From NCBI GenBank assembly GCA_000293845.2, contig ALYF01000002.1, positions 248,001 to 312,000 of the forward strand: a DNA stretch of 64,000 nucleotides, in the 5' to 3' direction. Of the stretch, positions 1 through 64,000 are shown piece after piece. Every line of letters starts with the position of its first letter. Within the stretch, counting starts at the first letter, position 1. Made by a program: the position numbers and the translations under genes. Source of the DNA: an alpha proteobacterium IMCC14465. Its GTDB lineage: Bacteria; Pseudomonadota; Alphaproteobacteria; RS24. Below the pieces are notes generated by a model. The model was not told the DNA's origin and searched no databases. It saw only the letters and a program-made list of their open reading frames with translations.

Positions 1-549
1 GAAATATTCTTTAATACCGATAATATCCTTATCGTAATCACCGGTCATTTTAAATTCTTCACCAATAAAAATCGTGCGGGTCTTAAAGTTAACCTTGCAC
101 AATATCAGGGGAACTTGAGCGCCCCACGCAATATGATAGAAGCCTGACTTCCAGTCTTTACGATATGAGCGAGTTCCCTCAGGCGTGACAAGTACAATCG
201 TTTTGTCGACGCTGTTAAAATATTCAATACCCTGCGCAACCACGCCCCCTTTTTGTGTTCGGTCAATTGGCACAACCCCGAGAAAACTCATAATCGTGCC
301 TAATGGCCACCAAAATAGCGTATGCTTCCCCATGACATTAGGCTGAATACGTTTTGTTATAATGGCATAAAGAAACATCAAGAAATCCCAATTGCTGGTA
401 TGGGGTGCCGCCGCGAGCATCATTTTGGGATAATCTGGAAACTCGCCTTCAATACGCCACCCTAGAAGTGCGCCTAAAGAACGACTGAAACGGCTGAGAA
501 TAGGGATGAGAAATGGCACATCAAAAATTGTAAACTCTGAGACTTTCAC
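1..549 (-). CDS. PlsC-like 1-acyl-glycerol-3-phosphate acyltransferase (3' end cut off)
   Basis: The frame runs without a stop from a GTG at 547-549 to the window edge, giving 183 residues that lack the C-terminus. I see the acyltransferase block HTSNWD (the HX4D catalytic motif) and later PEGTR (the glycerol-phosphate binding block), in the right order and spacing for the PlsC/LPLAT family. Such enzymes transfer an acyl group to lysophosphatidate or a related lysolipid at the inner membrane. There is no obvious long N-terminal membrane anchor. The GTG start is chosen because the protein begins shortly before the conserved part and no in-frame ATG lies upstream nearby. The substrate is not determinable; a lysophospholipid acyltransferase of the Rv2182c/YihG sort is possible. 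Confidence 0.85.
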   Translation of the reverse strand, partial: MKVSEFTIFDVPFLIPILSRFSRSLGALLGWRIEGEFPDYPKMMLAAAPHTSNWDFLMFLYAIITKRIQPNVMGKHTLFWWPLGTIMSFLGVVPIDRTQKGGVVAQGIEYFNSVDKTIVLVTPEGTRSYRKDWKSGFYHIAWGAQVPLILCKVNFKTRTIFIGEEFKMTGDYDKDIIGIKEYF

Positions 550-591
550 GCTTAAACCTACTTACAGCTACTTATACAAGTTTAAGAAAAA

Positions 592-668
592 TGGTGGGCC
601 CGGCAGGACTCGAACCTGCGACCAAACCGTTATGAGCGGTTCGCTCTAACCAACTGAGCTACAGGCCC
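592..668 (-). tRNA. tRNA with CAU anticodon, probably tRNA-Ile2 (lysidine-modified)
   Basis: On the minus strand the 77 bases fold into a full cloverleaf: acceptor GGGCCTG/CGGGCCC, D arm GCTC/GAGC, anticodon stem AACCG/CGGTT with loop CTCATAA, T arm GCAGG/CCTGC with TTCGAGT, and an encoded CCA. The anticodon is CAT. It is not an initiator because the three G-C pairs at the base of the anticodon stem are absent and base 1 pairs with 72. C4-G69 and C5-G68 are present, as in E. coli tRNA-Ile2 recognised by TilS, whereas E. coli elongator Met has U4/A5. I therefore favour Ile2 over elongator Met, as inference. Confidence 0.93.
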
Positions 669-703
669 TCCGAAGATTTTCTAACATTTTGAAACAAAAA
701 AAA

Positions 704-1039
704 CTAGCGCGGTGTGAGCGTCAAAACCTTTGGGTCATGACTTTTTGCAGTTTCAGGGTCTATCTGGAAATAAGAAATAATGATGACCAAATCATCCGGT
801 TGCACCAACCGCGCCGCAGCACCATTAATACCAATCGTTTGCGACCCGCGTGGTGCCTCAATGGCATAGGTGGTAAAGCGCGCACCCGTATTGATGTTCA
901 AAACATCGACTTGCTCATAGGGGAGAATACCCACCTCATCCAGCCAATCACGGTCAATCGTGATAGACCCTTCATAATGCATATCGCATTGGGTCACGCG
1001 GGCTCGGTGTATTTTGGACTTCATGAGTGTAAGCAGCAT
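704..1039 (-). CDS. panD: aspartate 1-decarboxylase (pyruvoyl enzyme)
   Basis: Converts L-aspartate to beta-alanine, the pantothenate and coenzyme A precursor. The 111-residue product aligns without gaps to the E. coli numbering: K9, the self-cleavage pair G24-S25 in HYEGS, R54 and Y58 are all present, and [15 protein letters not shown] follows. It is slightly shorter than the E. coli enzyme (126 residues), losing only the variable tail. Self-processing at G24-S25 should give the beta chain and the pyruvoyl-bearing alpha chain. It lies alone between the tRNA and rpoD on the same strand; no other pantothenate gene is in the window. Confidence 0.95.
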
Positions 1040-1115
1040 TTGCCGGCACCTAATATCAGTGAATTCGTGGGCACTTTTGCGCCGTTTGCATTAAATTGTC
1101 AAGGCAACACTGGCC

Positions 1116-3071
1116 TCAACTGTCGAGGAAGCTCCGAAGTTTTCTGGAACGAGATGGATGCTTAAGCTTACGCAAAGCTTTTGCCTCAATCTGACGAATC
1201 CGTTCGCGTGTCACCGAGAATTGTTGCCCGACTTCTTCCAGCGTATGGTCGGTATTCATCCCGATACCAAAACGCATCCGCAAAACGCGCTCCTCGCGTG
1301 GCGTTAGAGATGCAAGAACCCGCGTCGTCGTTTCACGTAAATTATTCTGAATCGCCGCATCAATCGGCAATATGGCATTTTTATCCTCAATGAAATCACC
1401 AAGATGACTGTCATCTTCATCACCAATCGGTGTTTCAAGACTAATCGGCTCTTTGGCAATTTTGAGAACCTTACGCACTTTTTCTAAGGGCATAGACAGC
1501 TTCTCAGATAATTCCTCAGGGGTCGGCTCTCGCCCAATCTCATGAAGCATTTGCCGTGATGTGCGAACAATTTTATTGATGGTTTCAATCATATGCACCG
1601 GAATACGGATTGTCCGCGCCTGGTCAGCAATAGACCGCGTAATGGCCTGGCGAATCCACCATGTCGCATAGGTTGAGAATTTATAGCCGCGGCGATATTC
1701 AAATTTATCAACGGCTTTCATCAAGCCAATATTACCTTCTTGAATAAGATCAAGGAATTGCAGGCCACGATTGGTATATTTCTTGGCAATTGAGATGACC
1801 AAACGCAAATTGGCTTCGACCATTTCTTTTTTCGCGATGCGCGCTTCGCGTTCACCTTTTTGAACCTTACGAACAATACGGCGGAAATCGGCAATATCCA
1901 GCCCTGTCTCGCCAGCGAGTTGCTGAATTTCGTCACGATGAGCGTTAACCTCAACACGGTTATCCGCAATAAAATTCTTCCAACCTTTACCGGTAAGCCG
2001 CGATACGCGGCGTGTCCAGCCGGTCTCATACTCATTACCTTGATAATGTTTTAAGAACTCCTCGCGGTCGACACTCGATTTATCTGCCATACGCCAAATC
2101 TGATTTTCAAGCGTTAAAAGCCGCTTATTAATCATGTAAAGCTGCTCAACAAGCGCTTCAATCCGGCTATTATTAAGGGAAAGTACCTTCACATGCTGGA
2201 TAACCTCAGAAGTCATCTCTTCCAGTTTTTTCAACTGAGCCGTTGAGAGCTCCTTATTACTGGCTTTCAGTTCTACTTTACGATCCTGAATCCGGCGTAA
2301 TTTTTGGTAAATGCTGGCAATCGCATCGAATGTCTCAAGCACTTTTGGCTTAAGCTCATTCTCCATCGCAGAAATCGAAAGATTACTTTCATCATCCGAC
2401 TCGTCTTCGCTGGGCACGCCCTCAGCTTCCCCGGTCGGAGCACCAGATGGAGGCGGTGCTGCACCTTCGGCACTGCGGTCAATTTTCTTGGCATCCGGCC
2501 CGGCAAAAGTCGCATCAAGGTCGATAATATCACGCAGAAGCACTTTGCCGTCATTCAACTCATCGCGCCAGATGATAATCGCCTGAAAGGTTAATGGGCT
2601 TTCACAAAGCCCAGCAATCATGGTTTCGCGCCCAGCTTCTATCCGCTTGGCAATTGCGATTTCACCTTCCCGCGACAGAAGTTCAACCGACCCCATTTCA
2701 CGCAAATACATGCGGACAGGGTCATCTGTACGGTCACCACCAGTGCCGGTTTTCGCAGATTTAACGACTGCGGTGGACTGGCTTTCTGTCAGGCTTCCGG
2801 ATTCTGCTTCCTCTTCATCTTCCTCTTGGTCATCGTCATTTTCAATGACATTAATGCCCAGTTCTGAAAGTTGAGAAAGAATGTCTTCAATTTGCTCTGA
2901 CGTAAATTTATCAAGTGTCAGCACCTTATCGCGTTCACTTGCTGTAATAAAACCGCGCTGTGTGGCGGATTTAATCATTTTGCGAACAGCGACATCAGAG
3001 TCAATTAAAGGGCTGTCAGAGGAGTCTTTTGTTTCGACTTCTTCTGATTTTTTCTTAGCTTTAGCGCTCAT
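1116..3071 (-). CDS. rpoD: RNA polymerase primary sigma factor
   Basis: The housekeeping sigma-70 of 651 residues. Region 1.1 spans about 20-80, followed by an acidic stretch. Region 1.2 is near 115-148 ([11 protein letters not shown]). A long non-conserved insertion with a proline/acidic run lies at about 180-400. Regions 2.1-2.4 are at about 420-490, with [17 protein letters not shown] and [15 protein letters not shown]. Region 3 follows, and region 4.2 is at about 608-640 ([18 protein letters not shown]). It lies 30 bp downstream of dnaG on the same strand, the core of the macromolecular-synthesis cluster, so the two are probably cotranscribed. The ATG start is at a normal distance from dnaG and gives a complete region 1. 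Confidence 0.98.
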
Positions 3072-3101
3072 TTATATTGTTTCCCCACACATTTCCCTAC
3101 C

Positions 3102-5003
3102 CTAGTTTAGTGTTTTGCTTTCCAGGGTACTTATTTCGTTTTCGATAGCCATTAAGCGTTCAAAGTTTTCCTGAGTCGTGTCGGCAGCCAGGTCGGTCTC
3201 AGCTTCGCGTTTTTCAGCGGTTAATGTTATTAACCTATGCTGCAATTCAACAGCGTCAAGCCAACCGGAAACAACGTCTTCAGGGTCACTTTCGGGGCGG
3301 ACAAAAACCAACATACGCGCATCGGGTAATTGCTCCAGCCGCGTCATGAGATTTTCATATCCTATACTTATCAAATGCCCCTTAAGACCGTCACTGTCAA
3401 GGGGTGCAGTAAGAGAAATTTCATGAGAAATGGCGTCAACAATCGCATCGCGGAGTGATTTTAAATCTGCAGTCTCAAAATCAAGCTTTTCCAGCTGATC
3501 CAGATGCCCCGCAAGGAGCTTGGCATGCCGGATAAAAGCCAGCATAATCATCGCTTCTCGCGGAGGAAGCATCACGGCACCGCTAGCCAGTGCGGAACGC
3601 CGCGCTTCGGCAGATGCGCCGGATTTAAACTTATAAAACTTGCCGCCACTACCTTGGCGTGAATATCTGCCACCATAACCAGAAGATTGCCCTGAATATG
3701 AATAACCGCCATTTTGTTGAGCGCCACGGTTCGCTGGTGCAAAAAGCGCATCAAGACGTTTTTTTATCTCCTCACCATAAAATTTACGCACATCTAAATG
3801 TTCAATCTGCCGGACAGCCTTACGCAATCTGTCAGAAAAAGCCGCGCGTCTTTCTGGCGTGTCGTAAGGCGCATAGGCAAGTTCGCGTTCCCACAGCATA
3901 TCAATCAGACTATTGGCGCGTTCCAGAACATTATTAAACGCTTCTGCACCGCCCTCTCTGACCAAATCATCCGGGTCTTTTCCTTGAGGTAAAACAGCAA
4001 AACGCAGGGAATATCCCGGCTTTAGAAGCGGCAAGGCTCGGTCAATCACACGGTATGCCGCACGCAAGCCAGCCTCATCACCATCGAGACAAAGCACAGG
4101 CTCTTGAACCAGCCGCCAGAGTAAAGAAATCTGCTCTTCCGTCACGGCCGTGCCAAGCGAGGCAACGGCATTATTGAAGCCGCCACGCGCCAGACCGATA
4201 ACATCCATATAGCCTTCCGTAACCAAAAGGCTTTTAGTGTCAAAAGCGGATTGTCGCGCCTTGGCGAAGTTATATAAAATCCGCCCCTTATGAAAAACCG
4301 GCGTTTCAGGGGAATTGAGGTATTTTGCAGGCACTGAAGCCTCCAATGCCCGCCCCCCAAAAGCGATAACTCTGTCGCGCGCATCTGTTATCGGAAACAT
4401 CACCCGATTGCGAAACCGGTCAATCAAGTCAGAGCGCCCTTCGGGTTGGACGGCAAGCCCAGCTTCGATAATATCTTTATCGGCTATACCTTGATCTCGG
4501 AGATGTTTTACCAATCCCACGCGGTCGCCGGGTGCATAGCCCAGACCGAATGACTGGATAAGCGCGTCATCGAGACCTCTTTTAAGTAGATAGTCATAGG
4601 CCTCGCGCCCAGACGCCCCACCAAGACGCGTTTTGAAATAAACCGAAGCCATGTCACAAATATCAATAATCGAGGCGTTTTTTTCTTCTTTTTCTGCCAT
4701 GCGTGGGTCTTGAGCAGGGACTTGAATACCTGCCCGCGCGGCAAGGCGCTCAACCGCCTCAGGAAACCCTAAGCCTTCGGTTTCCATTAGAAAATCAAAA
4801 ACGGTTCCGTGCTTACCGGTTGAAAAACAATGATAAAATTGCTTTTCATCATTGACTGTAAAAGATGGTGTGCGTTCATTTTTAAAAGGGCTGAGGCCAA
4901 CAAATTCTCGCCCACGACGGGTTAGCTTGACCTTCTGCCCGACTATATCCGAGACGGAAACGCGATTCTTGATTTCCTCTATAAAGCTTTTCGGATAGGC
5001 CAT
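3102..5003 (-). CDS. dnaG: DNA primase, variant lacking most zinc ligands
   Basis: Synthesises RNA primers at the replication fork. The 633 residues show the N-terminal zinc-binding fold region (to about 100), the RNA polymerase core with TOPRIM blocks VTEGYMDVIGL (near 260) and LCLDGDEAG (near 305), and a C-terminal helicase-binding domain after a Gly/Ser/Tyr-rich linker (about 425-460). The zinc site is unusual. The positions that are Cys, His, Cys and Cys in E. coli are here S38, K41, C59 and T62, so only one ligand remains although the surrounding TPSFTV and YHCF blocks are intact. From memory, similar substitutions occur in other alphaproteobacterial primases, so this is a lineage trait rather than decay. 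Confidence 0.97.
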   Translation of the reverse strand: MAYPKSFIEEIKNRVSVSDIVGQKVKLTRRGREFVGLSPFKNERTPSFTVNDEKQFYHCFSTGKHGTVFDFLMETEGLGFPEAVERLAARAGIQVPAQDPRMAEKEEKNASIIDICDMASVYFKTRLGGASGREAYDYLLKRGLDDALIQSFGLGYAPGDRVGLVKHLRDQGIADKDIIEAGLAVQPEGRSDLIDRFRNRVMFPITDARDRVIAFGGRALEASVPAKYLNSPETPVFHKGRILYNFAKARQSAFDTKSLLVTEGYMDVIGLARGGFNNAVASLGTAVTEEQISLLWRLVQEPVLCLDGDEAGLRAAYRVIDRALPLLKPGYSLRFAVLPQGKDPDDLVREGGAEAFNNVLERANSLIDMLWERELAYAPYDTPERRAAFSDRLRKAVRQIEHLDVRKFYGEEIKKRLDALFAPANRGAQQNGGYSYSGQSSGYGGRYSRQGSGGKFYKFKSGASAEARRSALASGAVMLPPREAMIMLAFIRHAKLLAGHLDQLEKLDFETADLKSLRDAIVDAISHEISLTAPLDSDGLKGHLISIGYENLMTRLEQLPDARMLVFVRPESDPEDVVSGWLDAVELQHRLITLTAEKREAETDLAADTTQENFERLMAIENEISTLESKTLN

Positions 5004-5089
5004 AGTCTCATCTTACTGTCAGAGAGCTGACACGTCAGTAGCAAATTCTTATTGAAATGGTTCTCCCGCATATGAACTGGGGAAAACTT

Positions 5090-5542
5090 TTAGCCAAGCA
5101 GGTCTTTCACAATGCTGCTGACTTTGCCGAAATCCATCTGGCCTGTATAACGCGCCTTAAGCTCACCCATCACACGACCCATATCTTTCAGACCGCTGGC
5201 CTCTGTTTCTTTAATAACGCTTTCAACAGCGGCGCGGGATTCGTCGTCATCAAGCTGGCGCGGCAAAAAACCTTTAATGATTTCTATTTCTTCAAGCTCC
5301 TGATCAACCAGTTCCTGACGATTCGCTTGTTTATATGTTTCCGCAGACTCAATGCGCTGCTTGACCATTTTAGATAGGATTTCCAGTATCTCGTCATCAG
5401 AAACACCTTCGGTGTTATCACTGCTCCGCGCGGCAATATCTCGGTCTTTAATCGCAGCATTAATGAGGCGCAGCGTTGAGCTTTTCCTGCTGTCTTTGGC
5501 TTTCATAGCCTCTTTTAATGCTTGGTTGATTTGTTCACGCAT
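5090..5542 (-). CDS. GatB/YqeY domain protein
   Basis: A 150-residue, largely helical protein with the YqeY signature: an N-terminal stretch with RKSSTLRLINAAIKDRDIA, the EILSKMVKQRIESAE helix and a C-terminal GRVMGELKARYTGQMDFGKVS. It resembles the tail domain of the GatB amidotransferase subunit, which contacts tRNA, but the stand-alone protein has no firmly assigned function. Position upstream of dnaG and rpoD on the same strand is typical of this family and supports the call. The 86 bp gap to dnaG contains no visible terminator. Confidence 0.9.
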   Translation of the reverse strand: MREQINQALKEAMKAKDSRKSSTLRLINAAIKDRDIAARSSDNTEGVSDDEILEILSKMVKQRIESAETYKQANRQELVDQELEEIEIIKGFLPRQLDDDESRAAVESVIKETEASGLKDMGRVMGELKARYTGQMDFGKVSSIVKDLLG

Positions 5543-6021
5543 AAATCACCTTAATGGTTTCTAAAACCTGCTCATATGTCATTATGTCTGCGAGCCGGCG
5601 AAAAATACTTCAAAGCGTGTGGTCTTGCAACGATTATCCTCAGGCTTTTTTATCAAATCGCTGGACGCCTTGTGAACTGCGGAAGAGAATCGTGTCTAAT
5701 AGTGTTTATTCACGGATTAAATTTTGTTTTAAAACATGCTGGAGTGTCGTCAGAAATTATTAATTCACATTCGTTTTCGGTTACTTGTCGTTTTTCTGAT
5801 TTCCTTCTTGACCCGCCCTCATGTTTTCATTAATTTCCCGTCAATTTGACTGGTGGTCTATCAGTCAAAAGATAAAATTTAAGCCCGCGTAAAACTCTAT
5901 TCGAGGAAAATATGCAAACTATTAAAGCCGCCTTTATAAAAATAAAAATCACATATTCCGGCTTTTTTATTCGTTTTCTGTTTCTTAATTTTCCAACACA
6001 TATGGCCGGAGAGGCACACTG
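5543..6021. promoter_or_regulatory. divergent intergenic region before yqeY and carA, with an inverted repeat
   Basis: These 479 bases separate the yqeY-dnaG-rpoD set (minus) from carAB (plus) and should contain both promoters. The only clear structure is a perfect 8 bp inverted repeat, TTTGACTG at 5845-5852 and CAGTCAAA at 5862-5869, with a 9-base spacer. It is about 150 bp upstream of carA and is not followed by a T run, so an operator is likelier than a terminator. The carA start at 6022 is preceded by a good Shine-Dalgarno, GGAGAGG. Open frames inside the region look like noise. Confidence 0.4.
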
Positions 6022-7179
6022 ATGGCGGGCTGGGAAACACTTAAACCCACCGGGGTTCTTGTTCTCCCAGATGGCACCTCTATTTTCGGAGTCGGTATTG
6101 GCGCTGTTGGTGCGGTTTCGGGTGAGGTCTGTTTTAATACAGCCATTACAGGCTATCAGGAAATCCTGACCGACCCGTCCTATGCCGGTCAGATTGTGAC
6201 TTTTACGTTCCCACATATTGGGAATGTCGGCACCAATAGCGATGATACGGAAATCACGAATCAGCACAAAGAAGATGCGGCGCTCGGACTCATTATCCGC
6301 GAAGACATCACCCTCCCCGCCAATTACAGAAGCGTGGCGCACCTTAATGACTGGTTAAGCGCGCGTAACCTTATCGGGCTAAGTGGTGTCGATACGCGGT
6401 CATTAACCAGCCATATTCGCGAAAACGGCATGTTTAACGCCGTTATTGCCCATGCGCCGGACGGAAATTTCGATATGGAAGCCTTGCAAGCAAAAGCCAA
6501 CGGTTTTTCCGGTCTGGAGGGGCTGGATTTGGCCATAACCGTTTCCACGCAAGCTCATTACGAAAACAAAGAAGGCCGTTGGAGCTGGGGGGACGGATTT
6601 GTAACGCCTGAAACGCCAAAACATGTTGTTGCGCTCGATTATGGTCTCAAGAAAAATATTCTACGCTGCCTGTCTTCTGCCGGATGCCGTGTCACGGTCT
6701 TGCCTGGCAATAGCTCTGCTGAAGATGTGCTCGCGCATAATCCTGACGGTATTTTTCTGTCCAACGGCCCGGGGGATCCGGCGGCAACGGGCAGTTACGC
6801 TGTAGCTGAAATTCAAAAACTCGTTGCGAGTGGCAAGCCTCTCTTTGGTATTTGCCTCGGGCATCAAATGTTGGCTCTGGCACTGGGTGCGAAGACTGAA
6901 AAAATGCCACAAGGGCATCATGGCGCCAATCATCCGGTTAAAGACCTAACGACGAATAAGGTAGAAATCACATCAATGAATCATGGCTTTACGGTGAACC
7001 GCGACAGCCTGCCGGACAATGTTCTTGAAACGCATATTAGTCTTTTTGATGGCACAAATTGCGGCATAGCCCTCAAGGATAAGCCAGTTTTTTCTGTTCA
7101 GTATCATCCCGAGGCGTCGCCCGGCCCGCAGGACAGTCACTATATTTTTGACCGTTTCGTTACGGCGATGGGGGGCTGA
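6022..7179 (+). CDS. carA: carbamoyl-phosphate synthase small (glutaminase) subunit
   Basis: Hydrolyses glutamine and channels ammonia to CarB for carbamoyl phosphate, the precursor of arginine and pyrimidines. The 385 residues comprise the N-terminal CPSase small-chain domain (about 10-140) and a class I glutamine amidotransferase domain (about 200-380). The triad is visible: C278 in LFGICLGHQ, with H362 and E364 in [10 protein letters not shown]. The start is supported by GGAGAGG just upstream. carB follows after 2 bases, so the two are translationally coupled. Confidence 0.98.
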
Positions 7180-7181
7180 AC

Positions 7182-10100
7182 ATGCCAAAAAGGTCAGACA
7201 TAAAATCAATTCTCATGATAGGCGCCGGGCCGATTGTTATCGGGCAAGCCTGCGAATTTGATTATTCAGGAACACAAGCCTGTAAAGCACTCAAAGAAGA
7301 AGGCTACCGTGTCATTCTGATTAATTCCAACCCCGCCACCATAATGACGGACCCCGAGTTGGCGGATGCAACCTATATTGAGCCTATCACGCCTGATATG
7401 GTAACGCGGATTATCGAAATTGAAAAACCGGATGCGCTGCTCCCAACCATGGGCGGGCAGACTGCCTTGAACACGGCTATCGCTCTGGCTGAACGTGGTG
7501 TGTTGGAAAAACACAATGTGCAACTTATTGGCGCGGATTTAGAAGCCATCAACAAAGCCGAAGACAGGCTTTTATTCCGCCAGGCCATGGAAAAAATCGG
7601 TCTCGAAAGCCCGCGCTCCAAAGTTGTCAAAACTGTTGATGAAGCCCTCACCAATCTTGATTTTGTTGGCCTACCGACGATTATTCGCCCTTCTTTTACG
7701 ATGGGCGGCACGGGCGGCGGGGTTGCCTATAACCGCGAAGAATTTGTCCAGATTGTTGAGCAAGGTCTTGAAGCGTCACCCGTAACGGAAGTCCTGATTG
7801 AAGAAAGCATTATCGGCTGGAAAGAATATGAGATGGAAGTTGTGCGCGACAAGGCGGATAACTGCATCATTGTTTGCTCTATCGAAAATGTTGACCCGAT
7901 GGGCGTGCATACAGGCGACAGCATTACGGTTGCCCCAGCCCTAACGCTGACTGACCGAGAATATCAAATCATGCGCAATGCATCGATTGCCGTATTACGG
8001 GAAATTGGGGTCGAAACAGGTGGCTCGAATGTGCAATTCGCCGTTAATCCTGAAGATGGGCGGCTGGTGATTATCGAAATGAACCCGCGTGTCTCGCGGT
8101 CTTCCGCACTGGCATCCAAAGCGACAGGTTTCCCGATTGCGAAAATCGCCGCCAAACTTGCCGTCGGCTATACGCTGGATGAGCTTAGCAATGACATTAC
8201 CGGCGTAACCCCAGCAAGTTTTGAACCGACGATTGATTATGTCGTGACCAAAATCCCACGTTTTGCTTTTGAAAAATTCCCCGGCTCAAAACCCGTACTG
8301 ACTACAGCCATGAAATCAGTCGGTGAAAGCATGGCCATTGGCAGATGTTTTGAGGAGTCTTTGCAAAAAGCCTTGCGTTCGCTTGAAACCGGACTCACGG
8401 GATTAAACGAACAACTTATTGACGCGACAACCGACCAATTACATGCCGCGCTTAAAACCCCAACACCTGATAGATTGCTTCACATTGCGGATGCGTTGCG
8501 TGCCGGCATGAGTGAGGAAGAAATTTGCACACTCTCAGGCTTTAATCCTTGGTTTGTGGCACGCCTTAAAAACATCGTAGATATGGAAGCCAAAATCAAA
8601 GAATTTGGCCTACCTGATGACCCCGATAATATAGACAATTTCAGGGCTATCAAAAAACTAGGTCTGTCTGACCGGCGCTTGGCTGAACTGACTGGCCGGA
8701 GCGAAATGAATGTTCGGCAAGCCAGGCATAAGTTAAATTTGAGACCGCACTTTAGGCGTATTGATACATGTGCGGCAGAATTCGCCGCCCAGACGCCATA
8801 TCTTTATTCCAGCTATGAAACCATTTCCCCTTTCGAAAATCAGAATGAAGCCAACCCATCAACGCGAACGAAAGCTGTTATTCTCGGCGGTGGCCCAAAC
8901 AGAATTGGTCAAGGCATCGAGTTTGACTATTGCTGTTGTCACGCGGCCTATGCCATGGGTGACATCGACATTGAAAGCATCATGGTTAATTGTAACCCAG
9001 AGACTGTCTCAACGGATTATGACACATCAGATCGCTTGTATTTCGAACCACTAACCGAAGAAGACGTGCTTGAGATACTTCATTGTGAGCAATCAAAAGG
9101 CGAGATTGCTGGCGTCATTGTTCAGTTTGGCGGGCAAACGCCTCTTAAACTTTCGCAGGCGCTCGAAGAAAACAACATACCCATTCTCGGCACATCACCC
9201 GATGCGATTGATTTGGCAGAAGACCGCGACAGATTTAAAGATTTGTTAGACCGCCTGTCTCTCAAGCAACCCCCCAACGGGATTGCGCGTAGCGCGACAC
9301 AGGCGCATGAGATTGTTCAGCAAATCGGTTTCCCCGTGGTCATTCGCCCGTCTTATGTGCTTGGCGGTCGTGCCATGGAAATCGTGCATACAGAAGAACA
9401 ACTCGAAAGATATATGCGTGAGGCCGTTATTGTTTCCGGTGACAGCCCCGTTCTCATTGACGGATATTTGCGGGACGCCTCGGAGGTTGATGTAGATGTG
9501 CTTTGCGATGGTGAAGATGTCTATGTGGCGGGTATTCTGGAACATATTGAAGAGGCGGGTGTTCACTCAGGTGACAGCGCCTGCTCTATGCCACCCCATT
9601 CTCTACAGCCGGAAATTATTGAGGAATTGGGACGACAGGCATCGGAAATGGCTTTGGCACTTAATGTCGTTGGCCTGATGAATGTTCAATTCGCCGTCAA
9701 GGACGAAACGATTTATGTGATTGAGGTTAACCCGCGCGCCAGTCGTACTGTGCCCTTTGTGGCTAAAGTCCTGGGTCAGCCCATCGCCCGTATCGCGGCA
9801 AAAATTATGGCAGGTAAAAAACTTGCAGATTTCAATCTTGCACAGCCCAAATTTGAGCATATTGCCGTTAAAGAAGCGGTTTTCCCGTTTGGACGCTTTC
9901 CAGGCGTCGATACAATACTTGGGCCGGAAATGCGTTCAACGGGCGAGGTCATGGGGCTGGACACGAATTTTGCTACGGCCTTTGCCAAAAGCCAAATTGG
10001 TAGCGGCACAGTTTTGCCGGTAGAAGGCACGGCCTTTATTTCGGTCCGGAATGACGATAAGAGCAAAATTGCACCATTGGCCGCTGAACTTCTGGCGCTT

Positions 10101-10427
10101 GGTTTCAAGGTACTGGCAACCTCTGGTACTTGTAAATTGCTTGAAGAAAATGGTCTTGCTGTTTCGCAAGTTAATAAGGTGCTTGAAGGGCGCCCTCATA
10201 TTGTTGATGCCATGAAAGACGCAACGGTTGAGCTGGTGATTAACACGACACAAGGTGAACAATCCCTCGCGGATAGTAAGTCCATCAGACGGACAGCGCT
10301 TGAAATGAAAATCCCCTATTTCACCACGATTGCGGCAGCAGAGGCCGCTATTTCAGGTATTAAAGCCATTCAATCAGGTACGCTTAATGTGCGAAGCCTG
10401 CAGGATTATACTGCTAACATCACATAA
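7182..10427 (+). CDS. carB: carbamoyl-phosphate synthase large subunit
   Basis: At 1081 residues this is the full-length synthetase subunit. It has two homologous ATP-grasp halves: the first opens with [21 protein letters not shown] and the second, from about residue 565, with [19 protein letters not shown]. The oligomerisation domain lies between them and the MGS-like allosteric domain is C-terminal (from about 945, with [14 protein letters not shown]). It makes carbamoyl phosphate from bicarbonate, ammonia from CarA and two ATP. The C-terminal domain is complete, so effector control is possible. The 2-base gap after carA and the lack of a terminator before greA suggest one transcript. Confidence 0.98.
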
Positions 10428-10524
10428 AGAGTTGACCTGAACGGGTTTTTTGTCTGAAAATTAAATTTATAACAATCGCGGGGAGTTTTTGAGGCTTTCC
10501 GTTTCGATAAAAAGGATCTGGGTC

Positions 10525-10998
10525 ATGGAAAAAGTACCAATGACAGAGGGAAGCTATCAAAAACTTGATGAGGAAATTAAGCTCCTCAAAGGTCCTGAAC
10601 GTCAGCGCATCATCAAGGCCATTGCCGAAGCGCGTGAACATGGCGATTTGTCTGAAAATGCTGAATATCATGCCGCCAAGGAACAGCAGAGCCATAATGA
10701 AGGCCGGATTCTTGAATTGGAAGATATGCTGAACCGCGCTGAAATTATTGATATTTCTGCTCTGTCTGGAGATAGCGTCAAGTTTGGCGCCACGGTTAAG
10801 CTCGTTGATGAAGATACAGACGAGGAAATGACCTATCAGATTGTCGGAGATTATGAAGCGAATGTGGAAGAAGGTCGGATTTCAATTTCGTCCCCTATCG
10901 CACGCGGCCTTATTGGCAAGGAAACCGGGGATAGCGTTGAAGTTAGAACACCTGGCGGCAGTAAATTCTACGAAATTCTAGACGTTAAATTTATCTAA
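10525..10998 (+). CDS. greA: transcription elongation factor GreA
   Basis: Stimulates RNA cleavage by backtracked RNA polymerase. I chose the ATG at 10525 rather than one 36 bases upstream because it gives 157 residues, the normal GreA length, and has AAGGA about 9 bases upstream. The N-terminal coiled coil carries the acidic tip region ([17 protein letters not shown]), and the C-terminal FKBP-like domain contains [20 protein letters not shown] and [18 protein letters not shown]. It follows carB by about 100 bp, a neighbourhood common in alphaproteobacteria, and converges with the Lrp-type gene. Confidence 0.96.
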
Positions 10999-11001
10999 CC
11001 T

Positions 11002-11466
11002 TTAAAGAGGAACACCTGGCTGTTTCTTGGTCTGGCGAATCGTCAGTGATGTTTTCACATTCGCAACATTTGGTGCAGGTGTCAGTTTCTGGGTGAGAAA
11101 CATCTGGAAAGACGACAAATCTTCCGCCACACATTTCAGAATGAAGTCAATATCACCATTCAGCATATGACATTCACGCACTTCCGGCCAGCTCCGTACC
11201 AGTTCCTCAAAAGCCTGCAAATCCTTATCTGCCTGACTGTGCAAACCCACCATAGCGAAAACCGTAACGGTAAAGCCGAGCTTGGCGGAGTCGACGTCAG
11301 CATGATAACCGGTGAGATAGCCGGCTTTTTCCAACGCACGGACACGGCGCAGACAAGGCGGCGCAGAAATCCCCACTTTTTCAGCAAGATCGACATTGGT
11401 CATCCGGCCATTGCTTTGCAGCGCGGCAATTATCTTCACATCAATTCTGTCGAGTTCTTTTTTCAT
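11002..11466 (-). CDS. Lrp/AsnC family transcriptional regulator
   Basis: A 154-residue one-domain-each regulator: an N-terminal winged helix-turn-helix (DRIDVKIIAALQSNGRMTNV onward, then SAPPCLRRVRALEKAGYL) and a C-terminal RAM/AsnC effector-binding domain (VFAMVGLHSQ, RECHMLNGDIDFILKCV). The family binds amino acids and controls their metabolism; the effector is unknown. It is divergent from trxB, with 181 bp between the two starts, so autoregulation and an effect on trxB are both possible. The stop is 3 bases from the convergent greA stop. Confidence 0.93.
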   Translation of the reverse strand: MKKELDRIDVKIIAALQSNGRMTNVDLAEKVGISAPPCLRRVRALEKAGYLTGYHADVDSAKLGFTVTVFAMVGLHSQADKDLQAFEELVRSWPEVRECHMLNGDIDFILKCVAEDLSSFQMFLTQKLTPAPNVANVKTSLTIRQTKKQPGVPL

Positions 11467-11647
11467 GACAAGTTTGGGTAAGTTAGCAGCTCTATAAGGA
11501 TTAAATTAGGATATAAACATTGTAATTTTATTACCATTTAGCGCAAGATTTATTCTTAGTTAAGTTATAACCACCTTATTTTCACAAAAAATTTCGGAGT
11601 CAATTTTTTATCTTGACCATATGTTGGGATTCTAAGCATAAGAAGAC

Positions 11648-12601
11648 ATGTCAGATTCTATTCATTCAAAAGTCCTTATTATTGGTTCCGGTCCAGCAGG
11701 TTATACAGCTGCTGTTTATGCTGCCCGGGCCATGCTTTCTCCTGTTTTGGTGCGTGGCCTCCAGCCCGGCGGTCAACTTACCATTACGACAGATGTCGAA
11801 AACTACCCTGGCTTTGCAGAGGCCATTCAAGGTCCGTGGCTCATGGAACAAATGGAAGCGCAGGCTGCTCATGTCGGCACTGAGATTATTTCCGATATTA
11901 TTACAGACGCAGACCTAGAAGCGTCGCCCTTCTCTTTTAAAGGCGATAGTGGCGCGACCTATACAGCCGATACAGTGATTATCGCAACCGGCGCGCAAGC
12001 CAAATGGCTGGGGCTAGAGTCGGAAGATAAGTTTCAAGGATTTGGCGTATCTGCCTGTGCCACATGTGACGGGTTTTTCTATAGGGATAAAAAAGTGCTG
12101 GTTGTCGGCGGGGGTAATACCGCCGTTGAGGAAGCCTTGTTCCTAACCAACTTCGCCTCCGAAGTAACACTGATACATCGACGCGACGCCCTACGTTGTG
12201 AAAAAATTCTCGAACAGCGTCTGTTGGCTCATGAAAAAATTAATGTGTTATGGGATACCGAGATTGACGAGATTACCGGCACAGAAGCACCTTTAAGTGT
12301 AACGGGTGCGCGGTTGAAAAATACCAAGACAGGTGACTTGTCCGAGATAGAAGCTGACGGGATTTTCATTGCCATTGGTCATGCTCCCTCGACTGAGTTG
12401 TTCACCAAACAGCTTGATACGAAACAGGGTGGTTATCTCATCACCTCACCAGACAGCACGGCGACATCCATACCAGGCATTTATGCTGCGGGGGATGTAA
12501 CAGATGATATTTATCGTCAGGCGGTTACAGCTGCAGGTATGGGCTGTATGGCAGCTCTTGAGGCAGAAAAATATCTGGCTGAAAAGGAAGCTGGCGCGTA
12601 A
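11648..12601 (+). CDS. trxB: thioredoxin-disulfide reductase
   Basis: FAD enzyme passing electrons from NADPH to thioredoxin. The 317 residues show the FAD dinucleotide motif GSGPAG (13-18), the redox-active disulfide C137-A-T-C140 followed by DGFFYRDK, the NADPH motif GGGNTA (154-159) and the C-terminal FAD motif GIYAAGDVTD. All catalytic features of the low-molecular-weight bacterial class are present. It is transcribed divergently from the Lrp-type regulator. Confidence 0.97.
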   Translation: MSDSIHSKVLIIGSGPAGYTAAVYAARAMLSPVLVRGLQPGGQLTITTDVENYPGFAEAIQGPWLMEQMEAQAAHVGTEIISDIITDADLEASPFSFKGDSGATYTADTVIIATGAQAKWLGLESEDKFQGFGVSACATCDGFFYRDKKVLVVGGGNTAVEEALFLTNFASEVTLIHRRDALRCEKILEQRLLAHEKINVLWDTEIDEITGTEAPLSVTGARLKNTKTGDLSEIEADGIFIAIGHAPSTELFTKQLDTKQGGYLITSPDSTATSIPGIYAAGDVTDDIYRQAVTAAGMGCMAALEAEKYLAEKEAGA

Positions 12602-12631
12602 ATAAACACCCTAGCCCTTTTCAATCTCGTC

Positions 12632-13009
12632 TTAAATCTGGTCTTCAATCGCATCAAACACTTCCGTCATAATGCGGCGCGCCTCCAGCGCTTTAGGCCA
12701 GCCAACATATATGGAGAGATGCATCATCATTTCTTCTGCTTCCAGACGACCCATACCCTGATTGGCAAGACCTCTGAGATGCACTCTGAGCTCAGTCTCA
12801 TGCTCCTGAACCGCCAACACAACACAAGTTATGAGAGAACGGTCGCGCAGAGCCAGACCCGGTCTTGACCAAATATCGGCATAGGCGGTCGCCATCACCA
12901 TATCAGACAGAACACCATTCACTGTTCCTTCTGGGGGGCGTTCACCAAATACACGTTCAGCGACCTGCCAGCCTTTTTCGACACGGTCTTTAAAATCTTC
13001 TTCACTCAT
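12632..13009 (-). CDS. carboxymuconolactone decarboxylase family protein
   Basis: A 125-residue all-helical protein of the AhpD/CMD superfamily, with ALRDRSLITCVVLAVQEHE and a C-terminal EEMMMHLSIYVGWPKALEA segment. C62, H70 and H77 sit in the usual active-site helix, but the CxxC of AhpD peroxidases is absent, so a gamma-carboxymuconolactone decarboxylase-like or unassigned role is likelier than alkylhydroperoxidase activity. It lies 14 bp downstream of the aminotransferase on the same strand and is probably cotranscribed with it. No aromatic catabolism genes are nearby, so the name gives the family, not the reaction. Confidence 0.82.
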   Translation of the reverse strand: MSEEDFKDRVEKGWQVAERVFGERPPEGTVNGVLSDMVMATAYADIWSRPGLALRDRSLITCVVLAVQEHETELRVHLRGLANQGMGRLEAEEMMMHLSIYVGWPKALEARRIMTEVFDAIEDQI

Positions 13010-13023
13010 TTTAAGAGCCTATT

Positions 13024-14247
<1,224 letters not shown>

Positions 14248-14332
14248 CTAGAGGAAGGTACTGTGAAAGTATCAGAAGAGGTTTAGAGACAAATTACGCC
14301 CACAGCCTGCAAAATACAAGCAAGCTTTATTC

Positions 14333-14371
14333 CCCTTTCTTCAAGACCTTTCTTCAAGACCTTTCTTCAAG
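14333..14371. repeat. 13-bp tandem repeat, three copies
   Basis: Three consecutive 13-base units, CCCTTTCTTCAAG then ACCTTTCTTCAAG twice, differing only at the first base. They lie between the aatA start and the stop of the small membrane protein, outside any gene I support. The array is probably a slipped-strand duplication product. Confidence 0.85.
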
Positions 14372-14393
14372 TCAGGCCTCCAAATTTGAATTA

Positions 14394-14696
14394 TTATGCC
14401 GTTTCGTCCGATAGCAGGCGCGGCAAATGCCAATACAGCAAAAAGCCAAATACAATCATTCGAATGACATCGCTGATAATTTCGGAATTCAACGGGCGGA
14501 CTTCTCTTTGTAAAAAGACATTCGGGCCATTATCCTCAGAGGCAAGTTCACTCAGACGCGCCATATCAGCGGCTATTAAATCCGGGAAAAAGTAGGTAAT
14601 CGCAAAACTAATAAGGTCAACCGCCATCACCCCCACAACAATCATGCTGACCGTTGAAATAATGGCAAAATATATTCTTCTGATATTTAAAAGCAT
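14394..14696 (-). CDS. small membrane protein of unknown function
   Basis: I do not recognise this 100-residue protein. The ATG at 14694-14696 is chosen over an upstream in-frame codon because it has AAGGAA about 7 bases before it and avoids overlapping the uvrB start. Two hydrophobic segments are visible, about 8-35 ([20 protein letters not shown] and onward) and about 77-91 ([15 protein letters not shown]). They flank a polar loop with acidic and asparagine residues, so a two-pass inner-membrane hairpin is likely. It is divergent from uvrB with 75 bp between starts; no functional link is evident. Confidence 0.7.
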
Positions 14697-14718
14697 TATT
14701 ATTCCTTTTTCTGTTTTT

Positions 14719-14733
14719 ATTCGGAACGTGTTC
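14719..14733 (+). promoter_or_regulatory. possible LexA-type site upstream of uvrB
   Basis: ATTC-N7-GTTC ends 38 bases before the uvrB ATG. The alphaproteobacterial LexA consensus is GTTC-N7-GTTC, so this has one mismatch. Position before an SOS-type gene makes it plausible, but the motif is short and chance occurrence is possible. Confidence 0.3.
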
Positions 14734-14771
14734 ATACTAGTAAATTGCCAAGTGATGTCTATATTAATTCT

Positions 14772-17018
14772 ATGTCTGAAGAGCAGCAAAGTCTAACCGG
14801 TCGTAAACCCCTGCCGCCAATAGCTGAACCGGGGCTGAATGAAGCTTCGCTGCAAGATTTTGTTCCCCACCGGCCTATCCGCCCCAAAAAAACCGAGGGT
14901 GGACGTGTTTTTAATCTGAAATCCGAATTTGAACCGGCAGGTGACCAGCCCAGAGCTATTGATGAGCTTCTTGAGGGTATTGATAATGTCGAAAGCGATC
15001 AAGTTTTGCTTGGGGTAACAGGTTCAGGCAAAACATTCACAATGGCGCAAATTATCGCCCATACGGGTCGCCCTGCCCTGATACTGGCACCGAACAAAAC
15101 ACTTGCAGCCCAGCTTTATGGTGAGTTTAAAAGCTTTTTTCCCGATAATGCGGTTGAATATTTCGTTTCCTATTATGACTATTACCAGCCCGAGGCTTAT
15201 GTCGCCAGAACAGACACCTATATCGAAAAAGAAAGTAATATTAACGAGCAGATTGACCGGATGAGGCATGCCGCCACGCGCAGTCTATTGGAACGGGATG
15301 ATGTGATTATTGTCGCCTCCGTCTCATGCATTTACGGCATCGGCTCTGTCGAGACCTATACGGAAATGAGTTTCGACTTGGAGGTCGGCAAAAACATGCC
15401 GAGAGCGCAATTACTCGCCGATCTGGTAACACTGCAATATACCCGCAATGAGCTTGGCTTTGCCCGTGGCGACTTTCGGGTGCGCGGGGATACCATTGAG
15501 CTGTTTCCCGCTCACTATGAGGACCGCGCGTGGCGTATTGAGCTTTTCGGGGATGAGATTGACGCATTAACTGAATTTGACCCGCTGACCGGCAATAAGG
15601 TCGGGTCACTTGAGTTTGTCCGGGTTTATGCAAATAGCCATTATGTCACCCCACGTCCGACACTTAATCAGGCCGTGCAACGCATCAAAAAAGACCTGCA
15701 AGTTAGATTAAAAGAATTTGAGGCCGCAGGGCGGCTACTGGAAGCCCAGCGTCTTGAACAACGCACCATATTCGATATTGAAATGCTCGAAGCCACAGGC
15801 TCATGTGCAGGGATTGAAAATTACTCCCGCTATCTCACTGGCAGAAAAGCTGGAGAGCCACCGCCCACGCTGTATGAATATTTGCCCGATAATGCCATTT
15901 TATTTACGGATGAAAGCCATGTCACCGTACCGCAAATTGGCGGCATGTTTAAGGGTGACTTCAGGCGCAAATCCACCTTGGCGGAATTCGGTTTCCGATT
16001 ACCAAGCTGTGTTGATAACCGCCCGATGAAATTTGAAGAATGGGATTTGATGCGCCCACAAAGTATTCATGTTTCCGCCACGCCCGGCCCTTGGGAGATG
16101 AACCAAACAGGTGGTGTTTTTGTTGAACAGGTCATCAGGCCAACGGGACTGATTGACCCCGTATGTGAGATTAGACCCGCAAAATCTCAGGTCGATGATT
16201 TGATTTCTGAATGTCATGAAGCGGTGAAGAAAAATCACCGCGTTCTCGTCACGACACTCACCAAGCGCATGGCTGAGGACTTAACCGAATATATGCATGA
16301 GCAAGGGCTTCGCGTGCGCTATATGCATTCAGATATTGATACGCTAGAGCGCATTGAAATTGTGCGCGACCTTCGTATGGGCGCATATGATATTCTGATT
16401 GGGATTAACCTGCTCAGAGAAGGGCTCGATATACCTGAATGTGCGTTGGTCGCCATATTGGATGCCGATAAGGAAGGGTTTTTGCGGTCTGAGACCTCAC
16501 TCATTCAAACTATTGGCAGGGCGGCACGAAATATTGACGGACGCGTTTTGCTTTATGCCGACAAAAAGACAGGCTCAATGGAGCGCGCACTGGCGGAAAC
16601 CAAAAGACGCCGCGAAAAACAAAGCGCGCACAATCTAGCCAATAACATCACCCCAGCATCGGTACAAAAAAACATTGGCGACTTACTCGAGGGCATGACA
16701 GAGGCGCAGGAAAATATGGCCCCTGGGCCATATCGCGTCCGCGAAGGTATGGCAGAAGCGCAAGCGCCGCTCCTCGGAGACAATTTACGAACGCATATTG
16801 AAGAACTAGAAAAGAAAATGCAGACCGCAGCATCTGACCTTGAATTTGAAGAGGCGGCGCGTTTGCGTGATGAGATTAAACGACTACAACAAACCGAATT
16901 GGTGGTTGCAAATGACCCGCTTGCCCGCCCCGCCGAAGTTGAAAAAAGAGTTTCTGAAGCCACGGGTGCCAAGATTGGCAAAAAATGGACACCAAAAAAA
17001 CACCGTCGTTCGCGCTAG
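14772..17018 (+). CDS. uvrB: excinuclease ABC subunit B
   Basis: Damage-verifying helicase-like subunit of nucleotide excision repair. Starting at the ATG at 14772 gives 748 residues; a TTG 27 bases upstream is also in frame but less likely. I see Walker A VTGSGKT (about 82-88), the beta-hairpin region [11 protein letters not shown], motif II DESHV, the C-terminal helicase block QTIGRAARN and a final UVR domain ([18 protein letters not shown]) that contacts UvrC. An N-terminal extension of about 45 residues precedes the canonical [14 protein letters not shown] start, as in other alphaproteobacteria. A possible LexA half-match lies just upstream; uvrC is about 1.7 kb downstream. Confidence 0.97.
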
Positions 17019-17061
17019 CCAGACAAGTAATAAAGCGTCGACACTTAATAAGGATTAAGAC

Positions 17062-17814
17062 ATGACCAAAACAGTTTTGATAACAGGCGCCGCCCAGCGC
17101 ATTGGTCGCGCCGTCGCTTTGGGACTTGCAGAAGATGGCTGGAAAGTAGCGATACATTACAGCAATTCCGAACAGGCGGCAGATGAACTCAAGCAATTAA
17201 TTGCAGACAAAGGGGGGAGCGCCGTAACACTAAAAGCCAATCTGGCAGATAGCACTGAAACAGGACATCTCATTTCCCGAGCTGTTGACGCCGCCGGGCC
17301 TTTATCGGCCCTCATAAATAATGCTTCGGTTTTTGAGCGTGACGAGGTGACAACCCTGACCGATGATAGTTGGGATATGCATCTAAATGTGAATCTGAAA
17401 GCGCCAGCTGTGTTGATGCGGGATTTTGCGGATCAAGCCACTTCAGGCGGCAATATTATTAATATTATTGACCAGCGGGTCTGGCGACTTAATCCAGATT
17501 TTATAAGCTACACCGTATCCAAAACAGGTTTATGGACCCTCACACAGACATTCGCTCAAGCATTGGCAGAAAAACAGATACGGGTGAATGGTATTGGCCC
17601 TGGCCCAACCTTAGCCAATCAGCGACAAAAACCCGAAGAGTTTGAGAAGCAAACGCGGCTGGTGCCGCTTGGTACGGGCGCAAATCCGCAAGACATTATT
17701 GACGGAGTGAGATATATATTGTCTGCACAGGCGATGACAGGCCAGATGATAGCTCTTGATGGTGGTCAGCATCTCGCCTGGAAAACACCGGATTTAACTG
17801 AAGTTGTCGAATAA
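17062..17814 (+). CDS. SDR-family pteridine reductase (FolM/PTR1-like)
   Basis: A 250-residue short-chain dehydrogenase with cofactor motif TGAAQRIG (8-15), NNAS (86-89) and the catalytic pair Y150/K154. The residue that is Ser in most SDRs is D137 (IINIIDQRV), the arrangement of Leishmania PTR1 and of FolM, which reduce pterins or dihydrofolate. The next gene is folB, supporting a pterin substrate. The likely reaction is NADPH-dependent reduction of dihydromonapterin or dihydrofolate. Whether it replaces FolA here cannot be told from this window. Confidence 0.8.
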   Translation: MTKTVLITGAAQRIGRAVALGLAEDGWKVAIHYSNSEQAADELKQLIADKGGSAVTLKANLADSTETGHLISRAVDAAGPLSALINNASVFERDEVTTLTDDSWDMHLNVNLKAPAVLMRDFADQATSGGNIINIIDQRVWRLNPDFISYTVSKTGLWTLTQTFAQALAEKQIRVNGIGPGPTLANQRQKPEEFEKQTRLVPLGTGANPQDIIDGVRYILSAQAMTGQMIALDGGQHLAWKTPDLTEVVE

Positions 17815-17870
17815 CCCTCATAACCCATATGGCACGCCTTAATCGTGTCCCTAACCAAGATTTATAAGCG

Positions 17871-18311
17871 ATGAATAAACCCTTACCCTCCAAACTCACC
17901 GGGTCACCGGAAACAAATGTTTTTGCAAATGCCACTGGTGGCCTGATGCATGTTTTTGTTCATGATTATACGCTGATGGCCTCGATTGGTATTCATCCGC
18001 ATGAAAAAATGACACAGCAAACAATTCTTATTTCGGTGGATTTGAGTGTTGAGGATAAGGCTATTTCATCGCCCTCAGATATGCCGCAACATATTTCTGA
18101 CGTCGTCTGCTACGAAAACATCACCCATCTTATTTCAGATTTGGTGTTAGACAGACATATCGACCTCGTCGAACAACTCGCCGAAGAAATCGCTCAACAC
18201 TGTCTAGAATTGCCCCGTGTGACCTTGGCGCGCGTTCAAGTAGCGAAACCGGATGCGATTGAGTCCGCCCGATCAGTCGGCGTAACAATTGAACGCTTTA
18301 AGAGTTTTTAA
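17871..18311 (+). CDS. folB: dihydroneopterin aldolase
   Basis: Cleaves 7,8-dihydroneopterin to 6-hydroxymethyldihydropterin and glycolaldehyde in folate synthesis. The conserved core runs from MHVFVHDYTLMASIGIHPHE to the C-terminal VAKPDAIESARSVGVTIER, which carries the catalytic lysine. The first ATG gives 146 residues. A second in-frame ATG at 17946 would give 121, the classical FolB length, and the first 25 residues look unstructured, so the true start is open. It follows the pteridine-reductase-like gene by 56 bp and is probably its operon partner. Confidence 0.92.
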   Translation: MNKPLPSKLTGSPETNVFANATGGLMHVFVHDYTLMASIGIHPHEKMTQQTILISVDLSVEDKAISSPSDMPQHISDVVCYENITHLISDLVLDRHIDLVEQLAEEIAQHCLELPRVTLARVQVAKPDAIESARSVGVTIERFKSF

Positions 18312-18680
18312 AAACGGATTTTTTAAGAATGTTTATAAATCGACCTAAGCAACGAGAACTAAAGCGAATTTTCTGATTACAGGGCAGTTAATCACATACC
18401 GCCTGCAACAGATAAAAAAAATTGTAAAGCCCAATCTCTTTAATAAATTTTTTATTATTTTGTCTCTTGATTTTAATTATGATAAATAATTCAATGAGTT
18501 AGAAAAATGCCTAAAAATTATGCAAAGACGTCCGTCTTCAATAAATACAACCACTTGGCAGATATGATAGGGTTTTTTTCACAAACTTATCCACAGTTGT
18601 CGTGGATGCTTTTTTTGACATTTTTTTACGATAAATGTCAGCCTAAACACGAATTTAGAATGGCGTGAGGTATATACTGC
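18312..18680. other. AT-rich intergenic region with a perfect DnaA box before uvrC
   Basis: Three hundred and sixty-nine bases without a supportable gene. The part at about 18410-18510 is strongly AT-rich. TTATCCACA, the strict DnaA-box consensus, occupies 18587-18595. It overlaps a small dyad, TCCAC at 18590-18594 paired with GTGGA shortly after. No second strict box was found, so an origin is not supported; transcriptional control of uvrC or a DnaA-titrating site is conceivable. Confidence 0.45.
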
Positions 18681-20552
18681 ATGAATATGCAGAACACATC
18701 AGAAACCGACACACTTATCGGTACAGATTTAATTAAGGCCAAGGTCAAAACTCTCCCCAACGGGTCGGGTGTCTATCGCATGATTGGCTCTAATGATGAT
18801 GTGCTATATGTCGGCAAAGCTAAAAACCTCAAAAATCGCGTATCATCCTATACGCGCATAAGCGGTCACTCCAACCGCATCGCCAATATGATACGCCTCA
18901 CACATAATATGGAATTCATCCGGACACAGACAGAGGCTGATGCACTCCTTCTGGAAGCTAATCTTATCCAGAAATTCAAACCCCGTTTTAATGTTCTGAT
19001 GCGGGATGATAAGAGCCTCCCTTATATTTTGCTGGCAGATGACCATATGATTCCGCAAATCACCAAGCATCGTGGTAGTCGCAAACGCAAGGGGGACTAT
19101 TTTGGCCCCTTCGCCTCACCTGGCGCGGTGAACCGGACGCTTAACACGCTTCAAAAAGCTTTTTTGCTTAGATCCTGCACAGATAGCGTCTATGACAGCC
19201 GGACGCGCCCCTGCCTGCTCCATCAAATCAAAAGATGCAGTGCGCCCTGCACAAATGAAATATCTCCTCAAGACTATGGCCAACTGGTGAAGCAAGCCCG
19301 GCAATTTTTGGCCGGCAGCAATCAGGATATTCAAAGCGAGCTTGCAGAACAGATGCAAGCAGCCAGCGACAGCCAGAATTTTGAACTGGCTGCGGAATAC
19401 CGGGACCGCATCCGAGCGCTGACTTATATTCAATCCACAACAGATGTGTTTGCACGCACCATTGAGGAGGCCGATATCATTTCGCTCGCTCAAGAAGGTG
19501 GTCAGAGCTGTATTCAAGTGTTTTTCTTCCGTGCGGGACGTAATCTCGGCAATAAAGCCTATTTCCCCCGCCATGATAAAGACACGCCGGCTGATGAAAT
19601 CTTGGAGTCTTTCATTATCCAATTTTATGAAAGTCGACAGTCGCCACGAAAAATTCTGTTGAATCTCACCCTGCCCAATAAAAGCCTTCTGGAAGAAGCT
19701 CTGAGTTTAAAACAGGATTACAAGGTGTCCCTCACAGCACCAAAGCGAGGCGAAAAAGCTGACATTGTGGCGCATACGGCGCAAAATGCGAAAGAAGCAT
19801 TGGCACGAAAATTGTCGGAAACAGCAAGTCAGCAAAATCTCTTATCAGCAGTCGCTGAAACTTTTAACCTCGAAGCCCCGATACGGCGCATCGAAGTATT
19901 TGATAATAGTCATCTGAGCGGCACGAACCAACTCGGTGGGATGATTGTCGCAACGGAAGATGGGTTTGTTAAAAATCAATATCGGAAGTTCAATATCAAA
20001 AATACCGATACCGTACCTGGTGATGATTACGCGATGATGCAGGAAGTCCTCACACGTCGTTATGAACGTATGTTGCGCGAAGAAAAGGCTGACAGCGCCA
20101 ACCGCCCCGATTTAATTTTAATTGATGGGGGCAAAGGTCAGCTGGGTATTGCCAAAAAAGTTATGGCGGAACTTGGGCTTGATATCCCGCTTATGGGTAT
20201 TGCGAAAGGGCCGGACAGAAATGCCGGACGCGAACAGTTTTTCATGCCGGGGCGCGATGTTTTCTCTCTACCGCCTAATTCTCCGGTGCTTTATTATCTC
20301 CAGCGTTTGCGGGATGAGGCGCATAGATTTGCCATTGGTGGGCATCGCATTAAAAGAAAGAAAGATATACGTGCGAATCCGTTAGATGATATTTCAGGCA
20401 TTGGTGCCAAACGTAAAAAAGCTCTTTTGCATCATTTCGGTTCTGCTAAAGCTGTTACGCGTGCTTCATTAGCCGATTTAATAAGGGTAGAAGGCATTAG
20501 CGCAGGCATCGCGCAACATATATATGACCATTTTAACGGCGAGGGTTCATAA
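18681..20552 (+). CDS. uvrC: excinuclease ABC subunit C
   Basis: Makes both incisions in nucleotide excision repair. The 623 residues show the N-terminal GIY-YIG nuclease (GVYRMIGSNDDVLYVGKAKN), a four-cysteine-type segment (RSCTDSVYDSRTRPCLLHQI), a UVR domain for UvrB contact (SQNFELAAEYRDRIRAL), the RNase H-like C-terminal nuclease (IEVFDNSHLSGTNQLGGMIV, LILIDGGKGQL) and a terminal helix-hairpin-helix pair (DDISGIGAKRKKALLHHFGS). GAGG about 12 bases before the ATG is a modest ribosome site. pgsA begins 3 bases after the stop, as is common. Confidence 0.97.
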   Translation: MNMQNTSETDTLIGTDLIKAKVKTLPNGSGVYRMIGSNDDVLYVGKAKNLKNRVSSYTRISGHSNRIANMIRLTHNMEFIRTQTEADALLLEANLIQKFKPRFNVLMRDDKSLPYILLADDHMIPQITKHRGSRKRKGDYFGPFASPGAVNRTLNTLQKAFLLRSCTDSVYDSRTRPCLLHQIKRCSAPCTNEISPQDYGQLVKQARQFLAGSNQDIQSELAEQMQAASDSQNFELAAEYRDRIRALTYIQSTTDVFARTIEEADIISLAQEGGQSCIQVFFFRAGRNLGNKAYFPRHDKDTPADEILESFIIQFYESRQSPRKILLNLTLPNKSLLEEALSLKQDYKVSLTAPKRGEKADIVAHTAQNAKEALARKLSETASQQNLLSAVAETFNLEAPIRRIEVFDNSHLSGTNQLGGMIVATEDGFVKNQYRKFNIKNTDTVPGDDYAMMQEVLTRRYERMLREEKADSANRPDLILIDGGKGQLGIAKKVMAELGLDIPLMGIAKGPDRNAGREQFFMPGRDVFSLPPNSPVLYYLQRLRDEAHRFAIGGHRIKRKKDIRANPLDDISGIGAKRKKALLHHFGSAKAVTRASLADLIRVEGISAGIAQHIYDHFNGEGS

Positions 20553-20555
20553 GCC

Positions 20556-21116
20556 ATGAAACGTCTTCCAAATTTACTGACGCTGTTCAGAGTTCTCATG
20601 ATACCGGCTCTGGTGTTGGTTTATCTTATCCCCGGCCCCCTCGGAAATTGGTTTGCCTTCTCAATTTACACTCTCGCCGCCATCACGGATTATCTAGATG
20701 GTTGGCTCGCCCGTAAACTTAAAGCCACGTCCGAATTTGGCCGCATGCTTGACCCGATTGCCGATAAATTAATGGTCGTCGCTGTTCTTATTATTCTCAT
20801 TGAATTTAGAGATATTAGCGGTATTCACACCCTCGCCGCGGGGCTGATTATTATGCGTGAAATTTTAATCTCATGGTTCCGGGAATATCTAACTGATCGC
20901 GGTGTGACGCTTGCCGTGTCTCAAATCGCAAAGTACAAGACCACCATACAAATGATTGCGCTAGGTGTTTTGCTGCTCGGTGAGGCCGGAGATATGATAA
21001 GCCCATTTGTTAAAGACAGCGGTCTGGTGCTGTTATGGGTGGCTACACTCTTCACCATCTGGACAGCGATAGACTACTTGTCTAAAGGCACAGCCGCTCT
21101 CAAAATGAAGAAGTAA
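20556..21116 (+). CDS. pgsA: CDP-diacylglycerol-glycerol-3-phosphate 3-phosphatidyltransferase
   Basis: Makes phosphatidylglycerol phosphate, the committed step to phosphatidylglycerol, in the inner membrane. In 186 residues the full CDP-alcohol phosphotransferase motif is present: D45, D48, G49, A52, R53, G62, D66 and D70. Several hydrophobic segments surround it (about 9-28, 33-44, 75-100 and 150-170). Coupled to uvrC by a 3-base gap. Confidence 0.95.
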   Translation: MKRLPNLLTLFRVLMIPALVLVYLIPGPLGNWFAFSIYTLAAITDYLDGWLARKLKATSEFGRMLDPIADKLMVVAVLIILIEFRDISGIHTLAAGLIIMREILISWFREYLTDRGVTLAVSQIAKYKTTIQMIALGVLLLGEAGDMISPFVKDSGLVLLWVATLFTIWTAIDYLSKGTAALKMKK

Positions 21117-21138
21117 ACTCTATTGAAATTTCTGCAAT

Positions 21139-22008
21139 CTAGCTGCGGGTAAGCGCGGCATAACCTGCCATCAAATCGAAGCTTATCTTGCTCGGTGTGA
21201 AACGATGCGGTCCAATCTCGGAAACAGGCGTCACTTCAGCCGCCGTGCCGGTGATAAAACATTCCTCAAAACTGTCGAGTTCTTCCGGCATAATCACCCG
21301 TTCAATGACCTCAATGCCCTTATCTTTGGCAAGGTCAATCACAGTACGCCGCGTAATCCCATCAAGGAAGCAATCCGCTATCGGGGTATGAATTTTATCA
21401 TCAAGGATGAAAAACACATTCGCGCCGGTCGCCTCGGCTACTTGTCCGCGATAATCATACATGAGCGCATCGGCATAGCCTTTTTTCTCAGCCGCGTGCT
21501 TTGAGAGCGTGCAAATCATATAAAGGCCGGCGGCTTTGGCATGACAAGGTGCCGTTTCAGGTGATGGCCGCTTATAGGTCGCAATATCGAGGCGAATGCC
21601 TTTCTTAATCTCTTCGGGATCAAAATATGAGGGCCATTCCCAGACAGCTATCGCCACATTAATTTTATTTTCCTGCGCCGAGACACCCATCATTTCACTG
21701 CCGCGCCAAGCGACAGGTCGTATGTATGCATTTGTCAGCTTGTTAATTTTTAGCGCTTCTTCGCAAGCAGCATCAATTTCTTCTATGCTATAGGGAATGT
21801 CGAAGCCAAGCTCACGGGCTGAATAAAACAATCTTTCCGTATGCTCGCGGAGTTTGAATATCTTGCCTTCATAGGCGCGCTCTCCTTCGAACACGCAAGA
21901 AGCATAATGCAAACCATGCGATAAAACATGAATGCGTGCATCTGCCCACGGTACAAATTCACCGTTGAACCAGATATGACCGTCCATTTGATCGAATGAG
22001 ATACCCAA
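21139..22008 (-). CDS. ilvE: branched-chain amino acid aminotransferase
   Basis: Fold-type IV PLP enzyme for the last step of valine, leucine and isoleucine synthesis. In 289 residues I see the start IWFNGEFVPWADARIHVLSH, the Schiff-base lysine K158 in PCHAKAAGLY, the EATGANVFFI block and FLDGITRRTVIDLAKDKGIE, all as in IlvE. A D-amino-acid aminotransferase is excluded by the length and the HAKAAG context. Divergent from the MarR-type operon, with 133 bp between starts. Confidence 0.95.
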   Translation of the reverse strand: MGISFDQMDGHIWFNGEFVPWADARIHVLSHGLHYASCVFEGERAYEGKIFKLREHTERLFYSARELGFDIPYSIEEIDAACEEALKINKLTNAYIRPVAWRGSEMMGVSAQENKINVAIAVWEWPSYFDPEEIKKGIRLDIATYKRPSPETAPCHAKAAGLYMICTLSKHAAEKKGYADALMYDYRGQVAEATGANVFFILDDKIHTPIADCFLDGITRRTVIDLAKDKGIEVIERVIMPEELDSFEECFITGTAAEVTPVSEIGPHRFTPSKISFDLMAGYAALTRS

Positions 22009-22141
22009 TCTACCCTCCGCAGGTTATAATAAACCGATTGAGAAGTTGATATATGTATCTGCAAGGGTAAAATGAGTCAACATGGCTGACGTATTCTGCT
22101 TCAAAAATGCGGCTCATGAGGTCGCCGACTAAGAGGTTATC

Positions 22142-22681
22142 ATGTCTCGGGAAAACACGGGAACATCAGAAGAGATATTTAAAGACACCCAAAGTGGTGA
22201 TGTGTCTCCCCTCGGCCTGCCCCGTGAACTCGTTGAAGCCGTTGAGTTGATGTTCTTTGCCTATAGAGATTTTGTTTCTGACCCAGATACGATTTTGGAA
22301 AATCACGGTTTCGGGCGCGCGCATCACCGTGTTTTGCATTTTGTCGGGCGCCGACCCGGCATGTCGGTTTCTGAACTCTTGCATATTTTATCCATTACCA
22401 AGCAAAGCCTGTCCCGCGTTTTAAAAGACTTGATAGAAGAAAAATATATCATTCAGGAAACTGATGAGCATGATCGCCGCATTAAACGGCTTTTATTGTC
22501 TCCCAAAGGGCATGAGTTACACCGCAATTTAATAGACCCGCAAATCAGACGCTTTCAAGAATCACTGGAAAAAAGCGAAATTGGTACTCTAGAGAAATGG
22601 CAGGAATTCATGCGCCATCTCACCAATACAGAAACCAAAATTGATTTTATGGATGATGCGGGAAGGAAACACCAACTATGA
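22142..22681 (+). CDS. MarR-family regulator, PetP-like
   Basis: A 179-residue winged-helix regulator with the MarR core: RAHHRVLHFVGRRPGMSVSE, LSITKQSLSRVLKDLIEEKY, and the DEHDRRIKRLLLSPKG wing. It overlaps the response regulator start by 4 bases (ATGA). A MarR protein coupled to an OmpR-type regulator is the arrangement of petP-petR in Rhodobacter, which affects cytochrome bc1 expression. Homology to PetP is inferred from this context and general similarity, so the target is unproven. The first 30 residues are a polar extension. Confidence 0.85.
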   Translation: MSRENTGTSEEIFKDTQSGDVSPLGLPRELVEAVELMFFAYRDFVSDPDTILENHGFGRAHHRVLHFVGRRPGMSVSELLHILSITKQSLSRVLKDLIEEKYIIQETDEHDRRIKRLLLSPKGHELHRNLIDPQIRRFQESLEKSEIGTLEKWQEFMRHLTNTETKIDFMDDAGRKHQL

Positions 22682-23379
22682 GCGAACCTTCTGAAACATC
22701 ACCGCATATTCTCGTTGTTGATGATGACAGGCGCATTCGCTCCTTGTTACAAAAATTTTTGTCAGATCAAGGCTATAGAGCCAGTATTGCCGCTAATTCT
22801 GCTGAGGCCAGAAAAAAACTCAGTCTCGAAATTTTTGATTTGATTGTCCTTGATGTCATGATGCCCGGCGAAACCGGGCTGGAACTTACCAGCGTGTTAC
22901 GCAAAGAAGCTAATTATGTGCCGATTTTGATGCTCACGGCACTGGCGGACGTCGATAATCGTATTGAAGGTCTTCGCATAGGTGCTGATGATTATCTGCC
23001 CAAACCTTTTGAGCCAACTGAATTACTTTTGCGTATCCGCAATATTTTACGCCGGCAAGAAGCAATGCCAGACATAATTGAAATGCCTAATGAAATTTCA
23101 TTTGGTGATTGTGTGTTTAAACCCGAAAGAGGTGAATTGCTAAAAAATGGTGAGCGTATTCCCCTCACCACGCGCGAAATTGAATTAATGCGATGCTTTG
23201 CTTCCAAAGGCGGGCGTATTGTGCGGCGCGAGGAACTGACGGGTGATGCAGAAAACATTTCTGAACGCGCTATTGATGTTCAGATTAACCGATTACGCCG
23301 GAAAATCGAAGATACACCGCGTGACCCGATATTCCTGCAAACCGTTCGTGGCGCTGGATATATTTTGCAAACCGATTAG
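22678..23379 (+). CDS. OmpR-family response regulator, PetR-like
   Basis: A 233-residue two-domain regulator. The receiver has acidic D15/D16, phosphoacceptor D59 (LIVLDVMMPG), T87 and K109 (DYLPKPF). The C-terminal winged helix includes LTTREIELMRCFASKGGRIV, ERAIDVQINRLRRKIED and TVRGAGYIL. It overlaps the MarR gene by 4 bases, and the kinase follows after 9 bases. The cognate kinase is therefore almost certainly the next gene. Confidence 0.94.
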   Translation: MSEPSETSPHILVVDDDRRIRSLLQKFLSDQGYRASIAANSAEARKKLSLEIFDLIVLDVMMPGETGLELTSVLRKEANYVPILMLTALADVDNRIEGLRIGADDYLPKPFEPTELLLRIRNILRRQEAMPDIIEMPNEISFGDCVFKPERGELLKNGERIPLTTREIELMRCFASKGGRIVRREELTGDAENISERAIDVQINRLRRKIEDTPRDPIFLQTVRGAGYILQTD

Positions 23380-23388
23380 AATAAACCC

Positions 23389-24732
23389 ATGGTGAACTGG
23401 GCAAATCTTAGTGGCTATTTTAAGCTCAAAAATTATATGCCGTCAGGGCTGTATTCACGGTCCCTGATGATTATCATCATTCCTATTGTCTTAATTCAAA
23501 TTGTTGCCGGTTACATCTTCCTTGAACGCCATTGGAATACTGTGACGAAACGCCTATCGCATGCCGTGATTAGCGATATTTCATTGCTGGTAGATTTACG
23601 CATGGGCGATACGCAAGCAGACGATGAAGAGCTCATTAGGCTGGCGGATGAGAGTTTTGAAATGAGTATCGCCTTTTTGCCAGGGGAAACTTTGCCCGAG
23701 CCCGTGCCGCGCCCATTCTTAGACCTTCTCGATGACTCGCTTTCTGATGAAATTGAAAATCGGGTTGGCCGTCCCTTCTGGCTGGATACGGTCTCCGTCG
23801 GAAATTATGTGGATGTGCGCCTACAACTTCCCGGTGAGGTGATGCGCGCGCTTGTCCTTAAAAGCAAAGTTTACGCGACCAACTCCCATATTTTCATCAT
23901 CTGGATGACCGGAACATCTTTGTTTTTGCTTGTGGTCTCAATCATTTTTCTACGAAATCAAATCCGACCAATTGAAAATCTTGCGGAGGCGGCTGAAAGC
24001 TTTGGTCGAGGTCGTGATATACAAGACTTCAAACCCTCAGGTGCTGCCGAAGTGAGACAAGCTGCTTCGGCATTTTTGGATATGCGGAACCGTATCAAAG
24101 CGCAAATCGAGCAAAGAACAACCATGCTCGCAGGGGTGAGCCATGATTTGCGTACACCCCTGACCCGTCTGAAACTGCAACTGGCGATGCTCCCGCGCTC
24201 ACCTGAAATTTTAGGGCTTGAAGAAGATATCATCGAGATGGAAGATATGCTTGAGGATTATTTATCCTTCGCCAAGGGTTTTCAGGGCGAAAGAAGCCTC
24301 GAAATAAATATCCGCAATCTGCTGGAAGAAATCCGTGAAAGCGCCAAGCTCAGAAAACCGAATACGGATATTTTTCTAGCCTGTCCACCGACATTACCCT
24401 TCAAAGTCAAACGGCGCGCCTTTAAACGATGCATCACCAATCTCGTTAATAATGCCTGTAACCACGCTAATGAAGTCCACATTATTGTAAAAATGGAAGA
24501 TGAAAGCCTGAATATCATCATTTCAGACAATGGCCCCGGCATCCCAGAAGACTCAATGGATCAGGTGTTTAGACCCTTTTTCCGACTTGATCAGGCGCGC
24601 AATGCAGAAACAGGCGGTACAGGTTTAGGACTTTCAGTTGCGCGCGATGTCGCACGCGGACATGGCGGAGATATTTACCTGTCTAAAGGCGCGCAAGGTG
24701 GCCTTGAAGCAACTGTCTCCGTCCCAGCTTAA
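23389..24732 (+). CDS. EnvZ-like sensor histidine kinase
   Basis: A 447-residue membrane kinase. Membrane segments at about 24-44 and 167-188 enclose a periplasmic domain of about 120 residues. A HAMP region follows (PIENLAEAAESFGRGR), then the HisKA domain with phosphoacceptor H252 in AGVSHDLRTPLTRLKLQLA. The HATPase domain has N box ITNLVNNACNHA, G1 DNGPGI and G2 GTGLGLSVA. It should phosphorylate the regulator encoded just upstream. The periplasmic domain shows no recognisable ligand motif. It converges with proC, the stops being 4 bases apart. Confidence 0.94.
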   Translation: MVNWANLSGYFKLKNYMPSGLYSRSLMIIIIPIVLIQIVAGYIFLERHWNTVTKRLSHAVISDISLLVDLRMGDTQADDEELIRLADESFEMSIAFLPGETLPEPVPRPFLDLLDDSLSDEIENRVGRPFWLDTVSVGNYVDVRLQLPGEVMRALVLKSKVYATNSHIFIIWMTGTSLFLLVVSIIFLRNQIRPIENLAEAAESFGRGRDIQDFKPSGAAEVRQAASAFLDMRNRIKAQIEQRTTMLAGVSHDLRTPLTRLKLQLAMLPRSPEILGLEEDIIEMEDMLEDYLSFAKGFQGERSLEINIRNLLEEIRESAKLRKPNTDIFLACPPTLPFKVKRRAFKRCITNLVNNACNHANEVHIIVKMEDESLNIIISDNGPGIPEDSMDQVFRPFFRLDQARNAETGGTGLGLSVARDVARGHGGDIYLSKGAQGGLEATVSVPA

Positions 24733-24736
24733 CCTA

Positions 24737-25534
24737 TTATATTTTTGATAAGTCTTCTGAGCGTTTCTTGGCTGCTCTCACAGCCTCCCGCATTAAAGAC
24801 CGTAAACCAGGTTCATCCATCAAGACGTCCAGCGCGGCTTGCGTTGTCCCGCCCTTCGAGGTGACATTCTCACGTAATTGTGCGGCATCCTCTTTAGAGT
24901 TCTCCAATAAAGCCGCCGAACCGGTAATCGTCTTGCGGGCAAAAATCTCCGCCATATCAGGGGCAAAACCGACATCAATTGCTGCCGCTGTTAACGCTTC
25001 GACAAAATGAAACAGATAGGCCGGCCCGCTTCCACTCACCGCAGTAACAGCATCAATCATGGCTTCATCATCTACCCAAACGACCTCACCCACAGCCTGC
25101 ACCAAGCGCGTCGCAAAGTCTTTATGCATGGCAGAAATATCTGAACCCGAACAAAGTGCTGTAAGCCCCTGCCCGATAGTTGCCGGAGTGTTTGGCATTG
25201 CGCGCACAATTCGTCGCCCAGGAAGGGCATTTTGCAACGCCGACAATGGGATGCCTGCCAGAATAGAAACAACCATCGCTTCTGGATGAATATTAGCGAG
25301 ATGCTCATCCAGAACTTCACGATAATTTTGTGGTTTCACCGCAAGAATAACGCACTGGTTCTCATCGGTTATTATGTCAGCTGGATTTAACTCTATCGCA
25401 AGTGACGACAATGTGTCTGAAGGATAGTTTTCAAGCACTTGTATCGAAGAAAAGCCTGCATCAAGCCAGCCTTTAAGCATGGCCTGCCCCATTTTACCGG
25501 CGCCGATAAGGAGTATTGGATTCGTACTAGGCAT
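24737..25534 (-). CDS. proC: pyrroline-5-carboxylate reductase
   Basis: Last step of proline synthesis, reducing pyrroline-5-carboxylate with NAD(P)H. The ATG at 25532-25534 is chosen because the Rossmann motif LLIGAGKMGQAMLKG then starts 7 residues in; a longer frame upstream lies inside the YbjN gene. The product has 265 residues, the family norm. VKPQNY, RAMPNTPATIGQG and the C-terminal TAVSGSGPAYLFHFVEAL and ENVTSKGGTTQAAL signature are clear. It overlaps the 3' end of the YbjN gene by 8 bases, so the two are coupled. Confidence 0.95.
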   Translation of the reverse strand: MPSTNPILLIGAGKMGQAMLKGWLDAGFSSIQVLENYPSDTLSSLAIELNPADIITDENQCVILAVKPQNYREVLDEHLANIHPEAMVVSILAGIPLSALQNALPGRRIVRAMPNTPATIGQGLTALCSGSDISAMHKDFATRLVQAVGEVVWVDDEAMIDAVTAVSGSGPAYLFHFVEALTAAAIDVGFAPDMAEIFARKTITGSAALLENSKEDAAQLRENVTSKGGTTQAALDVLMDEPGLRSLMREAVRAAKKRSEDLSKI

Positions 25535-26030
25535 CGCCCTTGGTTTCAAACATGCAAACCTCAAGAGCGCGTTGAGCATCATGCCCCGCCCAGATGAGAT
25601 ATTGAAAAGCAGGAAAAAATTGCTCACACGTTGTCACGGCGTGGTTCAATAGACCCTCACATTGCGCTTCGCTAAGGCCCTCACCGCTGACCATTAATGT
25701 GTTTCGGAACAAGACTGCGCCATCGCCGGACCAAACATCAAAATGCCCAAGCCATAATTGCTCATTTATCTGGGCAATCAAATCACAAACATCATTTCTT
25801 TTTGCCGTCGGCACCTTAGTATCGAGGACACATGCGAGGTGCAATCCCCCCAAATCAGACCTCCAGCTAATTGCCATATGCAAATCGCAATATTTGCCTG
25901 ACACGCAAATATTCATGTCATCTTCCGTCCCACGCTCGCTGGGCCATTCATAGGCTGCCGCCAGTTTTTCCATGGCGTCAATTGGGTGTTCGGAGATTTG
26001 AATATCTTGAGCTTCAGCTAGGTTCATCAT
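25527..26030 (-). CDS. YbjN domain-containing protein
   Basis: A 167-residue protein with a type III secretion chaperone-like YbjN fold: LAAAYEWPSERGTEDDMNI, a beta-rich middle (DLHMAISWRSDLGGLHLACV) and a helix-rich end. The biochemical function is unknown. In alphaproteobacteria the family is regularly found directly upstream of proC and near a BMFP/UbiK protein, exactly as here, which supports the identification. Two adjacent ATG codons at the start make the first residue uncertain by one. Confidence 0.85.
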   Translation of the reverse strand: MMNLAEAQDIQISEHPIDAMEKLAAAYEWPSERGTEDDMNICVSGKYCDLHMAISWRSDLGGLHLACVLDTKVPTAKRNDVCDLIAQINEQLWLGHFDVWSGDGAVLFRNTLMVSGEGLSEAQCEGLLNHAVTTCEQFFPAFQYLIWAGHDAQRALEVCMFETKGDA

Positions 26031-26102
26031 TATCGCCTGTTATATCTGTTGCACTTTAAGTCTGTTAATCGGATGAGCATCCAAATTGAATGCATCTACC
26101 AG

Positions 26103-26136
26103 ATTTAGTGGGTCTGTAAGACTTTACCCACTAAAT
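26103..26136. promoter_or_regulatory. 11-bp perfect inverted repeat between ubiK and the YbjN gene
   Basis: ATTTAGTGGGT at 26103-26113 and ACCCACTAAAT at 26126-26136 are exact reverse complements with a 12-base loop. There is no T run after it on the minus strand. It may be a hairpin limiting read-through from ubiK, or an operator for ybjN-proC. Confidence 0.5.
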
Positions 26137-26173
26137 GACAGTGCCTGATTCACATTAACGATAAAAGGGGCAA

Positions 26174-26494
26174 TCACTCAGAAGATGACTTCTTTGTTGT
26201 TGATGGTTTTTTTCGTGTCGCTTTTTTAACCACTGAAGGGCTTTTTTTAGCTGAAACCCCTTCCAACTCATCTAGTCGCTTGCGCAAGGCTTCATTTTCT
26301 TGACGCGCCTGTTGTGCCATCTCAGCAACAACATCAAATTCCTCGCGCGTCACCAAATCAAGCTTTCGGATAGTGCTTTCCAGCCTTGTGCGCATCAAAG
26401 ATGACGCTTCTTCCTGCATGCCTTGAGCTGTTCCAACGGCACCCATCATAAGTTTCACAAAATCATCAACAATTTTTTCACGCGTTTGGCTCAT
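26174..26494 (-). CDS. ubiK: UbiK-family accessory protein (BMFP domain)
   Basis: A 106-residue coiled-coil protein from the ATG at 26492-26494 (MSQTREKIVDDFVKLMMGAV). The amphipathic N-terminal helix, the DLVTREEFDVVAEMAQQARQ block and the leucine-zipper-like ENEALRKRLDELE are the BMFP/UbiK signature. UbiK is an accessory factor of ubiquinone synthesis in E. coli. The Lys/Ser-rich tail (about 88-106) is typical of alphaproteobacterial members. Divergent from lgt and upstream of YbjN-proC, as in related genomes. A codon 12 bases upstream is an alternative start. Confidence 0.85.
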   Translation of the reverse strand: MSQTREKIVDDFVKLMMGAVGTAQGMQEEASSLMRTRLESTIRKLDLVTREEFDVVAEMAQQARQENEALRKRLDELEGVSAKKSPSVVKKATRKKPSTTKKSSSE

Positions 26495-26615
26495 TGGCTC
26501 AATCACCCATCGGAGTTAAGAAGAAGTAATAAACATGGTATAACAAATATCGATGCAAACCCAAACCAAAAGCCATTAGAATAATAAAGTCACTCAAATA
26601 ATAAAGAGAGAGAGA

Positions 26616-27434
26616 ATGCCCTTTCCTGATATTGATCCGATAATTTTTCAAATAGGCCCATTTGCTTTACGCTGGTATGCGCTGGCCTATATTGCCGGTC
26701 TAATTGGTGGTTGGTATTATCTGCTATCTCTCGCCTCAAGCGCACCTATCCCTCAACCTCAAAATAAGGACGAGATCTCCCCGCTTGATGATTTGCTCAT
26801 CTGGGTGACACTCGGGACAATTCTCGGCGGGCGATTGGGATATGTTGTGTTTTATAATCCCGAATTTTATCTCGCTCATCCCGGGCAAATATTAGCAGTT
26901 TGGGAAGGCGGCATGTCTTTTCATGGCGGCTTTCTGGGCGTCACTATTGCGGCTTATGTTTATGCCCGCAAACAAGGCATCAACCCGCTTTCTCTTGGTG
27001 ATTTATTAGGCGCCACCGCACCTATTGGGCTATTTTTTGGCCGCATTGCGAATTTTATTAATAGCGAATTATGGGGGAGGCCTACAGAGTTTTCGCTGGG
27101 TGTGGTTTTTCCAAATGGTGGCCCACTGCCACGTCATCCAAGCCAACTTTATGAAGCATGTCTCGAAGGGCTGATTTTGTTTGTGGTGCTTGCTTATCTG
27201 TGTCGACGCACCAATGCCTTGCAAAAGCCCGGCCTTATTATGGGCATTTTTATCGCTGGCTATGGCCTATCACGCATGATTATTGAGCAATTTTTCCGTG
27301 AGCCGGATGCCCATATCGGATATTTCATCGGCGGGACGACGACAGGTTTCTGGCTGTCTGTGCCAATGCTTATGGCCGGATTATTTTTTGTTTATCTAGC
27401 GACCCGCATAAAGGCAGAAAATCAAAACGGATGA
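26616..27434 (+). CDS. lgt: phosphatidylglycerol-prolipoprotein diacylglyceryl transferase
   Basis: Attaches diacylglycerol to the lipobox cysteine of prolipoproteins in the inner membrane. The 272 residues contain the Lgt signature GRIANFINSELWGRPT, the essential-His loop MSFHGGFLG and several hydrophobic segments (about 18-40, 58-80, 95-115, 190-210 and 240-262). GAGAGAG upstream of the ATG is a good ribosome site. The stop overlaps the start of the next gene by 4 bases, beginning a three-gene coupled operon. Confidence 0.96.
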   Translation: MPFPDIDPIIFQIGPFALRWYALAYIAGLIGGWYYLLSLASSAPIPQPQNKDEISPLDDLLIWVTLGTILGGRLGYVVFYNPEFYLAHPGQILAVWEGGMSFHGGFLGVTIAAYVYARKQGINPLSLGDLLGATAPIGLFFGRIANFINSELWGRPTEFSLGVVFPNGGPLPRHPSQLYEACLEGLILFVVLAYLCRRTNALQKPGLIMGIFIAGYGLSRMIIEQFFREPDAHIGYFIGGTTTGFWLSVPMLMAGLFFVYLATRIKAENQNG

Positions 27435-28549
27435 ATGAGTTAAAGCAAATTATCATTGAGGAAATACGCGCAAACGGCCCGCTTCCGCTTGAAGATTATA
27501 TGGCCCGCGCGCTTGGTGATGACATCCATGGCTACTACAAAAAAAAAGACCCTTTTGGGAAAAAGGGAGACTTTATAACAGCACCGGAGACCAGCCAGGT
27601 TTTTGGCGAGTTGCTTGGCCTATGGGGGCTTGATTTCTGGCTAAAGTCCGGCGCATGGACGGACTTCAATCTCATCGAACTCGGACCAGGGCGTGGCACA
27701 TTGATGCGCGATATGAGCAATGCTGTGCGGATGCAACCTACCTATTTACAATCTGCACGGGTTCATCTCCTCGAAACCAGCCCAGTGTTGCGCGATATCC
27801 AAAAAAAGACCCTTAGGCCGCAAGAAGATTTTAAAGAAAAATACAACTGGCACGACAATATCGCCGACCTCCTCTCAGACTGTAACGGCGCACCTGTGAT
27901 TATTTATGCCAATGAATTTTTCGATGCGCTTCCTATCCGGCAATATGTTCAACATGACGGCGCTTGGGTCATGAAATGCGTAGATGTATCTGACAGTAAT
28001 CTTGTGCCGATAACACGCCCTGATATTCCCGATACTGAAAAGTTACCATCCGCATCAGACTTCGAGCCCGGCGACATTCTAGAAATCTCTCCAGTGGCAG
28101 ATTCCATTATGGCGCAACTCAGCAGCTATATTGCGACTTATGGCGGTGTTGTGTTGGTGGTTGATTATGGCTATACGCAAAATCAGGCGGGAGAAACATT
28201 TCAAGCCCTTTCCGGTCATCAACCAGTTTCACCCTATGAGGACCCAGGCAATGCTGACCTCACCGCGCATGTGAACTTTAAACGCCTCGCTGACATTGCT
28301 GAACGAAAAACATGCACAAGTTTCAGGCCTGTTTCGCAGAGAAACTTTCTATTATCACTCGGGCTAGAACAACGTTTTGAAAGCTTGAGCCAAAAAGCCA
28401 GCGCCCAGCAAAAAATTGACTTATTAGCGGCGCGCAATCGTCTTATCGGGGTGGATCAAATGGGAATACTTTTCAATGTTCTCGCAATTAGCCAATCAAA
28501 AGCGGCATTGCCCGCAGGATTTGAGGCAATAACGAGGGAAACCTCATGA
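27431..28549 (+). CDS. MidA/NDUFAF7-family SAM-dependent protein arginine methyltransferase
   Basis: The 372 residues match the DUF185 (MidA/NDUFAF7) family: N-terminal GPLPLEDYMARALGDDIHGYY and FGKKGDFITAPETSQVFGEL, the SAM motif LIELGPGRGTLMRDM, and the hallmark NEFFDALPIRQYV. In mitochondria the homologue methylates an arginine of the NDUFS2 subunit of complex I; the bacterial role is presumed similar but unproven. The gene overlaps both neighbours by 4 bases. The lgt-midA-pgeF order is common in alphaproteobacteria. Confidence 0.9.
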   Translation: MNELKQIIIEEIRANGPLPLEDYMARALGDDIHGYYKKKDPFGKKGDFITAPETSQVFGELLGLWGLDFWLKSGAWTDFNLIELGPGRGTLMRDMSNAVRMQPTYLQSARVHLLETSPVLRDIQKKTLRPQEDFKEKYNWHDNIADLLSDCNGAPVIIYANEFFDALPIRQYVQHDGAWVMKCVDVSDSNLVPITRPDIPDTEKLPSASDFEPGDILEISPVADSIMAQLSSYIATYGGVVLVVDYGYTQNQAGETFQALSGHQPVSPYEDPGNADLTAHVNFKRLADIAERKTCTSFRPVSQRNFLLSLGLEQRFESLSQKASAQQKIDLLAARNRLIGVDQMGILFNVLAISQSKAALPAGFEAITRETS

Positions 28550-29313
28550 CAGCACCTCCCTTTCAAACTGACCCGCTTTTAGCCCCTACGCCGCACGGTT
28601 TTTATGGACGCCAAGGCGGCGTCTCCGAAGGCATTTATGACAGCCTCAATGTCGGCCTTGGCTCAGAGGATATACCGGCGCATATTATCACCAATCGCAA
28701 CAGAGTTGCCGCAAGTCTGGGCGCGCAAAATTTGATTACGGGCTACCAAACACACAGTAATACTGTCGCCGAGGTGACCTCTGCTGATGACAGGCCCGAA
28801 GCCGACGCGCTGTTCACCAAAGAAAAAGGCATCGCCCTAGGCGTGTTATCGGCCGACTGCGTTCCTGTTCTCATGACCGGGAGTAGTGATGGAAAGAAAG
28901 TAGATATCATCGCCACAGCGCATGCAGGCTGGAAAGGCGCCGTCGCAGGCATTATTGAAAATCTGGTTATGAGATTACAACACGAACAGGTTCATTCCAT
29001 AAGCATGAAGGCCGTTATTGGCCCTGCCATCTCGCAAAGCGCTTATCAAGTCGGTACGGATGTTTATGAAAAAGTCACGTCTATCGACCCTGCCGCAAAA
29101 TCATTCTTCATAACTGAAACAGGGCGTGAGACATTTTTGTTTAATCTACCGCTTTTTGTGCGCTCCAGATTGGAGGCGGCGGGTGTGACGCAGATTTCAC
29201 ATCTCGATATCTGCACTTATGCGAACCCCGAGCGTTATTTTTCTTATCGCCGGACAACACATCACAAAGAATCTGATTATGGTCGTCAAGTATCAGCGAT
29301 TACCCTCGCATAG
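28546..29313 (+). CDS. pgeF: peptidoglycan editing factor / multicopper-oxidase-like YfiH protein
   Basis: A 255-residue member of the YfiH/PgeF (DUF152) family. The metal-binding residues appear in QTHSN, LSADCVPVL and ATAHAGWKGAVAGI; CTYANPERYFSYRR closes the family signature. In E. coli PgeF removes L-Ser-containing errors from the peptidoglycan precursor pool, while other members show purine-nucleoside or laccase activity. The 4-base overlap with midA indicates coupling. Confidence 0.92.
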   Translation: MTAPPFQTDPLLAPTPHGFYGRQGGVSEGIYDSLNVGLGSEDIPAHIITNRNRVAASLGAQNLITGYQTHSNTVAEVTSADDRPEADALFTKEKGIALGVLSADCVPVLMTGSSDGKKVDIIATAHAGWKGAVAGIIENLVMRLQHEQVHSISMKAVIGPAISQSAYQVGTDVYEKVTSIDPAAKSFFITETGRETFLFNLPLFVRSRLEAAGVTQISHLDICTYANPERYFSYRRTTHHKESDYGRQVSAITLA

Positions 29314-29403
29314 AAAAAATTTTGATTTTCAAGAAAAGAGGGGTTACGCAGGGCGCCCTGCTTTGTTACAAAAACGTGTCAAAGGACTCAGTGGGAAGAA
29401 GCC

Positions 29404-30336
29404 ATGAAACTAGTCGCCGGAAATAGCAATCGTCCCCTCGCCGAGGCAATCGCGAAATATCTGAATATACCGCTCACGAAATCTGACATTAGGCGTTTTG
29501 CCGATGAAGAAGTGTTTGTGGAAATTCAGGAAAATGTTCGCGGTGAGGATGTCTTTATTATCCAGTCGACCTCTTTTCCTGCAAATGACAATCTTATGGA
29601 ATTATTAATTTGCATTGACGCCTTAAGACGCGCCTCTGCCAAGCGTATCACTGCCGTTATTCCGTATTTTGGTTATGCACGCCAAGACCGTAAACCAGGC
29701 CCCCGCACGCCGATTTCTGCGAAGCTGGTTGCCAATCTCATCGAAGCCGCCGGTGCGGACAGAGTATTAACTCTCGATTTACATGCCGGGCAAATACAAG
29801 GCTTTTTCGATATTCCAACCGATAATCTTTTCGGTGCGCCGGTGTTTGTTGATGACATTCAAGCCCGTTTTAATGGGGATGATTTAATGGTCATCTCTCC
29901 CGATGTCGGCGGCGTGGTGCGGACCCGCGCCTTGGGCAAGCGTATTAATGCCGATTTGGCGATTGTCGATAAAAGACGCGAAAGAGCTGGTGAATCAGAA
30001 GTTATGAATATTATCGGGGATGTAAGTGGCCGCAAATGTCTGCTGGTTGATGATATTGTCGATAGTGCTGGCACCTTGTGTAACGCAGCTGCCGCTTTGA
30101 TGGAAAATGGCGCTATGAGTGTCTCAGCCTATGTGACGCATGGCGTATTATCTGGCGCAGCGACTGAGCGGGTTAATAATTCTGTAATGGAAAAACTCCT
30201 CATTACGGATTCCATTCAGCCCTCCGAAGAAGTCATAAAGAGTGACAAGTTTTCTGTCATCACCATTGCGCCGCTGATTGGTGAAGCCATGCTGAGAACC
30301 ACGGAAGAACGTTCCGTATCCAGCCTCTTTGATTAA
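29404..30336 (+). CDS. prs: ribose-phosphate pyrophosphokinase
   Basis: Makes PRPP from ribose 5-phosphate and ATP for nucleotides, histidine and tryptophan. The 310 residues include the flexible loop region [20 protein letters not shown], the [18 protein letters not shown] block and the PRPP-binding loop [18 protein letters not shown] before the ATG is a good ribosome site. A strong bidirectional terminator follows. Confidence 0.97.
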
Positions 30337-30360
30337 AAAAACCCGCCTTAGCGGGTTTAA
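30333..30360. terminator. bidirectional rho-independent terminator between prs and rpsD
   Basis: The stem AAACCCGC (30339-30346) / GCGGGTTT (30351-30358) with a CTTA loop is perfect. An A run precedes it, which reads as a T run for minus-strand transcripts, and TTTAATTAAT follows on the plus strand. It serves prs (plus) and rpsD (minus). Confidence 0.9.
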
Positions 30361-30370
30361 TTAATAAAAT

Positions 30371-30991
30371 CTAATTTCTAGAATAATATTCGACCACTAG
30401 ATTGGGTTCCATCTGAACCGGATATGGAACATCCGCTAATTGTGGAACGCGGATAATGCTTGCTGACATTTTATTGTGATCGACGTTTAGATAATCGGGT
30501 GTATCGCGCTCAGGGCTTTGAACAGCTTCAAGAACGAGAGCAATATTACGCGACTTATCGCGAATTTGAACCTCATCACCGGGCTTGAGACGCGCACTTG
30601 GAATATTGCAACGACGACCATTAACCATCACATGGCCGTGATTAACGAATTGGCGCGCCGCAAAAACAGTTGGAACGAATTTAGCACGATAGATGACGGC
30701 ATCGAGACGTTGCTCGAGAAGACCAACAAGGTTTTCGCTTGTATCGCCTTTCAGGCGGGAAGCTTCAGCGTAAATGCCACGAAACTGTTTCTCGGTAATA
30801 TTGCCGTAATGGCCTTTAAGCTTTTGCTTGGCTCGTAATTGCAGACCAAAGTCAGAAAGCTTACCACGACGGTTTTGACCATGCTGTCCAGGACCATAAT
30901 CACGTCTGTTCACAGGGCTCTTAGGGCGACCCCAAATGTTTTCGCCCATGCGGCGGTCAATTTTATATTTAGCACTAATCCGCTTGCTCAT
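30371..30991 (-). CDS. rpsD: 30S ribosomal protein S4
   Basis: Primary 16S rRNA-binding protein that nucleates small-subunit assembly. The 206 residues have the S4 N-terminal domain ([36 protein letters not shown]) and the S4 RNA-binding domain ([34 protein letters not shown]). The N-terminal cysteine zinc site found in some S4 proteins is absent, which is the common C-minus form. It is encoded outside the alpha operon, as usual in alphaproteobacteria. Confidence 0.98.
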
Positions 30992-31088
30992 GCGGCATAA
31001 TCCTTTACGTCATCAAAACGGTTTAAGAAATTAAAGTAGAAGAAATCTCCTACATTGAGCGCGAAGTATAGCCAGCTTCACAGAACTG

Positions 31089-31106
31089 TCAAACCTTAAG
31101 GTTTGA
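31089..31106. promoter_or_regulatory. 18-bp perfect palindrome between trmJ-like gene and rpsD
   Basis: TCAAACCTTAAGGTTTGA is its own reverse complement. It lies about 100 bp before the rpsD start and 23 bp after the stop of the preceding minus-strand gene. No T run follows it on the minus strand, so an operator or mRNA structure is likelier than a terminator. Confidence 0.45.
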
Positions 31107-31128
31107 TTTAAGTGAATTTTTTTGCCCT

Positions 31129-31926
31129 TCATTTTTTATCCCCTGGATCGGGATCACCACGCGAAATCGCAAGAACGCGCGCTTTCATTTCACTGTCTCG
31201 CGCACCCCTCGGCCAGCGAAGTAACGCATTAATCATCCCTCGAAACGTTCGGATATCCTGCTCAGTCATTTTCGTCCGCATCAGCATATTTCTGATATTA
31301 CGCGACATAGCAGGCTTTTTTTCAGCTGGAGAGAGAAACCCAGCCTCATCCAAAGCATTTTCAAGATGTGTAAACATGCCCGACAGCTCGCCCCGGTTCG
31401 CAGGGCGCGTTTCCGGCATTAACAAAACTTCCTCCGGCGTATCATCCTTATAACCTGACCAGACATAAGACATCAGCAAAACCGCTTGAGCGAGATTGAG
31501 AGAAGAAAAATCCGGGTTAAGCGGCACTGTGCAAATCGCATCACATAGGCTGATATCATCATTATCGAGGCCGGTGCGCTCGGGACCAAACATTAGTCCA
31601 CTTTGCACCTTCTCCGCAGCATGAAAATGTATCATTTCCGATGTTTTTTCAGGGGTCAAAACAGTTTTTACCATATCACGGCTACGCGCAGTCGTTGCCA
31701 CTATATAACCCAGATCAGCTATAGCCTCGGCAGTTGATGTGAATGTTTTTCTATTCTCAACGACATAATCAGCGCCAGCAGAAGCCTTAATGGCCCGCTC
31801 CACATCCCAGCCTTCGCGCGGATTGACGAGACGCAAATCCTCTAGCCCAAAATTGAGCATAGCCCGCGCGACAGTGCCGATATTTTCCCCAAGTTGGGGG
31901 CCGATAAGTATAATTGCGGGCTTCAT
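31129..31926 (-). CDS. TrmJ-like SPOUT tRNA/rRNA 2'-O-methyltransferase
   Basis: A 265-residue SPOUT-class enzyme. The N-terminus PAIILIGPQLGENIGTVARA and the knot motifs GLMFGPERTGLDNDDISLCD and FSSLNLAQAVLLMSY match the TrmJ/YfhQ group, which 2'-O-methylates position 32 of tRNA. The longer C-terminal helical extension (DEAGFLSPAEKKPAMSRNIR) is also TrmJ-like. The exact substrate cannot be read from the sequence. It is upstream of rpsD on the same strand with 137 bp between. Confidence 0.88.
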   Translation of the reverse strand: MKPAIILIGPQLGENIGTVARAMLNFGLEDLRLVNPREGWDVERAIKASAGADYVVENRKTFTSTAEAIADLGYIVATTARSRDMVKTVLTPEKTSEMIHFHAAEKVQSGLMFGPERTGLDNDDISLCDAICTVPLNPDFSSLNLAQAVLLMSYVWSGYKDDTPEEVLLMPETRPANRGELSGMFTHLENALDEAGFLSPAEKKPAMSRNIRNMLMRTKMTEQDIRTFRGMINALLRWPRGARDSEMKARVLAISRGDPDPGDKK

Positions 31927-32098
31927 AAATATTCCGTTTTCCGTCTCATTCCGCTGATAGATTATCTATTCGGTTTAATTTTTTAAATAAATCGACACCT
32001 GAGACAATATACCCCTCAAATAAATCAATGCAGGTCTTTAATCAAACCCGAACCTCTGCTATGCCTTGGCTAAATTCACGAGGCATTGAGGGTTTACT

Positions 32099-33313
32099 AT
32101 GTCAAAAATTAAGGTTGAAAATCCTGTTATTGAAATTGATGGGGATGAAATGACCAGAATCATCTGGCAGCTCATTAAAGATAAACTTATCTTACCATAT
32201 CTCGATATAGACCTGAAATATTACGACCTGTCTGTTCAGGTGCGTGATGATACCAATGACCAGATTACTGTAGACGCGGCTGAGGCTATCAAAGAGCATG
32301 GTGTCGGCGTTAAATGTGCAACCATCACACCGGATGAAGACCGCGTAGCAGAATTTAATCTCAAAGAAATGTGGCGCTCTCCAAATGGCACCATTCGGAA
32401 TATTCTGGGTGGAACGGTATTTCGTGAGCCGATTATTTGTAAAAATGTACCCCGCCTTGTTCCGGGCTGGACAGATCCAATTGTTATTGGACGTCATGCA
32501 TTTGGTGACCAGTATCGCGCCACTGATTTTGTTGTCCCGGGTAAAGGGAAGCTTAAAATCAGTTGGGAAGCAGAAGATGGTAGCGAAAAAATCGAAAGAG
32601 ACGTCTTTGACTTCCCCGGAGGTGGAATTGCTATGGCGATGTATAATCTTGATGACTCAATCCGAGATTTTGCCCGCGCCAGCATGAATTACGGCCTTAA
32701 CAGAAACTGGCCGGTCTATCTCTCGACCAAAAACACCATTCTAAAAGCCTATGATGGGCGTTTCAAAGACCTGTTTCAGGAAGTTTTTGATGCTGAGTTT
32801 AAAGACAAATTCGAAGCAAATGGCATCACCTATGAGCATCGCCTGATTGACGATATGGTCGCCGCTGCGCTCAAATGGAATGGTAAATTTGTTTGGGCAT
32901 GTAAGAATTATGATGGTGATGTTCAGTCCGACACAGTCGCACAGGGCTTTGGCTCTCTTGGTCTTATGACATCGACGCTGCTCACACCTAATGGCAAAAT
33001 TATGGAAGCTGAAGCGGCGCATGGCACGGTCACACGCCATTTTAGAGCGCATGAACGCGGGGAAGAGACATCCACAAATTCTATCGCCTCTATTTTTGCA
33101 TGGACGCGCGGCCTTATTAAACGTGGTGATATTGATGGCAATGATGCTTTGATAAATTTTGCTCAGACTCTCGAAAAAATCTGCGTCAGCACAGTTGAAA
33201 GCGGACATATGACAAAAGATTTAGCGCTGCTTGTTGGCCCTGAGCAAAAATGGTTAAGCACAACAGCGTTTTTGGATAAAATCGACAGCAATTTACAAAA
33301 AGCACTCAGCTAA
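32099..33313 (+). CDS. icd: NADP-dependent isocitrate dehydrogenase
   Basis: TCA-cycle enzyme forming 2-oxoglutarate and NADPH. At 404 residues it belongs to the eukaryote-like subfamily usual in alphaproteobacteria: [20 protein letters not shown], the substrate-binding [12 protein letters not shown] (its serine is the counterpart of the phosphorylatable Ser) and [17 protein letters not shown] near the cofactor site. It converges with alaS; the short gap contains a tandem repeat. Confidence 0.97.
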
Positions 33314-33332
33314 TTGAACTTTAATGGGCTTA

Positions 33333-33380
33333 TTTACAAGCTGATTTAAAGACTGGTTTAGAGACTGGTTTATAAGCTGG
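33333..33380. repeat. 12-bp tandem repeat, four copies, at the 3' end of alaS
   Basis: Four consecutive 12-base units read TTTACAAGCTGA, TTTAAAGACTGG, TTTAGAGACTGG and TTTATAAGCTGG. The last unit covers the alaS stop codon and its final residues; the other three lie in the icd-alaS gap. Divergence among copies shows that it is not very recent. Confidence 0.8.
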
Positions 33381-36069
33381 CCTTGATAGCGTCGAGTGCT
33401 GCTGGCGCGTTTTCTATATCTGATCCGCCAGCCTGCGCCATATCGGGTCGCCCACCGCCACCCTTGCCGCCAAGTTTTTCCGCACCAATGCGTACCAGAG
33501 ACACCGCATCAAATGTCTCGGTTAAATCCTGCGTGACACCGACAGCGATACCAACTTTACCGTCATCAATGCCGATGAATACAACCACACCGCTACCGAT
33601 TTGTTGTTTACCGCCATCAACAAGGCTACGCAATTCCTTCGAAGGCAATCCCTGAACGATTTTACCAAGAAATTTTGTCCCGTTAACGTCGATAATATCG
33701 TCTGGCGTATCCGCGCCTGAAGATTGCCCGCCCCCCAGAGCCAGAGCTTTTTTAGCTTCTGCTAACTCACGCTCAAGGCGTTTTTTATCATCCAACAAGC
33801 CCGCAATGCGGGTCGGGAGGTCTTTTTGACCCGCCTTAAGAACACCGGCTATATCGCCCAGCACTTCTTCTTGTTCTTTCAAATAATGCCGCGCCGCATG
33901 ACCCGTCATTGCTTCAATACGTCTGACACCGGAGGCTACTGCCATTTCTTGCGTCACCGCAAAAAGACCAATGTCTCCCAGCCGGTTTACATGTGTACCG
34001 CCGCAAAGTTCAACCGAATAATGCCCGCCGCGGTGACTGGTATCACCATCAGCATCTCCATTCGGGCTCACATCTTTACCCACATCTTTACCCATAGCAA
34101 GAACGCGAACTTCGTCACCATATTTTTCACCAAATAATGCCAGCGCCCCTGCCTCAATCGCCTCATCGGGCGTCATTAAACGGGTACTCACCTCGTGATT
34201 GGACAGAATGACAGCATTGACAATGTCTTCTACCTGCCTGAGTTCTGCATCTGTCATCGCCTTGGGGTGACTGAAATCAAAACGCAAATAGTTTTCCTCG
34301 ACCAGCGAGCCTTTTTGGGTGACATGATCGCCCAGCACACGCCGTAGGGCTTCATGCAATAAATGCGTGGCAGAGTGATTTGAACGGATTTTGCTACGGC
34401 GACTATCATCAATAGCCAGATGCACAATATCACCAACAGCGAGTTCACCTGATTGCACTTCGCCAATATGCACATGCATGTCGCCGAGTTTTTTAAGGGT
34501 ATTTGCTACGCTCATCATTGCGGCATTTTCTGATTTGAGCGTGCCTTTATCACCCGCCTGCCCGCCGCTTTCGGCATAAAATGGGGTCTGATTGACAATA
34601 ATAGAGGCTTCCTGACCAGCACTGGCGCGTTCAGCGGGTTCACCATCTATCAAAATAGCTGAAATTTTAGCTTCCGCTTCGGTGCCTTGATAGCCAACAA
34701 ATTCAGACATGCCAACATTATCTCGCACATCAAACCATACAGTTTCAGTCGCCATTTCACCTGAACCGGACCAACTTGCCCGCGCCTCAGCCCGTTGTTT
34801 TTCCATAGCCGTTTCAAAACCTTGCTCATCAACACGAAGTCCACGCTCGCGCAAGGCGTCTTGTGTCAAATCAAGCGGAAAGCCGTAAGTATCGTAAAGT
34901 TTGAAAGCAATATTGCCAGGCAAAACCTTGCCGTTTAAATCTTCAAGCGCGTCATCCAGCAATTTCAAACCACGGGTCAGCGTTTCCCTGAAACGTTCTT
35001 CCTCATGCTTGAGCGTTTCAGTAATCAGCGCACCCGCACGTTCAAGTTCTGGATAGGCAACGGCCATCTGGTTTTTCAAAGCAGGTAATAGTTTCCACAT
35101 TAGCGGTTCTTTGGTGCCTAGCAATTGGGCATGGCGCATGGCTCTCCGCATAATCCGACGCAGAACATAACCACGCCCCTCATTAGAGGGCAGAACACCA
35201 TCCGCAATCAAAAAAGCAGCACTGCGCAAATGATCAGCAATCACTCTGTGGCTGACCTTATGCACGCCATCAGCAGGTTGGTTACTGAAATCCTCAGATG
35301 CGGCGATGAGATACTGCATCAAATCCGTGTCATAATTATCGTGCTTACCTTGAAGCAAAGCACCAATGCGCTCCAGCCCCATGCCCGTATCAATAGATGG
35401 CTCGGGAAGGTCGGTTCGCGAACCGTCAGCATGTTGCTCAAATTGCATGAAGACCAGATTCCAGATTTCGATAAATCTATCGCCGTCTTCATCGGGGCTA
35501 CCGGGGGGGCCACCTGCAATATCTGGCCCATGGTCATAGAATATTTCTGAGCACGGCCCGCAAGGTCCCGTATCACCCATGGACCAAAAATTATCAGATG
35601 TCGCAATAGGAATAATCCGATCATCACTGAGGCCAGCAATTTTCTTCCAAAGCGTTTTAGCTTCCTCATCTTCGGCATATACCGTAACCAGTAGCTTTTC
35701 TTGTGAAATTTGAAGTTCTTTTGTCAAAAACTGCCAAGCATAATGAATGGCATCTTCTTTGAAATAATCACCGAAAGAAAAATTTCCCAGCATCTCAAAA
35801 AAAGTGTGGTGGCGTGCCGTATACCCCACATTATCTAGATCATTATGCTTACCGCCTGCGCGGACACATTTTTGCGATGTCACCACGCGCTGATGCGGCG
35901 CAGCCTCCTGACCCGTGAAAAAATTCTTGAAGGGCACCATACCCGCATTGGTAAAAAGCAAAGTCGGATCGTTTAACGGCACAAGTGGGCTTGATGCGAG
36001 AGCCTTATGCTCTTGCGTCTCAAAATATCCAAGAAATGATGTACGGATGTCCGCTAGGCCAAGTGACAT
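33370..36069 (-). CDS. alaS: alanyl-tRNA synthetase
   Basis: Charges tRNA-Ala. The 899 residues contain the class II catalytic core ([37 protein letters not shown]), the tRNA-recognition domain, the editing domain with [11 protein letters not shown] and the zinc-site CGGTHV, and the C-terminal DHHA1 domain ending in [15 protein letters not shown]. All motifs are present and no truncation is seen. It lies downstream of recA on the same strand, separated by a strong terminator, so it should have its own promoter in 36070-36156. Confidence 0.98.
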
Positions 36070-36156
36070 ATTTATCTCCCACTAGGTTTGTAACGAGCCT
36101 TCCCCTATCTGCCAAGCCCTCTCCGAACGAAACAGGAAAAATTCCCGCATAAATTA

Positions 36157-36185
36157 AAAAATCCCAGATATGACATCTGGGATTT
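36157..36185 (-). terminator. rho-independent terminator of recA
   Basis: A perfect 12-bp stem, AAAATCCCAGAT (36157-36168) / ATCTGGGATTTT (36174-36185), with a 5-base loop. On the minus strand it is followed by a T run and lies 30 bases after the recA stop. Confidence 0.9.
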
Positions 36186-36214
36186 TAAAACTGTAAAACA
36201 CTGATAAGCAGGAC

Positions 36215-37306
36215 TTAGCTTGCTGCTTCTTCCAGTCCTTCATCACCTGCATCATAATCATCTTCAGGTTTGAGAGGTTCAATATCAACAAGCCCTGCAT
36301 CGGCGCGCACTTTTTCTTCAATTTCCGCAGCAATTTCAGGATTATCTTTGAGGAATTGACGGGCGTTTTCTTTACCCTGACCAATACGTTGGTCACCATA
36401 GCTGTACCAGCTACCGGATTTATCAACGACTTCAGCTTTGACACCGAGGTCAATCAACTCACCAGTTTTTGAGATACCCTCACCATACATGATGTCAAAC
36501 TCGACAACACGGAAAGGCGGCGCAACTTTATTTTTAACAACTTTGACGCGGGTCTGATTTCCGACTACTTCTTCACGGTCTTTAATAGCACCGATACGAC
36601 GAATATCCAGACGACACGAAGCATAGAATTTCAGGGCATTACCACCAGTTGTGGTTTCCGGACTGCCAAACATCACCCCAATTTTCATCCGAATCTGGTT
36701 GATGAAAATAACCATCGTATTTGATTTGGAAATAGAGGCGGTCAATTTACGCAGCGCCTGACTCATCAAACGGGCTTGAAGTCCGGGCAAACTGTCTCCC
36801 ATATCGCCTTCAAGCTCGGCACGCGGGGTTAATGCCGCCACCGAGTCGATAACGAGAACATCAATCGCGCCAGATCTGACCAGCGTATCCGCGATTTCAA
36901 GCGCCTGTTCACCATTATCAGGCTGGGAAATCAGTAATTCTTCTACATCTGCCCCAAGTTTACTTGCATATAACGGGTCGAGGGCGTGCTCGGCATCAAT
37001 AAAGGCGCAAATGCCGCCTTTTTTCTGAGCTTCTGCAACTGTATGTAAAGCAAGGGTTGTTTTACCTGAGCTTTCCGGTCCGTATATTTCAATAATACGG
37101 CCTTGCGGCAAGCCGCCAATACCAAGCGCGATATCCAGCCCCAAAGAGCCGGTTGGAATAGAGCCGATTTCGACAATATTTTTCGGATCGCCCAGCTTCA
37201 TCACCGAGCCTTTGCCATAATTACGTTCAATCTGGCCTAATGCGGCTTCAAGAGCTTTATTTCTATCGCCTTTTTCATCCATGAGGTTCACCAAGTTAGA
37301 GGACAT
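36215..37306 (-). CDS. recA: recombinase A
   Basis: Strand-exchange ATPase of homologous recombination and activator of LexA self-cleavage. The ATG at 37304-37306 is chosen because AAGGAG sits 7 bases upstream; it gives 363 residues ([19 protein letters not shown]). Walker A GPESSGKT is at 76-83, and Walker [15 protein letters not shown], the DNA-binding loop region [12 protein letters not shown] and the acidic C-terminal tail are present. An alternative start seven codons upstream is less likely. The upstream gap contains two mutually exclusive inverted repeats and a one-mismatch LexA-like GTTC-N7-ATTC at 37424-37438. Confidence 0.98.
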
Positions 37307-37377
37307 TGCTATCTCCTTATTCCACACCCCTTTAAAAGGAGCAATTGGCTTATTTGTACCTATTTTGTTCTCTTTGG

Positions 37378-37452
37378 CAAGTAAAATTTTAACCCACTGT
37401 TTTTACTTGATAAATAAAAACATGTTCTCACTTTATTCACACAAAAACAGTG
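37378..37452 (-). promoter_or_regulatory. overlapping alternative inverted repeats between dksA and recA
   Basis: Arms CAAGTAAAA (37378-37386) and TTTTACTTG (37401-37409) are exact complements, as are CACTGTTTTT (37395-37404) and AAAAACAGTG (37443-37452). The two share bases 37401-37404, so only one of them can form fully. They lie in the recA upstream region and downstream of dksA. They might form a dksA terminator/recA leader structure; the function is unproven. Confidence 0.35.
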
Positions 37453-37509
37453 AATTTTTAAGATAAAATACACGCCCTGCCAGAGAATCGGTTGAGCAGA
37501 AAGTTAGCC

Positions 37510-37926
37510 CTAATCGTCGCGGAAAACACGCTCGCGTTTTTCGTGTCTTTCCTGAGCTTCGACGCTCAATGTTGCAATGGGGCGCGCATCAAGGCGTTTC
37601 AGGCTAATCGGGTCGCCTGTTTCCTCGCAATATCCGTAAGTCTGGTCTTCAAGGCGTCCAAGTGCGGCATCAATTTTATTGATGAGTTTGCGCTGGCGAT
37701 CACGTGTTCTTAATTCTAATGTTTTTTCAGACTCAGACGCTGCACGGTCCGTCACATCAGGAAGATTAAGATTGCCCTCTTGCAAAGAAGAGACGGTTTC
37801 GCGTGTTTCGCGAATGATGTCATCTTTCCAAGTCACAAGTTTGCGACGGAAATATTCCCTTTGACGAGCATTCATAAAAGGTTCGCTATCACTGGGCGCA
37901 TAATCTTTAGGTAAACGCGTTGCCAT
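37510..37926 (-). CDS. dksA: DksA-type RNA polymerase-binding regulator, cysteine-poor variant
   Basis: Binds in the RNA polymerase secondary channel and works with ppGpp on rRNA and amino-acid promoters. The 138 residues show the coiled coil with the tip motif D57-x2-D60-x-A62 and a C-terminal globular part. The four zinc cysteines of E. coli DksA correspond here to C100, T103, S121 and A124, so classical C4 zinc binding is not possible. Such non-canonical forms are frequent in alphaproteobacteria. The start follows a normal spacing; it is upstream of recA on the same strand. Confidence 0.93.
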   Translation of the reverse strand: MATRLPKDYAPSDSEPFMNARQREYFRRKLVTWKDDIIRETRETVSSLQEGNLNLPDVTDRAASESEKTLELRTRDRQRKLINKIDAALGRLEDQTYGYCEETGDPISLKRLDARPIATLSVEAQERHEKRERVFRDD

Positions 37927-38138
37927 TAATGATATTCTCCTGCATCAATTTGACAGCCGAAATATATTCAGTTCTAGGTTAATTACAAGCCCGACTCTTA
38001 ATCCATTTTTGATTTTTTGAATTTTATCCAATAAAAGCAGGATGCGTTAAAATGTCCATAACGGGCATTCTGTTCTTGCCTGCAAGCCGCTTATTGGTGT
38101 TAATTCAGGCTTTTGACGGCAAATAAAGGGAATCTGTG

Positions 38139-38990
38139 ATGTCCGGAAAATTCGAAGGTACTGAAAATTACATTGCAACAGAGGATTTACGGATTGCGGT
38201 AAATGCCGCCCTCACATTGGAAAGACCGCTTTTGGTCAAAGGCGAACCCGGCACGGGTAAAACCGTTCTGGCAGAGGAAGTCGCCAAGGCTCTGGATTTA
38301 CCGCTTCTAACATGGCACATCAAATCCACCACCAAAGCCCATCAGGGGCTCTATGAATATGACGCCATCACCCGCCTGCGGGATAGTCAGTTGGGAGATG
38401 AGCGCGTTAAGGACATTAAGAATTATATTAACCGCGGTAAGCTCTGGGAGGCTTTTGCCTATGAAGGGCGGGTCGTCCTGCTGATTGACGAGATTGACAA
38501 GGCCGATATCGAATTTCCAAATGACCTGCTGCAAGAACTCGACCGCATGGAATTTTTCGTCTACGAAACCGGTGAAACCATTAAGGCCGAGACACGCCCG
38601 CTGGTGATTATCACCTCCAATAATGAAAAAGAATTGCCGGATGCGTTTTTGCGCCGTTGCTTCTTCCATTATATCGCCTTCCCTGACCATGAGACGATGA
38701 CAGATATTGTCAAAGTTCACTTCCCGGATTTGAAATCGCGTCTGGTGAAAGAAGCGCTCTCGGTCTTTTATGAAGTGCGCGACGTGCCGGGGCTGAAAAA
38801 GAAACCATCCACGTCTGAATTATTGGACTGGCTGAAACTTTTGATGAATGAAGATATTGACGAAACCACATTGCGCGAGCGCGACCCCAATAAGCTTATC
38901 CCGCCGCTACATGGTGCGTTGCTCAAGAATGAGCAAGATGTTCAGCTTTTTGAGAAACTCGCCTTTTTGGCGCGCCGCGAAAGGAATTAG
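38139..38990 (+). CDS. MoxR-family AAA+ ATPase
   Basis: A 283-residue AAA+ chaperone-like ATPase from the ATG at 38139, preceded by AAAGGGAA; a GTG one codon earlier is possible. Walker A GEPGTGKTVLAEE, Walker B VLLIDEIDKADIEF, sensor-1 IITSNNEKELPDAF and the arginine-finger region FLRRCFFHY are present. Members of this subgroup usually precede a CoxE-like VWA gene and are thought to help assemble or insert metal cofactors. That partner is at 39796 here, but a toxin-antitoxin pair lies between. Its stop overlaps the opposing antitoxin stop by 4 bases. Confidence 0.92.
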   Translation: MSGKFEGTENYIATEDLRIAVNAALTLERPLLVKGEPGTGKTVLAEEVAKALDLPLLTWHIKSTTKAHQGLYEYDAITRLRDSQLGDERVKDIKNYINRGKLWEAFAYEGRVVLLIDEIDKADIEFPNDLLQELDRMEFFVYETGETIKAETRPLVIITSNNEKELPDAFLRRCFFHYIAFPDHETMTDIVKVHFPDLKSRLVKEALSVFYEVRDVPGLKKKPSTSELLDWLKLLMNEDIDETTLRERDPNKLIPPLHGALLKNEQDVQLFEKLAFLARRERN

Positions 38991-39352
38991 CTTTTCTTTT
39001 GCGCTTTTGCCTTGTCCATAAAGATGCGTAACGCATTATTGATGCGCGTTTGATAACCACGACCCTGTGATTTGAAAAAAGCAATAATATCCGCATCCAG
39101 CCGAATGCTGACCGGGTGTTTAGCCTTTACCCAAACAGCCTGCTCCCAATCTTCATCGGTAATAAGCTCCGCATCAGGATCGCTTTCAACGGCGGCCACA
39201 ATTTCCTCATCGGTCAGCGCATCCACGCGCGCCCAATCGGTTCTGCCTTTCATCTTGGCCAATTGCGCCTGCGAATAGCGCACGATTTTGCCTTCGTCTT
39301 TTTTATTCCGATTTTTGTGCTTCGTTGTCTGTTTTATAGCGGTGTTTTTCAT
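38987..39352 (-). CDS. brnA: BrnA-family antitoxin
   Basis: A 121-residue protein with a basic, disordered N-terminus, an acidic middle (DALTDEEIVAAVESDPDAEL) and the BrnA C-terminal ribbon-helix-helix-like block (KHPVSIRLDADIIAFFKSQGRGYQTRINNALRIFMDKAKA). It should bind and neutralise the toxin encoded just upstream, whose 3' end it overlaps by 50 bases, and repress the operon. The toxin-first order is typical of BrnT/BrnA. The long N-terminal extension suggests that an internal start could be used, but I see no strong ribosome site to decide. Confidence 0.88.
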   Translation of the reverse strand: MKNTAIKQTTKHKNRNKKDEGKIVRYSQAQLAKMKGRTDWARVDALTDEEIVAAVESDPDAELITDEDWEQAVWVKAKHPVSIRLDADIIAFFKSQGRGYQTRINNALRIFMDKAKAQKKS

Positions 39353-39617
39353 TGTCTCTTGCGCGGCGGGCGGAAATTATCCGGCACACGCGCCCTTCTT
39401 CTCGTTCGGTATAGATAACAGTAATGATTTTATTGTCCAACTTACCAACGGCTTTGAAACGCTTTTCACCAGTCTCAGAGTGTGCCAATAAACATACCCA
39501 ATCGCCACCCCAAACGGTAATGGCATCTACAAAATCAATCCCATGCTTGACCAGATTGCTCTCGCATTTATTTTCATCCCATTCAAACTCAACATAACTT
39601 CCATCTGCTTTAGGCAT
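39303..39617 (-). CDS. brnT: BrnT-family ribonuclease toxin
   Basis: A 104-residue toxin of the BrnT (DUF497) family, related in fold to RelE: FEWDENKCESNLVKHGIDFV, a central GEKRFKAVGKLDNKIITVIY strand pair and the C-terminal RVCRIISARRARDNEKHRY. In Brucella BrnT cleaves RNA and blocks growth until bound by BrnA. AAAGGAGG 7 bases before the ATG is a strong ribosome site. A short overlapping frame with its own AAAGGAG begins about 40 bases upstream and could be a leader peptide. Confidence 0.9.
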   Translation of the reverse strand: MPKADGSYVEFEWDENKCESNLVKHGIDFVDAITVWGGDWVCLLAHSETGEKRFKAVGKLDNKIITVIYTEREEGRVCRIISARRARDNEKHRYKTDNEAQKSE

Positions 39618-39685
39618 TGAGAGCCTCCTTTAGTTTTTTTTGTTTTTATCATTTGAGTCTCCTTTATCCTTTTTCTAGTCAATAC

Positions 39686-39720
39686 AATTGTATATACAAT
39701 TAATCTCTTGCCGGTCAATA
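39686..39720 (-). promoter_or_regulatory. brnTA promoter with palindromic operator
   Basis: AATTGTATATACAATT at 39686-39701 is a perfect 16-bp palindrome. On the minus strand a TTGACC -35-like hexamer lies about 16 bases before TATATA in its centre, so the palindrome covers the -10. It fits autorepression by the BrnA-BrnT complex, about 70 bp before brnT. Confidence 0.65.
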
Positions 39721-39795
39721 CTTTTTTTATAGGCCAGTCTTAAAGCTCAGCCTTAAAAGCTGGATTTTTAGGCTCTGCCAGCTTAAACTACAGCC

Positions 39796-40971
39796 ATGTT
39801 TGTTGATTTCTTCCATGATCTGAAAAGTAACGGCGTGCCGGTCAGCCTGCGTGAATATCTCAGTCTGCTGGAAGCGTTGGACCGTGATGTTATCACTCGC
39901 GATATTGAGGCGTTTTACTATCTCTCCCGCGCTGCGCTGGTGAAGGATGAGAAGAACCTCGATAAATTTGATGTCGTGTTTTCCAAAACCTTTAAAGGCC
40001 TGCAAGCGCTATCAGAAACTGAAATTGCCGAAATCCCAACGGAATGGCTTCAATCCCTGACCGAGAATTTTCTGACGGAAGAAGAAAAAGCTGCCGTCGA
40101 GGCACTTGGCGGTTGGGAAAAGATTATGGAGGAGCTGCAAAAGCGGCTCGAGGAACAAAAAGGACGCCATGAGGGTGGCAATAAATGGATAGGCACGGGC
40201 GGCACGTCGCCCTTTGGTGCTGATGGCTATAACCCCGAGGGCATCCGTATCGGGCAGGAAAAAGGCCGCCATGGGCGTGCTGTGAAGGTCTGGGATAAGC
40301 GCACATATAAAAACCTCGATGGTGATGTCGAGATTGGGACGCGCAATATTAAAGTTGCTCTGCGGCGGCTTCGCCGATTTGCCCGCGATGGTGTGCCGGA
40401 TAAGCTTGACCTTGATGGCACGATTAAATCTACGGCCAATGCCGGTTATCTGGACATTAAGCTGGAGGCCGAGCGCCGCAACAAAATCAATGTGCTGTTA
40501 TTTTTCGATGTTGGTGGCTCGATGGATCCGCATATCAAGCTGTGCGAGGAGCTGTTTTCCGCCGCGCGCGCCGAGTTTAAAACCATGGAGCATTTTTATT
40601 TCCATAACTGCCTTTATGAGGGCGTGTGGAAAGATAATGCCCGCCGCCATACGGACAAAATGCCGACATGGGATGTGCTGCATAAATACCCGGCCGACTA
40701 TAAGATTATTTTCGTCGGGGATGCGTCCATGTCGCCCTATGAGATTGTGCATGCGGGCGCGTCTGTGGAGCATTGGAATGAAGAGGCTGGCGGTGTGTGG
40801 CTCCAGCGTGTGATGGATATTTATACCAGCGCGGTGTGGCTGAACCCAACGCCGGAGCGCTTCTGGACGCATAGCGGCTCAACAGACATCATCCGGCAGA
40901 TATTCAATGACCGCATGTTCCCCCTCACCCTAGACGGCCTCGACGCCGCCATGCGGGAACTGAGCCGGTAG
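39796..40971 (+). CDS. VWA domain protein, CoxE-like
   Basis: A 391-residue protein with a helical N-terminus (FVDFFHDLKSNGVPVSLREYL, typical of this family) and a C-terminal von Willebrand A domain. The MIDAS-like loop is D238-V-G-G-S-M-D244, with FVGDASMSPYEI further on. Such proteins pair with MoxR ATPases; the pair at 38139 and here is the usual unit but interrupted. The probable role is cofactor insertion or complex assembly, with no target visible in the window. It converges with the chimeric gene, 12 bases away. Confidence 0.9.
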   Translation: MFVDFFHDLKSNGVPVSLREYLSLLEALDRDVITRDIEAFYYLSRAALVKDEKNLDKFDVVFSKTFKGLQALSETEIAEIPTEWLQSLTENFLTEEEKAAVEALGGWEKIMEELQKRLEEQKGRHEGGNKWIGTGGTSPFGADGYNPEGIRIGQEKGRHGRAVKVWDKRTYKNLDGDVEIGTRNIKVALRRLRRFARDGVPDKLDLDGTIKSTANAGYLDIKLEAERRNKINVLLFFDVGGSMDPHIKLCEELFSAARAEFKTMEHFYFHNCLYEGVWKDNARRHTDKMPTWDVLHKYPADYKIIFVGDASMSPYEIVHAGASVEHWNEEAGGVWLQRVMDIYTSAVWLNPTPERFWTHSGSTDIIRQIFNDRMFPLTLDGLDAAMRELSR

Positions 40972-40983
40972 GGGATTTAGTAC

Positions 40984-42702
40984 CTAACTTGCGAACTTTT
41001 CCAGTTGGCATAATAACTTTTCCATTGAAGTAGATACATTACCTTTCTGCATAGCATTAATCAATCTTTCAGCTATCAAAATAGGCTCTTTATTTATATT
41101 ACTTGGGTCAAAATCTAGCATCTCATTCTTTATTGCTTCTTCAATATTCTTTGGCCAAGCAAAATGAGTATCTCTCACTAAAATCTCATTGGAAGTTACC
41201 ATGCTAACATCACTATTCAATAATGAAAGCAATTCAGGTGTAGAATTCCCATTCTTGTCCGCATCAAAAATAACAAAAACCTCTATATCAAAGGCGCGTG
41301 CAAGTTTGATTGGCTTTGTATTTTGCTTTCCATTTAAAGAAATAATAGGCAGTGGAAAGGGAGCATCTCTTTTTTGATTCCAATATGTTCGAATATATGC
41401 GACGTCGCTTTTTCCTTCTACCAGCACCACCTTGTCAGCAAAAAGCATTTCAGACACGTTTTCATTCAAAAGCCGATAAATATCGCCGGGGACTTTTTTC
41501 GGATGCCAGTCACTAGGCGACCCATTAAATATTTGAACTTCACTTACAGAGTCTTTTTTTGTTATCCGCTTTATAGTATCGGGAAGGTCTGGTTGGAGGA
41601 GTAAAGGACTATGGGTTGTTAAAATTGTTTGAATTTTACCATTTTCAGACAAATCTCTTAAAACCGATGCAATTTTTCTAATCTGAAATGGATGCTGGTA
41701 AAGCTCGGCCTCTAAATCATCAAAGGCCGAATAAGTAATATCCGTGCGGCCATTAATAGTGATGGTAAAGGAACCTGTAATCACCTGATCGCCTTTGGTG
41801 AAGGAATAGGTGACAGTCTCGGTAAGTTGATGCCCGTCCTCGCCTTCACGCCCATGCAGAGCCTCGACGTTGGTGTTCGTGTTATCCAGCACATAATGCC
41901 AGTCACCATCCGCATCGACCAGCAAATGACCATAGGTCGCTGAAATGCGCGTATCTTCACCCGTCACAGCAGCCCCGTTGACACTCAGTTGATAGCTACT
42001 GGCATCATCCACCAGCTCATCAACAAGTTGTATCTGACCGGATGGGTCAAAAATTGTTATATCTTCTTCGGCTACAAAATTACCCGTCACTTCAGACTGG
42101 GCGCGCACACGCACATTCACATTAATGCTTCTGGCACTTGCGCCCTCACCCGTGGTGATTATCAGCGCATAGTCTGCTTGAGAACTAAGCGATGCGCCCT
42201 GCTTGACTTCCAGCATACCCGTGGACCCAACAACGAAGTCAGTTGAGACCGTATTGGTTGCAGCATTCTTTACTGTATAAGTCGCGTCTTTCCCGGCAAA
42301 TTTGACGACGCCCAATTGAGTACCGGCATCTGCGCCTATTTCTAGATATTCGATTTCATTATTTTGAATAACATCAACAACATTCACAACAATACGGTGC
42401 GAAATCTCATGTTTTTGACCATTCAACCGATAGGAAGCAATAACGGTTACTTCGAAGCTCTCCATCTCTTCAGCGTCCAGCAACCCAACCTGTTTAACAC
42501 TCAACTTGCCATTATTGTTATGAATGGTGAAATATTTCTTGAATAAGCGGTTTTTGGCTTTTCCTTCATCAGTAGAGTAATCTAGCATAAACCTTATGCC
42601 TCTGGCGCCATCTGGAATACCATCATTTGGTACTCTGAAAAAAGAATTTTCACCCGGATTGGTTTCATTGACATATGCGTGTGTTGTCATCGTTGAAGTC
42701 AT
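40984..42702 (-). CDS. chimeric protein: VCBS/cadherin-type adhesin N-terminus fused to C-terminal half of an OLD-family TOPRIM nuclease
   Basis: One open frame of 572 residues joins two unrelated parts. Residues 1 to about 320 are beta-rich tandem domains of a large secreted adhesin: a cadherin-like stretch (FTIHNNNGKLSV, NVVDVIQNNEIEYLEIG) and a VCBS repeat near 250-318 (GHLLVDADGDWHYVLDNTN, FTITINGRTD). There is no signal peptide, as in type I-secreted RTX adhesins. From about 330 it reads as an OLD/AAA_21 nuclease: AELYQHPFQ (after Walker B), TTHSPLLL (H-loop), VVLVEGKSD with TOPRIM E429 and VIFDADKNG with D480/D482. The Walker A half of the ATPase and the adhesin's secretion end are both absent. 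The nuclease part is visibly more AT-rich. GAGGCGGGATTA before the ATG suggests translation. A deletion fusion, or an assembly join, is likely. Confidence 0.8.
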   Translation of the reverse strand: MTSTMTTHAYVNETNPGENSFFRVPNDGIPDGARGIRFMLDYSTDEGKAKNRLFKKYFTIHNNNGKLSVKQVGLLDAEEMESFEVTVIASYRLNGQKHEISHRIVVNVVDVIQNNEIEYLEIGADAGTQLGVVKFAGKDATYTVKNAATNTVSTDFVVGSTGMLEVKQGASLSSQADYALIITTGEGASARSINVNVRVRAQSEVTGNFVAEEDITIFDPSGQIQLVDELVDDASSYQLSVNGAAVTGEDTRISATYGHLLVDADGDWHYVLDNTNTNVEALHGREGEDGHQLTETVTYSFTKGDQVITGSFTITINGRTDITYSAFDDLEAELYQHPFQIRKIASVLRDLSENGKIQTILTTHSPLLLQPDLPDTIKRITKKDSVSEVQIFNGSPSDWHPKKVPGDIYRLLNENVSEMLFADKVVLVEGKSDVAYIRTYWNQKRDAPFPLPIISLNGKQNTKPIKLARAFDIEVFVIFDADKNGNSTPELLSLLNSDVSMVTSNEILVRDTHFAWPKNIEEAIKNEMLDFDPSNINKEPILIAERLINAMQKGNVSTSMEKLLCQLEKFAS

Positions 42703-42884
42703 TAATCCCGCCTCTTAATTATTGTTTTTGTTTGAGTTGATAAGGAAGCCTATGATATTTCGCCTAGCTGTCAAAGTATTTTATATTAATTTTTATCATT
42801 TTATATTTCCCTAATATATTCAGATATTTTGCATGCTGAATTTCTCCGTGTTAAGTTGCCATAAATAGTTAAGAGTTGTTGCTG

Positions 42885-43811
42885 ATGTTGAAACCTGTTG
42901 AAATTAACAATAAATTATCCGATGTCGTTCATGCCATTCATGACATTGTGCGTGATAAAAAAGACCAGATTGAACTGGCGCTTGCCGCATTTCTCTCCGG
43001 CGGGCATGTTTTGATTGAAGACACACCTGGCACGGGGAAAACATCGCTCGCGCAGGCCTTTGGGCATCATCTCAATCTGGATTGGAAACGCCTACAATGC
43101 ACAAATGACACCATGCCTTCCGATATTATCGGGGTAAATGTCTTTGACCCGCAAAGCGGGAATTTCACCTTCAGGCAAGGGCCGCTTTTTACCGAATTAA
43201 TGCTGGTTGATGAGTTGAACCGTGCGCCAAGCAAAAGCCAGAGCGCTTTGCTGGAAGCCATGGCAGAAGGTCAAGCAAGTATAGATGGTCGCCGCTATGC
43301 ACTCCCGACGCCCTTTTTGCTTATTGCAACTCAAAACCCTGCAGAGCAAATCGGCGTGTCACCCTTGCCGGAGTCGCAACTGGATCGTTTTGCCGTTTCC
43401 TTCACGCTCGGCCTCCCCTCAACGCAGACCGAGGCCAAAATCATAGCCGATGCAGATAGTAGGTTTACAACTGAGGTAAACAGCACGCCCGTTTTGCCTG
43501 AACGTGGGTTTTTAGAACTATGCGACCAAAGAAAGAATGTTATCTGTGACGCCAAAATCGTTACCTATTTACAAGATATCGCAACGGCTGTTCGCGGCGC
43601 ATTGCTGCCGCATCTCTCTGTCCGCGCGCTTATCCAAATAAAAGGGCTGGCACAGGCGCATGCGCTTATCAATGGGCGCGATTATGTGGCACCAGAAGAT
43701 ATTCAACTCATGGTACCTAGTGCGTTGCGACATCGCTTCGGGCAAAATCTCGGCAAAACGGATGCGATGGATAAACTCCAAGATATGCTGACAAGCATAG
43801 CCGTGCCGTAA
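42885..43811 (+). CDS. MoxR-family AAA+ ATPase (second copy)
   Basis: A 308-residue MoxR ATPase of the main subgroup, from the ATG at 42885 with AAGAG 9 bases upstream. Walker A EDTPGTGKTSLAQAF, Walker B LMLVDELNRAPSKSQSALLE, sensor-1 LIATQNPAEQIG and the lid region follow in order. It is unlike the first MoxR at 38139. DUF58 and transglutaminase genes follow directly, a conserved three-gene unit whose substrate is not known. Confidence 0.93.
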   Translation: MLKPVEINNKLSDVVHAIHDIVRDKKDQIELALAAFLSGGHVLIEDTPGTGKTSLAQAFGHHLNLDWKRLQCTNDTMPSDIIGVNVFDPQSGNFTFRQGPLFTELMLVDELNRAPSKSQSALLEAMAEGQASIDGRRYALPTPFLLIATQNPAEQIGVSPLPESQLDRFAVSFTLGLPSTQTEAKIIADADSRFTTEVNSTPVLPERGFLELCDQRKNVICDAKIVTYLQDIATAVRGALLPHLSVRALIQIKGLAQAHALINGRDYVAPEDIQLMVPSALRHRFGQNLGKTDAMDKLQDMLTSIAVP

Positions 43812-43815
43812 ACCC

Positions 43816-44778
43816 ATGTTGGCGTCTGTTGAGTCATTCATAGACCGCCTGACAGGTAAGCGTCTTTGGTCTGGACACGAAAAAACCCTCAAACAAAGGG
43901 ATTTATTTATCCTGCCCAATCGTTTCGGGATCTATGTCGGCTTTCTGGTTTTCGCCAGCTTCGCCATGGGATACCGCGTGCAGAATAATTTTATATTGCT
44001 GGGCGTTATTTTTCTGTTTTTGATTTTCATGTTGTCGCTTATTGCCTCGGTGCGAAACCTGCAGGGATTATCTTTCTCTTTCAGAACCGCCCCTTATTAT
44101 CTGGCCTCTGAAACCCAGCATGTGATGCTGTCTTTGCAAAGACCTGACCCGGCCTATAATCTGGAACTCCACCTTCCAACTTCTGACAAGCTCGTGCTTA
44201 ACCTTCCGAAAGGTCAGGCAGAAATTCGCCCTGCGATTGGGCGTCTGCCGCGCGGGGTGCATACCATTCCTAAACTTAAGGTTCAAACACGCTTCCCTTT
44301 TGGTATCGTGCGCTGTTGGAGCTGGCTCTCCCCGTCACTCAGCATGACTGTGTGTCCGACGCCCAACATGAAACCCTTATCTGCCTATCCGCGCTCAAGT
44401 CAAAGGCCGGCAAGGGACGGGTTAGACGATTTTTCCTCTCAAATGCCACCCCAAGCATCACCACAAACAGATGATGGGTCATTACAAGATCCGCGCATCT
44501 TTGAGGATGGCGACCTGCCCTCACGCATTGACTGGAAACGCTTTGCCGCCACCCGAGAATTACTGACCCGCGATTTCAGCCCGCCCGATACCGGAGATGT
44601 ACTGCTTCAAGCTCCTGCAAATATGGAGAAAGAAGCCGCACTCTCTTATTTGTGCGGCGGGCTTTTGGTTTGCGCCAGTCATCGGGAAAATGCCGTCATG
44701 ATATTTGGCGCACAACGCTTCACCATTCATAACGAAACCCAAAGGCTGGAGGCTCTGCATGCGCTTGCCAGAGCATAG
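43816..44778 (+). CDS. DUF58 domain-containing protein
   Basis: A 320-residue protein with two membrane segments near the N-terminus (about 37-55 and 60-75, GIYVGFLVFASFAMGYRV onward), a beta domain and the DUF58 signature late in the chain: LQDPRIFEDGDLPSRIDWKR followed by LTRDFSPP. DUF58 adopts a VWA-like fold and pairs with MoxR. It overlaps the downstream transglutaminase start by 20 bases and follows moxR by 4 bases, so the three are coupled. The biochemical role is unknown. Confidence 0.9.
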   Translation: MLASVESFIDRLTGKRLWSGHEKTLKQRDLFILPNRFGIYVGFLVFASFAMGYRVQNNFILLGVIFLFLIFMLSLIASVRNLQGLSFSFRTAPYYLASETQHVMLSLQRPDPAYNLELHLPTSDKLVLNLPKGQAEIRPAIGRLPRGVHTIPKLKVQTRFPFGIVRCWSWLSPSLSMTVCPTPNMKPLSAYPRSSQRPARDGLDDFSSQMPPQASPQTDDGSLQDPRIFEDGDLPSRIDWKRFAATRELLTRDFSPPDTGDVLLQAPANMEKEAALSYLCGGLLVCASHRENAVMIFGAQRFTIHNETQRLEALHALARA

Positions 44779-46753
44779 TGAGAAGCACACTCACCCACAG
44801 CGGCTCCCATTTGCCGATATTCGCCTGACAGCTTTCTTATTGACTGCCGCATCGGCACCGATTGCTCTGACCATGGCAATGCTGAGCCAATTGCTGGTTT
44901 TTCCGATATGGGTATCACTCTGGGGGCTTGCTGTGATGCCAAAATCAACCTTGCGGCATGTGCTGGTTGTTGCATCTGTCATAGGCGTTTTTATTGCCAT
45001 CCGTTTTCTTGCACCACCACCGGATGAACGTTTTTTCATGTTGTTGGTTATGTTGTTTGGCGTGATTGAGCAACTTGACCGAAGCGGACGCCCAAACCCA
45101 TTTGCAGTTTTGGGTGTTGTGTTTCCAGCTTTATGCGCGATTGCTTTGTCGTCGAGCCTGATGTTGTTTGTGTTGATGGTTGTGAGCGTCGGGCTTTATC
45201 TCGGACTGTTTGTGTTGCGCTATAATAATATGCCGCTATCAGGATTAAGGGTCAGAATTCTAAGGGTGGTTGGTATTCTTGGTGGTGCGTTTCTGGCAAC
45301 GCTGATGATTTTCATCATCCTCCCCCGCATTGATTTATCCGACATGCCTAAACTCGTCTCCGACAGAGCTTTAACCGGCGTAACGGATGAGCTGGAAATC
45401 GGACGGTTTTCCGAGGTCATTCAAAGCGGAGAAACTGCTTTTCGAGCCTTCATGCCTGCTGGCACCAATCTGCAAGAATTTTACTGGCGGGTTTATGTTC
45501 TTACGCAAGCGCAAAACGGCAAATGGGCGCGCGGGCTTACTGCCGCCCCTGCTTTTCAAACTCTTGATCAAAAACCAGACGCATCTATCGGCAATAATGA
45601 CCGGGATATAAGTTATAAAGTCAGACATACCAATCCTGCAGAGCCATGGTTACCGGTTCTGGGTAGCCCGTCCAACCAACCACCGCCTAAGCAGACACAG
45701 ATTAGCCTTAGTGGTGAAATCACAATACCAGCCAAGACCGACCGGATGCCCCGCCTCTGGATGCTCTCCGGTGTCATAGATAATCCAATCTCAGCTACCC
45801 TTCCAGAAAGCACACGCCTCATAGGTCACCCCCGCCTTAAAGCATGGGCGCAAGCTAAACGCCTTGAAACACAAAGCGACAGCGCCTTTGCTGACCTGTT
45901 GCTGACACATTTCCAAAGCCAAGGCTTTAGCTATTCCCTCTCTCCACCAAAGCTTAATGGCGACAAGATGGATGATTTCTTTTTTGAAACCAAACAAGGC
46001 TATTGCGGACATTACGCTATGGCTTTTGCCACCGCTTTAAGAGCCGCCGGCATTCCCGCCAATGTCGTGGTCGGTTATTCAGGCGGGAGCTGGAATGAAT
46101 TTGGCGATTATGTGCTGGTTCGCCAATCCGATGCGCATGCATGGGTAGAAGCTAAAATTCACGGCAAAAGCTGGCACCGCTATGACCCAACAAAAGTCGT
46201 CCCCCTCATCGCGGCAGCGACCACCACATCACAGGAAACCGGCGCGACCTCCCCCCTGCTCAAGCAACCGAGCAAATCCCTGACATTGCCAGACAGATTA
46301 AGCCGACTGGCGCGGTGGGCGGATAATCAGATTGTGCGGTTGAATAATGAAATTCTAACATTTGATGCAAAATCGCGGGAAGACTTTTTCAATGAATTAA
46401 GCCTCGGGCGCTTGCTGTCTTATCTTGCAATATGGGGACTGACCTTAATGGCGCTCATTATCCCGCTCTTGTTGTTTAAGTTTTTAACGAGCAGAGACCC
46501 ACTCACCTTGCTGGACATGAAATTCAACACAGTGGCTAAAAAGCTCGGATTTCATCGCGCCGCCGCAGAAGGCAGGCTGGATTTTACTGAACGTATCGCC
46601 ACAGCCATTGCCAAGACCAGACCCGATATGGCCGAGCTGATACGCGATTACGCAAAGCATTGGAACCGATGCTACTTCACCAATGAAGCTAAGCCAGATG
46701 ATGTGGCGTATCTCAAAAAAGCACTACGGGGAATTAGGCAGGCCGCGACATAA
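44759..46753 (+). CDS. TgpA-like membrane transglutaminase
   Basis: A 664-residue protein from the ATG at 44759, which overlaps the DUF58 gene by 20 bases. About six hydrophobic segments occupy residues 20-195 (DUF3488 region). A periplasmic transglutaminase-like domain has the triad C416 (QGYCGHYAM), H460 (SDAHAWVEA) and D476 (RYDPTK). One membrane segment lies near 562-580 and a cytoplasmic tail (DUF4129-like) follows. In Pseudomonas TgpA is essential and has transglutaminase activity; substrates are unknown. The triad is intact, so an active enzyme is expected. Confidence 0.9.
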   Translation: MRLPEHSEKHTHPQRLPFADIRLTAFLLTAASAPIALTMAMLSQLLVFPIWVSLWGLAVMPKSTLRHVLVVASVIGVFIAIRFLAPPPDERFFMLLVMLFGVIEQLDRSGRPNPFAVLGVVFPALCAIALSSSLMLFVLMVVSVGLYLGLFVLRYNNMPLSGLRVRILRVVGILGGAFLATLMIFIILPRIDLSDMPKLVSDRALTGVTDELEIGRFSEVIQSGETAFRAFMPAGTNLQEFYWRVYVLTQAQNGKWARGLTAAPAFQTLDQKPDASIGNNDRDISYKVRHTNPAEPWLPVLGSPSNQPPPKQTQISLSGEITIPAKTDRMPRLWMLSGVIDNPISATLPESTRLIGHPRLKAWAQAKRLETQSDSAFADLLLTHFQSQGFSYSLSPPKLNGDKMDDFFFETKQGYCGHYAMAFATALRAAGIPANVVVGYSGGSWNEFGDYVLVRQSDAHAWVEAKIHGKSWHRYDPTKVVPLIAAATTTSQETGATSPLLKQPSKSLTLPDRLSRLARWADNQIVRLNNEILTFDAKSREDFFNELSLGRLLSYLAIWGLTLMALIIPLLLFKFLTSRDPLTLLDMKFNTVAKKLGFHRAAAEGRLDFTERIATAIAKTRPDMAELIRDYAKHWNRCYFTNEAKPDDVAYLKKALRGIRQAAT

Positions 46754-46761
46754 AGTTAGGC

Positions 46762-47025
46762 TTATTCGGATGTGGTCTTATCGGACTTATTGCCCTTGCC
46801 AATCATCTCACGAGAGATTTCAACTTGTTCCTGCATGAGGCCTTCCATACGCGATAGAAGCATCACGATAACATTTATATCAGCTTCGAGATTGACAACA
46901 GCTTTGTTTAAATTGCTTACAATATCATTGAGGTTTTTGATGGCGTAATTAATCGTTTCGACATCAACCGGAAGCTGGTCGTAACGATTCTGTGTGCTGC
47001 TCCAGTCATTTGAATTGTCGGTCAT
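46762..47025 (-). CDS. small coiled-coil protein of unknown function
   Basis: I do not recognise this 87-residue protein. Residues about 20-75 have strong heptad character (INYAIKNLNDIVSNLNKAVV, then LSRMEGLMQEQVEI), with a polar N-terminus and a Lys/Ser/Thr tail. No membrane segment or signal peptide is evident. It may be a scaffold or oligomerisation partner. It converges with the tgpA-like gene, 8 bases apart. Confidence 0.65.
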   Translation of the reverse strand: MTDNSNDWSSTQNRYDQLPVDVETINYAIKNLNDIVSNLNKAVVNLEADINVIVMLLSRMEGLMQEQVEISREMIGKGNKSDKTTSE

Positions 47026-47174
47026 ACTTCACCTGTCACCAATTACCATTTATCAGATATACCATAACCCTGAGAAGCTAAAGCATATTTAGCTACACAT
47101 TAGGTTGGTTATCTCATCATTTGGCCCATTATGTGGCCATTATGTAGCAAAGTTACAAGGCAAATAAGAACGCC

Positions 47175-48227
<1,053 letters not shown>

Positions 48228-48420
48228 TTAATCCTTTCCAAGACGAATATTAATAATACATAAAATTTATGTAATTAAATTTATTTAACGTGTGTAAGTG
48301 TATATATTCTTTTTTTAATAAATGCAAAACACCTAGCTAGAGACATTTTGTCCCTATAAATTCATATATACGACGATTGGACAGACTTTCAATTCAATCA
48401 TGTAATGTTTATAAGAAGCT

Positions 48421-48732
48421 ATGTCACATGATACGATACGAGCACCGCTACCCTGTCCTGAAATGGGTCAAATCCGTGAGGATATTGACAATCTGGATAA
48501 GGATATCCTCCAGCTCCTGAAAAAAAGGCTTAATTTAATTGAGCAAGCCGCTTTGGTGAAGCCTAACCGCAATCAGGTTCGAGATACCGCACGGATTGAT
48601 GAAGTTATTTCTCTTATCAGACAAGAAGCTGAAAAACTTGGTTATCCTGCGGATATGGCGGAAGCAATTTGGAAAAATATTATTGAGCTCAGTATCGACT
48701 ATGAGTATGTCGCTTATGACGATAAAGGCTGA
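48421..48732 (+). CDS. AroQ-class chorismate mutase
   Basis: A 103-residue all-helical enzyme converting chorismate to prephenate for phenylalanine and tyrosine. The AroQ features are the first helix IREDIDNLDKDILQLLKKRL, the basic residues of QAALVKPNRNQVRD and the C-terminal AEAIWKNIIELSIDYEY. It stands alone; the 196-bp AT-rich upstream region should hold its promoter. It converges with the ferredoxin gene, 2 bases apart. Confidence 0.9.
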   Translation: MSHDTIRAPLPCPEMGQIREDIDNLDKDILQLLKKRLNLIEQAALVKPNRNQVRDTARIDEVISLIRQEAEKLGYPADMAEAIWKNIIELSIDYEYVAYDDKG

Positions 48733-48734
48733 AG

Positions 48735-49055
48735 CTAGTATTGGTTTTCAGGCATATCGACGACAATACCATCCAAATCATCTGTCACTTTAATCTGGCA
48801 TGAAAGCCTGCTGTTATCTTTCACATGAACAGCGAAATCCAGCATATCTTCTTCTAAATCATTGGCCTGACCTGTTTTATCCTGCCAGTCCGGACGCACA
48901 TATACATGACAGGTTGCGCAAGCGCAGGCGCCACCACAATCTGCACTAATGGCTTTGATATCATTTTTGATGGCAACTTCCATCAAGGTCATACCGCTTT
49001 CGCCCTCGCAAGGGTGTTCGGTTCCGTTACTTTCAACAAATGTTATTTTCACCAT
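48735..49055 (-). CDS. [2Fe-2S] ferredoxin, adrenodoxin type
   Basis: A 106-residue electron carrier. The ATG at 49053-49055 is chosen because the protein then begins MVKITFVESNG, the standard start; an upstream frame adds 20 unconserved residues. Cluster ligands follow the C-x5-C-x2-C pattern in DCGGACACATCHVYV, with the fourth Cys in RLSCQIKV. The ARPDW-type loop and acidic helix (NDLEEDMLDFAVHV) match the ISC/adrenodoxin class used for Fe-S assembly or P450 and heme chemistry. The nearby reductase may serve it. Confidence 0.93.
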   Translation of the reverse strand: MVKITFVESNGTEHPCEGESGMTLMEVAIKNDIKAISADCGGACACATCHVYVRPDWQDKTGQANDLEEDMLDFAVHVKDNSRLSCQIKVTDDLDGIVVDMPENQY

Positions 49056-49186
49056 ATGCTTATACCCATATACTGGCGAGATAGTGATATACAATCTCTT
49101 GGAAATTCGGCTCACGCAATATCATAAATATATGGGGTCGTCTAGCCGACAATCAAATCATTGCCCAGAAATTAAATAGAAATAGT

Positions 49187-50251
49187 ATGACCCAGACCTT
49201 AAGAAAAATCACAATACGCGCCGAAAGCTACAGGCTTATAAAGCCTTTTACCATTTCCCGCGGTTATAAAAACACGGCAGATGTTGTGGTTGTAGAGATT
49301 AATGACGGCGCGCTGACGGGACGCGGGGAATGTGTTCCCTATGCACGATATGGCGAAACTCTTGAAAGCGTCACAGCTGAAATCGAAACCATTAGACCCA
49401 TGCTTGAAGGCAGCACAGCCGGATTAAACGCGACCTCAAACCACCCTTTGAACCGTGATGACCTACAAACTGCCATGCATCCCGGTGCCGCAAGAAACGC
49501 CATAGACTGCGCCCTTTGGGATCTGGAAGCCAAGCAGAACAAGCAAACTGTTCCAGACAGGCTAACGCTTCACCCCCGACCTCTTTCCTCAGCCGTCACC
49601 GTGACACTCGACACGCCAGCCAAAATGGCTCAAGTAGCGAAGCAAGAGGCAGCGAAGCAAGTTTCGCATCAAAGTTCTGATAAAAATAAACTGGTCAAAA
49701 TTAAGCTCGGCGGCGCCGACGGCATTGCCGCTGATATTGGTCGCCTCAGTGCCATTCGCGATGCCGTACCGGAAGCGGCTCTCATCGTCGATGTGAATGA
49801 AGGCTGGCATCCGCGCGATATAGTTTCTCATGTCGAGGCGCTTAAATCTTTTAATATTGATCTGATTGAACAACCCTTGCCAGCTGATAATGATGACATT
49901 CTTAAAGACATCGACTTGCCCTTTTGCGCGGATGAGTCGGTGCATGATAGCAGCGACCTCTATCATCTTAATCCCGGCTATACTTGCGTGAATATCAAAC
50001 TCGATAAAACGGGCGGCCTGACTGAGGCGCTTAAGATGCTTCATCTTGCCCGTGATAAAAATTTAAAAGTCATGGTCGGTTGTATGGTTGCGTCTTCACT
50101 ATCCATGATGCCGGCATATTATCTTGGTCTGCAGGCCGATTATGTCGACCTAGATGGCCCGCTTTGGCTAGAAAAAGACCATGAGAACGGGCTGGTATAC
50201 TCCCAAGGTGAAATCATTTTACCAACAACTCCGCTCTGGGGCTGGGATTGA
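49187..50251 (+). CDS. dipeptide epimerase, enolase superfamily (L-Ala-D/L-Glu epimerase-like)
   Basis: A 354-residue muconate-lactonising-subgroup enzyme. N-terminal capping domain to about 125, then the barrel with acid/base lysine in LVKIKLGG, metal ligands in VDVNEGW, IEQPLP and CADESVHD, and the second lysine in NIKLDKTGGL. These match L-Ala-D/L-Glu epimerase, which recycles murein peptides, though other dipeptides are possible. An internal duplication of the string GCGAAGCAAG at about 49637-49662 encodes an AKQEAAKQ linker, an unusual insertion before the barrel lysine. Confidence 0.88.
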   Translation: MTQTLRKITIRAESYRLIKPFTISRGYKNTADVVVVEINDGALTGRGECVPYARYGETLESVTAEIETIRPMLEGSTAGLNATSNHPLNRDDLQTAMHPGAARNAIDCALWDLEAKQNKQTVPDRLTLHPRPLSSAVTVTLDTPAKMAQVAKQEAAKQVSHQSSDKNKLVKIKLGGADGIAADIGRLSAIRDAVPEAALIVDVNEGWHPRDIVSHVEALKSFNIDLIEQPLPADNDDILKDIDLPFCADESVHDSSDLYHLNPGYTCVNIKLDKTGGLTEALKMLHLARDKNLKVMVGCMVASSLSMMPAYYLGLQADYVDLDGPLWLEKDHENGLVYSQGEIILPTTPLWGWD

Positions 50252-50361
50252 GGGGATAAAAGTGAGGTGCTGGGATTAAGGGAATGAGATTGAGTAACAG
50301 TTCAGACGGCTCTAAATCATGCAAAAAAAGAAGGGAAATAAGAAGACTTTAGACTTTAAAC

Positions 50362-50400
50362 TTGACTATTACATCTTATTATTGATAATGATTATCAATA
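50362..50400 (+). promoter_or_regulatory. Fur box overlapping a sigma-70 promoter
   Basis: The 21 bases at 50380-50400 form a perfect palindrome with 10-bp arms around a central G; the core GATAATGATTATC is almost the classical iron box. A -35-like TTGACT (50362-50367) stands 16 bases before GATAAT (50384-50389), so the -10 lies inside the operator. Iron-bound Fur should block this promoter. The first gene downstream is the 65-residue protein at 50433. Confidence 0.8.
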
Positions 50401-50432
50401 GCAACTAATAAGCAGGTATTTAAGGTATTCTC

Positions 50433-50630
50433 ATGACACGGATTCACATCCCTTCACATAAAATGATGGCGTTACTTGCCCGCGATTGTGACAAACAAAA
50501 TTGGCTAGAAACGGCCCATAATATTGTGGCTTTCGAACCGTCCCCTCCGACGCTTCAAACGCAACCAAAATTCAAAAAATACCCCGCAAAAATCATTCCT
50601 TTTAATAGCTTCAAAGCCTCAAAACCCTGA
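50433..50630 (+). CDS. small basic protein of unknown function under a Fur box
   Basis: I do not recognise these 65 residues. TAAGG 7 bases before the ATG and the Fur-controlled promoter 40 bases upstream argue that it is a real gene. It is basic, with an N-terminal part rich in His and Met (MTRIHIPSHKMMALLARDC), then a Pro/Lys-rich tail (PSPPTLQTQPKFKKYPAKII). There is no signal peptide or membrane segment. It does not resemble HemP or Bfd. It may be an iron-stress small protein or a leader for the hydrolase gene, which starts 52 bases after its stop. Confidence 0.6.
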   Translation: MTRIHIPSHKMMALLARDCDKQNWLETAHNIVAFEPSPPTLQTQPKFKKYPAKIIPFNSFKASKP

Positions 50631-50682
50631 CTTGCATAATGGGCATATTACATTAGAGTTTGGGACATGCTTTGGACACGAA

Positions 50683-51687
50683 ATGACTGATATCGACTGG
50701 ACATCCCCCCGCATTATGGACCTGCCGGATTTACGGATGGCTGTATTTGAAGCCGGGTCGCCCTCACCGTCACGTCCGTCCATTATCCTGTGTCATGGCT
50801 TTCCCGAAATCGCTTATAGCTGGCGGCATATTATCGCCCCGCTTGCAGAATTAGGCTTTCATGTGGTTGCACCGGATTTACGAGGTTTTGGCGCGACCGG
50901 TAATCCGTTAAACGACTCGGGTGATGCCGCATCTGTTCCCCTGTTTGATATGCCGCATTTATGCGATGACATGGCACATTTGCTCGATGCGCTTAATTTG
51001 GAAGAGGCAATTTTCGCGGGCCATGATTGGGGCGGATTTGTTGTCTGGCAAATGCCATTTTACCAACCTGAACGCACAAAGGCAGTGATTGGCATTAACA
51101 CGCCTTTTATGCCGCGGCAGGACATGGATCCGATAGAAATTTTCAAAGCTATTTGGGGAGAAGACTGCTATTTGGTTCGGTTTCAAGATTATGGCATTGC
51201 CGAGAAAATTCTTAATGAAAATCCACGCAAGACTTTACTCGCGTCCTATCGTTCGCCATCGGGAAGTAATTTTAATGGTGACGACGCGGCTCAGAAAATG
51301 TGGAAAAATTTTGAATTGCTGAACATTCTTAAGACAGATGAAACACAATGGCCCGGTCACCAGCTTCTGCCGGATGATGAATTTCAGCCCTATATTGATG
51401 CATTCACCAAAACCGGGTTTCGTGGCGGGGTAAATTGGTATCGTAATTTTACCCGCAACTGGGAACTCAGCGAGAATTTTCCCGATAAAATAGACCTCCC
51501 CTGCCTGATGATTTGTGCCGAAAAAGACCCTGTCCTCCCCCCCGCCATGGCAGATATTATGCCAGCGCATATCGCAGATTTGGAAATCAAGCTGATTAAA
51601 GACTGCGGACATTGGACACAATCAGAAAAGCCAGCAGAACTATTTGGCTTCATGAAAGACTGGCTAGACAGAAGATTCCCTGTATAA
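50683..51687 (+). CDS. alpha/beta hydrolase, epoxide-hydrolase-like
   Basis: A 334-residue soluble hydrolase from the ATG at 50683; an upstream in-frame extension overlaps the small Fur-linked gene and lacks conserved sequence. The oxyanion motif HGFPE (38-42), the nucleophile aspartate D115 in AGHDWGG and the late CGHWTQSEKP histidine identify the epoxide-hydrolase/haloalkane-dehalogenase group. HGxP favours epoxide hydrolase. The cap domain has the WGEDCYLVRFQDYG type of sequence and a tyrosine candidate in NWYRNF. It may be iron-regulated with the preceding gene. Confidence 0.88.
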   Translation: MTDIDWTSPRIMDLPDLRMAVFEAGSPSPSRPSIILCHGFPEIAYSWRHIIAPLAELGFHVVAPDLRGFGATGNPLNDSGDAASVPLFDMPHLCDDMAHLLDALNLEEAIFAGHDWGGFVVWQMPFYQPERTKAVIGINTPFMPRQDMDPIEIFKAIWGEDCYLVRFQDYGIAEKILNENPRKTLLASYRSPSGSNFNGDDAAQKMWKNFELLNILKTDETQWPGHQLLPDDEFQPYIDAFTKTGFRGGVNWYRNFTRNWELSENFPDKIDLPCLMICAEKDPVLPPAMADIMPAHIADLEIKLIKDCGHWTQSEKPAELFGFMKDWLDRRFPV

Positions 51688-51768
51688 GGAAACGAGATAA
51701 GTAAGCAGGCACACACACCCTCTTCGTTTCTTGTCTGCTATTATATATTTATAAAGCCAGTATCCCGT

Positions 51769-53097
51769 ATGAATACACTTTCTAATAATGACGGCGTTTC
51801 CAAAGACCTCCTAACTGCCATTAATGGCGACAGACCGCTCAAGATTTTACTGCCCAGCTATCGGAGCAACCCTCACACTGGCGGTCAGGGGATTTACATG
51901 CGCCTTATCTCTAAGGCCATTGTGGATTTGGGACACAAAGTTGATGTGATTTCTGGCCCGCCCTACCCGCATCTCGACCCCCGTGTCGGCTTGATTGAAA
52001 TCCCATCGCTGGACATGTATGCACGCGACAACCCTTTCACATGTCTAGACCGTGAAATTATGAGCAATCGTATCGATTTATTTGAATGGTGGTCGCATAA
52101 TTGGGGCGGTTTCCCTGAGCCATATACATTTGGCGAGCGCCTAAAAAAATACATGAAAAACCGGATCTCGGATTATGACATCATGCATGATAATCAGACG
52201 CTCTGTTATGGCATGCTCGCCGTGCGCGATATGGGGCTTCCCGTTGTTGGCACAATTCACCACCCAATCACCAAAGACCGTCATATCGAAATCACACATG
52301 CGACATCACCTTTTCTTAAATTGCTGAAATGGCGCTGGTATAGTTTTCTGAATATGCAAATCCGCGTGGCACGCCAGCTTGATCCGTTAATCGTTGTCTC
52401 CGACAGCACCAAGCGTGATGTTCACAAAGATTTTGGGGTGCCGCTGGAACGTATGCAGCGCATTCATCATGGTATTAATCATGAAGCCTTTAGCCCAATG
52501 CCGGAGATTAAACGCAAGACCAATCGCCTGATGGCAACAGCAAGTGCCGACGTCCCGCTTAAAGGACTAATTTATCTTATCCGCGCTTATGACGAACTGC
52601 TCAAAACATTTCCAGACCTTGAATTGGTGGTTGTTGGCAGCCTACGCGAAGGCCCAACCATGCACGAACTTGAAAAACGCGGCATACGCGACCGCGTTAA
52701 ATTTATTTCCAATCTTGACGAAGAAGATATTCGAAAGCTCTATGCCGAGGCTACCATCGCAGTATCTCCATCAGTTTATGAGGGTTTCGGCTTTCCTGCA
52801 GGCGAGGCTTTATCATGCGGCGTTCCGCTGGTATCGACCGATGGCGGCTCACTGCCCGAAGTCGTCGGCGATGCGGGGATTATTGTTCCTCATTCCAATC
52901 CACCGGCGCTTGCCGAAGCGATTGCGGATTTACTGAATAATCCCGACAAACGCGAGGCGCTTTCCATTAAAGGGCGACAACATATTTTGGATAAATTCAC
53001 ATGGTCACGATGTGCACAAGAAGTCGTGGATATGTACCGTGCCACTATGGCCAAAAACGCCAATATACAGTTAGCAAATGCAGACCATTCAGCTTGA
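51769..53097 (+). CDS. GT4-family glycosyltransferase
   Basis: A 442-residue GT-B fold enzyme. The N-terminal domain begins PSYRSNPHTGGQGIYMRLIS with the acceptor-loop glycines. The C-terminal donor domain shows NHEAFSP, a nucleotide-sugar segment (ELVVVGSLREG) and the EX7E block SVYEGFGFPAGEALSCGVPLV. Retaining transfer from a nucleotide sugar is expected; donor and acceptor are unknown. It overlaps the methyltransferase start by 20 bases and heads a three-gene set. Confidence 0.92.
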   Translation: MNTLSNNDGVSKDLLTAINGDRPLKILLPSYRSNPHTGGQGIYMRLISKAIVDLGHKVDVISGPPYPHLDPRVGLIEIPSLDMYARDNPFTCLDREIMSNRIDLFEWWSHNWGGFPEPYTFGERLKKYMKNRISDYDIMHDNQTLCYGMLAVRDMGLPVVGTIHHPITKDRHIEITHATSPFLKLLKWRWYSFLNMQIRVARQLDPLIVVSDSTKRDVHKDFGVPLERMQRIHHGINHEAFSPMPEIKRKTNRLMATASADVPLKGLIYLIRAYDELLKTFPDLELVVVGSLREGPTMHELEKRGIRDRVKFISNLDEEDIRKLYAEATIAVSPSVYEGFGFPAGEALSCGVPLVSTDGGSLPEVVGDAGIIVPHSNPPALAEAIADLLNNPDKREALSIKGRQHILDKFTWSRCAQEVVDMYRATMAKNANIQLANADHSA

Positions 53098-53791
53098 AAA
53101 ACTTGACGTTAAAGAAGGTCATAAAGTTTTAGACCTTGGTTGTGGACATGGGCGACATTGCCATGCGGTCTATTATCACGCGAACTGCCAGATTATCGGC
53201 GTTGACCTCGGCTTTGACGATATTCTGGTCGCACGCAAGGGGTTCGAAGCCTATCCGGATTTAGCCGGACAATCAGAAAGCAGTTTTGGCCTTGGCGTGG
53301 CAGATGCGCTTCATCTGCCCTTTGAGGATAATACGTTCGACCGTGTCATCTGCTCGGAGGTGCTGGAGCACATCCCTGATTACCTTGCCGCGATAGACGA
53401 GATATTGCGCGTTACCAAACCGGGCGGGCGCATTGGTATTTCAGTACCGCGCTTCTGGCCTGAAAAAATATGCTGGCTTTTATCGGCGGATTACCACAAT
53501 GAGCCGGGCGGTCATATACGAATTTTCAGAGCCAAGGAATTGGAGCAGGATTTTACCTCACGCGGTTTTAAAAAAATGGCACATCACTGGGCGCATGGCC
53601 TCCATTCCCCCTATTGGTGGCTGAGATGTTTGCTGGGCGTAAAAAAAGATAAAGCCTTCGGGGTGCGCCATTATCATAAATTATTGGTCGCTGAAATGAT
53701 GAAGCCAAATGGCCTCGTAGCCGCTTTCGGCAAATTGCTCGACCCAATTATGGGTAAGTCAGTCGTGTTTTATTTCGACAAGAAGTTATAA
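53078..53791 (+). CDS. class I SAM-dependent methyltransferase
   Basis: A 237-residue Methyltransf_11-type enzyme with SAM motif VLDLGCGHGRHCHAV, motif II LGVADALHLPFEDNTFDRVI, the LEHIPDYLAAIDEILRVTKP post-motif and a C-terminal segment with basic residues. The start lies inside the glycosyltransferase gene (20-base overlap), so translation is coupled. It probably methylates the product of the neighbouring glycosyltransferase or a related intermediate; this is inference from context. Confidence 0.9.
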   Translation: MQTIQLEKLDVKEGHKVLDLGCGHGRHCHAVYYHANCQIIGVDLGFDDILVARKGFEAYPDLAGQSESSFGLGVADALHLPFEDNTFDRVICSEVLEHIPDYLAAIDEILRVTKPGGRIGISVPRFWPEKICWLLSADYHNEPGGHIRIFRAKELEQDFTSRGFKKMAHHWAHGLHSPYWWLRCLLGVKKDKAFGVRHYHKLLVAEMMKPNGLVAAFGKLLDPIMGKSVVFYFDKKL

Positions 53792-53793
53792 GC

Positions 53794-54861
53794 ATGTCTG
53801 AGATTAAATCCTTCAGCCCCTATTTTGACGGCACGGTAGAAACCATCAAATCCATCCAAAGAGATGATGGCGGCATTCCTTGGTTCAAGGATGGCGTGCT
53901 CGATCCATGGAATCATCTTGAGGCAGTCATGGCGGTTAATCTTTGCGGTGAAAAAGAAACTGTGCGGCGCGGGTTTGATTATCTCTTTAATACCCAGCTT
54001 GAAGATGGCTCATGGTGGGGGCAACTAGGTAGCGCTGTCCCACTAGATGACGCGCTGATGCATTTTTCATCCGAGGGCATGGATTCCGGCACCCGCACGA
54101 GGGATACAAATTTTGCTGCCTATATCGCCACTGCCGTTTGGCATGACTATCTCCTCAGCAAGAATCTCGATTTCACGAAAACGGCATGGCCATATGTGAA
54201 AAAAGCCATCAGCTTCACTCTGTCTCTGCAAACAGAAGAGGGAGATATACGCTGGGCGGCTGAAACCGAAACCACGCCAGAGAATGATGCGCTCGTTACG
54301 GGCTGTTGTTCAATTTATAAAAGTCTCGCCTCCGCCCTGAAGCTTGCGGAACTTGCCAATTTCGATTCTGATGCCGAGAGGCTTATCAATGACTGGTCTG
54401 ACGCGCGGGATAAGTTAGGGGACGCCCTTATAAACAAACCGCATCGTTTCGACCGTCATTGGGCGCCAAAAGACAATTTTTCAATGGACTGGTATTATCC
54501 GGTTCTGACAGGTGTACTTCAGGGTGAAGCCGCACAAAAACGTCTGGACGACAAATGGGATGTTTTCGTCATGGAAGGTTTCGGATGCAAATGCGTCAGT
54601 GAAGAGCCTTGGGTTACCGTTGCAGAAACGGCAGAGCTTGTTATGGCGCTTATGAAAGCAGGCAGAGAAACGAAAGCCGCAGAGATACTGTCGTGGCTTG
54701 ATAAATACCGTGACGAAGATGGTGGCTATTGGATGGGCTATCAGACCGAACAGCAAATTAATTGGCCTCTGGAGAAGCCGCCATGGACGTCTGGCGCTGT
54801 CATTCTAGCAACGGATGCGGTTTTAAACCTTTCACCTGCGGCCAAGCTGTTTCGTGAATAG
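53794..54861 (+). CDS. alpha/alpha-toroid protein, prenyltransferase/squalene-cyclase-like
   Basis: A 355-residue protein with repeats resembling the QW/toroid motifs of terpene cyclases: IQRDDGGIPWFKDGVLDPWN, NTQLEDGSWWGQLG, LSLQTEEGDIRWAAE and DKYRDEDGGYWMGYQTE. It is about half the length of squalene-hopene cyclase and I see no DxDD catalytic motif, so cyclase activity is doubtful; a binding or glycoside-hydrolase-like toroid is as likely. It begins 2 bases after the methyltransferase and is part of that operon. Confidence 0.75.
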   Translation: MSEIKSFSPYFDGTVETIKSIQRDDGGIPWFKDGVLDPWNHLEAVMAVNLCGEKETVRRGFDYLFNTQLEDGSWWGQLGSAVPLDDALMHFSSEGMDSGTRTRDTNFAAYIATAVWHDYLLSKNLDFTKTAWPYVKKAISFTLSLQTEEGDIRWAAETETTPENDALVTGCCSIYKSLASALKLAELANFDSDAERLINDWSDARDKLGDALINKPHRFDRHWAPKDNFSMDWYYPVLTGVLQGEAAQKRLDDKWDVFVMEGFGCKCVSEEPWVTVAETAELVMALMKAGRETKAAEILSWLDKYRDEDGGYWMGYQTEQQINWPLEKPPWTSGAVILATDAVLNLSPAAKLFRE

Positions 54862-54863
54862 AT

Positions 54864-55496
54864 TTATAGACGCCGCAAAAAGCGCAATGATTTAACGACT
54901 TTAATTTCCTCAAAAAAACCCGAGGCCAGAGCCAACTTATAGATTTCATAGGGTGGGCGTCCGCCATCTTCGGGATTTGGGAAGACATCATGTATCGCCA
55001 GCACACCGCCGGTCATCACCCGCGTCGCCCAGAGACGATAATCATCCAGCGCCGCTGGCATAGAATGACCACCATCAATAAATAAAAACCCAAAATCTCC
55101 GCGCACAACCCGCGATGCCATGCGAGATGGGGCAATGACAGGAACAACTACATCTTCCAGATTTGCCCCCCGTATCGTGCGCCGGAAAAGAGCCAGCGAA
55201 GACATGCCCCCCGTCTCGGGGTCGGCAAGGTCAGGATCAAAATATGCCTCACCGGGCTGATTTTCTTCAGAGCCATAATGATGGTCTACCGAAACCAGAA
55301 GACCACCACACTGACGCACGGCTTCACCAATATAGACCGTGGACTTACCGCAGTAACTGCCGATTTCAACCGATAAAGCCTGCGGGAAACCAGACAAAAC
55401 GTCCAGCGCCATATCGTAAAGCGCACGCCCTTCATCCGGGTCCATAAACCCTTTAATCGTTTCAATATAAGTGAGCGCATCGTCAGTCAGGCTCAT
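54864..55496 (-). CDS. class I SAM-dependent methyltransferase, Methyltransf_24 type
   Basis: A 210-residue methyltransferase with SAM motif ALSVEIGSYCGKSTVYIGEA, an SVDHHYGS acidic strand end, GFLFIDGGHSMPAALDDYRL and GGVLAIHDVFPNPEDGG. The Asp/His pattern resembles small-molecule or sugar O-methyltransferases of the cephalosporin-hydroxylase/CmcI-like group. It overlaps the MFS gene by 4 bases (same operon) and converges with the toroid gene, 2 bases apart. Confidence 0.85.
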   Translation of the reverse strand: MSLTDDALTYIETIKGFMDPDEGRALYDMALDVLSGFPQALSVEIGSYCGKSTVYIGEAVRQCGGLLVSVDHHYGSEENQPGEAYFDPDLADPETGGMSSLALFRRTIRGANLEDVVVPVIAPSRMASRVVRGDFGFLFIDGGHSMPAALDDYRLWATRVMTGGVLAIHDVFPNPEDGGRPPYEIYKLALASGFFEEIKVVKSLRFLRRL

Positions 55497-56884
55497 GATG
55501 ACGTCACATCGCGATTGGCATCAAGTTCATTTCTAATATCATTATAGGCGGCTTCATTTAGCTTAAAAAAGCTGAACAAAAATGCTGCCAGAATATAAAA
55601 TATACAAGGCAAGAGGGTGAACATGAACTTCATCGCATTAATAACCAAATCCGTTTGTGGGACATTTGGTTCAAATCCGACAACACTCAAAACAATACCG
55701 AGAACAAACAAAACAATTGCCGTGGAGCTTTTCCAAACAAGACTCCAGACAGCGAAATAAGCGCCCTCTTTGCGGTCACCCGTCTGTAATTCATCATAAT
55801 CAATAATGTCGCTAAAAATGGACGGGCCGATGACGTTGTTACAGCCATTCGCCGTTCCCGCCATGATACCCGCAATATAGAGATGCGCCAAATTACCGTA
55901 ATCGGCAAAAAACATTGATCCAAAAGCCGTACCGGAAAGCAGCATTGAAAATGTATAGAGGTTTTTCTTGCCGAATTTACGCGCCAACGGCATCCATATT
56001 GGGACAAGCAATAAGGAAGGCAACATGAAAAAAAGAATAAAAAAGGAAGCGATATTCGCATCATTCAGCACATAAGTGCAGACATAGAGAACCAATGTAG
56101 AGGTGAGTGCAAAGCTAATATTATCCATAAAATTAACGGCCAAAATGCGCCTAGCATGCATATTTTTAATTACATCTTTGATAACCGGTAACGCAGATGT
56201 CGAACGGCGCTCGGCAAAACCGGGCTTCTCGCGCATGCCATAGGCACAAATCAAAATACTCATCGCCGTTAATAAACCAATAATGGTTGCCTGCGTACCA
56301 GCGAATTCAATCACCTTGTCGGCACCTTCGCTATGCAGTTTGGTCAGGGAATAAATACCGCCAAGGCTCAGCACATATCCAGCCAACCAGCCCGCATGGC
56401 GACAGCCAAAGACAATATTGCGTTGATGATAATCTTCCGTCATTTCAGCGGCAATGGCAAAATGAGGCACATAAAATAATGTCGAGGCCGTATAAAACAG
56501 AATAACTGCCGCCCCAAACCATAAAATAGCAATTAGCTCACCCGAAACGGGAGACGGATTGAACAACATATAAAAGGCAAAACCCAGTGGCACTGCCGCC
56601 AGTACCAACCATGGGCGCCGCCGTCCAAAACGCGTACGGGTGTTATCGGAAAGATGACCGATAAGAGGATCTGAAATCGCATCCCAAAGGCGAGAGATAC
56701 CAAAAATAAAACCAACCGTCGCCGGGGCAATCGCCAGAAAATCTGTCGCAAAAATCATTAAATAGAGATTGATGAGACCATACATATAGCCAAAACCAAT
56801 CGTTGGAAGCGTGAAATATACCAGCGAGCTTCCGAGATTTTTGTTCATACTCATTCCAAGAAAATCTGAGACAGCACTCATCAT
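55493..56884 (-). CDS. MFS transporter, GPH (glycoside-pentoside-hexuronide) type
   Basis: A 463-residue, 12-segment transporter. The N-terminal half has SRLWDAISDPLIGHLSDNTR and RFGRRRPWLVLAAVPLG, signature blocks of the GPH/MelB family that moves sugars with a cation. Likely residents of this pathway are sugar-like or glycosylated compounds. The first ATG (56884) has a weak ribosome site, and an ATG at 56848 (MNKNLGSSLVYF) is preceded by a purine-rich stretch, so the real start may be 12 codons later. Coupled to the methyltransferase by a 4-base overlap. Confidence 0.9.
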   Translation of the reverse strand: MMSAVSDFLGMSMNKNLGSSLVYFTLPTIGFGYMYGLINLYLMIFATDFLAIAPATVGFIFGISRLWDAISDPLIGHLSDNTRTRFGRRRPWLVLAAVPLGFAFYMLFNPSPVSGELIAILWFGAAVILFYTASTLFYVPHFAIAAEMTEDYHQRNIVFGCRHAGWLAGYVLSLGGIYSLTKLHSEGADKVIEFAGTQATIIGLLTAMSILICAYGMREKPGFAERRSTSALPVIKDVIKNMHARRILAVNFMDNISFALTSTLVLYVCTYVLNDANIASFFILFFMLPSLLLVPIWMPLARKFGKKNLYTFSMLLSGTAFGSMFFADYGNLAHLYIAGIMAGTANGCNNVIGPSIFSDIIDYDELQTGDRKEGAYFAVWSLVWKSSTAIVLFVLGIVLSVVGFEPNVPQTDLVINAMKFMFTLLPCIFYILAAFLFSFFKLNEAAYNDIRNELDANRDVTSS

Positions 56885-56953
56885 TCAATTAATTTCTTAT
56901 ATGTGCAAGGTGAAAATACTGATAGATTGCTGTCCTTACCTGTCGGGTTAAAA

Positions 56954-57388
56954 ATGAAAAATTATAAAAACCGAGACATGCGCACTTCCCGTAGCACCTC
57001 CCGTCGCAGCTCCCGTCGCACATCCCGAATGATGCATGTTATATTTTCAAATAAATTTAACCATCCAGAGCGTATGGCTGTAGATATGATGAACCGACAA
57101 ATCAACAATTATCCGGTTGCGATATGCATCCGAGATGATTGCGATGCATATAATCAAACATCAGTTATGAACTATCTGGACCCACGCATTGAAATCTTCA
57201 GGATTCCGGCGCTTTTTAGTCAGGTATATCTGGTTTATGCCCTGATGACCTGGAAGCCAACACGCATTTATTGGCATATTAAGCCTATTCGTTTTTACTT
57301 TGGCATCATGTTTAGGCGGCTAGAGCAGATATCTGTCCAACCTGCCATGCAAAGCTCCTTTGAAAAGGATGAAAATGACTCAACGTGA
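56954..57388 (+). CDS. hypothetical protein with (RTSR)4 repeat at its N-terminus
   Basis: I do not recognise this 144-residue protein. From the ATG at 56954 it begins with about 9 residues and then RTSRSTSRRSSRRTSR, encoded by four 12-bp DNA repeats. After it comes MMHVIFSNKFNHPERMAVDM, a YP-rich middle and a C-terminal basic-hydrophobic stretch (MTWKPTRIYWHIKPIRFYFG). The start of the second part resembles the N-terminus of a sugar transferase, but no catalytic block follows, so it may be a fragment. No ribosome site decides the start; the internal ATG pair at 57031/57034 is another option. Adjacent genes point towards glycan metabolism. Confidence 0.5.
   Translation: MKNYKNRDMRTSRSTSRRSSRRTSRMMHVIFSNKFNHPERMAVDMMNRQINNYPVAICIRDDCDAYNQTSVMNYLDPRIEIFRIPALFSQVYLVYALMTWKPTRIYWHIKPIRFYFGIMFRRLEQISVQPAMQSSFEKDENDST
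56981..57028 (+). repeat. 12-bp tandem repeat, four copies, coding (RTSR)4
   Basis: Four consecutive units: CGCACTTCCCGT, AGCACCTCCCGT, CGCAGCTCCCGT and CGCACATCCCGA. Each encodes Arg/Ser-Thr/Ser-Ser-Arg. Unit length is a multiple of three, so copy changes would keep the frame. Confidence 0.85.
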
Positions 57389-57493
57389 TAACGGAAAAAT
57401 GCATGAAGAGGGATGATAAAAGTGGTCGACCGTTCTAATTCGACGTATGTTGCTTTATCAAAATATCACCAATCGAGAAGTTAAACTTATCCT

Positions 57494-57937
57494 ATGAAAA
57501 GAAACCTCCCCCTTATTCTCACTTGTTGTCTGTTTCTGTCAGGCATATTCGCCACATCACAAGTCGCAGCAGACACCTCATTACTCACGGTTAAAGAAGC
57601 TGTTTTCAGACCCGGCGTTGGCGCGCGTCCGGGTGTTGTGTTTCTGAAGCTAACCAACGCCAGCGACCTTAACCAAACGCTTATATCCGTACAGAGCAAC
57701 GCCGCCGACAAAATTGAAATTCATACACACGACATGAAAGATGGCATGATGCGGATGCGGCGCCTTGATGCGCTGGCAGTTAACGCCAATGAGACGGTTA
57801 TCCTTAAGCCGCATGGTTTGCATTTAATGGTTTTCGGTTATACCGCATCTGAAACTGAGCTGCGGATGACGCTGTCGTTTGAAAGTGGGGAGCAAATTAG
57901 CTTCAGCCCTGAAATTATCGCCTATGGAAATAAATAA
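57494..57937 (+). CDS. PCu(A)C copper-chaperone-family periplasmic protein
   Basis: A 147-residue exported protein: a signal peptide (MKRNLPLILTCCLFLSGIFA, cleavage near residue 26) and a PCu(A)C domain with the metal site IEIHTHDMKDGMMRMRRL and KPHGLHLMVFG, giving the His/Met set H-x10-M-x21-H-x-M. The family delivers Cu(I) to cytochrome oxidase CuA. Here it is 14 bases upstream of a ZnuC-type ATPase, a setting where it might instead bind zinc. No copper gene is nearby. Confidence 0.88.
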   Translation: MKRNLPLILTCCLFLSGIFATSQVAADTSLLTVKEAVFRPGVGARPGVVFLKLTNASDLNQTLISVQSNAADKIEIHTHDMKDGMMRMRRLDALAVNANETVILKPHGLHLMVFGYTASETELRMTLSFESGEQISFSPEIIAYGNK

Positions 57938-57951
57938 AGCAGGTCGTCCCT

Positions 57952-58716
57952 ATGCTGATTGAAGGTCAAAACATCTCAGTTGCTAAAGAAGCCGGACGCA
58001 TTCTTGATAATGTGTCGCTTCAGATTGACGAGAAAGACTTTCTAACAATTATCGGCCCTAATGGCGCGGGAAAGACCATGCTTTTGAAATGCCTTTTAGG
58101 CGTCCTGTCCCCCGACGAAGGCACTGTTACTCATAAGCCGGGGCTGACCATTGGCTATATGCCCCAGAGTATGGAAATTGACCCTGTCTTGCCGCTTTCG
58201 GTAAAGCGGTTTTTAACTTTAAATATGACCGTTGAGACAGGTTTCCTTGATGAGATTATTCTGGAAACTGATATTGGCCATCTGCTAGACAGGCAAATGC
58301 ACGCCCTATCAGGCGGCGAAATTCAGCGCGTTATGCTGGCGCGCGCCCTCGCAAGAGACCCTGATTTACTGATACTGGATGAACCCGCGCAAAACCTGGA
58401 TATTTCGGGACAACTCGAATTTTACAAATTACTTGAACGGATTTATCACGACCGTCAAAAAGCAATTTTGATGGTGTCGCATGACATTCATCTCGTCATG
58501 GCGTCAACGCAAAGGGTCATCTGCCTTTATCACCATGTTTGCTGCTCGGGTGCGCCACAAGCCATTACGCAAGACCCAGAGTTTATCTCTATATTCGGAG
58601 ATGATTTGTCAAAAATGATGGCGGTTTACCCACATGAGCATGATCACGATCATTCTCATTCTCTCTCTCATTCTCTCTCTGGCCATGATCATCATGGTGG
58701 AGATGACCATTCATGA
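57952..58716 (+). CDS. znuC: metal (zinc/manganese) ABC transporter ATP-binding protein
   Basis: A 254-residue ABC ATPase with Walker A GPNGAGKTM, signature LSGGEIQRVML, Walker B LLILDEPAQNLD and switch SHDIHLVMA. The last 28 residues are rich in His, Asp and Ser (HEHDHDHSHSLSHSLSGHDH) and probably bind metal. That tail is partly encoded by two copies of CATTCTCTCTCT (58657-58680). It overlaps the permease gene by 4 bases, so the two are coupled. Zinc is favoured, but manganese cannot be excluded. Confidence 0.92.
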   Translation: MLIEGQNISVAKEAGRILDNVSLQIDEKDFLTIIGPNGAGKTMLLKCLLGVLSPDEGTVTHKPGLTIGYMPQSMEIDPVLPLSVKRFLTLNMTVETGFLDEIILETDIGHLLDRQMHALSGGEIQRVMLARALARDPDLLILDEPAQNLDISGQLEFYKLLERIYHDRQKAILMVSHDIHLVMASTQRVICLYHHVCCSGAPQAITQDPEFISIFGDDLSKMMAVYPHEHDHDHSHSLSHSLSGHDHHGGDDHS

Positions 58717-59579
58717 GCCCGTTGATTGCACCGCTTATCCTAGCCGTCATTGCCGGACCGGTTGGATGCCTGATTGTTTGGCGCCGAATGGCTTATTTTG
58801 GGGATGCCATCGCACATTCAGCACTTTTGGGCGTTGCACTTGGCCTGTCCATTGGCTTCGCGCCCAATATAGGCGTAGCGCTGATTTGCGGAATTTTTGC
58901 GGGCACATTGGTATATCTTCAACATCGACGCAAACTCAGTATAGACACGCTTTTAGGCATTTTAGCGCATGGCGCATTGGCTTTGGGGTTGCTCTTGGTT
59001 TTCTGGACATCTGTCGAGACGGGTCACACCCCGCACTCTGAGACACATCACCCCGAAGCTTTGACAACTCAGACCGCAGAACAGATTGACCCGCATGTAA
59101 TCTTAGAAACCTATCTGCTTGGGTCGCTCGAAAATATTACGATGAGTCAGAATATTACTCTGATAATCGGCGCGATTATGATTGCCATAACCCTAAAACT
59201 CGTCTGGGAACCGCTTATTCTCATGACATTGAATTTAGATTTGGCGCGCGCCGAGGGTGTGCCAACATTGCGGCTCCAATATATTATGATGGGAATTATG
59301 GCTGCGCTGGTGGTTTTGGGCCTGCAAATAACAGGGGTATTGTTCATTACGTCTTTGTTGATTATGCCTGCCGCCGCCGCGCGACAAATCTCTAAAACGC
59401 CGGAAAAAATGATTATTTGGGCCGTTATATTTGCCTTTTCAGGCGTTTTGGCCGGCTATATTGCCGCTCAACAGGCAGAACTGCCACCAGGACCGACAAT
59501 AGTGAGCGCACTCACCATTATTTTTATCATATCTTTGTTTATTTCGGTTTTCTTAAGAAAGAAAAACCCAAGAATTTAA
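58713..59579 (+). CDS. znuB: metal ABC transporter permease
   Basis: A 288-residue inner-membrane permease of the ABC-3 (ZnuB/MntB) family with about eight hydrophobic segments. Family blocks include VAGPVGCLIVWRRMAYFGDA near the start (DAIAHSALLGVALG), the central ILEAYLLGSL-like segment (VILETYLLGSLENI) and LQITGVLFITSLLIMPAAAAR. It converges with bioA, 12 bases apart. The substrate-binding protein ZnuA is missing from the window. Confidence 0.93.
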   Translation: MSPLIAPLILAVIAGPVGCLIVWRRMAYFGDAIAHSALLGVALGLSIGFAPNIGVALICGIFAGTLVYLQHRRKLSIDTLLGILAHGALALGLLLVFWTSVETGHTPHSETHHPEALTTQTAEQIDPHVILETYLLGSLENITMSQNITLIIGAIMIAITLKLVWEPLILMTLNLDLARAEGVPTLRLQYIMMGIMAALVVLGLQITGVLFITSLLIMPAAAARQISKTPEKMIIWAVIFAFSGVLAGYIAAQQAELPPGPTIVSALTIIFIISLFISVFLRKKNPRI

Positions 59580-59591
59580 CAACAAGATATA

Positions 59592-60896
59592 TTAAGTATT
59601 ACTTTTTAATTCACCCGCAAGCTTTACCATAGCTGATGTGACTTTAGATAAGTCCTCTGACCCGATAATATAGGGTGGAATGGTATAAATTATTGAACCA
59701 AACGGGCGTATCCAAACACCTTCCTCGACAAAACGCTGTTTCAGGAAATTAACATCTCCTAAGCCAGTGGTTTCAATGACGCCGATTGAACCGCAAACCC
59801 TGACATCTTTAACGGCAGGAAGACCGCGCGCGGGCTCTAACTCTTTTTCAAGCTGTTTTTCAATCGCACGAACCTGCTCGAGGCGGGGTTCTTGCTCAAA
59901 TAAATCAAGCGAGGCGAGCGCCGCCATACAACCTATAGGATTTCCCATAAATGTCGGGCCATGCATAAGTGCTTTTGCGGGATCATCACTCAGAAATGCC
60001 TCAAAAATCCGACTCGTCGCAATTGTTGCCGCCAAGGGCACCGTGCCACCGGTCAGGGTTTTTGAAAATGTAATGATGTCAGGAATAACATCTGCACGTT
60101 GACACGCGACCATCTCCCCAAGACGCCCAAGGCCAGTCATAATTTCATCGGCAATCAACAAAATATTATGTTTTTGGCATAAACGCGCGACTTTTTTCAG
60201 CACCTCTTCACTGTGGAAAATCATCCCGCCAGCCCCCTGAACAAGCGGTTCGATTAAAACCCCTGCCAGTTCATCGGCGTGTTTTGCCATTTGCATATCC
60301 AAACGCTCATAAAGCTCATCATTGACAGGCAGTTCGGCGAGAACTTGTGGCGTCAGCACGCCAGAAAAATGGCTGTGCATCCCCTCTTCTGGATCACAGA
60401 CAGCCATGGTCGCAAACGTATCGCCATGATAGCCACCCCTGAAATGCAGGAATTTATGCCGCCCCTTCACCCCATTATTGAGCCAATACTGGATAGCCAT
60501 TTTCATACCGACCTCAATGGCGACTGAGCCGGAATCGGTGAAAAACACATGATTAAGGTCACCAGGGCATAAATCGGCAAGTCGCGTGGCGAGGCGCGCG
60601 GCGGGTTCGTGCTGATAACCGCCAAGCATAATATGTGGGAGTTTTTGCATCTGGCTGATGACCGCTTGTTCAATATGCGGGTGGCGATAACCATGACATA
60701 CAGACCACCATGAAGACACGCCATCAATTAATCTTCGCCCATCCGCCAGAGTTATCCGCACACCTTCAGCTTCACTGACAGGCAAGCCAATAGGTGTTGT
60801 GCGCATTTGCGTATAAGGCGGCCATAAATTATCGCGTGCTTGTTGTTGCCAATCAGGCATATCGGGAAAAAGCGGATTATTTGGTGAAACAGTCAT
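59592..60896 (-). CDS. bioA: adenosylmethionine-8-amino-7-oxononanoate aminotransferase
   Basis: Transfers the amino group of SAM to KAPA, giving DAPA in biotin synthesis. The ATG at 60894-60896 is chosen, giving 434 residues and the standard start, with GAGAG 8 bases upstream. GVSSWWSVCHGYRHPHIEQA, the PLP aspartate block IADEIMTGLGRLG and the Schiff-base lysine K279 in FSKTLTGGTVPLA are as in BioA. It is divergent from bioFD, with 140 bp between the starts. Confidence 0.95.
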   Translation of the reverse strand: MTVSPNNPLFPDMPDWQQQARDNLWPPYTQMRTTPIGLPVSEAEGVRITLADGRRLIDGVSSWWSVCHGYRHPHIEQAVISQMQKLPHIMLGGYQHEPAARLATRLADLCPGDLNHVFFTDSGSVAIEVGMKMAIQYWLNNGVKGRHKFLHFRGGYHGDTFATMAVCDPEEGMHSHFSGVLTPQVLAELPVNDELYERLDMQMAKHADELAGVLIEPLVQGAGGMIFHSEEVLKKVARLCQKHNILLIADEIMTGLGRLGEMVACQRADVIPDIITFSKTLTGGTVPLAATIATSRIFEAFLSDDPAKALMHGPTFMGNPIGCMAALASLDLFEQEPRLEQVRAIEKQLEKELEPARGLPAVKDVRVCGSIGVIETTGLGDVNFLKQRFVEEGVWIRPFGSIIYTIPPYIIGSEDLSKVTSAMVKLAGELKSNT

Positions 60897-61036
60897 ATAA
60901 ATCTCTCGGATAATTGTCTTTTTTAAGAAAATCTCATTTCTTGCTTTATTGTTCAATTACAGGACGCTTATAATTTTGCGGTCGGCGTAGAAAATGTTAC
61001 TTCACTATAAGACCTAACAGGCGGAAACCAGAATAT

Positions 61037-62212
61037 ATGAAAATCAACCAAAATTCTCTTGATATTTTCTGCGCTGAAAAAATCAATAAACTTGAGGAAG
61101 CCTCGGGCTTTAGAACGCTCAAGACCACGCATCGCGCGTCGGGGGCTCAGAGTCAACAGGCCGGGAAATCGCTTATCTCTTTTTCTTGCAATGATTATCT
61201 GGGGCTGTCGCATCATCCGGTCATTCTAGAAAAAGCACATGAGGCGGCCAAACTCTATGGCGCAGGCGCTGCCGCATCACGGCTTATCACCGGTAATTAC
61301 CCGTTATTGGAGTCATTGGAAAAAAAGCTGGCAAAACTAAAAAACACGCAAGCCTGTCTGGTTTTTGGCTCGGGGTTTCTCGCTAATATCGGCCTTATTC
61401 CGGCACTGGTCGGCGCGGATGATGTTATTCTCGTCGACGAGCTGGCACATGCCTGCCTTAATTCGGGCGCGCGCTTATCCGGCGCAAAGACAATTCGCTT
61501 TAAGCATAATGATTGCGAGGACCTTGAAAACCACCTCAAGATGCAACGTTCGTCTTTCAGCAAATGCCTAATTTTAACCGACACTGTTTTTTCGATGGAT
61601 GGAGATTTGGCGCCACTGCCATCTTTTCGAGATATTGCGAACCGCTATGATAGCTGGCTGATTACCGATGATGCCCATGGCATTGGCGTGCTGGGCGCAG
61701 GTCGTGGGGGTGGTTTTGCCTTTAATCCACCTGTCGAAGCTGATGTACAAATGGGAACACTATCCAAAGCACTTGGCAGTTATGGCGGCTATGTATGTGG
61801 TAGTCAGAAACTGATTGATTTGCTGGTCAATCGCGCCCGCAGCTTTGTTTATTCAACCGGCCTGCCACCAATGAGTACGGCGGCGGCGCTGGCGGCGCTG
61901 GAAATAATAGAACAAGACCCAACACTGGTCGACAAACCTCTGGCACATGCTAGACGGTTTTGCGAACGGGTCGGTTTATCCATACCGCAAAGCCCGATTG
62001 TTCCGGTCATATTTGGCGGCAATGAAACCGTGATGAAGATATCGGAGAAGCTTGCCCAAGAAGGCTTTCTTGTTAGCGCTATCCGTCCGCCAACCGTCCC
62101 TGAAAATACAGCACGTTTACGCATTGCCTTTAACGCGGCGCATGAGGCGGAACATATTGACCGCCTTGCTGATTTGGTGCGTGATGCCAGAAAAGAATAT
62201 GGGTCTATATAA
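61037..62212 (+). CDS. bioF: 8-amino-7-oxononanoate synthase
   Basis: Condenses pimeloyl-ACP (or CoA) with alanine to make KAPA. The 391 residues include FSCNDYLGLSHHP, the GTGAGASRLI-type segment (AGAAASRLITGNYPLLE), the DDAHGIGVLG block and PLP lysine K244 in LSKALGSYGGYV. The stop TAA overlaps the bioD ATG by one base, so translation is coupled. bioB and bioC are not in the window. Confidence 0.95.
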   Translation: MKINQNSLDIFCAEKINKLEEASGFRTLKTTHRASGAQSQQAGKSLISFSCNDYLGLSHHPVILEKAHEAAKLYGAGAAASRLITGNYPLLESLEKKLAKLKNTQACLVFGSGFLANIGLIPALVGADDVILVDELAHACLNSGARLSGAKTIRFKHNDCEDLENHLKMQRSSFSKCLILTDTVFSMDGDLAPLPSFRDIANRYDSWLITDDAHGIGVLGAGRGGGFAFNPPVEADVQMGTLSKALGSYGGYVCGSQKLIDLLVNRARSFVYSTGLPPMSTAAALAALEIIEQDPTLVDKPLAHARRFCERVGLSIPQSPIVPVIFGGNETVMKISEKLAQEGFLVSAIRPPTVPENTARLRIAFNAAHEAEHIDRLADLVRDARKEYGSI

Positions 62213-62871
62213 TGGCGCTAACATTTATCGCAGCAACCGGCACAGATATCGGCAAAACCTACATCACCTGTCTGCTCATCAAGACCGCCGCCAAAATGGG
62301 GAAAACCGTTCGCGGCATCAAACCTGTCATTAGCGGGTTTGATGAAGATCAAATTGGCGCCTCCGATACAGGCAATATTCTGGATGCCATGGGTCTGCCG
62401 CTAACAATGGATAATGTCCACACCATCTCACCTTGGCGGTTTTCCGCCGCCCTGTCGCCGGACATGGCCGCCAAACGAGAGGGCGCGACTATCGAACTCG
62501 CCCCATTGATTGAGTTTTGTCACCAACACATCTCCGACACGCCAACACTTATAGAGGGTGTGGGCGGGGTTATGGTTCCTTTAAATGATACAGAAACCAC
62601 GCTGGACTGGCAGGCCGCGTTAAACGCAAACTGCTTGCTCGTCACAGGCAGTTATCTCGGCACATTATCCCACACAATGACGGCACTTAAAGCACTGGCA
62701 GAACGCAGCATCACCCCATTAGCGATTATTATAAACAGCTCAGAAATCGCACCTGTCCCCGAACAGGAAACCGCCGATACGTTGGGGCGGTTTGTAACGG
62801 ATATCCCGATATATATTGTTGCCAGACATGCCGAGATCTTACCGGAAGAACTGGTCTTAACATTGTCATGA
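62212..62871 (+). CDS. bioD: dethiobiotin synthetase
   Basis: Closes the ureido ring of dethiobiotin from DAPA, carbon dioxide and ATP. In 219 residues it has the P-loop ATGTDIGKTYIT (at 6-17), GIKPVISGF, the EGVGGVMVPLN acid block and the nucleotide-base segment IINSS. It is coupled to bioF, and bioA lies on the other strand. Confidence 0.94.
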   Translation: MALTFIAATGTDIGKTYITCLLIKTAAKMGKTVRGIKPVISGFDEDQIGASDTGNILDAMGLPLTMDNVHTISPWRFSAALSPDMAAKREGATIELAPLIEFCHQHISDTPTLIEGVGGVMVPLNDTETTLDWQAALNANCLLVTGSYLGTLSHTMTALKALAERSITPLAIIINSSEIAPVPEQETADTLGRFVTDIPIYIVARHAEILPEELVLTLS

Positions 62872-62919
62872 TTTCTGGTTAACCTCATGAAAAGAAAATC
62901 AAACAAAGGCTAAATCATA

Positions 62920-63999
62920 ATGTTAAGAGTTCTGGCTGGCCCAAGGGCTTTTTCGCATATCAAGGCACATGGCCTCAACGCGGCAGATGTGCAAAGCGTT
63001 GTGTGTGCATCGGGCGCCGCTAAGACATTGACAACCATTGGGCTGGATAAGGTAATACTCGGACAATGGCTGAAAAATATCGACCATGTTGTTGATTTGC
63101 TCGGCACATCTGCCGGCGCATTCAAACTCGCCGCCGCCTGCCGAAAAGACACACTTGAATGGCTTGACCGCTTTGCCGATATTTACTGCACACAGACCTA
63201 TGCCGAGCGTATTAATGAGCCTGACATCAGAGATACAATCAGTTGGGCACCCCAAGAACTTATTGAGACGCTCATTGCTGATGGAGGAGATAAGGAGATA
63301 CTTTCGCATCCAAATTTCAGGCTTCATATCGGAACGGTGCGGTCATTTAATCAACTCGCCAGCGAAAATGTAAAGCGCCAGAAACAAGCGATTGCCAGAG
63401 CTGCACTTTTGTCACTCCAAAGCAGTCACAGCCTTAGAGGCATGGCGGAACGGGTTGTGTTTTCCGATACGCGCAGCACCAAAGCGCTCCGACCGATAGA
63501 TGAGTACCCAACCCATAATGTGGCACTGGATAAAAAAAACCTTGGCCCCGCTTTAAATGCGTCTGGGGCTATTCCGGTCATGATGCATGGCGTAGAAATT
63601 GAAACCGAGGATGGCATTCATCTTTATCGCGATGGTGGGATGCTGGATTATCACCCTATTCCTTCACAATTATGGCCATCCAATGAGGGGATTATTCTTT
63701 ACCCACATTTTTACGATTATCTTAAATGGCGGTGGTTTGATAAGTTCTATCCGTGGCGCAAAGTATCCGCGAGTAAGTTGGATAATGTCGTCATTTTCGC
63801 ACCCTCAAATGACTATGTTAAATCTCTTCCCTATAGGCGTATTCCCTCAAGAAGTGATTTTAAGAGATTCATTAAAGATGAACCAAAGCGCATAGATGTT
63901 TGGCAAACTGCCGTCCAGCGAAGTGAGGAGCTTGGCGAAGCGTTTTTGGAGTTGGTGCAATCCGGGCGTATTGCTGATGAGATGGTCTTGCTGAAATAG
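62920..63999 (+). CDS. patatin-like phospholipase
   Basis: A 359-residue serine lipase family member. The nucleophile elbow is LLGTSAGAFKLA (GxSxG), and the catalytic dyad Asp lies in YRDGGMLDYH. The oxyanion glycine-rich segment before the elbow (VCASGAAKTL) is reduced from the usual GGG, so the call rests mainly on the elbow and DGG. There is no signal peptide, so it is probably cytosolic or membrane-associated. It follows bioD by 48 bp and ends just inside the window edge. Confidence 0.82.
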   Translation: MLRVLAGPRAFSHIKAHGLNAADVQSVVCASGAAKTLTTIGLDKVILGQWLKNIDHVVDLLGTSAGAFKLAAACRKDTLEWLDRFADIYCTQTYAERINEPDIRDTISWAPQELIETLIADGGDKEILSHPNFRLHIGTVRSFNQLASENVKRQKQAIARAALLSLQSSHSLRGMAERVVFSDTRSTKALRPIDEYPTHNVALDKKNLGPALNASGAIPVMMHGVEIETEDGIHLYRDGGMLDYHPIPSQLWPSNEGIILYPHFYDYLKWRWFDKFYPWRKVSASKLDNVVIFAPSNDYVKSLPYRRIPSRSDFKRFIKDEPKRIDVWQTAVQRSEELGEAFLELVQSGRIADEMVLLK

Positions 64000-64000
64000 C

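Follow-up and report, generated by a model that had tools for sequence, protein, structure and literature searches.

In Bacillus subtilis, the iron-sparing response includes three Fur-regulated small basic proteins, FbpA, FbpB, and FbpC, whose biochemical action is still unexplained in a review of the field (PMC7430163). Among alphaproteobacteria, Caulobacter crescentus encodes the Fur-repressed hypothetical small proteins CC0681 and CC0682, for which an iron-sparing role has been suggested, and a Fur-repressed transcript of this organism has been proposed to yield small RNAs together with two small proteins (PMC3751524). We analyzed a locus of the alphaproteobacterium IMCC14465 that resembles both systems in its description, within a window of 64,000 nucleotides (the whole stretch of DNA under study). 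The anatomy of its operator, the conservation of the locus, the sharing of the operator with a wider regulon, and selection on its first open reading frame point with high confidence to a Fur-repressed iron-starvation unit, in which Fur would bind the operator, the promoter would respond to iron, and two genes would be cotranscribed. Its features are as follows.

50362..50367, + strand: −35 hexamer TTGACT (in related loci, CTTGAC or CTTGC is found about equally far from the box)

50380..50400, + strand: predicted Fur operator, the perfect 21-bp palindrome TATTGATAATGATTATCAATA, with its 7-1-7 core at 50383-50397

50384..50389, + strand: −10 hexamer GATAAT, inside the operator

50433..50630, + strand, stop codon included: gene for a basic microprotein of 65 amino acids, assigned from dN/dS and orthologues

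50683..51687, + strand: epoxide-hydrolase-type alpha/beta hydrolase of 334 amino acids, probable second gene of the unit, assigned by alignment with EPHX2

A preliminary description of this DNA had placed a palindrome with an iron-box core over the −10 element of a TTGACT/GATAAT promoter. We found both exactly where it put them, the palindrome overlapping GATAAT and the two hexamers separated by a spacer of 16 nt. The 21-mer is the sole perfect 10-1-10 palindrome in the 64-kb window, and an independent-base model predicts ∼4e-6 copies of it per genome. Its 7-1-7 core, TGATAATGATTATCA, is the only site in the 1.92-Mb genome that matches TGATAATNATTATCA without a mismatch, where ∼0.013 would be expected. 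The gene carries what is looked for in a Fur-controlled gene, a 7-1-7 TGATAATNATTATCA operator overlapping its promoter. The box is conserved in two congeners and across much of the family.

We then asked which other genes carry such a box. The genome encodes both Fur and Irr, and it contains 32 core sites with two or fewer mismatches, compared with 5 for a reversed control. Scripted placement against ORFs put the majority of these sites inside coding sequence; the noncoding ones include sites at bfd, a ferritin-domain (bacterioferritin-like) gene, a TonB-dependent receptor, and irr (genes identified by Pfam, irr by NCBIfam). The bfd box has a single mismatch (C3:356725), and the irr site and another before an ORF without assignment (L039) consist of A/T only and are weak evidence. 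A shorter degenerate core pattern was uninformative, as its matches across many genomes were no commoner than those of the control. We then combined the boxes that relatives have at this locus with those at bfd into a degenerate operator pattern. Across 28 family genomes, this pattern gave 29 strand hits at 25 places vs. 2 control strand hits. These places comprise this locus (15), bfd (4), TonB receptors (3), ABM-domain genes (2), and a solute-binding-protein gene (1). Hits at this locus and at bfd are expected, because the pattern was derived from those two; the remaining six places are independent, and unexplained hits are nearly absent. The same operator thus precedes recognized iron genes within the same genome group, which supports its membership of an iron-type regulon in the family, and the box at 50380-50400 very probably belongs to Fur, judging from these comparisons. 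The two ABM-domain genes (L145 and L139) may encode haem-degrading monooxygenases.

The regulator could instead be a manganese-type Fur (Mur) or Irr. Irr is encoded, and the genome's Fur is closest to the structures 5fd5/5fd6, which we take to be Fur of Rhizobium leguminosarum, also described as manganese-responsive Mur. However, bfd, TonB receptors, and other iron-type genes lie behind the same box, and we noticed no manganese transporter at the sites inspected; we consider control by Mur or Irr improbable and iron-responsive Fur the preferred regulator.

The first gene of the unit specifies a protein with a computed pI of 9.9 and one cysteine. Its description as basic and Pro/Lys-rich was correct, whereas His/Met richness is marginal (3 His and 3 Met of 65 residues); a ribosome site is present as described, but where it had been called good, it is only a modest AAGG in the window (GAGG in two orthologues). 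Full-length orthologues, 54% identical, occur in two congeners, of which one is Rhodobiaceae bacterium UBA6963. They occupy the same position there, flanked by a DgcA-like epimerase gene and the hydrolase. In our window, the upstream neighbor (49187-50251) scores 395.6 bits, just under the cut-off of 400 for N-acetyl-D-Glu racemase DgcA. The DNA alignment of the congeners has no gaps within the ORF and several in its flanks, and the three pairs formed by IMCC14465 and the two congeners have Nei–Gojobori dN/dS ratios of 0.20, 0.30, and 0.14, values that are rough because synonymous change is high (pS 0.6–0.7). Residues 1–16 and 50–65 are conserved, with few amino acid changes, and the middle is free to vary.

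The small protein is present in 13 of the 28 family genomes. Ten of these belong to the sister genus g4, whose members are more diverged and stand behind the same box; there the box is followed by an ORF of 54–62 codons, typically MTR...AKVV.L.P...ARILPFTKSRAGG, with dN/dS of 0.16–0.31 among five members. Lengths are 54–65 amino acids, and the pI, computed for seven members from g1 and g4, is 9.9–12.0. We based our profile on 11 of the 13 (three from g1 and eight from g4), which it matches by construction. The other two (in G023 and G025) lay outside the profile and were found by it at the protein level; only afterward was a box seen ∼40 bp upstream of each, with two mismatches in G023 and one in G025. 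The g1 and g4 forms share their place, the box, an MTR start, the center, and a C-terminal motif at 13–25% identity, from which homology is likely rather than certain. A search for homologues beside Fur boxes, proposed in the preliminary description as a check, found reading frame, box, and −35 element kept in relatives; the lack of frame-conserving homologues that would have told against the proposal was thus not what we saw. By these comparisons the ORF is a real protein under selection, and it is very probably a genuine iron-starvation protein, because switch and protein have been kept together in relatives.

Fur-controlled RNAs are common. There is a slim chance that the transcript is mainly a regulatory RNA of this kind (RyhB-like) and that the ORF is incidental or dual-function, as the Caulobacter transcript, proposed to yield small RNAs and two small proteins, might suggest (PMC3751524). 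Against this, an Rfam search gave no match, no terminator was seen after the ORF, and synonymous sites diverge freely, in contrast to the conserved amino acids of the two ends.

Database searches bore out the claim that the 65-residue protein is unrecognized. Neither Pfam nor NCBIfam gave a match for it at E values up to 1, and a PDB profile search returned only two hits, near E = 1 and neither credible. HemP and Bfd, both discounted earlier, were rejected here as well: no HemP family model matched up to E = 1 (Pfam, NCBIfam), and Fer2_BFD does not match the protein, whereas it does match the genome's real bfd. The latter resembles our gene in being small and in standing behind a box much like the one described here; it differs in being a separate gene with its own box elsewhere and a Fer2_BFD domain, compared with the one cysteine and missing domain match of the 65-aa protein. 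An AlphaFold model from two sequences (mean pLDDT 66.5) places helices only at residues 8–20 and 24–30 and did not suffice for a fold search.

Over a length of 314 residues, the product of the downstream gene can be aligned with the epoxide-hydrolase domain of human EPHX2 (E ∼1e-64), with catalytic positions kept. The Asp in HDWGG, the acid Asp in AEKD, the His in CGHW, and a pair of lid Tyr residues align with their EPHX2 counterparts. With the catalytic set present, its sequence agrees with the earlier reading as an epoxide-hydrolase-like gene. Compared with soluble epoxide hydrolases, which it resembles in the EPHX2 alignment, it differs in the Fur box before it, found in only part of the family. 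Its ATG lies 52 bp beyond the small ORF, no terminator was seen between the two, and in g4 the downstream gene begins within a few bases of the small ORF's stop, an arrangement that makes cotranscription likely. Several genomes keep the hydrolase but have no box before it, and therefore, iron control of the hydrolase is not a fixed feature. A role of the short ORF as a leader peptide or translational coupler that serves solely to set expression of the downstream gene is very improbable: it is first in the unit and, in g4, nearly abuts the next gene, but both amino acid ends are under selection, G025 (L114) keeps the small protein and box intact with its hydrolase cut to an 83-aa fragment at 1815-2063 (possibly a draft-assembly error), and G008 lacks the small ORF but has the box and the genes that follow.

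We propose that, when iron is plentiful, metal-loaded Fur would sit on 50380-50400, cover the −10 element, and block the promoter. When iron is short, Fur would leave, and the basic microprotein would be made, probably from the same message as the hydrolase. The microprotein may be a basic adaptor, disordered over most of its length apart from a short helix near the N terminus, and bearing the motif (A/P)(R/K)(I/V)(I/L)PF at its C terminus. It might help to spare iron through action on RNA or on a protein partner, which is what has been proposed for FbpA/B/C. Such a role is our best guess, made by analogy with FbpA/B/C and CC0681/CC0682 (PMC7430163, PMC3751524); both are likened to it by description and not by sequence. 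With FbpA/B/C it has in common small size, basic character, and a position behind a Fur box; they differ in belonging to another phylum, in that no FsrA-like RNA was identified here, and in that the gene here fronts a hydrolase. CC0681/CC0682 are likewise Fur-repressed small proteins of an alphaproteobacterium, but candidate small RNAs lie between their genes, and such a neighborhood was not seen here. That the microprotein is a basic iron-sparing protein working like FbpA/B/C is possible, if unlikely; were it so, the Bacillus Fbp proteins would have a counterpart among alphaproteobacteria. Also unlikely is the broader proposal that it represents a new family of Fur-controlled basic microproteins, confined to one alphaproteobacterial family and sparing iron as RNA- or enzyme-binding adaptors.

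The locus offers a concrete candidate for an iron-starvation microprotein in an alphaproteobacterial family of small genomes, and natural losses (G002, G015, and genus g6) are available for comparison. G002 (L059) has lost the box along with most of the small gene, of which a 13-codon C-terminal remnant is left in front of an intact hydrolase. In five other genomes (G010, G011, G013, G015, and G016), the hydrolase has neither box nor small gene in front. Judged from these genomes, the small gene is dispensable, although several family genomes are incomplete drafts, and absences are therefore not all secure. A class-wide profile search of 385 genomes (few of them of this family) found no credible member outside the family; three weak matches there were rejected, with no box nearby. 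In G008, the box directly precedes a different, secreted-looking small protein, the one that in g4 stands farther down the unit (see below). In four g3 genomes (G007, G014, G017, and G019), it precedes another small ORF (ADLVFEMWHRGDER...FIIGALGQA; L063, L067, L078, and L124), two of which were tested and had no Pfam match. The g3 ORFs were rejected as members: the profile misses them, and the one computed is acidic. In g4, a conserved secreted-looking small protein (ECPVPYSEFEENIPHIDM...GFCRLVMDG; no Pfam or NCBIfam match in the one tested) lies within this compact unit, between the small gene and the hydrolase, at L074, L076, L077, and L079.
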